A DNA stretch of 38,926 nt from Tritrichomonas foetus. Taxonomy: Eukaryota > Parabasalia > Tritrichomonadida > Tritrichomonadidae. The position numbers were made by a program, and so were the translations under genes. The DNA lies in the NCBI GenBank assembly GCA_001839685.1, contig MLAK01001017.1, forward strand, positions 1 through 38,926, given 5' to 3'. The notes beneath the pieces are model-generated. The model had not been told where the DNA came from. It ran no database searches and was given only the letters and a program-made list of their open reading frames with translations. The number at the start of each line of letters is the position of its first letter. Within the stretch, counting starts at the first letter, position 1. Positions 1 to 38,926 of this stretch are shown one piece after another.

Positions 1-1
1 C

Positions 2-313
2 GCTGTTCGTGAAGCCGCTCCAGATCTGTTCCACGTTTATCAGATGGAAATATCTGATCAAACCATCTGCCGGATCTGGAACGAGCAGCTCGATTTTTCA
101 GCTTACCCNCAGATNATTGAAGAGTTCCTCGCAGACCTCGCGCCAATTAAAAGATCCGCCGCNATCTCAAAATTCTATTCGGCGNNATTTGATGATCATC
201 ATCCCCAGCGCCCAGAATTTATCCGAATTTTGAGGCAACTGGTCCAAGAAGGAGTCGTTTCGGATCCGCTAGCGATCGAGAATTATACATTTATTTTATT
301 TATATATGCGTGA
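2..313 (+). CDS. 5'-truncated ORF fragment, unknown product
   Basis: An open frame enters from the left edge and ends at TGA 311-313. The first internal Met is at 44, but the frame is open from base 2, so the true start is probably outside the window. The first ~280 bases are clearly richer in G+C than the flanking DNA. The predicted peptide is soluble and helix-prone, with no motif I recognise. Its last codons (TFILFIYA) run into AT-rich sequence, so the natural C-terminus may have been replaced by insertion or deletion. Several ambiguous bases (109, 115, 163, 185-186) suggest a multi-copy sequence collapsed in assembly. A 7-bp hairpin lies at 39-45/52-58. The contrast resembles the ORFs near 13 kb and 17.6 kb and suggests mobile or viral-like origin, which is inference. 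Confidence 0.4.
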   Translation, partial: AVREAAPDLFHVYQMEISDQTICRIWNEQLDFSAYXQXIEEFLADLAPIKRSAXISKFYSAXFDDHHPQRPEFIRILRQLVQEGVVSDPLAIENYTFILFIYA

Positions 314-779
314 CAATTTCTCAGAGAAAAGGGGAAGTCCCTCGTTATAACCTTCAGTCAAAATACTCTGCATCAAGCATAGTATCACGATTGTTTAATA
401 ATAAAATATCAAACATACGTGTTTCGTCATTAATTGTTTTTATTATTTCCTATTTTTAAGAGAATTAAACATATCAAATATAAAAATTCAAAAATAAAAT
501 TACCAAACCATTTATTTAAGTATCTCTATGTTTAATAAATCACGTAAATATTTAGATATGAAATTCGAAAATATTATTTTCAATTTATCACTTCCATTCA
601 ACTATACATAATGAAATATTATATCTGTGTGAATATTTATTCTCTAAAATCAATACACGTCATTTTAACAAGTTTTCATGAACTTGATCAACTACTAACT
701 AACTTTTTGCATTGATTAATTCAAATTTCTATGGAAATGACTAAAAACTCTTTATCCTAAATATATCTGAAACAGTAGA
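314..779. other. AT-rich intergenic stretch
   Basis: Very AT-rich sequence with stops in all frames. I see no gene, RNA gene or clear repeat. Confidence 0.5.
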
Positions 780-781
780 TA

Positions 782-786
782 TCATA
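782..786 (+). promoter_or_regulatory. initiator (Inr)-like TCATA inside the TIR
   Basis: Matches the trichomonad initiator TCA(+1)Y(A/T). Transcription from A784 would leave a 5-nt leader before the ATG at 789, within the very short leaders known in trichomonads. The same sequence occurs on the minus strand at the right TIR, so the element may fire transcription from both ends. Confidence 0.5.
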
Positions 787-814
787 GGATGTGGAAATGG
801 TACCCACCCCAAAA
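782..814 (+). repeat. left terminal inverted repeat, 33 bp
   Basis: Perfect inverted match to 1283-1315. It begins TCATAGGATG and contains the initiator-like TCATA (782-786) and the ATG at 789. Confidence 0.85.
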
Positions 815-1082
815 GGATTACTTAGCTGGTGTAATAAGAGGTATTCAAATGGATAATAGAATTAGTCGAAAAGAAAACGAACATTATCAGGATGTCATTG
901 ATAGTATAAATGAATTTGATGTTAACGAGGATCAACTTCCATATTGGAAGAATAATGTTAAACAATATAGAAAAAAGAAATTATCAGAAAAACAGAAAGC
1001 AGCATTGAAAAAAGGAAGGGATGTATTGAAAGAAAAGAGGGAAAGGTATGCTCCATTGAAACCAAAGAGGAAGAGGGATTAA
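789..1082 (+). CDS. small basic protein of the TIR element (97 aa)
   Basis: ATG-to-TAA ORF of 97 codons. Its first nine codons (MWKWYPPQK) are encoded by the terminal inverted repeat. The N-terminal half is mixed acidic/polar. The C-terminal half is strongly basic (KKKLSEKQKAALKKGRD, ending PKRKRD) and could act as a nuclear signal or nucleic-acid-binding tail. I see no DDE motif, zinc ligands or membrane segment and do not recognise a family. It is the only sizeable ORF in the element and sits 5 nt after an initiator-like TCATA, which supports expression. It could be a remnant of a longer transposon protein or an accessory DNA-binding factor. Confidence 0.5.
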   Translation: MWKWYPPQKDYLAGVIRGIQMDNRISRKENEHYQDVIDSINEFDVNEDQLPYWKNNVKQYRKKKLSEKQKAALKKGRDVLKEKRERYAPLKPKRKRD

Positions 1083-1201
1083 AAACACCAATTGGTGGGT
1101 GTGGGTGCGGATGAGGTCGCTAATGTTGTCAGTGATGGGAAAAGTGATGAGGTCATTTATTTTTTTTGTTGATGAGGTCATTTATTTTTACCATTCATTT
1201 G

Positions 1202-1223
1202 TCATAGGATGTTGAAATGGTAC
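1202..1223 (+). repeat. internal copy of the element terminus
   Basis: Twenty-one of 22 bases match the left TIR and the orientation is the same. Its ATG frame reads MLKWY and then stops. Together with the right TIR it would bound a 114-bp sub-element (1202-1315). Confidence 0.7.
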
Positions 1224-1282
1224 TAGTCAAAAATTTTGGCAGATTTCGCGGTGAACGATAGGTGAGACGGGAAATTTTTCAT

Positions 1283-1315
1283 TTTTGGGGTGGGTACCAT
1301 TTCCACATCCTATGA
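1283..1315 (-). repeat. right terminal inverted repeat, 33 bp
   Basis: Perfect inverted copy of 782-814. Read inward on the minus strand it gives the same initiator and ATG, but the frame (MWKWYPPQK) stops after nine codons. Confidence 0.85.
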
Positions 1316-1317
1316 TA

Positions 1318-2270
1318 ACTACTGAAACTACTCGAAAAAAAAATAATTTTTTCATTTTAATATAATTATACTATTGTATATTAAATAACAATAAAGAAAT
1401 AAAATCACCAAAATCATTTATTTGAGTTTCCCTACGTTTATTTAATCATGCTTTACGAATATCTAGAAAAAACTTGGTTTTCTCGGAATTTTGTCATAGA
1501 GGATCTTTATATATTTACATTTAATACTCATTTATCATGAAACAGTAATTCAATCATTTTCACATATGAGGATAGCCACGAATTTATAAAAAAAATCGTA
1601 TTTTTCCAAAAATTGAACATTAAAACCTAATTTGTTAAGGGTATACTCCGCTCTCAATTTTTGGAGGTAATCAGTGAATTTTTTAACCAATATTTTGGAA
1701 AAATCTTTGTGAATAAACGATTAAGGAATCTAGAATTAATATAATATTATTTTATAAATATATATATATATATATCGTCAATATCTTTGAAATGAAGTTT
1801 TGTTAAATCTGAATCAGAATGATGGAAACGAGTATTTTCTAATGGGGATGAAAAACTTATACCCAACCAGTATAATGGTTGTTTACGATAAGATAATGAT
1901 AAAAACAGGGAAAAATGGAGTGAAAAAATTTATTGATTCGAAATTTATAACTCCATGAACAATGAGTATTAAAATAAATCCTTAAGAGTATAAATATAGA
2001 AATTTGAGGAGGTTCTATGTTGATGGACGTCAAATTGATGAATAACATCAAAATTTGGGAAATATTATCTGGGCCTTTGATTTAGGTGTTCGTTTTAGAG
2101 GCAGCAATGGACATAAGGTACGAGACTGTTGTGCTGGCCTCAGTGGTTTGTATTCATTTGGAGTGCTTGCTACTTGTTTGAACAAAATTTGACATAAATT
2201 TTGGTACCTTGAGGTGCAAACCGTGATGATGATTTTTGATCTTTCTTATTAAATTTCTTGCGTTCATCTA
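1318..2270. other. AT-rich intergenic stretch with a TA microsatellite
   Basis: No gene seen. A short (AT)n run lies at about 1758-1775. The remainder is AT-rich with frequent stops. Confidence 0.5.
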
Positions 2271-3266
2271 TCATCTGCTGGAGTCGCTTTCTTGCTGGTT
2301 CAGCAGTCGGTTGAAGGTGGAGGCGAGATGCAGAATCAAATATCTTTTGTATAGAATTATTCTTCTACAAGACAGTACAAGCGTGGCGAGCTTCATATAA
2401 TGTTTGTCATGATGTATCTTTATCGTAATAAACCGAACGGATATGATTGAATGACTCATTAGAGTATGTGCTGTTTTTTCGAGAAATGCTTTCAATTTAT
2501 TAACAGCCATGGGAGAAGACCTGTTTCGACATTGATATTTCCAATCTTCACATGTTTTGGCAATGCACTGTGAATGATCACCAGTATAATGCATCCAGCT
2601 ATTTTTCCAAAGCTGAACTTTAGTTTCTACATCCTCATAAGTATGCACCAGGTTAAAAATCCAGGCAATTAATCGATTTTAGAGTCCATTTAATAAACGT
2701 TCTTTATTGAAATATGAGAATTGTCTCTCTATTGATTTTTTTCCATGATTGGGATCAAGAAACTCTTCTAGCTCTGCCCATAACTCTTGAAAGATTTTAC
2801 GAGTTCTATTTTCTTTAATGTGTGCATAGGATGTGGCTGGAATTCCTTTCAACTTCGTGATAGCTCTCCTAATTCCTTCAGATTCCATGTTTGGCGAAGG
2901 TCCTTCGAAATCACCAGATACTCGTTAATGTTTTTTCATTATTAGCTCATCATGAATAATATTATCTTTGCGAGCATCCAGGAAGACGCATGCACACTTG
3001 TTGGCGTTCCTACGATGAGACCACACATCATCAACAGCTATTGTTGCACCTTCTTTCATTGAATCATGAGACTTCTGCATAGATTCTTTGGCCATCTGAA
3101 TGAGAACAAGAACAATTTTCTTTTGTATCTCATATAACTTTGCTCTACAAGGGACTATCACATTATTCATCAAGAAGCAGCATGATGTTCGAAAATAGTG
3201 GAGTTCAAAAGCAATAACAATAAAGATGTAATTTTGATAATCAGTGTGATGAACTTCTTTTTTCAA
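2271..3266 (-). pseudogene. decayed transposase-like gene
   Basis: Three minus-strand open segments (3266-2925, 2888-2679, 2648-2271) read in order like one protein broken by stops and frameshifts. Segment one contains AVDDVWSHRRNANKCACVFLD, which looks like the region around a first catalytic Asp. Segment two starts just after a GDFEGPSPNMESEG-like stretch and contains LDPNHGKKSIE. Segment three contains LWKNSWMHYTGDHSQC. The ordered acidic and His/Cys-containing motifs suggest a cut-and-paste transposase, but I cannot name the superfamily and list it as a remnant. The 7141-7332 fragment may be the C-terminal part of the same family. Confidence 0.45.
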
Positions 3267-3634
3267 TACTTGTTTTTCTTCTCTTTCAACGGTAATTTTT
3301 TTAAGTTTTCGATGGGCGCACCACGGATATCAAATAAAATATTAATTTGTACGTTAAGGGTGAAGAGTTAAGAAAAAGTTACACAAATTGAGACCGGAGT
3401 TTACTTTTAATAATCACCAAATTGTTTTGGAATGAAAATGTAAGATTAGATTAACATGATTTTTATATTTATTATAAAAGATCGACATTTCCCATGCTGA
3501 TTATCTTTGAAAAGAGAAATTTGTAAGTCACATCAAAAAATTATGTGACAATATGCTAACTTCTTCATTTAAGTAATTAAGTAGTTTTCGAATATTATTA
3601 ATATCATATCATATTTTTTCAAATTCAATCAAAT
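3267..3634. other. intergenic, possibly more of the decayed element
   Basis: No intact ORF. The sequence TTAAGGGTGAAGAGTTAAGAA near 3354 resembles the TTAAGGG-type ends described at 23474-23987, but no partner end is visible here. Confidence 0.3.
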
Positions 3635-3850
3635 ATGCTGATGCAAAGAAAGTGTCTCATGTTCAAACAAGAGAAGATAAAACGCATAGCAGTTGAAAGA
3701 GCCAAGCGACTTTCCAAAATTGTTTTCCAAAAGAAAATCAATAGTATGAATTCAGAAAAGTTAATCAATGAATCTTTCTCAGACTATTATCAACTAAATG
3801 AAGATGAGAAGGAATTTTGGGATAATAAAATTACTATGTTACAGCTATGA
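3635..3850 (+). CDS. 71-aa lysine-rich ORF, doubtful
   Basis: ATG-initiated ORF of 71 codons. It has a basic, probably helical first half and ends YYQLNEDEKEFWDNKITMLQL. It lies just upstream, on the same strand, of the decayed transposase-like remnant at 4311-5870 and could be the N-terminal exon-like piece of that pseudogene. There is no clear initiator upstream. I do not recognise a family. Confidence 0.25.
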   Translation: MLMQRKCLMFKQEKIKRIAVERAKRLSKIVFQKKINSMNSEKLINESFSDYYQLNEDEKEFWDNKITMLQL

Positions 3851-4310
3851 GGAGAAGATACAATAAAAATATATATATATTAATTTGCCTTGAAAGATCA
3901 TATTATGTCACCAAAATGTTTAAGATATATTAGATCCTTGATTTCCCATCTTTCTTATTCATCACTTTATACATTTTCTACATAAGAAAAAAATAATAGA
4001 TTTGAAAATCTCTTAGATTTTGATTCTATTCCAGATATCAAAAAAAATATATGCAAAATAAAATTATTTGCTCCGATAGATTGTAAATGTTGATGCGATA
4101 GCATTTACTCCAGATTGTGCATTATATAAGGATGGGTAAATAAAAAGTTTTCAAAAGGAAATAATTGGAAACGTTTATAATCCTTATAAATATTATTCTA
4201 CACGATTATATAAATGTTCGTAATAAATTGAACCAATATGGAAGTTCATTGAAAATAATGCATTTGTTTTTTATTTACGATCTGTAAATCTCATCTACCC
4301 ATGCACTATT
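3851..4310. other. intergenic or decayed coding sequence
   Basis: AT-rich. No ORF or repeat I can support. Confidence 0.3.
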
Positions 4311-5870
4311 GTGCACTTTGAGCCTTCAATGAATGGGAAAGCCAATAAACCTCACAAACATCTACTTGACAAAATTATAAAAGTGTTAAAAAATCAAAAA
4401 GTTTTTGTTTTTGGTTATGCATTTGATGGAAATAATGAATATGACACACATCATTGGGTTTATTTGAAGCATGATAGAAATAGAATTATAAATAATATTG
4501 GGACTTTAATAAAAATTGCTACATATGTGGACTTTCTAATAGTATGTGATCCATTACATATGCTTAAAAGAGCTTTTTATCGATTATTGAAGGGAATTCC
4601 TTTATTAATATCCATTGATGCAAATTCAAAAATGATTAAGATTGATAAAATCTAAGGAAAACAAGGAGGACCTGCTATTTCATAAAGCAATCTGCCAATT
4701 ACCAAAATGCATGACATTCTACCACTTGTATTATTTTCAATTCATAATCTATTACCTTTAATTGAAGAGTAAAACTAGATTGAAATTGTATTCTTTGCCC
4801 TTTGGAGTTCAATTATTGAAACTATGACAAATTTAGAATTTTCATTGAGTGAGTGCATTTCTTTTTTAGAAATCGGCTTTGTAATAATGCTGATATAATT
4901 AGAGCGTTTATATGACACGAACAATATTCATTGAATAACAAAAAGAAAAACTGCTTCTTCTACAATTTAGACATTTTTAGATGAAAATTTAGATTTACTA
5001 TTGTAATATTGCATATTCATTTACAACTTTATTATTTAAAATTCCTACAATTCCAAAATCCAAGAATCTTTTACTTTAAATCCATTCGAACATCAATTTG
5101 GAATAATTCAATTAAAGATAGGCTTTTATAAATCATCAAAAGTACTTCAACAGATCAAGTTATTAAATCATTTACTAATGATAATATAGATATATTAAAA
5201 TTCATGAAAAGATATTATTCTTTTGTAGTAACAGTCAGCAATTCCAATATTGATAATCAATTATTCTCGAATGATTAACATGAAATTGCATTTTCATTGT
5301 TATTCGCTGGTGGACTAACAAGCCCATTTTCCAAAAGAACAAAGGGTTTAATGGCAAAACTTTAAAAGTCGTATATTATTGTAGATCAAGACCTTTAAAA
5401 TATTTCAAATTGGTATGCGACAGTTATTCGGAACTTTTATCAATCTCTATTTATTAAAATCAATAAACTTAATACTCATGATTATAGAAAAGCAAGGTTT
5501 ATAAATTGATTCAAAGTTTCATCGGCTATAACCAATGAATTAAGTAAAAGGAGGCTGATGGAATCCTATTATCACTAGGAAAAACATGTACAAGGGAAAA
5601 ACATGTTCATTCTAATAAGTCCCACATTGCTAAATGTCCCTTAATAGATCATGAAGTAAGGAATTTTATGAATATGAATTGAATGATTAACATGAAAGTT
5701 AATTCTTGGCGCTAAATATAAAATGGCTGTTCCCAAAAGTTTCAAATTTCTTTCAATAATAATACCATTAAAACGAAAATTGGAATGTTAAAATGGATTG
5801 ATACTAATTTGGATAACTTAAAAAATACTTTACTAGATATATCATAATATTGTCGAATTCCATCTTGAAT
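4311..5870 (+). pseudogene. decayed transposase-like gene, + strand
   Basis: The open segment 4311-4655 contains KVFVFGYAFDGNNEYD and VDFLIVCDPLHMLKRAFYRLLKG. The same frame then continues through isolated stops with protein-like content, for example ITKMHDILPLVLFSIHNLLPLIEE just after 4655 and then IEIVFFALWSSIIETMTNLEFSLSEC up to about 4870. Farther on, 5280-5650 still shows coding-like stretches such as FAGGLTSPFSKRTKGLMAK and GILLSLGKTC. The DPLHxLKRxxYRLL block is reminiscent of the D-P-x-H-L-K motif of some DDE transposases, but the family assignment is a guess. Multiple in-frame stops make it a dead copy. Confidence 0.4.
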
Positions 5871-7140
5871 GAATCATCATCCTAATGTTTTTTGTTATAA
5901 TTAAATAATGAAATTAATTTTATTTTTGATCTTCCACATTATAAGTCTATTAAAATATATTGTTAAATGATTCGTAACAATTGATCACATATTTATGTAG
6001 AATCAATGCGAAATGATAGGTTTTCTGCACAGTTTTTTGCTTTCTTCTTTTTCACTTCATTTTCAATTTAAAACCATCGATAAGAGACTTCTGTTTTCAT
6101 TAAGAGAACGTAATAGATATATTTATATTTTATACATTCTAACTTAAACTAAGTCATTAATTAGAGGCATAGCGCCACATTACTGAATTAATTCTACTCG
6201 AAAGAAGTTGAAAAAACACCTGTTTTTGAAAGAGAATTTGTCGCTTCGAATATTTTTGTGAATATAAAAGATGATTAAGGAATTATTACTTAGATTTATT
6301 TTATATTTATATTTATAATCGAAGAATTAATATATCCAATTTTAGAGCATTTTATGGTTAAATTTGATGCCATAATATCAGTAAAATTGAGCAAATAATT
6401 GTTTTTATAAGTCATGCCAATATATATTCAATGTGATGATAATCTTATAATATGATTCCTACCGTAATCTAATTGGAGGATTCAAGCTGAAATACCTCTA
6501 TGAAAATATTAAAGATAGCAAAGCTTTTTCTTCTTTATTATTATCTTGATATTGATTATTTCTAATATTGTTCATATCTTCTTTTTTATTAATGTTCATT
6601 TGAATTTTCATTTTCAGTTACTTTTTATTTTTATTAATATTTTGCTTTTTTTAATTCTCAAAAAACGGTTAAGATTCTCAATTTGAATTTCATGAAATAA
6701 TTCATTTTAATACAGTCTTTAAAAGGTTAGACAATTTCATCTTCAAGATAATCAAGTATTGGAAAAGATTTTCGTTTTTGGAAATGAGAATGAATGATCG
6801 TGAAACTTGTGAATGATCTTCTGTTTGATTCTTCTTTTCTTGATCAATTGTTATTAAATGATAAAAGAAATGTTGAATTAAATAAATGATTGTAATTATA
6901 TTGTATTGAATTATAAATTTAGCAGAATTTTGAGCCTTTTTTGTATTTTTTCTATGAATATTCCTCTTTATTCGATATTCTAGACTATTTTGGAGCAAGT
7001 ATGGCAAAGCTTGTTGAAATAGATTTATATCTTTCTTCCATAATGTGGTATAACTTAGGCAATCTGAGTCGTTCGGTTATATCAAAAAACATGAATATGA
7101 TTCATTTTTCTGCAAAATCGAAACATATAGATGTTCATTA
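5871..7140. other. AT-rich stretch without supported genes
   Basis: ORFs on both strands at 6702-7177 are short, overlapping and low in complexity. I see no motif or repeat worth naming. Confidence 0.35.
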
Positions 7141-7332
7141 TTATGAAACTTGCCAATTGATGCTTTTATCACCGTGATATACACGAAGTGCATTTAATGA
7201 TTCATTGGAATTAGTTGAATAACATGAACTCACTTTTTCAAAGATTAGGGCCGTTTTTCTAAGACCATTCATACAATTTAGAATGATTGTGCAAGCAATG
7301 TTCATGATTTCCAATGTAATATTCTTTGGCAT
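7141..7332 (-). pseudogene. remnant of a transposase-like C-terminus
   Basis: A 63-codon minus-strand ORF ends SCYSTNSNESLNALRVYHGDKSINWQVS. The TNSNESLNAL-DKSINW pattern resembles the conserved T-x-x-N-E-S-x-N block found late in several transposase families. The flanking minus-strand sequence up to about 7600 is stop-ridden. It could belong to the same family as 2271-3266. Confidence 0.3.
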
Positions 7333-7633
7333 TCAGTCATTGCTGCTTTTTTTCACTAGCACTTAGAGGAGATTTTATAAAAAATTTGAGCTTTCTTGTT
7401 GTCGATATTAGTCGATTATATTTGTCTAAATACTATCAGGGATAAAAAGTTTTTCACATTCCGCAATTAAGAATTCAATGAGTTCAAAAAAACAGCAAGT
7501 GAACCATAAAATAGCTCAAGCATAAATTTGACTATTTATGGAATGAGTTGACAAAGATTGTCGTGAATTTGGCACGAAGTATTCATAAGATTGTTTACTT
7601 CGAGATATAATATCAAATCTTTTTTCTAAAGTA

Positions 7634-7706
<73 letters not shown>

Positions 7707-8463
7707 GGAGGAAAATCGGTGATTGAAGACTTTAAACATTGTTTTATGGCAAATTCACAGCCTCTCTTACCAAAATTAAGAGAATCTACGAATTCATCAA
7801 AAATAAAATAAGTTTTTTGTTTATGTTGAAAAATATTGCTTGGTTCTTTCATTTCATAAGTTATTCCCCTTTAATAAATTCTCATAAATCAGATGCATCA
7901 TTTCAATCAACTTGCACTATCAAGCCAGATAATATATAACCTTCATCGGTTACGTGCTTTTCTTGCTTTTTAATATGGAAAATATTTTTTTTATAAAAGT
8001 TTGAGGGTGATTGGTATCATGGGAAAAAATAGAATATTTATCTATTAGCATTAGAGATGCCTTTGGATCAATTTCTTCAACATGATTGCTCTCTTCATTT
8101 TCGATATTAAATGATATGATTAGGTATCACTTCTTTGAATTTATATGAAATAATGAGTTAGAAAGACTTCATTTAATGCTCACTGTGACCAGCCAGCCAA
8201 AAGTTTTTTTATTGACAGTCAAATTTTATGATTTCAAAAAATTGAACAAATCATTGGATTTTCCTTCTATGCAATTCCGCTATACTTGTGTTCATTTTAT
8301 TATCTGATAAATCCTATTCCTGAGCTCAATAATAATTACTAATGAGAATTTATTAGAGTAATCAATTATTTGAATGACATTGAATAATTTAAATCCTTCT
8401 CAATATTTTGAATAAGAGGTCAATTTATGTGGAGTCGGCCCTTAAATAAAAATGAAATTTCAT
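7333..8463. other. AT-rich intergenic stretch containing a poly-A tract
   Basis: No gene supported. It holds the A71 run listed separately. The apparent minus-strand ORF across it (poly-Phe) is an artefact of the homopolymer. Confidence 0.45.
7635..7705 (+). repeat. 71-base A homopolymer
   Basis: Uninterrupted A from 7635 to 7705. The length is at the limit of what assemblies resolve, so the true length is uncertain. It is too long for chance even at this AT content and could be a retroposed tail, a replication-slippage tract or an assembly join. Confidence 0.9.
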
Positions 8464-8465
8464 TA

Positions 8466-8584
8466 CAGTCGTTTTCGAAATAGAATATTTCAGTTTTCGA
8501 AATAGAATTTCCTATCGGTTTTATGTTTCAAAATAAAATTTTTTTTTATCGAAATTGAATTATTTTGTTTCGAAATAGAATTTC
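8466..8584 (+). repeat. left TIR plus subterminal motif array
   Basis: The first 14 bases match the inverted right end exactly. Copies of TTTCGAAATAGAAT(TT) lie at 8473-8486, 8495-8510 and 8568-8583. A degenerate form (GAAATTGAATT) lies between them. These are plausible transposase binding sites. Confidence 0.8.
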
Positions 8585-8687
8585 ATTAACCGAAAAATTT
8601 TTCAAAATAAAATAATTTTGTTCCGATTTAAAATTTCACAAAAATCAATCTTTTTCTATGAGTTATCTCAAAAAGTTCAAAATTGAA

Positions 8688-8716
8688 TCGCGAGGTGAGC
8701 TTCTCTCACCTCGCGA
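8688..8716. other. perfect 12-bp stem-loop
   Basis: Arms 8688-8699 and 8705-8716 (TCGCGAGGTGAG and its complement) with a 5-nt loop. It is much more GC-rich than its surroundings. It lies ~420 bp downstream of the fusion gene's stop and could be an RNA hairpin in the 3' region or a DNA structure for transposition. Confidence 0.7.
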
Positions 8717-8849
8717 AAACCACACACTTTGGCATAAAAATAAAAAAATACAAAAAATCGTAGAGATTTAGCTTATGAATAACGATTTAGTTGACTTTTA
8801 TGTAGAGAAATAAAAAACTATATTCGATGAATATTATGCTATCTTTCTC

Positions 8850-8885
8850 GGGGCTGGGGGGGATATGGGGGGTATTTGGGTGGGG
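8850..8885 (+). other. G-quadruplex-type G cluster
   Basis: Five G runs (8850-8853, 8856-8862, 8867-8872, 8878-8880, 8882-8885) are separated by 1-5 bases, and further G runs follow to about 8940. This fits a canonical intrastrand quadruplex on the + strand and is striking in such AT-rich DNA. Confidence 0.7.
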
Positions 8886-9132
8886 AGGATGTAGACTCTT
8901 TTTTAGGGGCGCGGGAATATATGGGGTTAATTTAGGGCGGGCTGAATAAAATTAAAAAATTTTCAAAAATTTGATGTGTGTCTTGTGATGTGAAAATCAA
9001 ATCAAAATAAGAGGAAAAGATTTTTATGTAAAGTATTAATGGATTAAAAATANATATATATATATATAAAAAACTGTTGATATGTAATTGTTTATTATTA
9101 GTGTATGTTTCTGTTGAATATATTAATTATTC

Positions 9133-11310
9133 TCATATGTTTTCACGGTTTAATACTTTGGCAAATACCTTGGTTGATACATGAGTCATAACTTTACGAA
9201 TTTCAGTGGGGTCGATATGATTAAAACAATTAGCTATCTTTTGATATAAATCCATTTCATTTGACCAGTCTTTCACTTCTCTTTTGATGATACTCTTCCA
9301 ATGACCAAAAATGAGCTCAATCGGATTGAGCTCTGGTGAATATGCAGCATTATAAATAGCAACATGATTTCCTTTCTGGACAATATTTTCAATTCGACTG
9401 TGAATCTTGGCATTATCCATCCAAAAAACAATATTTCCTTGTTTCTGCAGTGAGTTAATCAAGTATTTCATGAAAGCTTGAAAAAGTTCTCCATTCACTG
9501 TCCCTGGGACAAGAAGACAATAAGACATTCCATTGTTTGATATGGAAGCAATCGCAGAACATCTATATGCTTGTGGTTTAACATTAATAAAGGCTTTTTC
9601 TCCTTTTTGTGACCAAGCTCTTCTGCGAATTGTTCCAATTTCGATCGACACTTCATCAACTGCTGACCAAACAAATCCCTCAGTAATATAATGATTAAGC
9701 AGTTTAATTCGTTCAATTCTTAGATCTTTATTTGATTCAGCATTTGATGATGGGCCGCGAATTGAAGCTACTTTGAAAGAATAAACATTACAACCAAAAT
9801 CATCAGCAATCCTGTGAGATGTTGCATAACGATAAATGGATGAATACGATGGAATTTGATCATTACTGGTACTGTCGTTTTGAAGAGCAATTTGGCGAGC
9901 TACTTCTCTGAGTGACTCTGTAGAATGTTCTTCAAGTTCATCATGAATTAATTGTGCGAAATGAGGTGTGATTTTGGATTTTCTTCCCCTTTTATATTGT
10001 TTAATTTCTATAGATTCTCCTTTTTTCAGCTGGTATAATAACTTTTTACAATTTCCAAGCTTAATTCCTGATTCTGCCGAATATTCCAGTGGTGTTTTTT
10101 TGTCACCATTTACTTGATAAAGTTTTGTTAATAATCTTCTTGCGTCATTTGTTGTTTTTTGGTATGCTCTCTTTTCTTGTGATGCACTTTCTTCTGTGGG
10201 TGATGTTGATTCTGGAAACGAAAGAATGATGGGCGTTGATAGATCATTAAGATCTTGTGATGCAATTCTCGTTGCTTGTGTACTTTCTGGGTTTGGGGCA
10301 TTTCTAATAAATGTTTCAAGTGCATCTTCTTGTCGACTATCTAAAAAGTTCACTTGTTGAATACATGAATTAACTTCTGGTGCTACGTATTGTATTCCAT
10401 TTTGATTGTTGCTTCCTTCTGATGCACTAAATAATGAATCTATTTCATCTTGTGAAATATATGCAACAATATAAGCAAGAGTTTGCGGTGTCATATTTCC
10501 TTGTCCGATGTATAGAACATTTGGTTGATCTTCGATCACTAATGAATCATTGAAAGTATATACTTTGCTTGTAGCAAATTCATAACAGTGTGTAATATAA
10601 TGGCCCCATTGGGGATCAGTAATTTGATTTGTGTTGTGATTGATTACTCCATATAATCGATATTGTTTTCCATGATACATGATTTCAGGAGAGTATTTCA
10701 CAGGTGTAGTGTTTCGTTGTGCATTGTCACCATCGATCTCCACTCTTCGAATCATGAACAACAAAACTGATGGGGATTTGATAATGCGTATCGACTGTGA
10801 AATTCGTTCAGGAGCATCTGAGATTAATACATGTGGTGCTTCTGCGATTGAATTGATATGCTTTTGTAAATCACCAATTTCAGGGCTTACATTTTCGAAA
10901 ATAAATTTTTCATTGGAAATATTTTCTTCTTCGTCAGTACCATTCGAATAATATGTTATAATCTGTTTTTCTATTAAAAACAAGTTATATAAATCGCTAC
11001 AGTTAGGATCACGACAGTGTTCATTGATACTTTCCAAAAATTTTAAAAGAAATTCGTGCGCGTCTTTTTGTTCAATTTGATTAATATTTTCAACAAATTT
11101 CATTCCGGTAACAAGGAGTGCTTCAAGATCTTCCTTTTGGAAATTTTCAGTATGTGAAAAAAACTTGAGAATCTGTTTTCCTTCTTCATCTTTATATTCG
11201 AGTTGTTGCAATGTTTTGTTAAACTTGGTGATATTAAGCATTAGCTGCAAAACAGAGGCTGCAAAACAAGTGTTGCCCAAATTTCTTATGCCGATTTTAT
11301 GTCCAAGCAT
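9133..11310 (-). CDS. ubiquitin-specific protease-DDE transposase fusion (725 aa)
   Basis: One uninterrupted 725-codon ORF from an ATG. Residues ~5-285 form a C19 ubiquitin-specific protease: Cys box GIRNLGNTCFAAS with Cys15 and oxyanion Asn10, the QKDAHEFL block (81-88), and a His box WGHYITHCYEF with His237 followed by FNDS with Asp255, so the catalytic triad looks complete. Residues ~290-380 are an S/T/E-rich linker. Residues ~385-500 look like paired helix-turn-helix domains joined by a basic RGRKSK stretch. Residues ~545-685 are a Tc1/IS630 DDE domain with Asp552 (SAVDEVS), Asp632 (FWMDNAKIH) and Glu665 (SPELNPIEL), about 32 residues between the last two. USPs cleave ubiquitin from proteins; the C-terminal half should bind the ends and move the element. 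A joint role, such as shielding the transposase from proteasomal decay or editing chromatin ubiquitin, is inference. Confidence 0.92.
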   Translation of the reverse strand: MLGHKIGIRNLGNTCFAASVLQLMLNITKFNKTLQQLEYKDEEGKQILKFFSHTENFQKEDLEALLVTGMKFVENINQIEQKDAHEFLLKFLESINEHCRDPNCSDLYNLFLIEKQIITYYSNGTDEEENISNEKFIFENVSPEIGDLQKHINSIAEAPHVLISDAPERISQSIRIIKSPSVLLFMIRRVEIDGDNAQRNTTPVKYSPEIMYHGKQYRLYGVINHNTNQITDPQWGHYITHCYEFATSKVYTFNDSLVIEDQPNVLYIGQGNMTPQTLAYIVAYISQDEIDSLFSASEGSNNQNGIQYVAPEVNSCIQQVNFLDSRQEDALETFIRNAPNPESTQATRIASQDLNDLSTPIILSFPESTSPTEESASQEKRAYQKTTNDARRLLTKLYQVNGDKKTPLEYSAESGIKLGNCKKLLYQLKKGESIEIKQYKRGRKSKITPHFAQLIHDELEEHSTESLREVARQIALQNDSTSNDQIPSYSSIYRYATSHRIADDFGCNVYSFKVASIRGPSSNAESNKDLRIERIKLLNHYITEGFVWSAVDEVSIEIGTIRRRAWSQKGEKAFINVKPQAYRCSAIASISNNGMSYCLLVPGTVNGELFQAFMKYLINSLQKQGNIVFWMDNAKIHSRIENIVQKGNHVAIYNAAYSPELNPIELIFGHWKSIIKREVKDWSNEMDLYQKIANCFNHIDPTEIRKVMTHVSTKVFAKVLNRENI
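9313..9333. other. 9-bp perfect hairpin over the DDE glutamate codons
   Basis: Arms 9313-9321 and 9325-9333 with a 3-nt loop. They encode the PELNPIEL block. Codon repetition (E-L twice) may explain it. Confidence 0.5.
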
Positions 11311-11317
11311 TTTAAAA

Positions 11318-11322
11318 AATGA
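11318..11322 (-). promoter_or_regulatory. initiator (Inr)-like TCATT of the fusion gene
   Basis: On the minus strand TCATT precedes the ATG at 11310, with A+1 ten bases upstream. This fits the trichomonad initiator TCA(+1)Y(A/T) and supports both the chosen start and host-type transcription of the transposon. Confidence 0.6.
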
Positions 11323-11507
11323 AGTGTTAAAAATTAGATAATCTTCAAGGTGATTGAGTGTGTTGATCTTCGTACGTTATTATTAAATTAAGAAGAATTC
11401 TACTCGTCGGTTTAGTTTATTTTTGTGTGTTTCGTGTTTATATTTTATGTCGGGTATAAAATTTCATCTAACAAAAATGATAAATAATCTACTATTCCAC
11501 TAATAAA

Positions 11508-11750
11508 AAAATTCTATTTCGAAACAAAAAAATTTTATTATGAAACAAATTATGGTTGTTTTGTAAACTATTCAAATTTTAAAATTCTATTTCGAAAAAA
11601 AAATCGGTTAAGATTCTATTTCGAAAACATTGGAAAGCAAATCGAAACATTTTGAAAGCTTTTCGAAAAATATTCTAGTTTCTTATATAAACCATTGAAA
11701 TACTGAAATTCTATTTCNAAACACAAAGAAAACCAATTCGAAAACGACTG
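11508..11750 (-). repeat. right TIR plus subterminal motif array
   Basis: The terminal 14 bases (11737-11750) match the left end. Inverted copies of the subterminal motif lie at 11508-11523, 11582-11597, 11613-11626 and 11706-11721 (one ambiguous base). The array is longer than on the left, so the ends are asymmetric. Confidence 0.8.
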
Positions 11751-11752
11751 TA

Positions 11753-12590
11753 CTTATAGAAAAAGTTTCATTGTTCTTCTTATAAAATTCCTTTTTTATA
11801 TTAGCATAAAATAAACCAAAATTCATGAAATAAATAAAGAAGGAAATGACATTTTACTTATATCTAGTTTATTTTTCCCAAAATAAGCGTGTAATCATTT
11901 TTCAACTTCTTTTCATTCTGTGTTTATAGATTACGTTATCTTGTATTTTATTTGAGCTTCACCATAACGCAAACTGTGTGATGAATATTGTTTGGTAATT
12001 TCTACCATACATTTTTTCAGCAAATTCGAAAAATACAAAATAAAAGGATTATGAAATATTGAGAAAACACAAAAATTTCTTTCTAGATTCGATATTTATT
12101 GTATGTATTGAACCATCAATATATATTGGTTGTCAATTTTATCATTTTTTTGGTAAAAAACAAGAAGTTCCTTTCACAGTTGGGTCACTTTTATTTTCAC
12201 GAATTAAAAAATTAATTCATTTTTCATCTATTAAAATATCTTCAAATGTGAGAATATTGACTTCACTAAATCTTAAAAATCCGTAAAACATTAATATAAT
12301 CATATAAGCCATTATGCGGCCACTTTTAATAAACTATCATAATTTTTTGCAAATTTGTTTTACTATTTCGATCGAAATCGATTCCTTTTTATTTCGAGCT
12401 TTAATAGTGAGTTACATCATAATTAATTTAATGTATTATTTAAAATCTTAATATACTGTTTTATTTTATTATTTTATGCAATGATATAATTTCGATATTG
12501 TTGGCAATTAGTCGTAAAAATTCTAAAATGATAAGGTCTTTAATTTTTAATTATATCCTCTAATATTGATTTTTTTAGAGAACGAAAGTC
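11753..12590. other. AT-rich intergenic stretch
   Basis: The ORF at 12059-12286 is short and AT-driven. I see no supported gene or repeat. Confidence 0.4.
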
Positions 12591-13464
12591 TTAGAAGTCA
12601 ACTAATATTCGGCGAGTCTTATCGTTCACAAAGTGATGAACTTTGGCTGGTCGATAGCGCACAACTCCATTCTTGTCTTTCTCTGGTACGTCTTGAGTGA
12701 AGTAAACTGAAGTCAAGTAATCGTCTGTGAATGTAAACTCATTAAGAGCAGCTAATAGGGAGACAAGTTTTTTAAGCTTATCTGGTTCTGTGTCTTTTTC
12801 GAAGTTCTCATGACGCTCAATATGTTGTGAGTAAATGCGTTTGTAATGCGAAACTTTGGTATGATCGACTTGGAGATCTGAGATATGTTCCAACTGATTA
12901 GGTCTTATTTCTGGAGCATCGCGTTCTTGAATTGTTTGGCAAGGCTTAAGACTACCTGAGTTTAACAACTTGCGTATCTGTCTGACCGATTTGTATATAA
13001 CCTTATCTGTTCGGCGATCAAGGATATCGAGCGTGGTCGATTATCGATATCCAAGTTTGGAATAGCGGATGTCGCCCGGCAAGGGTTATGTGCTGAGGGT
13101 AGCGGTGGAGTAGCGCCGGATTCGCGAGGTACATCCGATATAATGGACGCCATAAGCAGTCAATAAAGGCGTCGATATATTGTTGGATCATCTTGTTCTT
13201 CCATGACTCTGACTCCCCCTTCAGGTCATTGAGAAGGCGATCGTACTCGCAATTTAATATGTTCCATTGGATAATCAGCTCTTGATTATCCAATATATCG
13301 TAGAGCGGGTGAGTGAACTCTGGATCCTGACCGTACTGGTGGGGAAGCTGCACCAACATATGACCGTATGTGGTGCTCTGCCCTTTGGGGACGTAGAAGT
13401 TATCGAACATCGGGAAAAATGATTCGTTCGTATTCGTTCGTTCTCCCAAAAAGTTGTTATACAT
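12591..13464 (-). pseudogene. frameshifted ORF of unknown function, accessory
   Basis: The minus-strand frame from ATG 13464 (MYNNFLGERT) runs to a TGA at 13018-13020. A second frame, open from about 13043 down to the stop at 12591, continues with TLDILDRRTDKVIYKS and then 126 further codons, so one net frameshift between about 13018 and 13043 would join them into ~285 residues. The shift coincides with a 9-bp perfect hairpin (13022-13030/13044-13052). Another perfect 12-bp hairpin lies at 13266-13277/13283-13294. Base composition is much more GC-rich than the flanks. The protein is soluble with many aromatic residues, and I recognise no domain. The frameshift could be a sequencing error, a mutation or programmed. 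The gene diverges from 13739-14113. Confidence 0.5.
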
Positions 13465-13738
13465 CTGCCTCAAATCATTATTCGGAACCAGACTATTTGA
13501 GTACTTACTCTAGTGAACATTACATTTCGGAACCTACATTTGAGAGCTGTCATAAAGGGGCTTTTGTAAAAAAGACTATTTGAGAGTATATTACATCCGC
13601 TTTTTCTGCACAGTTCTATTTAAGAGTATATTACATCTCTCGCTCCCATTTTTAGTGATAAAACCTAACTTTTTGAGTACTATCCAAAACATTTTTCTTA
13701 TGGATCCCAAACAAAATTACTTATCTTGGTTCTAGATC
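13465..13738. promoter_or_regulatory. divergent intergenic region with repeated motif
   Basis: It separates two divergent GC-richer ORFs. It carries related copies of a GACTATTTGAGAGTATATTACAT-like unit at 13491-13525 (expanded), 13573-13596 and 13614-13636, and a TTCGGAACC motif at 13481 and again near 13527. The placement suggests a shared bidirectional promoter. The motif is unknown to me. Confidence 0.45.
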
Positions 13739-14113
13739 ATGCAATTGCTCAGAGCAGGCGGCAAGGACTTCAAGAACAACATCTTGACACGACTTCTACG
13801 CGAAGTGAACGAGATAAGACCCGATTCCTTCGATATCTACAAGAAGCATATCATTGAGTTTACTTTAAAGGAGATCTTCGCCAAGAATCTCCCCCTTACC
13901 AACAGCCGACTTGTTATGCAAAAGTATTTCGAATCCGGTACATATCTTTCGATGAAGATAGATGCCGCTGCAAATTGCTGGTCCCACGTCCTACACCTGC
14001 CCAAAGACGAAAAGCACGAGGAGTGGGCGGAATTCAAACTATTTTGCCAAGAATATATCCGCGAATCCGAATATCTAAAATATGATGCGGTGGCAAGCCA
14101 GGTCTTGGAGTAA
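13739..14113 (+). CDS. hypothetical accessory protein (124 aa)
   Basis: ATG-to-TAA ORF of 124 codons with G+C well above the flanks and a balanced codon spectrum, which supports real coding. The sequence is mostly helical and charged (MQLLRAGGKDFKNNIL at the start; a C-terminal CQEYIRESEYLKYDAVASQVLE). No membrane segment, signal peptide, zinc ligands or catalytic motif is visible. A T-rich tract follows the stop. It is transcribed away from the frameshifted gene 12591-13464, with which it probably forms one unit of mobile or viral-like origin. Its function is unknown. Confidence 0.55.
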   Translation: MQLLRAGGKDFKNNILTRLLREVNEIRPDSFDIYKKHIIEFTLKEIFAKNLPLTNSRLVMQKYFESGTYLSMKIDAAANCWSHVLHLPKDEKHEEWAEFKLFCQEYIRESEYLKYDAVASQVLE

Positions 14114-17109
14114 ACCAAATTTAATTTACTTACTTTTTTTTTTTTTTTATCTACTTTTTGAGTCTTAATCTTTTATATCCAGATCGATTATCCCTACTAA
14201 TAGAAAATTATTGAATGTGGTAAAAACATGATAAAGACTGATTTTTATAAATGCTGAAAAGAGATCATTTGAAATAAGAATTCGGGAAATCTGTGGGAGG
14301 ATGATGAGATACAAATAATATGAGTATTAGCCATGAATTTTAAAAAATTTTATGAGATATGCTAATAAGAATGTACCAAAAACTTGAAATAGAGGTGAAT
14401 GAATTTTTCCTGGAAATAACATATCATATTCCTAAAAATAACATATTTTATGATCGTGAATAATCTAATGATAACATATGGAACTTACAATATTAGTTCT
14501 CTGAAAAGAATGATCAGAATGTGCTTTGGGAAAAATTAAAATAGAAGCGAATGAATAGAAACAACTTAGATGTTCTTTTTGGACTAACTACTACCAATAA
14601 TAAAATGTTGCCTTTTGAAATGCTGTGAATATGAGTACCATCAACAAAAAGTACATGAAACTTTGCAACAAATATTTAACTGCCTAGCCTCATTTTTCGA
14701 CTTATCACTTTTTTTAATGCGAATAGTTTAATGAGATTCATCTTGTAATTCAACAAGAAAATGAAAAATTGCATCCTTGTCTTTCAAATGTTTTTTTTTA
14801 TAGATCACATTTAGGAATATCAATAATTGAAATCACAGCAGGAGATTATAAATTCTTCGATTCACTAATGTTAATTTCTTTAATACTTGATTCAAAAAGA
14901 GAAAATTTTTTAAAATTCGATTCATCAAAGTTGGAGTCAGATTCATCAATATTAAATATGATTTTGTGAAATTCTTCGATATTGGATTCTTCAAAGAAAG
15001 AATCTGAGTCTGGTACTGACAAAAAAGAATGATCTAAACCTCGATCATCTATAAGTGTCCAATTACACGGCGTTTGCATCGATTCACCAAATTATCATTT
15101 GTTAAAATTTCTATGATTTCTGTGAATCGCCTCATAAAATCTCTGAAAAATATACTTGCAGGAATAATAATAAGTAGTTTGTACTTCATTAAATCCATTT
15201 TACTGGTATGTTTTTATCTTTTATCAATGCTTATATGACCAACTTTTTCTCAATTTATAGCGTATTATATTTAATGAAACAACTAAACATGAAAGAGTAA
15301 AAGAATAAAAGAAAGAAAGAAAGAATAAATGCAAGAACATATACATCTGAATTACGAATATACTTGAAAAAGATTAGTTCCAAGATGGGTCAATTCCAAA
15401 GGTGAATATGAATCTCTGGTTTCACTTATGATAGTAATACAAATGTATAAAAGAATAAAAGAAAAAATAATGAGAGAAAGAATGAAAGAAAGAATCGAGC
15501 TCTTCCGCAACGAAGCTCATGAAACAAGTGTTGAACAGATATTTTCTAATATAAGACCTCCTGATAAACTTCTTTAAGTTCTACATTGGCTTTAGTGGCT
15601 TCATATCCTTTGAGATAGAAAAAATGCAAAACACTTCGATGTTCCTATGACATTAGAATTTTTGTATGTTAAAATATAATGAAAAGAATTTTTCGATAAG
15701 CATTTTTATTCACAGAAAAATATAACTTCATCAATTATAAAAATTAATATAGATTTTAAATATTATATACTAATTTACTTGTTCTCTAAAAAATTAATAT
15801 TTTTTTAGTTTCTTTAAAGCTATTTCTTCAATTAGAGTGCCAATACTGATGGAGCACCCTATATTTCTGTACTTGAAATCAATTTTGAACAAATGAATTT
15901 ACACTTGATTTATATATTTATAATTAGCATTTTATACGATTGTTTATGATAATAACTTCATCAACAATATATTGAAGTTATCAACTGATATCTGGTAGAA
16001 GAACAGCAGTTCAAATGAATGGAAGAAATGATTTATAGAAATGAATTACAGAGATGAATGAAATTGTGCTTTGATACTACAAATCATTTCTATTTCGTTC
16101 TTCACCCTTGATGGATTTGTTCATTCTTTCTTTTACATCGTTTTTTTCTTTCTTCTTCCTTTTCTAATCTTTTATTTCCCAGCATTTTATTGCAATTACA
16201 TTATTCCACTTTCTCTCTTTTTTTAATTGTCTCATAGTGCTGCTGGCGTATTTGATTCACTAGTTAGATGGTCTAATCTATATCAAATCATGAAATTCTA
16301 CGATACAGTTTTTAGATCCGAACCAATGACTTCAGAATTTTATCACTTCTCCATGATGAATGATGAAAATAAATCAATTTACTGATGCATTTTCGCATTT
16401 GTTTTTATGCTTACCATTCATTTATGTCATCTTCAACTACAGAAGACATGTGGTTCCTCATACCAATCGACTATCGTACATGTTTAATGCCGACTAATAA
16501 CCAATAACTCAAAGCTCATCTAATCAATTTCCATTCTTTTTAGTTCGTTGTTTGTCAGACCATTCACTTTTTATTCTTATTCCAGGAACAGCTCTTCAGC
16601 ATGATGGAAAGCTTTATAGCCCCAATAATCTTTTATTTTCTAAAAAGCAAAATCCTCTAACATCTATTTCCTCTATCAAAACCTAATAAAATTACTTATA
16701 TTTATTGCGAAATATTTGCTGCACTAAGTGGAGGTAATTATTAGGTACCTATGAAGCGGATATCTCATAGAAGCTATTCTGTTCTCGATCACTTACATGG
16801 TCCTTTTGATGGCACATAATAAGTCAAACAAAACAAATTATTATTATTATGCTCTAACCAAATGCAACAAAATAATAAGAATTCACGAAATTCGAAGCTA
16901 TGTTAGCGAAATACTTATTAACCTTTAAGAAAGAGATTCTTTTCACGAATTCCATAAAACTATCAGTATAACCAATTTCCCACGAATCTATGAGAGTTTT
17001 GTTGAAAGTATCATGATGAATGAAAGCTTTCCAAGATGACTATTTAAGGTCCAAAATAAAAAGACGATATCTTTCAAATTTATGATAACCATTTATTGAA
17101 TGAAAAAAA
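14114..17109. other. 3-kb AT-rich stretch, no supported gene
   Basis: It contains a T16-type run after the preceding ORF and purine-rich AGAA/GAAAGAAA simple repeats at about 15296-15330 and 15445-15495. A short open stretch near 16585-16685 (GTALQHDGKLYSPNNLLFS) could be a fragment of a dead gene. I see nothing else. Confidence 0.4.
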
Positions 17110-17173
17110 ACTCACTCTTACTCCCAACCGCTCCGCGTCCTCTCGCTCGATTCATCCAATTTAATGAAACTTT
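17110..17173 (+). repeat. left terminal inverted repeat (~62 bp, imperfect)
   Basis: Aligns with the reverse complement of 19737-19798 at roughly four of five positions by eye. It is GC-rich relative to its surroundings. Confidence 0.65.
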
Positions 17174-17189
17174 ATTTCAAAACTTTTTT

Positions 17190-17278
17190 GATCCAGTGAT
17201 CCAACCGGATCAAGTTCATTAGAGCAGTCTAACTAAAATTTATCATTGAGTTCTATATATAGAGTTATTATTAAAGAG
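17190..17278 (+). repeat. subterminal direct repeat, left copy
   Basis: Shares CCAGTGATCCAACCGGAT, then ATTAGAGCAGTCTAAC, then a GAGTTATTATTA tail, in the same order and orientation as 19630-19720. Confidence 0.8.
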
Positions 17279-17302
17279 TTATTATTATAGACCTTTTATA
17301 AT

Positions 17303-17318
17303 GGTCAATTAATTGACC
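17303..17318. promoter_or_regulatory. 16-bp perfect palindrome
   Basis: GGTCAATTAATTGACC, upstream of the + strand gene of the element. It is a possible homodimeric protein-binding site. Confidence 0.45.
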
Positions 17319-17370
17319 TTAACCGTCGGAGGCTATCAATATGTATATATAATAGGGTCCTGAACATTTT

Positions 17371-17543
17371 ACCTTTTGGGAGCGGCACTTTTCATCTTTC
17401 GCCTTTATCTTTAACCTTTGGGTTTCTACACTTTTCATCTTTCGCCTTTTGGCTTTGACCTTTGGGGCTTGTCACTTTTTTATTTTTCACCCTTCAATTG
17501 ACCTTCGTTTTGACCTTGCTTTTTAGTTTTCCTTTTTTTCCGC
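17371..17543 (+). repeat. degenerate 43-44 bp tandem repeat upstream of the ORF
   Basis: Units start at 17371, 17414, 17458 and 17501, each opening with ACCTT. The first two share CACTTTTCATCTTTCGCCTTT and the later ones are more divergent. The array ends about 20 bp before the ATG at 17566. The CCTTT cores resemble a motif reported in trichomonad core promoters, so it may be a multimerised promoter or enhancer. Confidence 0.6.
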
Positions 17544-17565
17544 CTAGTTTTATCCATTGTTTCTG

Positions 17566-18283
17566 ATGACCGAAAATAAGGAAATCGACCAAACCGAGGG
17601 TACCAGGGTCCTCCAAACCGAGACCAGAGCAGCCCTCAGGCGTTCCAAAGCTTCGCCTGAGGGATATCAGGAATTTAAGCTGATGATCGAATTTATCGAT
17701 CATCAGCTATTTGAAGCTCTGGCTCGGAATGAGACCTACAAGAAGAACATCAGTGAGAAAGACAAAAGAATTGATGGTTTGTTGAAAGAGATCGCTGATC
17801 TCAAAAAAGAGATCAGCGATCTCAAGAATTCAAAAGATCACTTTGTTGAAAGGCTCAAATTAGCACCAACGAGTGCAAGAGCAAAACCATGATTTGCAGA
17901 ATGACATTTTGCAATTAAGCAAAAAGAATCAGGAGCTTTCAAAGAAAGTTGCCGAAAAAAGATTCCGGCAGTATCGGCTTGATGTCGATGTTGATGAATT
18001 CGACATCAAGCTGAATCCTCGAGAGCGCCCCGTGGAGGTGCTCTCGATGGATGATTTCTTCAAGAATCTCAAAAAACGTGGATTCCGAATCGAACAACAT
18101 TGGATTGATTTGGAATCCGACAAGGAGATTCCTGAAGACCAAGGTCAAGAGTTAAGAGATGAATCATCTCTGGTGAAGAAGAAATCAGGCGATGATGATA
18201 TGGACCAGATCTCTTGGAGATCTGGATCCCAGACTGAGCCTGAGATCATCTTCACCAGAGATGATTCATCTCTTAACTCTTGA
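17566..18283 (+). CDS. coiled-coil protein with internal frameshift, hairpin-rich
   Basis: The ATG at 17566 (MTENKEIDQTEG) opens a frame that ends at 17892. A second frame, open from just after a TAG at 17861-17863, continues to TGA 18281-18283. Both parts are heptad-rich (KEIADLKKEISDLK; NDILQLSKKNQELSKKV), so they probably form one ~239-residue coiled-coil protein with a single frameshift at about 17864-17889. The C-terminal part is acidic (DVDVDEFDIK, DDDMDQ). No catalytic motif is recognised. The DNA is packed with perfect inverted repeats: 17633-17642/17654-17663, 17678-17690/17696-17708, 17788-17802/17809-17823, 17977-17988/18000-18011, 18019-18026/18040-18047, 18080-18086/18112-18118, 18205-18213/18217-18225 and a 35-bp pair at 18145-18179/18249-18283. 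G+C is well above the flanks. Confidence 0.6.
18145..18283. repeat. 35-bp perfect inverted repeat ending on the stop codon
   Basis: Arms 18145-18179 and 18249-18283, with no mismatch found. The 69-nt spacer holds a nested 9-bp hairpin (18205-18213/18217-18225) and a 6-bp pair (18185-18190/18238-18243). The right arm includes the TGA. It would give the mRNA a very stable 3' cruciform-like stem. Confidence 0.85.
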
Positions 18284-18287
18284 TACG

Positions 18288-18372
18288 AAATTGAATTAGA
18301 CATTATACAAAATTGAATTAGACATTATACAAAAATGAAATAGACTTATTATACAATTGATATACAATTGAT
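18288..18372. repeat. short tandem repeats between convergent genes
   Basis: Units of ~21-24 bp ending ATTAGACATTATAC (18288-18308, 18309-18330, then a variant 18331-18354), followed by AATTGATATAC/AATTGATAG. They fill the gap between the convergent 3' ends of the element's genes. Confidence 0.7.
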
Positions 18373-18422
18373 AGAGGACTTGTTAGAGACATGAAATAGA
18401 CTTGAATAAAAACTTCTTTATA

Positions 18423-19067
18423 TTAAACTGCTACTCTTTTGTCGTTATGTATTAAAGTTAAGAATACATCTAAGTCTAAGTCTAAAATCCTGATTGGCTT
18501 TTTACTATCGATACTTGTCCAGATATAGAAGTCAATGGAATTAAAGTTATACTCATAGAGGTTACTAGGCTTCATATAAAATTCATTAAGGGTACCTAAG
18601 AAATTATTACGAGAGTTATTACAAAACGAAGCGTGAACAAAGGCGTTCTGTCTATCCCAAACATTCTCAAAGCGTAGAGTCCAAATCGATTTATCNTCAT
18701 TGGGAGTAAAGTCCCAATTTCGATAAGAGTCTATATTAGCACAAACNNTATTGAAGTTGCGGTACTGTTCATAGNACACACTTGAGGCTGTAGGGCTTTT
18801 GATTGAACATGTGTTGATGGCGAGAGCTAAACCATGTATTTGGAACGACACACCATATCTATCATAGGTAGNATACATTTTAGCCTTNTANTTAACTTTG
18901 TCCCCTTCTTTATATTCCCATATTGAGTTGAACTGTTGACATATGAGATTCAACAAAACATTAATGTGGTGCCCAGGGGCAAAGTTAATCACGGTACTGT
19001 AGGGTTGATTGTTTAAACGTAGTTTGATGAATAAACGATATGTGAGCTTTCTCGAGGTCGTTGTCAT
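18423..19067 (-). CDS. 214-aa protein of the compact element, unknown
   Basis: ATG at 19067, stop at 18423. It begins MTTTSRKLTYRLFIKLRLNN and appears rich in beta-strand and aromatic residues (VINFAPGHHINVLL, NFLGTLNEFYMKPSNLY, SIDFYIWTSIDSKKP), with no signal peptide or membrane segment. It ends with an acidic LDLDLDVFLTLIHNDKR. Ambiguous bases at about 18694-18895 blur a few residues and hint at multiple diverged copies. The start lies one base beyond the stop of the 47-aa ORF upstream (TAA-G-ATG), a viral-style packing. The composition would fit a structural or attachment protein, but that is only a guess. Confidence 0.6.
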   Translation of the reverse strand: MTTTSRKLTYRLFIKLRLNNQPYSTVINFAPGHHINVLLNLICQQFNSIWEYKEGDKVXXKAKMYXTYDRYGVSFQIHGLALAINTCSIKSPTASSVXYEQYRNFNXVCANIDSYRNWDFTPNXDKSIWTLRFENVWDRQNAFVHASFCNNSRNNFLGTLNEFYMKPSNLYEYNFNSIDFYIWTSIDSKKPIRILDLDLDVFLTLIHNDKRVAV

Positions 19068-19068
19068 C

Positions 19069-19212
19069 TTAAAACATTTGGTCTGTTATATAAAACTCTT
19101 CTACGGCATATCTAGGAGTTGAAGCTGGGTCTCTATTAGCAAGAACATACTGGATAGTTGATTGAGTACTTACACCGGTATTGGCGTTAAGGTTTGGAGG
19201 TACTGTAAACAT
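19069..19212 (-). CDS. 47-aa ORF of the compact element
   Basis: ATG at 19212, stop TAA 19071-19069. The peptide starts MFTVPPNLNANTGVSTQ and ends FYITDQMF. It is polar, without membrane segment or recognised motif. It is supported by position: it fits exactly between the 87-aa ORF and the 214-aa ORF on the same strand and stops one base before the latter's ATG. It could be a separate small protein or the N-terminal part of the 214-aa protein split by a frame change. Confidence 0.45.
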   Translation of the reverse strand: MFTVPPNLNANTGVSTQSTIQYVLANRDPASTPRYAVEEFYITDQMF

Positions 19213-19272
19213 TTTACTATGGCTAAAAATAATAGTTGCTTGTAAGGTTTCACTTTGTCGCTTCTTTTATGC

Positions 19273-19536
19273 CTAGTTCAAGTGGACAGGGAAAACAGAT
19301 TGTTCTAACTTAACTACTCTTTGATTGAGACCCTCAACAGTAGATTTTGTAAGCGCTAGATCAGTTATCAATTTTGTAATAGATGTATTGTGCGAGTCTA
19401 TTGTTGCCTTATTCTCAAGTACCTTCTTTTCTAAAGTGTTGAACTTAACATTGAATTCGTTCATTTGAAGCAATACCGTATTACTTTGATGATGAATAGC
19501 AATCAACTCTGCCAAGATAGTATCAATAGAAGACAT
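19273..19536 (-). CDS. 87-aa coiled-coil protein of the compact element
   Basis: ATG at 19536, stop at 19273. Almost the whole length is a heptad-rich helix (TILAELIAIHHQSNTVLLQM, FNTLEKKVLENKATIDS, LTKSTVEGLNQRVVKLEQSV). The short C-terminal tail is FPVHLN. Such short trimer- or dimer-forming coils are common as oligomerisation modules of viral fibres and other structural proteins, but no specific family is recognised. It is the most upstream of three same-strand ORFs, ~90 bp from the subterminal direct repeat that presumably contains or neighbours its promoter. Confidence 0.6.
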   Translation of the reverse strand: MSSIDTILAELIAIHHQSNTVLLQMNEFNVKFNTLEKKVLENKATIDSHNTSITKLITDLALTKSTVEGLNQRVVKLEQSVFPVHLN

Positions 19537-19629
19537 ATCTTTTATGGTTGATAAAAGTTCTTTGTTTTGTTGAACTAAGTCAGTTGCTTGTTTTTTTTTT
19601 TTTTTTTACCTTTATTTTGAAACTTTACT

Positions 19630-19720
19630 GAACCAGTGATCCAACCGGATATATTACATTAGAGCAGTCTAACTTAAATTAATTATGGAGTTCTTCATAT
19701 AGAGTTATTATTATAAAGAG
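19630..19720 (+). repeat. subterminal direct repeat, right copy
   Basis: Same orientation as 17190-17278 although the outer termini are inverted. It is preceded by a long T run (~19591-19608). Confidence 0.8.
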
Positions 19721-19736
19721 TCATCTTATATAAGAA

Positions 19737-19798
19737 AGTTTCATAAAATTAGACGAACGGAGCGAGATGGCGCTGAGCGCGTGGGAGTGAGAGCGAGT
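19737..19798 (-). repeat. right terminal inverted repeat (~62 bp, imperfect)
   Basis: Its reverse complement aligns with 17110-17173. It is GC-rich and abruptly followed by AT-rich DNA. Confidence 0.65.
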
Positions 19799-22223
19799 AT
19801 TTTTAATGATCTTGTCAAAAATTGATGAAATCAGTCAAAATTTAAACCCTTTTTTTTTTTTTTTTTAGATTTTAGAATGATTTTTATCTATAAATTTCAA
19901 ATATAATTTATCAAAAGAAAAAGAATAAAAAATGTTTTTTTCCCCCTTATTCTTTGATTTTGTTCCAAAATGAATTCCCATTTCATGATAATTCATTTTA
20001 TAATATCGATTTATACCAAAATAGTCGATTAAGTCAATTATTTCTCATATTTTTGAACTTCTAATTTGAACTATTTTTCACGACATAATCGAATGGTTCA
20101 ACAGAAACAATTATACAAAAAAAAAATCTTTTTTTCAATTATTCCACCGCTCTATGTCATTATGAGTGCTGTTAAATCATTACATATTGGTGGTTCAAGT
20201 TCCAACTCAATAAAATACACTCAACAAAAAGTATTTTGTCAATTTCGAGGTACAAAATCAAAATGTTTGTACAAAATAAAGAAATAGTCAATGTGAAAAA
20301 CCCTAAATGGTTCATTTAATGTCACTTTGAATAGTCAATCCTAGCAGAATTTACATCGTTTGTTATTATTGATACCACTTTTTCGATAGAAGGTTTTCGC
20401 TTTTGAATATTGACAGTAAAATATAGCAAAAACAATACTCAGCTTGTTGAGGTTTATATCAGAAGTCCTAAAGATATTTTGAGCTATATTGAATTATTTT
20501 CTATCATCTCAAAATATGTACCACTTACCAAAAATATCACAATTCATTCATATGGTGCTGCTTGTATTGATTCCACCATTTACAAGGCTTTTGCACAGAA
20601 AGAATCACACAAAAATGTGCATAACATTTTTTTTTTGATAACTTTCCGTAAAAATTTATGCAGCAAAAGAAATGAAAAGTAAACATCATAAAGCCTATAA
20701 GGAATATCTTCGCATACTTCAATTTCTCGATTTTTGATAACTTTTTTTTGAACGCTATTCTTTTAAATACATGCATTTTTTTTATTATGAAAAATAGTGA
20801 AGCAAAATAGCTATCGAAAATCAACATAATAATTCTCTAAAAGCAACTTTCATTTGCATGTTAAAAAAAAAAGAAAAAAAAATTGTGAAATGGTTTGTTG
20901 AAAGAAAATATTTTGCACAAACAATTCGCTGCAGCGTTGTCAGATGAACATGTTATATCAAAAATTTCTAGAGATTAGATTGTGGAAGCACAATATGGCA
21001 TTATACTCGTATGTGATGGGGCTATCGGTTAAATAGCATGAGATTTGAATTGACTAACCATTCACTTGATCACACATATAGATTTTACTATCAATTTGTA
21101 TTGAGGTACTTTGTGTGTTTGCAATGTTTTCTTCCTTTTTAAAGATGTTGGGGAATTTAAGGGAATTGATGGATCAAAAGGAAATATACCAATTTTCTCG
21201 AATGAGCTTTCGACACATATTATTCATGATGCAACTTCCAAACTATGGAGAATGGCTTTTATTGAAACCAATTTCCTTTCATATGTGCTGTATTCATAAT
21301 TTCTGACATCATCGTTGAGTCTTTTGATCAATGATACAAGCTAAGCATCCTTTAAAGCTTCTTCGATGTTCCCAGCTTCCATCAAAAGAAATATGTGTCC
21401 GCGGTTCTAAATCATGAAATACTTGATTCATTGATTGTTTTGCATAAAGAATTATTTGGCCACATATCAAATTCATTTCTTAAGAAAACATTTTTTGAAA
21501 AATCATACTGAATATAGATCCAATCCATTAGCTCAAAAACCTTCGGTGATTGAGATACATTCACTATCACTGAAAAGGCAAATTGCCTATATATTAATGA
21601 ATTTTGGGTTAAAAACATTCTTTTTCTGGCTGAATTCCCTCATTGTCTTTTTGCCCTCCCCATAACAAAGTATAATGCCAAGTGATAATTACATAATTAT
21701 GTAATTAAGTATTTTTATTTAATATGCGTGTCGGTATTTTTATTTAAGCATCTCAATTTTATTCAATTTTTTTAATAATTACCTTTTTTTAGGACACCAC
21801 TTTGTACTCCAATAAAGTATGTTGAAAATAATGATACATATGTTATATCAAATGTAAAAAGCTCTCCCGGGTTTAAATATAATAATATGAATAAAATAAA
21901 AGGAAAATTTTATTATAAATATAATTAATTTTTCGGTAAATAATTTTATAAATTGTGAACACTTTTAAAAAGTTTCAATTCACCCCAAGCATTTAATCCG
22001 AAAATGTGATATAAAAACCGAATAAATTATAATAGTGCATTATTATTTATTCAGCCCTTCCTTATCTTCATTAAGCAATGAAAATAGTTGATTTCACAAA
22101 ATATTTCCGAATATATCGCTAAACAACCTACTTTTCTCATATAAATATAGCCATTCCTTGCTAAACTTGACTCTTAAAGGAATCTTTGGGCTTATTTTTA
22201 AAAGAAAATTTTTTAAGTACATT
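19799..22223. other. AT-rich stretch with decayed coding fragments
   Basis: Short open pieces occur near 20066-20287, 20410-20682 and 21111-21299 on + and 21412-21618 on -. None has a recognisable motif, and they look like dead repeat coding sequence. No RNA gene or repeat is supported. Confidence 0.35.
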
Positions 22224-23264
22224 ATGAGTGGTGAAGAAGAAAGAAGAAAACGTGAAAAATAGAAGAAAAGAATGGAAGAAGAAGAAAAAAAGAAGAAACT
22301 AGCACGAGAACAAGAATGGCTGAAATTTGTAGATGAAAACAGAAGGAAACAAGAAGAACAAATGAAACAACAGTCATATGGTGGTAAAAGAGCTGGTAAG
22401 TATGTTGGGAAAAGACCTGTATCCATTAATCCTTCATGTGTTCAAGATTCGGTATCATTGACTATTTTAAGTTCTGATGATGAAGAAACTGGTGGTGGTA
22501 ATGAAGTTGATGAAGCTTTGGATTTTCTTTTCGGCAACCATGATGTTGATGAAACAATAACAGTTTCAAAACCAAATAATACAGGAACAACAACAGTTTC
22601 AAAAACAAATAATACTGAAACAACTACAGTTTCTTTAAACAATGATAATGATAATATTGTTCCACCAACTGAAACAACAGCAGTTTCTTTTAATACTTGT
22701 TATGTTCAAAAGGCATTTACTGAAATTGTTAAGCATTCTGATCAGATTAAAGAAGTTATTGAAGACATCAAGAATCAGTTCTTGTTCCATAACTGGCAGG
22801 TACAGATGAATATTGAGGATCATCTGGATGATAATGTTGTTGGCTTCTAACAAATCCACCACCAGCTTCTCCAACAACATTATCAGGAAACAGAAGTTGA
22901 ACAGAAGTTAAAAGATTCAAATAGAAGAATCAAGATGTTGAATCAGCAACACAACGAAGATGTAGAGAACTTTATGAAACTGAAAGAAGAAATAAGATCA
23001 TTAAAGAAGAAACTGGAACAAACCGAACCTGTATCAGCTCCTGAGTTCCAAGATGAACAAAAGGTGATGGATGACTGCAAATCAAACTTCCTTTCCATTC
23101 GAGCCATGAAGATCATCCATCACCTGAACAGAGTACGCTNCCTTGAACAGAAGATCCACAACCTGAGCATGCTAAAGAAAAATGTAGGGTCTACTATTCA
23201 TACAGATAAGGAAAAGCGAGAAGAGTTTTATGAACAACTCGATATCGACCGGAGGGAGGTCTAG
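22224..23264 (+). pseudogene. coiled-coil gene broken by two in-frame stops
   Basis: The ATG at 22224 (MSGEEERRKREK) meets TAG 22260-22262. The same frame continues (KKRMEEEEKKKK...) to TAA 22848-22850, then QIHHQLLQQHYQETEVEQK and on to TAG 23262-23264. Without the two stops it would be one 346-codon ORF. In order it shows a Glu/Lys-rich helix, a basic GGKRAGKYVGKR patch, an acidic Ser/Asp stretch (LSSDDEETGGG), a threonine-rich repeat (TVSKPNNTGT / TVSKTNNTET / TVSLNN) and a long C-terminal coiled coil. No family is recognised. Perfect hairpins occur at 22829-22843/22871-22885 (the TAA is in the loop) and 23062-23074/23113-23125. Alternatively, the ATG at 22272 is the real start of a shorter protein ending at 22850. 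Confidence 0.55.
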
Positions 23265-23334
23265 AGAACTCACCAAAAATATAACTGACTCACTTCCATA
23301 TTTGAATATTATTTCTGCGTTGTCAACAATTCAT

Positions 23335-23406
23335 TCTATTAGCTTTAAGATATTGAAAAAGTCTTTTTTTTTTTTTCTTTATAAAAAGCTAATAGATTGA
23401 ATATTG
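23335..23406. terminator. 12-bp stem-loop downstream of the broken coiled-coil gene
   Basis: Arms 23335-23346 and 23395-23406 (TCTATTAGCTTT and complement) with a T-rich loop, ~70 bp after the final stop. A 3'-end role is a guess. Confidence 0.35.
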
Positions 23407-23460
23407 GGTCTCTCAATCATTTTTTCTATGAGTTTTCACAATTTTCATAAATATGCCTTT

Positions 23461-23497
23461 TGTTAAGAAGTGGACCCTTAAGGGTGGAGTCTTAACA
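23461..23497. repeat. palindromic junction of TTAAGGG-type ends
   Basis: A perfect 12-bp palindrome, ACCCTTAAGGGT (23474-23485), sits inside a longer imperfect inverted repeat bounded by TGTTAAG and CTTAACA. The right half resembles the sequence starting at 23974 over about 50 bp (both read on to AAATGCTCACAAA). Confidence 0.5.
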
Positions 23498-23973
23498 GCA
23501 AAATGCTCACAAAATTTATTTCGGATTTTGATAGTAGTAGCCATGATTTAACTATTCTTAAATATGATAGTTATAGATAGATAAATTTTGTATTTAAGCC
23601 TTTGTTCTACTCAGAAATCGATATAATTAACCAGAAAAGGAGTTACAATGCGATCTTTTTTCTAGTCCACAACTTTCTTATTTTTTCTTATAAAATCAGA
23701 AAAGATGTATTAAAGTGCATATCCAAATTTCAAGAAAATTTGCAGATTTTTTTGTGAGTTCTGATGCAATCTTCAAAAATTCGAAAAAAATAACTACTGA
23801 TTATTTTTGTGTTTTATATAATAAAACNTTATGTGGAACTGATTGAATAAATAATAATTTCCCAATAATCATCAGAGAACTAATATGGACAAAATAGAGA
23901 ATTGAATAATTCGCCTTCTATAATTCAATTTTTTTTTTTTATAGCATTGAAAAAAATCTTCAGAAAATATATA

Positions 23974-25973
23974 TTAAGGGAGTAGTATCAACCGCCAAAT
24001 GCTCACAAATTTTTATTTTTGATTTTTGATGGGATTCCTTTGTTCTGTCAAATTGTTTGTAAAGATGAAAAAGGAAGATATGACCATGAAGTTGATGAAT
24101 TAAACATCGGAATGAACATTTATTCAAAAAGTATGCAGATACAATTTGATCTCTAAAACTGTTCCTACAATTTTTTTCAAAAGTTGATATCATATTGGAT
24201 TCATAGTAAAAATAAAAATAACAAATTTTAAAGGAAATCGTCAGACCCATTTTTGAAATAAGATTCAATTTCAAAAAAGTCTCTTTTTTTCAAAAATATA
24301 TATATTGTTCTTCATCATGTGCTTTAGTTAGTTAAATTAAAATTTGCAAGAAATATACAATAGAAAAAGCAAAAAGAATTAAAAAAAAATCACTTTTTAT
24401 GATATTAGGAGGTTATTTAACCTCATAATCAACCTTTAATCATNCAAATCACAAAAGTGACAAAAAAAGTATTCTGTAAATTTTTTTGAGGAAAAACAAA
24501 AATGATGCAATTGATTTTTTGAAGTGAGAAAAGGAAAATATTTTCATCACACATAAGGAATAGTTTGTTGACATGATCATCAATATAATTTTCCAGATGA
24601 CATCATAGATCCGAATCAAAGGTCATGAGTTATAGATGAAATTAGCACCAATTTGAGAATTTTCTATTATAAATTGAGTCTTAAAGCAGTTNAATTAGAT
24701 TTTTAATAGGAAATAGTCGTGTACCAAATTCATAAATCAATATAACATATTTAAAAGAAATTAAATCAAAATTTTAAAGAAAATTCCAAAAAATTAAAAA
24801 TACATTTCACAAAGTAATAGAGATTGTTCGATATTAAATGAAATATTGTGATTGATATACATGTGTAGTAAATTTGAAATTGTTATATCATGTATTTTTG
24901 AATGATAAGTACGAATAAAATAGCATCTTTCTTTTGATTGATTAAAAATGTGAATAAATCAAATCTTGCCGGTAAATATGAATATGTACATTACAATGTT
25001 ACAAGAATGAACAGATTACAGCGATATTCAACAAAATATAGAAATTTGGAAAAAAATCGATTTTGATGTTTTGCGTTTTTTAAAAAGCGTTAATAGTTTT
25101 AAATAGCTTCNGAGAGTATTGGATGTTGAACAATCTTATTTAGACCAATATCGAAGAAATAAAAACATAAAAATTCAATGACTTAAACGTATTAACAGAA
25201 TTTTATTCACCTTCAAATTCACGTTTATCTCATCAAAAATGATCGTTTCATATGAAAAAGTTTCTCATATCATCTGGATTTTTCATTTTCTAAAATCCTT
25301 TTCTGATTAAAACTTTACAGGTATTTCTTGAATCTCGATATTTTTATTATAAATNCTATCTAAAGAATAATCTTCATATATTTAAGAAAAATATAAGTTC
25401 ATTTATATTTGCTATCAAAAGATATTTATATTTTTGTGATGAATCTATTTGATGAAGTGATGCCATTCAATTATTCTTTAATTTTGTGAGCTTTTTCTTT
25501 CTCATACATCCAAGCTTGTTTTTTAGAATGCAAAAGAAGCGTTGAAATGGATCTAAAGATGAATTTAGATATAATAATCAGAATAAAAAAGTAATTTCAA
25601 CATTTACATGAAAAAAAAATCGTAAATTCTATGTGAAATAACCGGATATTTATANATACAATGATTCTAGTTGCACGTATCATGAATATGATAGCGTAAA
25701 ACATGAAATAATTTTGAAAGAGTGTTTTATGGCTTTTTCCGTCAACAATTATAAAATAGATTATAAATAAAAACAACAATAATTGAAAATAAACTAGATA
25801 ATAATATTAGTTTTTACATGTTAATTTTATAATGCGACAGATTGTAAGCTTATTAAATAAAATGATGTCTCATTCTAAGCGAATTATACATTTCTANNTA
25901 TTAATATTTTCATATAACATTTCAAATTTAAAAACCGTAGAATTGCATTCAATTTGTAGTACTACTCCCTTAA
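23974..25973. mobile_element. possible 2-kb element with 14-bp inverted ends
   Basis: TTAAGGGAGTAGTA at 23974-23987 is matched by its exact reverse complement at 25960-25973. If the outer TTA is target sequence, both ends abut TA. The interior has no convincing ORF. Several isolated ambiguous bases suggest a multi-copy sequence. The short ends make this tentative. Confidence 0.35.
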
Positions 25974-28424
25974 AAAATGATAATTGTCCTATATCATTCA
26001 ATACTTGATGGATATCGGCTATTAGTAGATTCTACCAAACCATCAAAATGAAGATCTGACTTCTAGTTTTTTTAGAGAGTGAATAACCACAAAATAAAAA
26101 AATTGACAGGATATTTTGACGAAAGTATCGATGATAATACCCCACCAACATCATTCAATTTATTTCGTAATTTTCCTCATTTTTCTTACTTTTTCTCATA
26201 AAATAATAGATTAAATAAAACATAATCGAGGATATAGATAAAGATGTTTATAATATGTTTCAAATCTTATTATAAAGCGATATAAATAAATACAGANAGG
26301 TAATAATGTAAAATNATTCTCTCATTACAATTTTATTACAAGATAGAATGAAAGTTATCTATATAACAATTTAATTCCTAAATATCTTATAAAAAACATA
26401 TTTTCTCAACAAAATAACTTTTTTCATTCCATGATATTGGTAAATGAAGTATCATGTCAAATGAGACATTAGTAGTATATTAACTATATAAAACATTTTT
26501 AATGCCAATTAGTATGAAATTTGTCCTATTTTCATTCATACGACTGTATCAAAATGAATAATATAACATTATTCATAAAAAAACTTCTAAAAGATTTCGA
26601 TAATATCGAAACAAACCTTTTGTTGCCATATATTTCACAGTGCCAGATTTCAAAAAAAAAAAAAAAAACTACTTATCGAGAAATTACTTTTTTGTCTGCT
26701 CTGGTTCTAGATCTTTTGAATCCAAGATATTGCCATTATATTCAATTTAGTAATCTACATTTAAAAAATTGTATTAATGTCAGATCGCAGCAATACATAT
26801 TTTCTAAGGTTTGGAAACTCATTTTTCATCATGTTTCACAGCATCATTAATTACTTTCGACTACCACAAGAAACAAATTTCACGACTATTAGCATTGAAA
26901 AATAGCAGAAGCTATTTTTGATTGGAAAAATCCGGAAATTATCAAAAAATATAATTTATGATGGTTCAAATTTGATAGAATATACTGAAAGTGAGAGTCT
27001 TTTAAGTAAAATAGAAGAGAGGATATTTCGAGAATGTTATATGGCAATATATAATGAAGAAAATAAAAAAGTAAAATGATAGAAATCATTATGCTATCTA
27101 ATAATATTATAAATTTTTAAAAATTACTATCTTTTACTAAAACCATTATTTAATATATACAATACAATTAGATGTTTATTAGATATGGAGAAGCCATTAA
27201 TATTTAGATAATATTAAGATATTTTGAATATAACCAAATATTGGGTGTTGCTAACTGCATTCAAAAGATTTCGCATTTTTTCATGTTTTTATTCGTTTTT
27301 CTCAGTGAAAAATATTTAATAAGGAGTTATAATTAATAATATAATTACCATAATAAATTTATATCATAATATAGAATTGCTAGTCTTTTAACCAAATCCA
27401 GCTTTCTAATTTGGCATATTATTATTCTCATATAAATTTTGTAGCCTCATTATAAAATATCAATTTAATGAATCAGATATTATTTATGTGCATCAAATAA
27501 ATAATATGTTTTCCTACAAGATAATTTTTATGGCGTGTTTTTCATGAAAAAATGTTATATCTAAAAAAGCAATTTTTATGCTAGAAAAGAAATGATAATT
27601 ATTGATACCAAAGCTTTTTGAAATCTCTACATATGAAAGGAAAATACATCATGAATATACGATCAGAATTCTTTCAAAATAATAACCGTAAAAATGCTTG
27701 GAGTCAGTATGAATGAAATTCAACGATATTCAAAATTACAGAAAAGAAATCCACAATCTCAAATTTAGAAAATGATTTAAAAAGATAGATAGTATAATTA
27801 GATCATGCTTTGATGCATATAGTTATAATAACTTGTTTTTATTTCATAAAAATGCGTATTCATCATTTATCATATTTACTCTTTTTTATAACGACCGCCT
27901 AATAAATTCTTTGTAGAAATGACACAATACACATTTTTATCTTAATGGATTTTTGGTTGCTTTTTTTCAATCTGAAATCTTTGAAAATGATATGTTTTTC
28001 CTGAGTTAGATGATGCTATAACAATTATATAACGAGAAAACAAGAAGAACATTGAAATTAATCTTTATGAGTCATGCTGTCATGAAGAATGATAATCTCT
28101 GACTTGCCGGTTTCACTTCATGATACAATTTTTTGTCAGACAAGGTATGACTTGATATATGCAATTGGACATTTTATATGGTTATCCACATATTCTATGA
28201 CCTGAATAGATTAAAATGATGATAATAGTGATGTTCTTTTCAAGTTTGCATTCATCTCATTTTTTTTCACTAACACATCAAAAAAAAATGATCGAATTTT
28301 TGAAACTTTTTAAAAGAAATATCAGAAAAGTGATATAAAAAATCGAAAATTTGTATGAATTTTCATCATCTTGATATTTAAATTTAAATTTTTCTTTGTT
28401 TTTTTTTCCCCGTCTCCGTAAAAC
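25974..28424. other. AT-rich intergenic stretch
   Basis: The only sizeable ORF (26521-26850 +) contains a poly-Lys run from an A tract and no motif. It may be a dead fragment. Nothing else is supported. Confidence 0.4.
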
Positions 28425-29450
28425 ATGATAAATCGACCTTTAGACAACCAGAACGAAATCCATGTCCAAGAAGTCGAAGAGCGTAGTGATGATTCCGACA
28501 ATCAAAAAATTCCAAATGCAGATTCAAAATTCAGACAACAGCGCGTCCCAGCTTGCCGACCCTTCCTTACGCCATTATCCGCAGCAATTATTTACGGAGT
28601 CTTTTGCGTGATTTCGCTCACATTCGGCTTAATTTATTTTAAAGCATCAGACGATATCTTCGAATTAGAGATTCCATATTCAAATGAATGTCAGACAAAT
28701 TCAAGCTGTCAAATTAGTTTTACTGTAAATGAAGATCGAAAAGGACCATTTTTCATTTATTATCAATTGACCAACTTCTACCAAAATAATTTTATGTATG
28801 GCGATTCCAAAAATTGGGACCAACTTCGCGGTAAAGCCTATAAAAAGGAATCTAATTTAGATTCTTGTGCACCTGTCATTAAATCGGCCGATGGTGAAAA
28901 TTTCACCACAACCGTTTTTGTACCATGTGGTGCTGTTCCACATTCAGTGTTTAATGATTCCTTCATATTTTCTGCAGAATTTCCAACAGTTTCAGATGAT
29001 GGAATTACATTAAGTACTTATCGCAAACTTTTCAATGAACCAAATGAGATATATAATAATTCAAATCATTGGATGAACACAGAAATGTTTCCAGGTGAAC
29101 AAACAAACCCACATTTCATAAATTGGATGCAATTAGCTCCATTTTCCACTTTTCGAAAACTTTTTGCAAAAACTGAAAGTGACGTTGAATTGAAAAAAGG
29201 TGAATATTCTGTATTAATTAATAACAACTTCCCTGTGGCTCAGTTTGATGGTACCAAATCGATAATTATCGCACAAGTTGAATGGATTGGTGGTAAAAAT
29301 CGATTTTTCGGAATTTTCTTCTTTGTGATGTGCGGAATTTCGGGGTTTGCTGCACTTTTGTTCATGATTTTGTATTTCACGAATGCTTTGCCATTGTATC
29401 GCGCATTAAAGAATTCAGGTGGATCCCTTGATATGAGTCTCGTCAACTAA
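28425..29450 (+). CDS. CDC50/TMEM30 family, P4-ATPase flippase subunit
   Basis: 341 aa, full length for the family. CDC50 proteins are the beta subunits that let P4-ATPases leave the ER and translocate aminophospholipids. Visible features are an acidic cytoplasmic N-terminus, the signature FRQQRVPACRPFLTP (36-50), TM1 ~51-71, a lumenal domain with YYQLTNFYQNN (112-122), four cysteines C89/C95 and C148/C168 placed like the conserved disulfides, VPCGAVPHSVFND (166-178), FINWMQLAPFSTFRKLF (231-247), FDGTKSIIIAQVEWIGGKNRFFG (274-296) and TM2 ~296-318 with a short cytoplasmic tail. Several N-x-S/T sites fall in the lumenal loop. Upstream is a CCCCGTCTCCG stretch but no clear initiator. No intron is seen. 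Confidence 0.95.
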   Translation: MINRPLDNQNEIHVQEVEERSDDSDNQKIPNADSKFRQQRVPACRPFLTPLSAAIIYGVFCVISLTFGLIYFKASDDIFELEIPYSNECQTNSSCQISFTVNEDRKGPFFIYYQLTNFYQNNFMYGDSKNWDQLRGKAYKKESNLDSCAPVIKSADGENFTTTVFVPCGAVPHSVFNDSFIFSAEFPTVSDDGITLSTYRKLFNEPNEIYNNSNHWMNTEMFPGEQTNPHFINWMQLAPFSTFRKLFAKTESDVELKKGEYSVLINNNFPVAQFDGTKSIIIAQVEWIGGKNRFFGIFFFVMCGISGFAALLFMILYFTNALPLYRALKNSGGSLDMSLVN

Positions 29451-30946
29451 GTTCATTATAAATATTTCTTTTTCATTAAAAAATATTTTTTCAAAGACTA
29501 ATAATCTCTTTTTATTGTTTCTTGTTTTGTTTTTGCTTATCTTTGCTTGTTCAATAATAAAAAAAATGAACTAGCATATAAAGTACTTTCATTTTTCACC
29601 ATGCGTTTCTATCCGAATGATGATTATTAAAACAAATTTGGATTCATGAAAAGGAAACAGAAATGTTTAATTACAGTGAAATAGTAGTAATTTTACGGGA
29701 ATATTTATGTCAATATTAGTGATTTTCTCATTTGTAATTTTCTTAATTAAGTATCTGATTATAATTATGCTTATATAAAGTTTATTAGCAATTTTTGACA
29801 GTTTCAATGTAATTTTTTTCGGGATCAGCGATGAATCAAGATGAAATTAATGCAAAAAAGTTAATTTTGGACGAAGCCAGATACTTTTCGAGTTTTTGAA
29901 TGGTATGATTGAAATATTTCAATAGGAAATCGAAACTATTCTTATGCTAATATCTGTTTTCTTAAAGCTATTTCATGAGAGAAAATTATTTTTTCCAATG
30001 TAAAATACTTTCTTTTTCAATATAAATTTGACAGAATCATAATATATTCCAATATCATTGATATACATGCGATGGAAAGATAATTTAAAACTGCATTCAA
30101 AATGATGATCAGAAAGAATTGTCTCACAAACTATAGAAAAAAGTGGATCAAAAACACTTGAATTTTTGAAAAAGTTTGAAGCCATTTTAAGCAATGACGA
30201 AAAAAATAATCGAATACTCCTTCTCTCTTTGAAAAGAGTCGACATTTACCTTTGAACAATCTTCTAAATATGGATTCGGAATAATTTTCCACAGATAAAG
30301 TCTTGAATGAGTGATTCATTCAGAGGTCATTATAAACGATAGTTTCACAACTAAAATAAAAAAGCAACTTTTTCATTAATTGTAGTGATCCATCATAAAA
30401 CATATTTATCTTAAATATCATCTCCTAAAATAGTATATAATTAATGATATAAGATGACAAGATATTTCTAATATAAATTATAAACAATAAACGCCATACG
30501 AATTACAAATCGAGTTATATCTTAAAATGAAGTGATTTTGAGTCTTCATATCGTTTTTCACATAACTTTTTGAGGAAAAGAAGAAATCATTTCACGGCAA
30601 ATTGAAAACTATTGGACAAAATAAAATATTCAATTTTCGTAAACGAAACAATAGAATACAAAGAATCTTATCAAAAAAAGATGACGATAGAACTGATAAA
30701 AAACTTTCATAAAAGTTTACAAACAATACAAAAAGTTATTGAACAATACTTTTTCAGATAGCTTATTTTAGAATAACATAATGAAAAAGTTTTGATTCAA
30801 ATGGAAATGATGTTACATTAGCATTGATTTAAAAAGTTTCCAAAATATATTAAAAAGTGTAACATCGAATTTATTCAAAAAATCTGAAAAAGTAAAAAAG
30901 TGGAAATAGTGATTTTATCAAAAAATATTCGAAAGCATTTTGGTAA
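29451..30946. other. AT-rich intergenic stretch
   Basis: Between the CDC50 gene and the RasGEF gene. Minus-strand ORFs at 29973-30319 overlap each other and are low in complexity. Nothing is supported. Confidence 0.45.
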
Positions 30947-33373
30947 ATGGAATTGACAACAATCGACTTTGATTCAAAAACTCCTGATGAAATCAGAGAG
31001 ATGACAGAAGCTCTCCGTGCGGAAGCAAATAAACTCAAAGAGCAACAAGATAACAACGAAAGACTGATTCGAGAGGGCCGCGAAAACGTACGAAAGCTCA
31101 TTCCGAACGTAACAGAATTCCAAGAGATTGCAAACCGTCGAGCCGAACAGCTTGAGCGACGAAGACGCTACGAAAGGAAGATTTTGTCAATCTATAATCG
31201 TTTTCCATCAATTCTCAACGCTGACCAACCGCAAATTATCTCGACTGATATTCAAATCCTCAACCGTCAGCTTGAACTCATCGAAAAGCGCGAACAAGCA
31301 GCCAAGGCACAAATCGCAGAATTAACCAAAAAACAAGAAAGACTCGAACAGGTTATCGTCGATCTTAGACGCCAAAACCGTCTCCAGACAGACCTCATGG
31401 TTCAACGTGATCAAGATAAGGCTCAACTCACTCATACCCTCAAACAAGAATTAGAAGCCTCCAAGACTCTCTACGTGTCAGATGGTCGTTCAATTGAAAG
31501 GAAAACAACAGTGGCTGAAAATGTTACAGCTGATTTGAATAATCAGTTAAATTCGCTCAAAACCCAATTCGAAACATTATCCAAGCAGCGAGTTTCAGTA
31601 ATGCAAAATGCGCCAACACAGAACGCAATGATATCTCAGAAGATTGTTCAGAAGCAGCAAGACCTTCTGAAATCGATCGATACATTCATCAATTGGTGGA
31701 GCGGCCGTAGAATGCTCAGGCATTATACAGACAGGCAAGAATTCCTGACTGGCGTTGAAACCAAGACGCAAGAAAGAAATGACCAAAGCTACAAATCAAT
31801 CGAATTTATCAAGCGTGGAAACTCTTCACGTGTTGAAGAATTGAAGTCACTCCAAAACATGAACACACAGCTTGCAAATTCGATTAAAGAGAAGCAGGCC
31901 AAAAGAACTGAACTTGATGAAAGAAAACAAGACCTTTTGAAATCTTTCAAACCTTTACCAAAGGATGTCGATGCACAATTGAAGTCATTGAGAGAACAGA
32001 AAATTGCTCTCAATAATCGTGCAAAGTCTCTCGACATCGAATTGCAGGTTCTTGGTGTAAACGGACCAAATCGCGCTGAAGCACGCTATGAAGATGCCCG
32101 TCGTCACTACCGTTCGCAAATTCAGACTGCTGCTCGTTTGAAGAAGAGCATTGCAAACTTGAAACAACTGGCAAGCGATCACAATAATGGACCAAAGAAC
32201 CAATTTGTTACACCACTCACTACTATACAAGATTCTCGTCTCCTTCTATCCGAAGATGCCCCATACGTTGTACAAGCAGCTTCCCTCGAATTATTGGAGA
32301 AACTCGTATTCAATCCAGCCAACGATGATCGCGACTTCTACACTGGTCTCCTTGTTTTCGTTCATACTGAGAAGCTCGATATGCAAAGCTTCGTACAAGC
32401 ACTCATCAGCTTCCACAACAACAGCGAATACGTTCAATATCGCGAAGAAAGATTGAAGGATCTTGTTGAAATTTGGCGCAAATGGTTCCCCAACGATTTC
32501 CAAGATGCACAAACTAGGTCAATTCTTTCTCCATTGATTAACCTTGTTGGTATCACTGGAATGTATGATGTTCAACCTCCACTTAAGGTGAATGTTGTAT
32601 TCAACACAAACGTTCCATTCAACGCCAAGGAAACAAAGATTCCATTCTGCGCATCACCATTGATCATTGCTGAACACTTCACCTACCAAGAATTGATCAT
32701 TTTGAGAAACATCCAAGCTTCTGAATTCGTCGGATGTGGCTGGACATCAACTGACAAATGGACCAAAGCTCCACACATCATGAAGATGACTGAACACTTC
32801 AACTTCATCTCCCAATGGATCGTTTTCTCATTAATCAGCACTGAAGGTGTTGAAGAAAGAATTGCTTTGCTTGAACGTTGGATCCAAATCATGGATGCTG
32901 CAGCCGAAATTGTAAACTTCCAGCTTGTTTTCGAAATTTATGCAGCACTTTGTAATCCAGCAATCACACACCTTCAATCCACATGGCAAGGACTTGCATC
33001 CGAAACAATGGATGTCTACAGGAGATATGCAAATTTGGCTTCACCATCAGCAAGATTTGCCAATTATCGCAACGAACTCGAAAAATTCCCACCTGAAACA
33101 ATCGTTCCATACATTGGTCCATTCCTTACCTCCCTTGTGTATATCTCCGATGGTAATCCTTCAAAGAAGGCACTTCCAAATGTCTCTGAACCAGTTATCA
33201 ATTTCCAGAAGTTCAGAAGCTACGCAAACGTGTTGAATGACATCATGGTCCCATGGGGCAAGGATATGGTTTTCTACCTTAACGAAGATCTCCTCAAGCG
33301 TATCCAGAACATTCCACCTGTCGAGTTGTCTGAAAGTGAGCTCTTCCAGAGATCACAGAAATTAAAGACATAA
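30947..33373 (+). CDS. RasGEF (CDC25-homology) protein with coiled-coil N-terminus
   Basis: 808 aa. Residues ~12-415 are long charged coiled-coil segments (for example EALRAEANKLKEQQDNNERL and ELTKKQERLEQVIVDLRRQ) interrupted near 245-265 by the aromatic patch INWWSGRRMLRHYTDRQEF. Residues ~425-535 look like the RasGEF N-terminal (REM) domain: DFYTGLLVFVHTEKLDMQSF, YREERLKDLVEIWRKWFP. Residues ~570-795 are the catalytic CDC25 domain: IIAEHFTYQELIILRNI, PHIMKMTEHFNFISQWIVFSLI, NFQLVFEIYAAL, RRYANLASPSARFANYRNEL and PYIGPFLTSLVYISDGNP. It should load GTP onto a Ras/Rap-type GTPase. The coiled coil probably dimerises it or tethers it to membrane or cytoskeleton. Codon use is more GC-rich than the flanks. 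The ATG at 30947 has no clear initiator. Confidence 0.92.
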   Translation: MELTTIDFDSKTPDEIREMTEALRAEANKLKEQQDNNERLIREGRENVRKLIPNVTEFQEIANRRAEQLERRRRYERKILSIYNRFPSILNADQPQIISTDIQILNRQLELIEKREQAAKAQIAELTKKQERLEQVIVDLRRQNRLQTDLMVQRDQDKAQLTHTLKQELEASKTLYVSDGRSIERKTTVAENVTADLNNQLNSLKTQFETLSKQRVSVMQNAPTQNAMISQKIVQKQQDLLKSIDTFINWWSGRRMLRHYTDRQEFLTGVETKTQERNDQSYKSIEFIKRGNSSRVEELKSLQNMNTQLANSIKEKQAKRTELDERKQDLLKSFKPLPKDVDAQLKSLREQKIALNNRAKSLDIELQVLGVNGPNRAEARYEDARRHYRSQIQTAARLKKSIANLKQLASDHNNGPKNQFVTPLTTIQDSRLLLSEDAPYVVQAASLELLEKLVFNPANDDRDFYTGLLVFVHTEKLDMQSFVQALISFHNNSEYVQYREERLKDLVEIWRKWFPNDFQDAQTRSILSPLINLVGITGMYDVQPPLKVNVVFNTNVPFNAKETKIPFCASPLIIAEHFTYQELIILRNIQASEFVGCGWTSTDKWTKAPHIMKMTEHFNFISQWIVFSLISTEGVEERIALLERWIQIMDAAAEIVNFQLVFEIYAALCNPAITHLQSTWQGLASETMDVYRRYANLASPSARFANYRNELEKFPPETIVPYIGPFLTSLVYISDGNPSKKALPNVSEPVINFQKFRSYANVLNDIMVPWGKDMVFYLNEDLLKRIQNIPPVELSESELFQRSQKLKT

Positions 33374-33831
33374 TTCACCATATACATCTTGGTATATTTA
33401 CATTTGATCGATTAAAATTGATGAATAATACCTTTTTTCTTTCTTTTATTTCATTGTTTCATTTCGTTGTTTGTTTCATTTGATGATTGTGATTATTTCT
33501 GAGAGATATCGAATGTTTTTGGGTGAACTTCTTTTTGAATCAATGGAATGTCTAACCTATTTGAATCACTTGTTATTTAATTGTGATTGTGTTGTTTCAT
33601 ATTGATGAAGCTTTCATGTTATGACTCCATGTTTTCAAATGGTCAAAAAAGTGTTCTGCATTATCTTCAGCAATTGTTGAGAGACAAAGATGTTCATTTA
33701 ACTTGTCAAATTTCCAAACAAGAAGATAAAAAACAAACAAGAGAATATTAAAGCATAATAACAGATTTAATACAAAATAAAATAAATAAATTCATACAAC
33801 GAATCCATCAGATGAACACAATATATTCCAA
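33374..33831. other. convergent 3' intergenic region
   Basis: Separates the 3' ends of the RasGEF gene and the RBM22-like gene. It is AT-rich with nothing recognised. Confidence 0.5.
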
Positions 33832-34740
33832 TCATTGAATCTGCAATTTTCCATTAACAAATTTCGGCATAGTTGATGCATCAAATTCTATTCCTTCATA
33901 TGGAAGAGGCATATCGTAATCAAATATCCTATTCAGTGATGGAGCAGTCATTGGATTCTTCACTTCCAACTTCTTCACATCGCCCTCATTAAAAACTCCT
34001 TCATTTTTATTTTCATTTTCATGTTCATGTTCATCTTCTTCATTTTCCTTTTCTTTGTTTGAGGTGAAAATTTTCTGGTCGATGAGAAGCAGCTTTTCGA
34101 TGACGGCCTGGCCGTTTGGATCGACTGTTCCAAGGTACCTTCCGCGGATTCCGAATTTGGTCCAATCAGGCGAATGCGTCCCCGGCGCGGGAAGCTCGTG
34201 CGAGAAGTAGCAGGACGCCCCGTGCGTGCACTCGTTCGAGAGCCACTGCGGGCAGACTGGCGCCTTTTTGAAGGATAGATATGGGTCGCTGGCGACGACC
34301 TGCTGCACGCGAGTAATGGTCACCGGATCGAGGTGGAGGATTCGCTCTCTGAGTGAGCCGTCCATCCAATTTTCATTATTTTCGATTTGTCTGTCTTGAA
34401 GGCGGTTGTTGTACCATCGACGAGCTGTTGACTTGTAGTCCTCCTGTTGCATGTGGAGGAGCTTGTTTCTGACGACGACTGGGATTCCGAAATCGAGATC
34501 GAATAATGAGACTTGGCAGACGTTCGCTGTTTTGGCGCAGATTTGACAGATCAATGTTTTGAAAGGAACTCCGTCGATTCTCCAAAAGAAAACTGAAAAA
34601 GGGCGTTCGCATATTGCGCATTCGCGGCTGAGCCTTGCTTTCGTCATTTGAAAATGTTTGTCCTTTGGCAGGATTCCTTGATAAACAAGAGGGAACTTTG
34701 GATCGAGGAGATCAAGAAGAGATGATGGAGTTGCTGTCAT
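33832..34740 (-). CDS. RBM22: RBM22/SLT11(ECM2)-like pre-mRNA splicing factor
   Basis: 302 aa from ATG 34740; the longer reading needs a TTG start and is rejected. RBM22/Slt11/Ecm2 binds U6 snRNA and the intron in the activated spliceosome. Matching features are a zinc region RECAICERPFSVFFWRIDG...ICQICAKTANVCQVSLFDLDFGIPV (C41, C44, C65, C68, C75), a short RRWYNNRLQDRQIE segment (108-120) like that of RBM22, a CCCH finger PVCPQWLSNECTHGASCYFSHELP (C163, C171, C177, H181) and GRYLGTVDPNGQAVIEKLL (200-218) at the RYYGINDP position. The RRM that normally follows is missing; instead an acidic EDEHEHENENKNEG stretch and a ~50-residue tail end the protein. An initiator-like TCATA lies 6 nt upstream. 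The family assignment rests on motif order. Confidence 0.85.
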   Translation of the reverse strand: MTATPSSLLDLLDPKFPLVYQGILPKDKHFQMTKARLSRECAICERPFSVFFWRIDGVPFKTLICQICAKTANVCQVSLFDLDFGIPVVVRNKLLHMQQEDYKSTARRWYNNRLQDRQIENNENWMDGSLRERILHLDPVTITRVQQVVASDPYLSFKKAPVCPQWLSNECTHGASCYFSHELPAPGTHSPDWTKFGIRGRYLGTVDPNGQAVIEKLLLIDQKIFTSNKEKENEEDEHEHENENKNEGVFNEGDVKKLEVKNPMTAPSLNRIFDYDMPLPYEGIEFDASTMPKFVNGKLQIQ

Positions 34741-34743
34741 ATT

Positions 34744-34748
34744 TATGA
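34744..34748 (-). promoter_or_regulatory. initiator (Inr)-like TCATA of the RBM22-like gene
   Basis: On the minus strand TCATA precedes the ATG at 34740, with A+1 six bases upstream. It matches the trichomonad initiator consensus and supports the shorter start. Confidence 0.6.
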
Positions 34749-34937
34749 ATCGATTCGAAGGAGAATTCCTTATGTTAATTACTGTTTGGTTAACCAAATA
34801 TCAACCATATAATCATAGAAAACCATTTCTGTGTTTTAAACCATATAAATACTGAAAAAGTAGATATATAGTTTTAGTTATATCTAGTTAACAATTCGGA
34901 TATTAACTTTTGGTAATTATTTAATATTTCTACATAA

Positions 34938-35366
34938 ATGAATCTACCTAACACAAAAAGTAGATCATCAGTATTGGTTAGGCATATAAAAGGTGAGGAG
35001 TGGCTTTGCTCGACTCCTAGACGATGTTTTTTAACATCAACATCAAAAGATGGATCAGCGCCATCAGCAATGAGCTTTTTACTGTTGGCGCTTGGTGTCT
35101 CTGCATGTGATAATGTAAGGTATATCTTAGAAGACAACAAAATTAAAATTAATTCCATGAAATCTACAATTTCTGGTGAATGGCAAAAAAATCCAAGATG
35201 CTTCAAAGAGATAAAAGTGAAATTTGATGTAGATTCACCTGATGCATCCAAAGAAGAAATTGCACACGTGGCAGATATTGTATTGGACTCGATTTGTCCT
35301 ATTTCAAACACCATTAAAATGAAACCAAAAATAACCATGAAAGGAGTGCTCGCAAATATTGATTAA
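34938..35366 (+). CDS. OsmC-family peroxide-detoxifying protein
   Basis: 142 aa, about the size of OsmC/Ohr proteins. These are small dimeric thiol peroxidases that reduce organic hydroperoxides. Seen here are LLLALGVSACDNVRYI with Cys57, the helix that carries the first active-site cysteine, a FKEIKVKFDVDSPDASKEEI strand-helix (89-108), and IVLDSICPISNTIKM with Cys120, the second active-site cysteine in the usual C-P-(V/I)-S context. In Trichomonas vaginalis an OsmC protein works in hydrogenosomes. The N-terminus here (MNLPNTKSRSSVLVRHIKG) has Ser/Arg but no certain presequence, so the location is open. A 154-codon ORF on the opposite strand is a shadow. No clear initiator precedes the ATG. 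Confidence 0.82.
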   Translation: MNLPNTKSRSSVLVRHIKGEEWLCSTPRRCFLTSTSKDGSAPSAMSFLLLALGVSACDNVRYILEDNKIKINSMKSTISGEWQKNPRCFKEIKVKFDVDSPDASKEEIAHVADIVLDSICPISNTIKMKPKITMKGVLANID

Positions 35367-35771
35367 TTTTATTATATTTGTAAATCAAAATAGAACAATT
35401 CTTATTTTTTTCGTTATTTTCTAATTCATACTTTCACTTTTTTGTGTTTTTTCATGACAAATTGGCTATCCATGATAGTCTTTCATGAAAATTTTTCACA
35501 ACATTTTGTTGAATTATTGAGAGAAACAGAAAATATCATATTTTCAGAGAATGAAGTTAATTCAATGAACTTATCCATCATCCTAACCAATGCATTTCAT
35601 TTTAACATGGCAATTTTATTAAGTTTTATCTGAAAATATAGTTTGTTAAAAATACAGTTTGTTAAAAATACAGTTTGTTAAAAAAAAATACCCAAAATTA
35701 TCAGAGAAAAACCATTTGATAAAAACAAACAAACAATTTATTCGCATATTCAAACAAAACAAACACAAAAA
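35367..35771. other. convergent 3' intergenic region
   Basis: Between the OsmC gene and the basic protein gene. It contains a threefold ACAGTTTGTTAAAAAT-type short repeat at about 35639-35687. The 63-codon + ORF at 35442-35633 is not supported. Confidence 0.45.
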
Positions 35772-36743
35772 TCATTCGTCCGCAAGTGGTGAATTTGAAA
35801 CTAAAACGCTTCCTTTTACACTCAGAGAATCTGGATCATTTTCAATATTACTTCTACTTTTTCTAGCAGCATTTAAAATACTTGCCGCACTTCTTAAATT
35901 CTTATTGACGCCGCTGTTGTTTACGCTTCTTCGTAATGCTACCATACTTTTTCGACTTTTTTCTGCTGTTTTCTTATGCCAATCGACTCCGTTTTCTTTC
36001 TGCTTTTGGTAAAAGTCATTTAATACAGAAACAGACATTCTAAACGGGAAATGAGAAGGATCACTTCCTTTGTATTTTTTAATTGCAATTTTTGGTTTTT
36101 CAGGAACTTTTATCAAGTTTAAATCGCACGAATGTACGCCATGTTCATTTACAGCTAAGGGACTTTTTTCGGTTGATTCTTCATTTTTTTCTTTCCCGGG
36201 CGTGGATTTTTTACTTCCTTTAGAATTCAAACTTTTCATGCTTGCTTTGGCGGAATTAACTTTGGATTTTTTTGTTTCATTTTGGAGTTTTTTTGGTCTT
36301 GGAGTTTGCCTCAAAGGTTCGCTTGATGTTTTTGGTCTCCTTCCTGAAGCCTTGGAATGTGAATGTTTATCTTTGTATTTTGCGGAGTTGAAGTTTGGAA
36401 GCGTGGCTGCTTGAAAATTAGGCTGTACATCAAATGGACAAGTCATTAAAACCGTATTTGTGAATGAATCGTCATCACAATATGAAGATTCTGGGCTGGC
36501 AATATTATTTAATTTAACGACTGTAGGACGATATGTTTTCGCGAAATCGATTGGGATTTGTTGATTTAGATTGACTCCTGTCTTTGGAAGAGAAAATAAC
36601 GTCCAACTGAGACCTTGATTCTTTACTCTCATTGTTGATGATTCCCATCCACCAAAGACAATATCTCGTGCATCATATTCGTGTTGTTCAAATCCGACGT
36701 CTTTCATTGAAAAAAGGCCTTTGGGCTTCTTGATTTTCCGCAT
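35772..36743 (-). CDS. hypothetical basic, low-complexity protein (323 aa)
   Basis: ATG 36743 to TGA 35772. An N-terminal ~110 residues of mixed composition (MRKIKKPKGLFSMKDVGFEQ; RDIVFGGWESSTMRVKNQG; a CPFDVQPNF segment) are followed by a Lys/Ser-rich disordered stretch (~125-195: RRPKTSSEPLRQTPRPKKLQ, KGSKKSTPGKEKN). Then come a more ordered part (HSCDLNLIKVPEKPKIAIKK; FPFRMSVSVLNDFYQKQ) and a basic helical tail with SRKSMVALRRSVNN and NLRSAASILNAARKS. There are no membrane spans or catalytic motifs. Many Ser/Thr-Pro sites suggest phosphorylation. It could be a cytoskeletal or nuclear protein, which is inference. It sits among conserved genes with no sign of transfer. Confidence 0.75.
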   Translation of the reverse strand: MRKIKKPKGLFSMKDVGFEQHEYDARDIVFGGWESSTMRVKNQGLSWTLFSLPKTGVNLNQQIPIDFAKTYRPTVVKLNNIASPESSYCDDDSFTNTVLMTCPFDVQPNFQAATLPNFNSAKYKDKHSHSKASGRRPKTSSEPLRQTPRPKKLQNETKKSKVNSAKASMKSLNSKGSKKSTPGKEKNEESTEKSPLAVNEHGVHSCDLNLIKVPEKPKIAIKKYKGSDPSHFPFRMSVSVLNDFYQKQKENGVDWHKKTAEKSRKSMVALRRSVNNSGVNKNLRSAASILNAARKSRSNIENDPDSLSVKGSVLVSNSPLADE

Positions 36744-37319
36744 TTGAAGATTTTAAACTATTTCATATCACATGTCCAATATTTTCGTTTCAATTCACAT
36801 TTCCACTCTTCATGATTGAAATCACTTTAAAAACTTCAATTAAAATATCTATTAAGTGAATATATACATAAAATGTGTGGATTGGCAACTATATTTAAAT
36901 ATTTGAGTTCATAATTCACAAATTATTCATAAAAACGATTTTTTCAATAATCGAAATTTCATTCATATAATCAATAAGGTGAACCACTTAAAGATATAAA
37001 TAATGAATGTGACTCAATTTCAGATTTATATTCAATAAAAAAGAAAAAGAAAAAAACTCAAATTAAATAATTCTTTTTTTCACATTCATTTTAAAAAAAG
37101 AAGAAAAATTCATTAAATAAGAAAGAAAGAAACAATTACACTTCTGTATGACGACCAAATTTGAGAAATATTATTTTCTTAAAAATGTGAATTTTGTATT
37201 TCCGACTTGGCTTTTGGCCACAGTGCAGAGGTGGAAACAATCATTCTCGAAAGACAAAAAAAGAGAAACATTATTCAGATGATTTTAAAATTGAAAAAAA
37301 AGTGTAAATATATTTAAAA
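36744..37319. other. intergenic stretch
   Basis: Between the basic protein's start and the RING gene's 3' end. It is AT-rich with an A/G-rich segment (~37040-37130). Nothing is supported. Confidence 0.45.
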
Positions 37320-37790
37320 TTAAGAATTTGTGGAGATTTCCCATGGTTCCTGACACATTGGACATGTTCTGTTCTTGGCGAGCCATCTTTCGAGGCAGTG
37401 CAAATGAAATTCGTGATTGCATTTTCCGCGCTGCTTTGGGCAGGTTGATGGGTCGGTAATGCCCTGCGCCTGACAGTGAATGCATGGATCGGAAAGTAAG
37501 TTTCGGCAAATGATGCAGTTATCTTGAGCGACATTCGAAACTGATATATAAACTGGACAAAACTTTCGCATGACTAATTTCGGCTGTGCTTGTTCGACTG
37601 GGGCTCCGTCTGTTTCTGCTCCCCCTGCGTGGGATGCTCCTGCGGCTGCTCCGCGTGATGCGCCGCGGGCTCCTCGGGCGCCGCGTGCACCGCGTGCAGC
37701 GCCTCTTGAACCAGCTGGTCTGGCACCTGCTGGGCGAGCTCCAGCGGCCTTCTTTGGTGCTGGGGCTGGTTGGTTTGGTTCTTCCGACAT
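37320..37790 (-). CDS. RBX1: RBX-type RING-H2 protein, cullin-RING ligase subunit
   Basis: 156 aa from ATG 37790; a longer reading needs a GTG and is rejected. RBX proteins recruit E2 enzymes to cullins. The RING-H2 domain is DNCIICRNLLSDPCIHCQAQ...CPKQRGKCNHEFHLHCLERW...NRTCPMCQEPWEI, with ligands C92, C95, C103, C106, C117, C124, H126, H129, C132, C143 and C146. The C-N-H-x-F-H core and the third zinc cluster (C103, C106, C117) are diagnostic of the RBX/APC11 group. The last ligand is Cys, as in RBX2, whereas RBX1 has Asp, so RBX1 versus RBX2 is unsettled. Residues ~17-60 form an unusual Ala/Gly/Arg-rich extension (ARGARGARGARGASRG) in GC-rich DNA. The cullin-binding strand normally containing W-x-x-V-x-x-W reads FCPVYISVSNV here. 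Confidence 0.87.
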   Translation of the reverse strand: MSEEPNQPAPAPKKAAGARPAGARPAGSRGAARGARGARGARGASRGAAAGASHAGGAETDGAPVEQAQPKLVMRKFCPVYISVSNVAQDNCIICRNLLSDPCIHCQAQGITDPSTCPKQRGKCNHEFHLHCLERWLAKNRTCPMCQEPWEISTNS

Positions 37791-37833
37791 TTTTAAAAAT
37801 GCGCGTGACAATTCTGACACGATAATGTCGAAA

Positions 37834-37949
37834 GGTGAAATTATCACGAATTGAGATGGTGAAATATCCCATTAATTCAATAGTTTACAAAGTTTTCATT
37901 TCGTCACATTTGAAGATATGGTGAAATTATTACCTGTTAATGGTGAAAT
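37834..37949 (-). promoter_or_regulatory. four copies of ATTTCACC upstream of the RING gene
   Basis: On the gene's strand ATTTCACC occurs at 37834-37841, 37858-37865, 37920-37927 and 37942-37949. The nearest copy reads on into CCTTT and contains TCAC, so it could overlap the transcription start, leaving a leader of ~45 nt. A fifth copy lies on the other strand upstream of the eS25 gene (38706-38713). Confidence 0.45.
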
Positions 37950-38289
37950 AGAGATTTAGAAGGCCAATTTCCACAAAATCCAGAAATTTTGCCAAGCTAA
38001 TTAGCCAAATATCATATTCAAAATATGATTACATATCCATTGAAATGCCTTCCAGGTTGATTATTATTTTACTGTGAACACTTTTCGTTAATTTGACTGT
38101 TTATTTGACCTTATATGTTCACGGTAAAATTCCCTCGAAGAGAGTTCGATTTCTTATCAGAAAGACTTTACATTTATAATATTTCCTATATTTTAGTTAT
38201 CCACTTCTTGATGGTTCTCGAAAAGGAATTAGTTTTCATATATAAAAGAATAAAAAAGAATGAAGCAATTATAACACAATGATCTGATT
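37950..38289. other. intergenic stretch
   Basis: Between the RING gene's upstream motif array and the eS25 3' end. Nothing else is recognised. Confidence 0.5.
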
Positions 38290-38640
38290 TTACTTCTTTG
38301 GTGCTTGCTTCTTTGGTGCTTGTTTCTTTGTGCTGACTGCTTTTGGTTGTTCTTCAGCAACTTCCTCAGCAGCAGCATCTCCACCAACGCGGCCATATGC
38401 GCGAAGTGTTGATGTGTGGATAAGGCAGACCATTTTGCCGTCGGCTTCAAGTTGAGCTAAAACTTTACGTGCGACTGTAAGAGAAACCTTGTAACGTTCG
38501 GCGAGTTTAGCTGGTGTGATTAATTTGCTCTTTGGAACGTTCTTTTCGACATCCTCAGCGATTTCTGTAAGGAGGACTGTTGCCCAATCCCTCTTTTCTT
38601 TGTTGGTTGTCTTTGTCCACTTCTTCTTGATTCCTGACAT
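38290..38640 (-). CDS. RPS25: 40S ribosomal protein eS25
   Basis: 116 aa, typical for eS25 of the small ribosomal subunit. The order of features is a basic N-terminus GIKKKWTKTTNKEKRDWATV, then the winged-helix core with the signature VPKSKLITPAKLAERYKVSLTVARKVLAQLEADGKM (about 35-70), then HTSTLRAYGR. The C-terminus is extended by ~30 residues: an Ala/Glu-rich stretch followed by the repeated KKQAPKKQAPKK, longer than most homologues. The ATG at 38640 is preceded by CCTTTTA, a CCTTT core like the alternative core-promoter motif described in Trichomonas, only ~7-8 nt upstream of the ATG. No intron is seen. Confidence 0.95.
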   Translation of the reverse strand: MSGIKKKWTKTTNKEKRDWATVLLTEIAEDVEKNVPKSKLITPAKLAERYKVSLTVARKVLAQLEADGKMVCLIHTSTLRAYGRVGGDAAAEEVAEEQPKAVSTKKQAPKKQAPKK

Positions 38641-38641
38641 T

Positions 38642-38647
38642 AAAAGG
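38642..38647 (-). promoter_or_regulatory. CCTTTT core-promoter-like motif of eS25
   Basis: CCTTTT on the minus strand, immediately upstream of the ATG at 38640. It matches the CCTTT-type core motif known from Trichomonas vaginalis promoters. It is a short motif, so the evidence is weak. Confidence 0.4.
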
Positions 38648-38926
38648 TCGACCAGAACAGTTTTAGCGGTTTATTGGTGAACAAAAAAAGTTAAATTGAC
38701 CTTGAATTTCACCATCATACAACTGCGGCATAAAGTATTGAAATTTATTAAATTCTCAACTATTAAATATCATTGAGTTTTCATATATTTCTATCTGACA
38801 TTAAAATCTAGTTAGATATATAAGAATAGTTTATTTCATTAAAGATTCAATTACACATTTGACTTATAAGGTTGTCCATTTTACCTTTGCCTCCTATATG
38901 AAAGGTTTACAAAATGGTCCCCCAAA
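38648..38926. other. upstream region of eS25
   Basis: AT-rich. It contains one ATTTCACC (38706-38713). No further gene starts before the edge. Confidence 0.4.

Follow-up and report, generated by a model that had tools for sequence, protein, structure and literature searches.

A predicted ubiquitin-specific protease is fused in frame to an IS630-Tc1-mariner transposase in a dispersed transposon of Tritrichomonas foetus

Results

The element and its gene

We analysed a stretch of 38,926 nucleotides of contig MLAK01001017.1 from Tritrichomonas foetus, a parasite of cattle; this stretch is here called the window. On its minus strand, positions 9133-11310 hold one uninterrupted ORF that runs from ATG to stop and encodes a protein of 725 aa, in which ORF reading and Pfam place a predicted ubiquitin-specific protease (USP) in a single frame with a transposase. 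An earlier note on this DNA had described the frame as unbroken, and it is: the stop-free frame spans 747 codons, while 500 Markov-1 sequences of the element gave a median of 94 and a maximum of 219. The ORF is the sole long gene of a 3289-bp element with Tc1-type inverted ends and TA flanks. With the TA on each side included, the whole autonomous element lies at 8464-11752 on the minus strand (8466-11750 for the element proper), and its ends, TACAGTCGTTTTCG and CGAAAACGACTGTA, are also present in copies with other flanks. Its terminal inverted repeats, of the kind that characterises the IS630-Tc1-mariner superfamily, are two 48-nt arms given on the plus strand, at 8464-8511 on the stop-codon side and at 11705-11752 on the ATG side (with one N in the window copy); the arms are 77% complementary and, from the outside inwards, read TACAGTCGTTTTCGAA.

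A motif scan detected three subterminal GAAATAGAAT motifs at 8477, 8499 and 8572 (8477-8581, plus strand) and four inverted copies at 11511, 11584, 11613 and 11708 (11511-11717, minus strand), with one further copy elsewhere in the window; these subterminal motifs are candidate transposase-binding sites. An initiator-like TCATT is present 12 nt before the ATG (11318-11322, minus strand) and at -10 and -13 in two copies of the diverged subfamily B described below, and it resembles what we take to be the trichomonad initiator consensus. Ordinary host genes in the window encode a CDC50 family protein (28425-29450), a RasGEF (30947-33373), an STL11_N protein (33832-34740) and an RBX1-type RING-H2 protein (37320-37790).

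The predicted USP half

The Pfam profile UCH matches residues 6-284 (10459-11295, minus strand) over its full length (1-254 of 254; E 6.1e-24; 85.4 bits with a cut-off of 23.9), and DDE_3 matches residues 551-677 (9280-9660, minus strand; E 5.9e-23, above cut-off), while HTH_32 matches below its cut-off. With UCH and DDE_3 both strong, the in-frame fusion of a C19 USP to a Tc1/mariner/IS630 transposase inside a mobile element, as had been claimed, holds up in the profile search that had been proposed as a check, with the helix-turn-helix part coming out only below cut-off.

The codon of the predicted catalytic Cys15 is at 11266-11268 (alignment to subfamily B and USP2), that of the predicted catalytic His237 at 10600-10602 (subfamily B, the metagenomic protein P0003 and USP2) and those of Asn254 and Asp255 at 10546-10551 (USP2, P0003 and subfamily B), all on the minus strand. 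In the alignment to human USP2 in the PDB (E 1.8e-6), Cys15 and His237 fall on Cys276 and His557 at a constant offset, and we take Cys276, His557 and Asn574 to be the catalytic triad of USP2 (human numbering). Because the same offset puts Asn574 on Asn254, Asn254, rather than Asp255, is probably the third catalytic residue and Asp255 a conserved neighbour; Cys15, His237 and Asn254 would then make up the Cys/His/Asp-or-Asn triad of Peptidase C19. Thus, Cys15, His237 (in GHY) and QKDAHEFL are in place as the earlier note had stated, while the third member of its triad, Asp255, should probably give way to Asn254. Subfamily B (TRFO_27008) and P0003 have retained Asn254 as well as Asp255.

The AlphaFold model of the USP half had a mean pLDDT of 42 with 3 sequences in the alignment, and in the model of the whole protein residues 111-318 were mostly below 50, with confident prediction only across most of the transposase half; the USP fold is predicted from sequence homology to Pfam UCH and to USP2 in the PDB. 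There was no ubiquitin domain among the Pfam matches of the window protein and no Gly-Gly in the ORF, and self-processing by the USP was rejected on these grounds.

The transposase half

Helices are predicted at residues 388-505 (9796-10149, minus strand; block pLDDT 62-94), and we interpret this region, based on the AlphaFold model and its Mos1 matches, as DNA-binding, with the number of helix-turn-helix units suggested by the Mos1 match. The best seven matches of the model in the PDB were Mos1 mariner complexes, in which full chains were matched over 359-367 columns at a full-chain rmsd of about 17 A, and the domain placement therefore differs from that in Mos1. Metnase/SETMAR, Sleeping Beauty and Mos1 catalytic domains came next. 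The paired helix-turn-helix of the IS630-Tc1-mariner superfamily is thus represented by the AlphaFold helices and Mos1 matches (with HTH_32 below cut-off) and its DDE/D catalytic domain by DDE_3 above cut-off and by Mos1 as best match in the PDB. NCBIfam transpos_IS630 also matches the window protein, with E 6.8e-20 and 71.7 bits, which is under its curated cut-off of 100. A transposase_11 (pfam01609) domain, which we take to be of the IS4/IS5 type, is absent from the Pfam matches of the window protein.

Asp552 (9655-9657), Asp632 (9415-9417) and Glu665 (9316-9318), named earlier as the DDE set, occupy those positions and are invariant in all 13 aligned proteins, the window protein included. 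Their spacing is DD32E in the window protein, P0002, P0003, P0004, P0005 and P0006, DD34E in P0007 and P0011, and DD33E in P0008. Tc1 is DD34E and mariner DD34D, and the usual transposase has about 340 aa. Because the window protein is DD32E, and not DD34E or DD34D as in the Tc1 and mariner clades proper, we file the element in the IS630-Tc1-mariner superfamily without assigning it to a named clade.

Copies in the genome

A search of the 63.7-Mb T. foetus genome with the window protein identified eight identical full-length ORFs, on contigs C21, C71, C169, C202, C281, C340, C627 (the window) and C849. Three copies are truncated or broken: C826 is without the last 48 residues, C393 has the first 141 residues only and C580 is interrupted by stops, and two, C373 and C226, are diverged and form subfamily B. 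At C226 the USP half alone is readable; an apparent open frame of 1782 aa, which might have been a second kind of USP fusion, crosses an N gap and was rejected. The eight coding sequences have zero variable sites over 2175 nt, part of which may be an effect of the assembler reusing a repeat consensus, because N-runs lie in several copies close to the end on the stop-codon side. Flanks are mutually dissimilar, as judged from 15 flank pieces, taken from the ten subfamily A copies in which at least one end can be read, and both ends are readable in five autonomous copies (C71, C202, C340, C627 and C826). At C281 (L005, 994-1059), the end sequence recurs 65 bp beyond the element, which looks as though an older end had served as the insertion site.

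Twelve short derivatives of 758-762 bp share both ends with the window element (L022-L031, L034 and L035, on C986, C340, C315, C259, C117, C568, C166, C712, C902, C830, C660 and C636); in the part corresponding to element positions 395-547 the similarity falls to about 75%. One or two further derivatives lie beside an N-run at C702, and one of 1604 bp is present at C321. The left flank of the window copy, at about 8106-8446, is 87% like 366 bp (L039, 1141-1506) inside this 1604-bp derivative, which has apparently acquired the type of repeat DNA found beside the window copy. At C238 (49741-54353; L082/L071), about 4.6 kb between sequences resembling the family ends has no match to the window protein and represents a decayed or composite element.

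To examine the target site, the flanks of 18 copies were joined and searched for in the genome, and 40 of the 71 candidates were scored. This gave clean paralogous empty sites for two of the 18 joined sites, both of short derivatives: the C315 site is matched by C941 (92%) and the C259 site by 15 dispersed repeats (87-89%). In base-level alignments, C941, C215 and C126 have a single TA at the junction, in C941 with a 5-base difference beside the TA. Because the TA was included in the end pattern used for the search, the terminal TA is partly given by construction; independent support for a TA target duplication comes from these single-TA empty sites of the two short derivatives. For the five autonomous copies tested, no clean empty site was found. 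C321 was rejected as an empty site of the window copy: one match (83%) ran 16 bases past the join, but at base level the 366 bp that match the left flank at 87% stop some 20 bases before the insertion point.

Relatives and origin of the fusion

A full-length query against about 5.8 billion proteins, in which candidates need shared exact words, returned the window protein and TRFO_27008 alone; a query with the transposase half returned eight additional proteins, among them P0003. This metagenomic protein (615 aa, on a contig of 2560 bases) has the order UCH-HTH-DDE_3 and is 35% identical in the transposase. Its UCH match (E 8.9e-8) covers profile positions 144-240, i.e. without the Cys part, and its helix-turn-helix match is below cut-off, but it keeps the His and Asn-Asp part of the USP. 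Since P0003, from another source, has the same domain order, the architecture occurs elsewhere, as the earlier note had asked to be checked, and the fusion is not a one-off join. A profile search found at least 31 proteins and, among those listed, precomputed UCH domains only in two T. foetus proteins, in a list that is incomplete in that P0003-P0010, known from the transposase-half search, are not among its matches.

In an 18-row tree, the window protein, P0002, P0003, P0004-P0008 and P0011 form one well-supported set (100/99), while the three USP-fused rows grouped together in 27% of bootstrap trees. P0004-P0008 and P0011 have no UCH match. Because these proteins sit in the same clade, transposases of this kind can do without a USP, unless the relatives without UCH have it in a separate gene. 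Residue 5 of the USP-less P0004 aligns with window residue 319 (E 2.6e-14), marking a junction segment at residues 319-345 (10276-10356, minus strand), and P0005 (aligned) and P0011 (by eye) start with stretches similar to that of P0004. Because P0004 begins at this junction, a transposase that was already complete seems to have gained the USP upstream; it is also possible that the USP was lost elsewhere or is encoded by a separate upstream gene, the contigs of P0003-P0011 being just 1.4-7.3 kb long.

In the T. foetus genome, queries with the window protein, P0004 or P0007 yielded no intact USP-less member of the lineage, and P0004 and P0007 gave only short broken fragments. The suspicion that paralogues might lack the USP was thus not borne out: every long intact-frame paralogue found carries it. 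The genome has 73 DDE_3 matches, 41 of them above cut-off, and 10 of these 41 are in USP-fused frames; the other intact DDE_3 frames are unmatched by the P0004 and P0007 queries. The USP family of T. foetus is very large: UCH (PF00443) has at least 143 matches, many in frames of more than 2000 codons. The transposon's are among the weakest-scoring of those listed, and not all of its fusion copies appear in that list. Because the nearest USP relatives outside the family, in the protein search of the genome, are only 19-35% identical, the donor of the USP cannot be named. On viral contigs we found three weak relatives of the transposase and no relative of the USP.

Subfamily B and selection on the USP

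TRFO_27008 (P0002, from C373) carries the same fusion and is publicly annotated as a hypothetical, USP domain-containing protein. Compared with the window protein, it is shorter by 65 residues in the stretch that separates the helix-turn-helix from the DDE region, by 12 residues before Asp632 and by two residues in the USP. Subfamilies A and B are 56% identical in the USP (288 codons) and 82% in the DDE domain (171 codons), and both keep the Cys, His, Asn-Asp and QKD.HEF of the USP and the DDE residues. By NG86, the USP gave dN 0.34 and dS 2.10 between A and B, with dS near saturation and a bootstrap ratio of 0.08-0.30 (166 of 200 replicates yielding a value); for the DDE domain dN was 0.10 and dS 4.8, which is saturated. 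The two B copies differ from each other at 27 nucleotides over 290 codons of the USP, and the resulting ratio of 0.48 indicates weak constraint. Judged by these substitution ratios, the USP is kept under purifying selection in subfamily B.

Discussion

At the level of sequence, the data reported here document the fusion itself, the inverted ends with their TA flanks and the dispersal of the element; they also show that short derivatives share these ends and that both the USP and its catalytic residues have persisted through divergence. Based on these observations, we suggest, at about even confidence, that the element is an autonomous and recently active cut-and-paste transposon of the IS630-Tc1-mariner superfamily, in which an N-terminal C19 deubiquitinase acts in cis, its target being the transposase or the transpososome. 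In this model, the C-terminal half would bind the inverted ends via its helix-turn-helix domains, as in Mos1, and the DDE triad would cut and join at TA, also as in Mos1. The USP, if catalytically active, would strip host-attached ubiquitin from the transposase and the end-bound transpososome. As a result, the transposase may escape proteasomal turnover, or removal from the DNA, for long enough to complete excision and integration. Deubiquitinase activity and its role in transposition are inferred, and the argument for action in cis comes from the fusion alone.

The element shares TA flanks, inverted ends, a helix-turn-helix region and a DDE domain of Mos1 fold with the members of the superfamily (Tc1, Mos1 and Sleeping Beauty, and bacterial IS630), and it differs from them in its N-terminal USP of about 300 residues, its 725-aa protein and its DD32E spacing. 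Fusions between proteases and transposases have been described before. As described in 2010, the Trichomonas vaginalis protein XP_001314237.1 combines transposase_11 (pfam01609) and Peptidase C19 (PMC2836005). According to this description, it is, like the window protein, a parabasalid protein with C19 and a DDE transposase in one chain, and it differs in that its transposase belongs to another superfamily, pfam01609 (PMC2836005). Ginger1, as presented in the same source, has a cut-and-paste transposase that itself includes a protease domain, OTU or Ulp1; unlike the window protein, it has a transposase similar to Gypsy integrase, a C-terminal protease and proteases of other families (PMC2836005). 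The window protein has its best Pfam, NCBIfam and PDB matches in Tc1/mariner/IS630, matches retroviral integrases only at E 0.007 or worse and has an N-terminal protease of the UCH family, which sets it apart from Ginger1. Mutator-like elements with Ulp1 and Helitrons with OTU, as listed there, also carry ubiquitin or SUMO proteases and differ from the window element by their unrelated transposases and in having Ulp1 or OTU rather than C19 (PMC2836005). The T. foetus genome has no pfam01609 match, and a fusion of the T. vaginalis type in this genome was rejected. Among the open-access papers listed, we found no fusion of C19 to a Tc1/mariner transposase. The novelty claimed in the earlier note is accordingly narrower than stated: the C19-transposase_11 protein of T. 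vaginalis was already reported (PMC2836005), protease-transposase fusions as such are known, and what would be new here, judged by those open-access papers, is C19 joined to a transposase of the Tc1/mariner superfamily.

An active USP could instead act on histones or DNA-repair factors at donor or target DNA, where it would open chromatin or steer repair of the excision break. This reading appears rather unlikely to us. The helix-turn-helix half, as modelled by AlphaFold and matched to Mos1, would hold the USP at the transposon ends, and Bao et al. 2010 suggested that Ulp1 and OTU domains of transposases may activate repair factors, with the C19 example named alongside (PMC2836005). However, the argument from the fusion suits protection of the transposase in cis at least equally well.

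It is less probable still that transposition has no need of the USP and that this domain is a passenger or a module, captured from a host gene, for ubiquitin binding or solubility and without catalytic activity. Its faster divergence than that of the DDE domain, the weak constraint between the two B copies, the existence of relatives without a UCH match and an AlphaFold model without a confident USP fold would all be expected of such a passenger. By contrast, A and B, although 56% identical in the USP, share Cys, His, Asn-Asp and QKD.HEF, and P0003 has His and Asn-Asp too; moreover, the bootstrap ratio of the USP remains below 0.31, and the searches of the T. foetus genome yielded no intact copy of the lineage that lacks the USP. 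It is highly improbable that the fusion is an assembly join, arose once when a transposon inserted into a USP gene or belongs to a domesticated host gene: although the assembly is gapped, with N-runs near one end of many copies, the junction recurs in eight identical ORFs on eight contigs, in the diverged C373 and in P0003, which rejects a chimera, and the copies are dispersed with TA-flanked ends.

In the preferred reading, the fused USP may give the element a means of its own to evade or rewire the ubiquitin system of the host. More tentatively, we speculate that it represents a lineage of transposons that depend on an active USP as an obligatory component of the transposase, use it to counter a ubiquitin-based restriction by the host and have spread through parabasalids and other protists. 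Ubiquitin and SUMO proteases accompany several transposases that are unrelated to one another, either in the same protein or in the same element, as described for Ginger1, Mutator, Helitron and the T. vaginalis transposase_11 protein, and the ubiquitin pathway was proposed in 2010 to take part in transposition (PMC2836005). That such a combination turns up again in one more type of transposase may point to a shared pressure from the host.

We know of no simple test system for a role of the ubiquitin pathway in transposition. The element is compact: it has a single long gene, its ends are known, its ORF copies are identical and its short derivatives could serve as substrates. Between the ORF stop and the nearer end, at 8850-8937, it has two strongly G-rich runs with at least four G-tracts each, which resemble G-quadruplex sequences; in the C340 copy an N gap covers this G-rich stretch, and N-runs are present in the same part of other copies.
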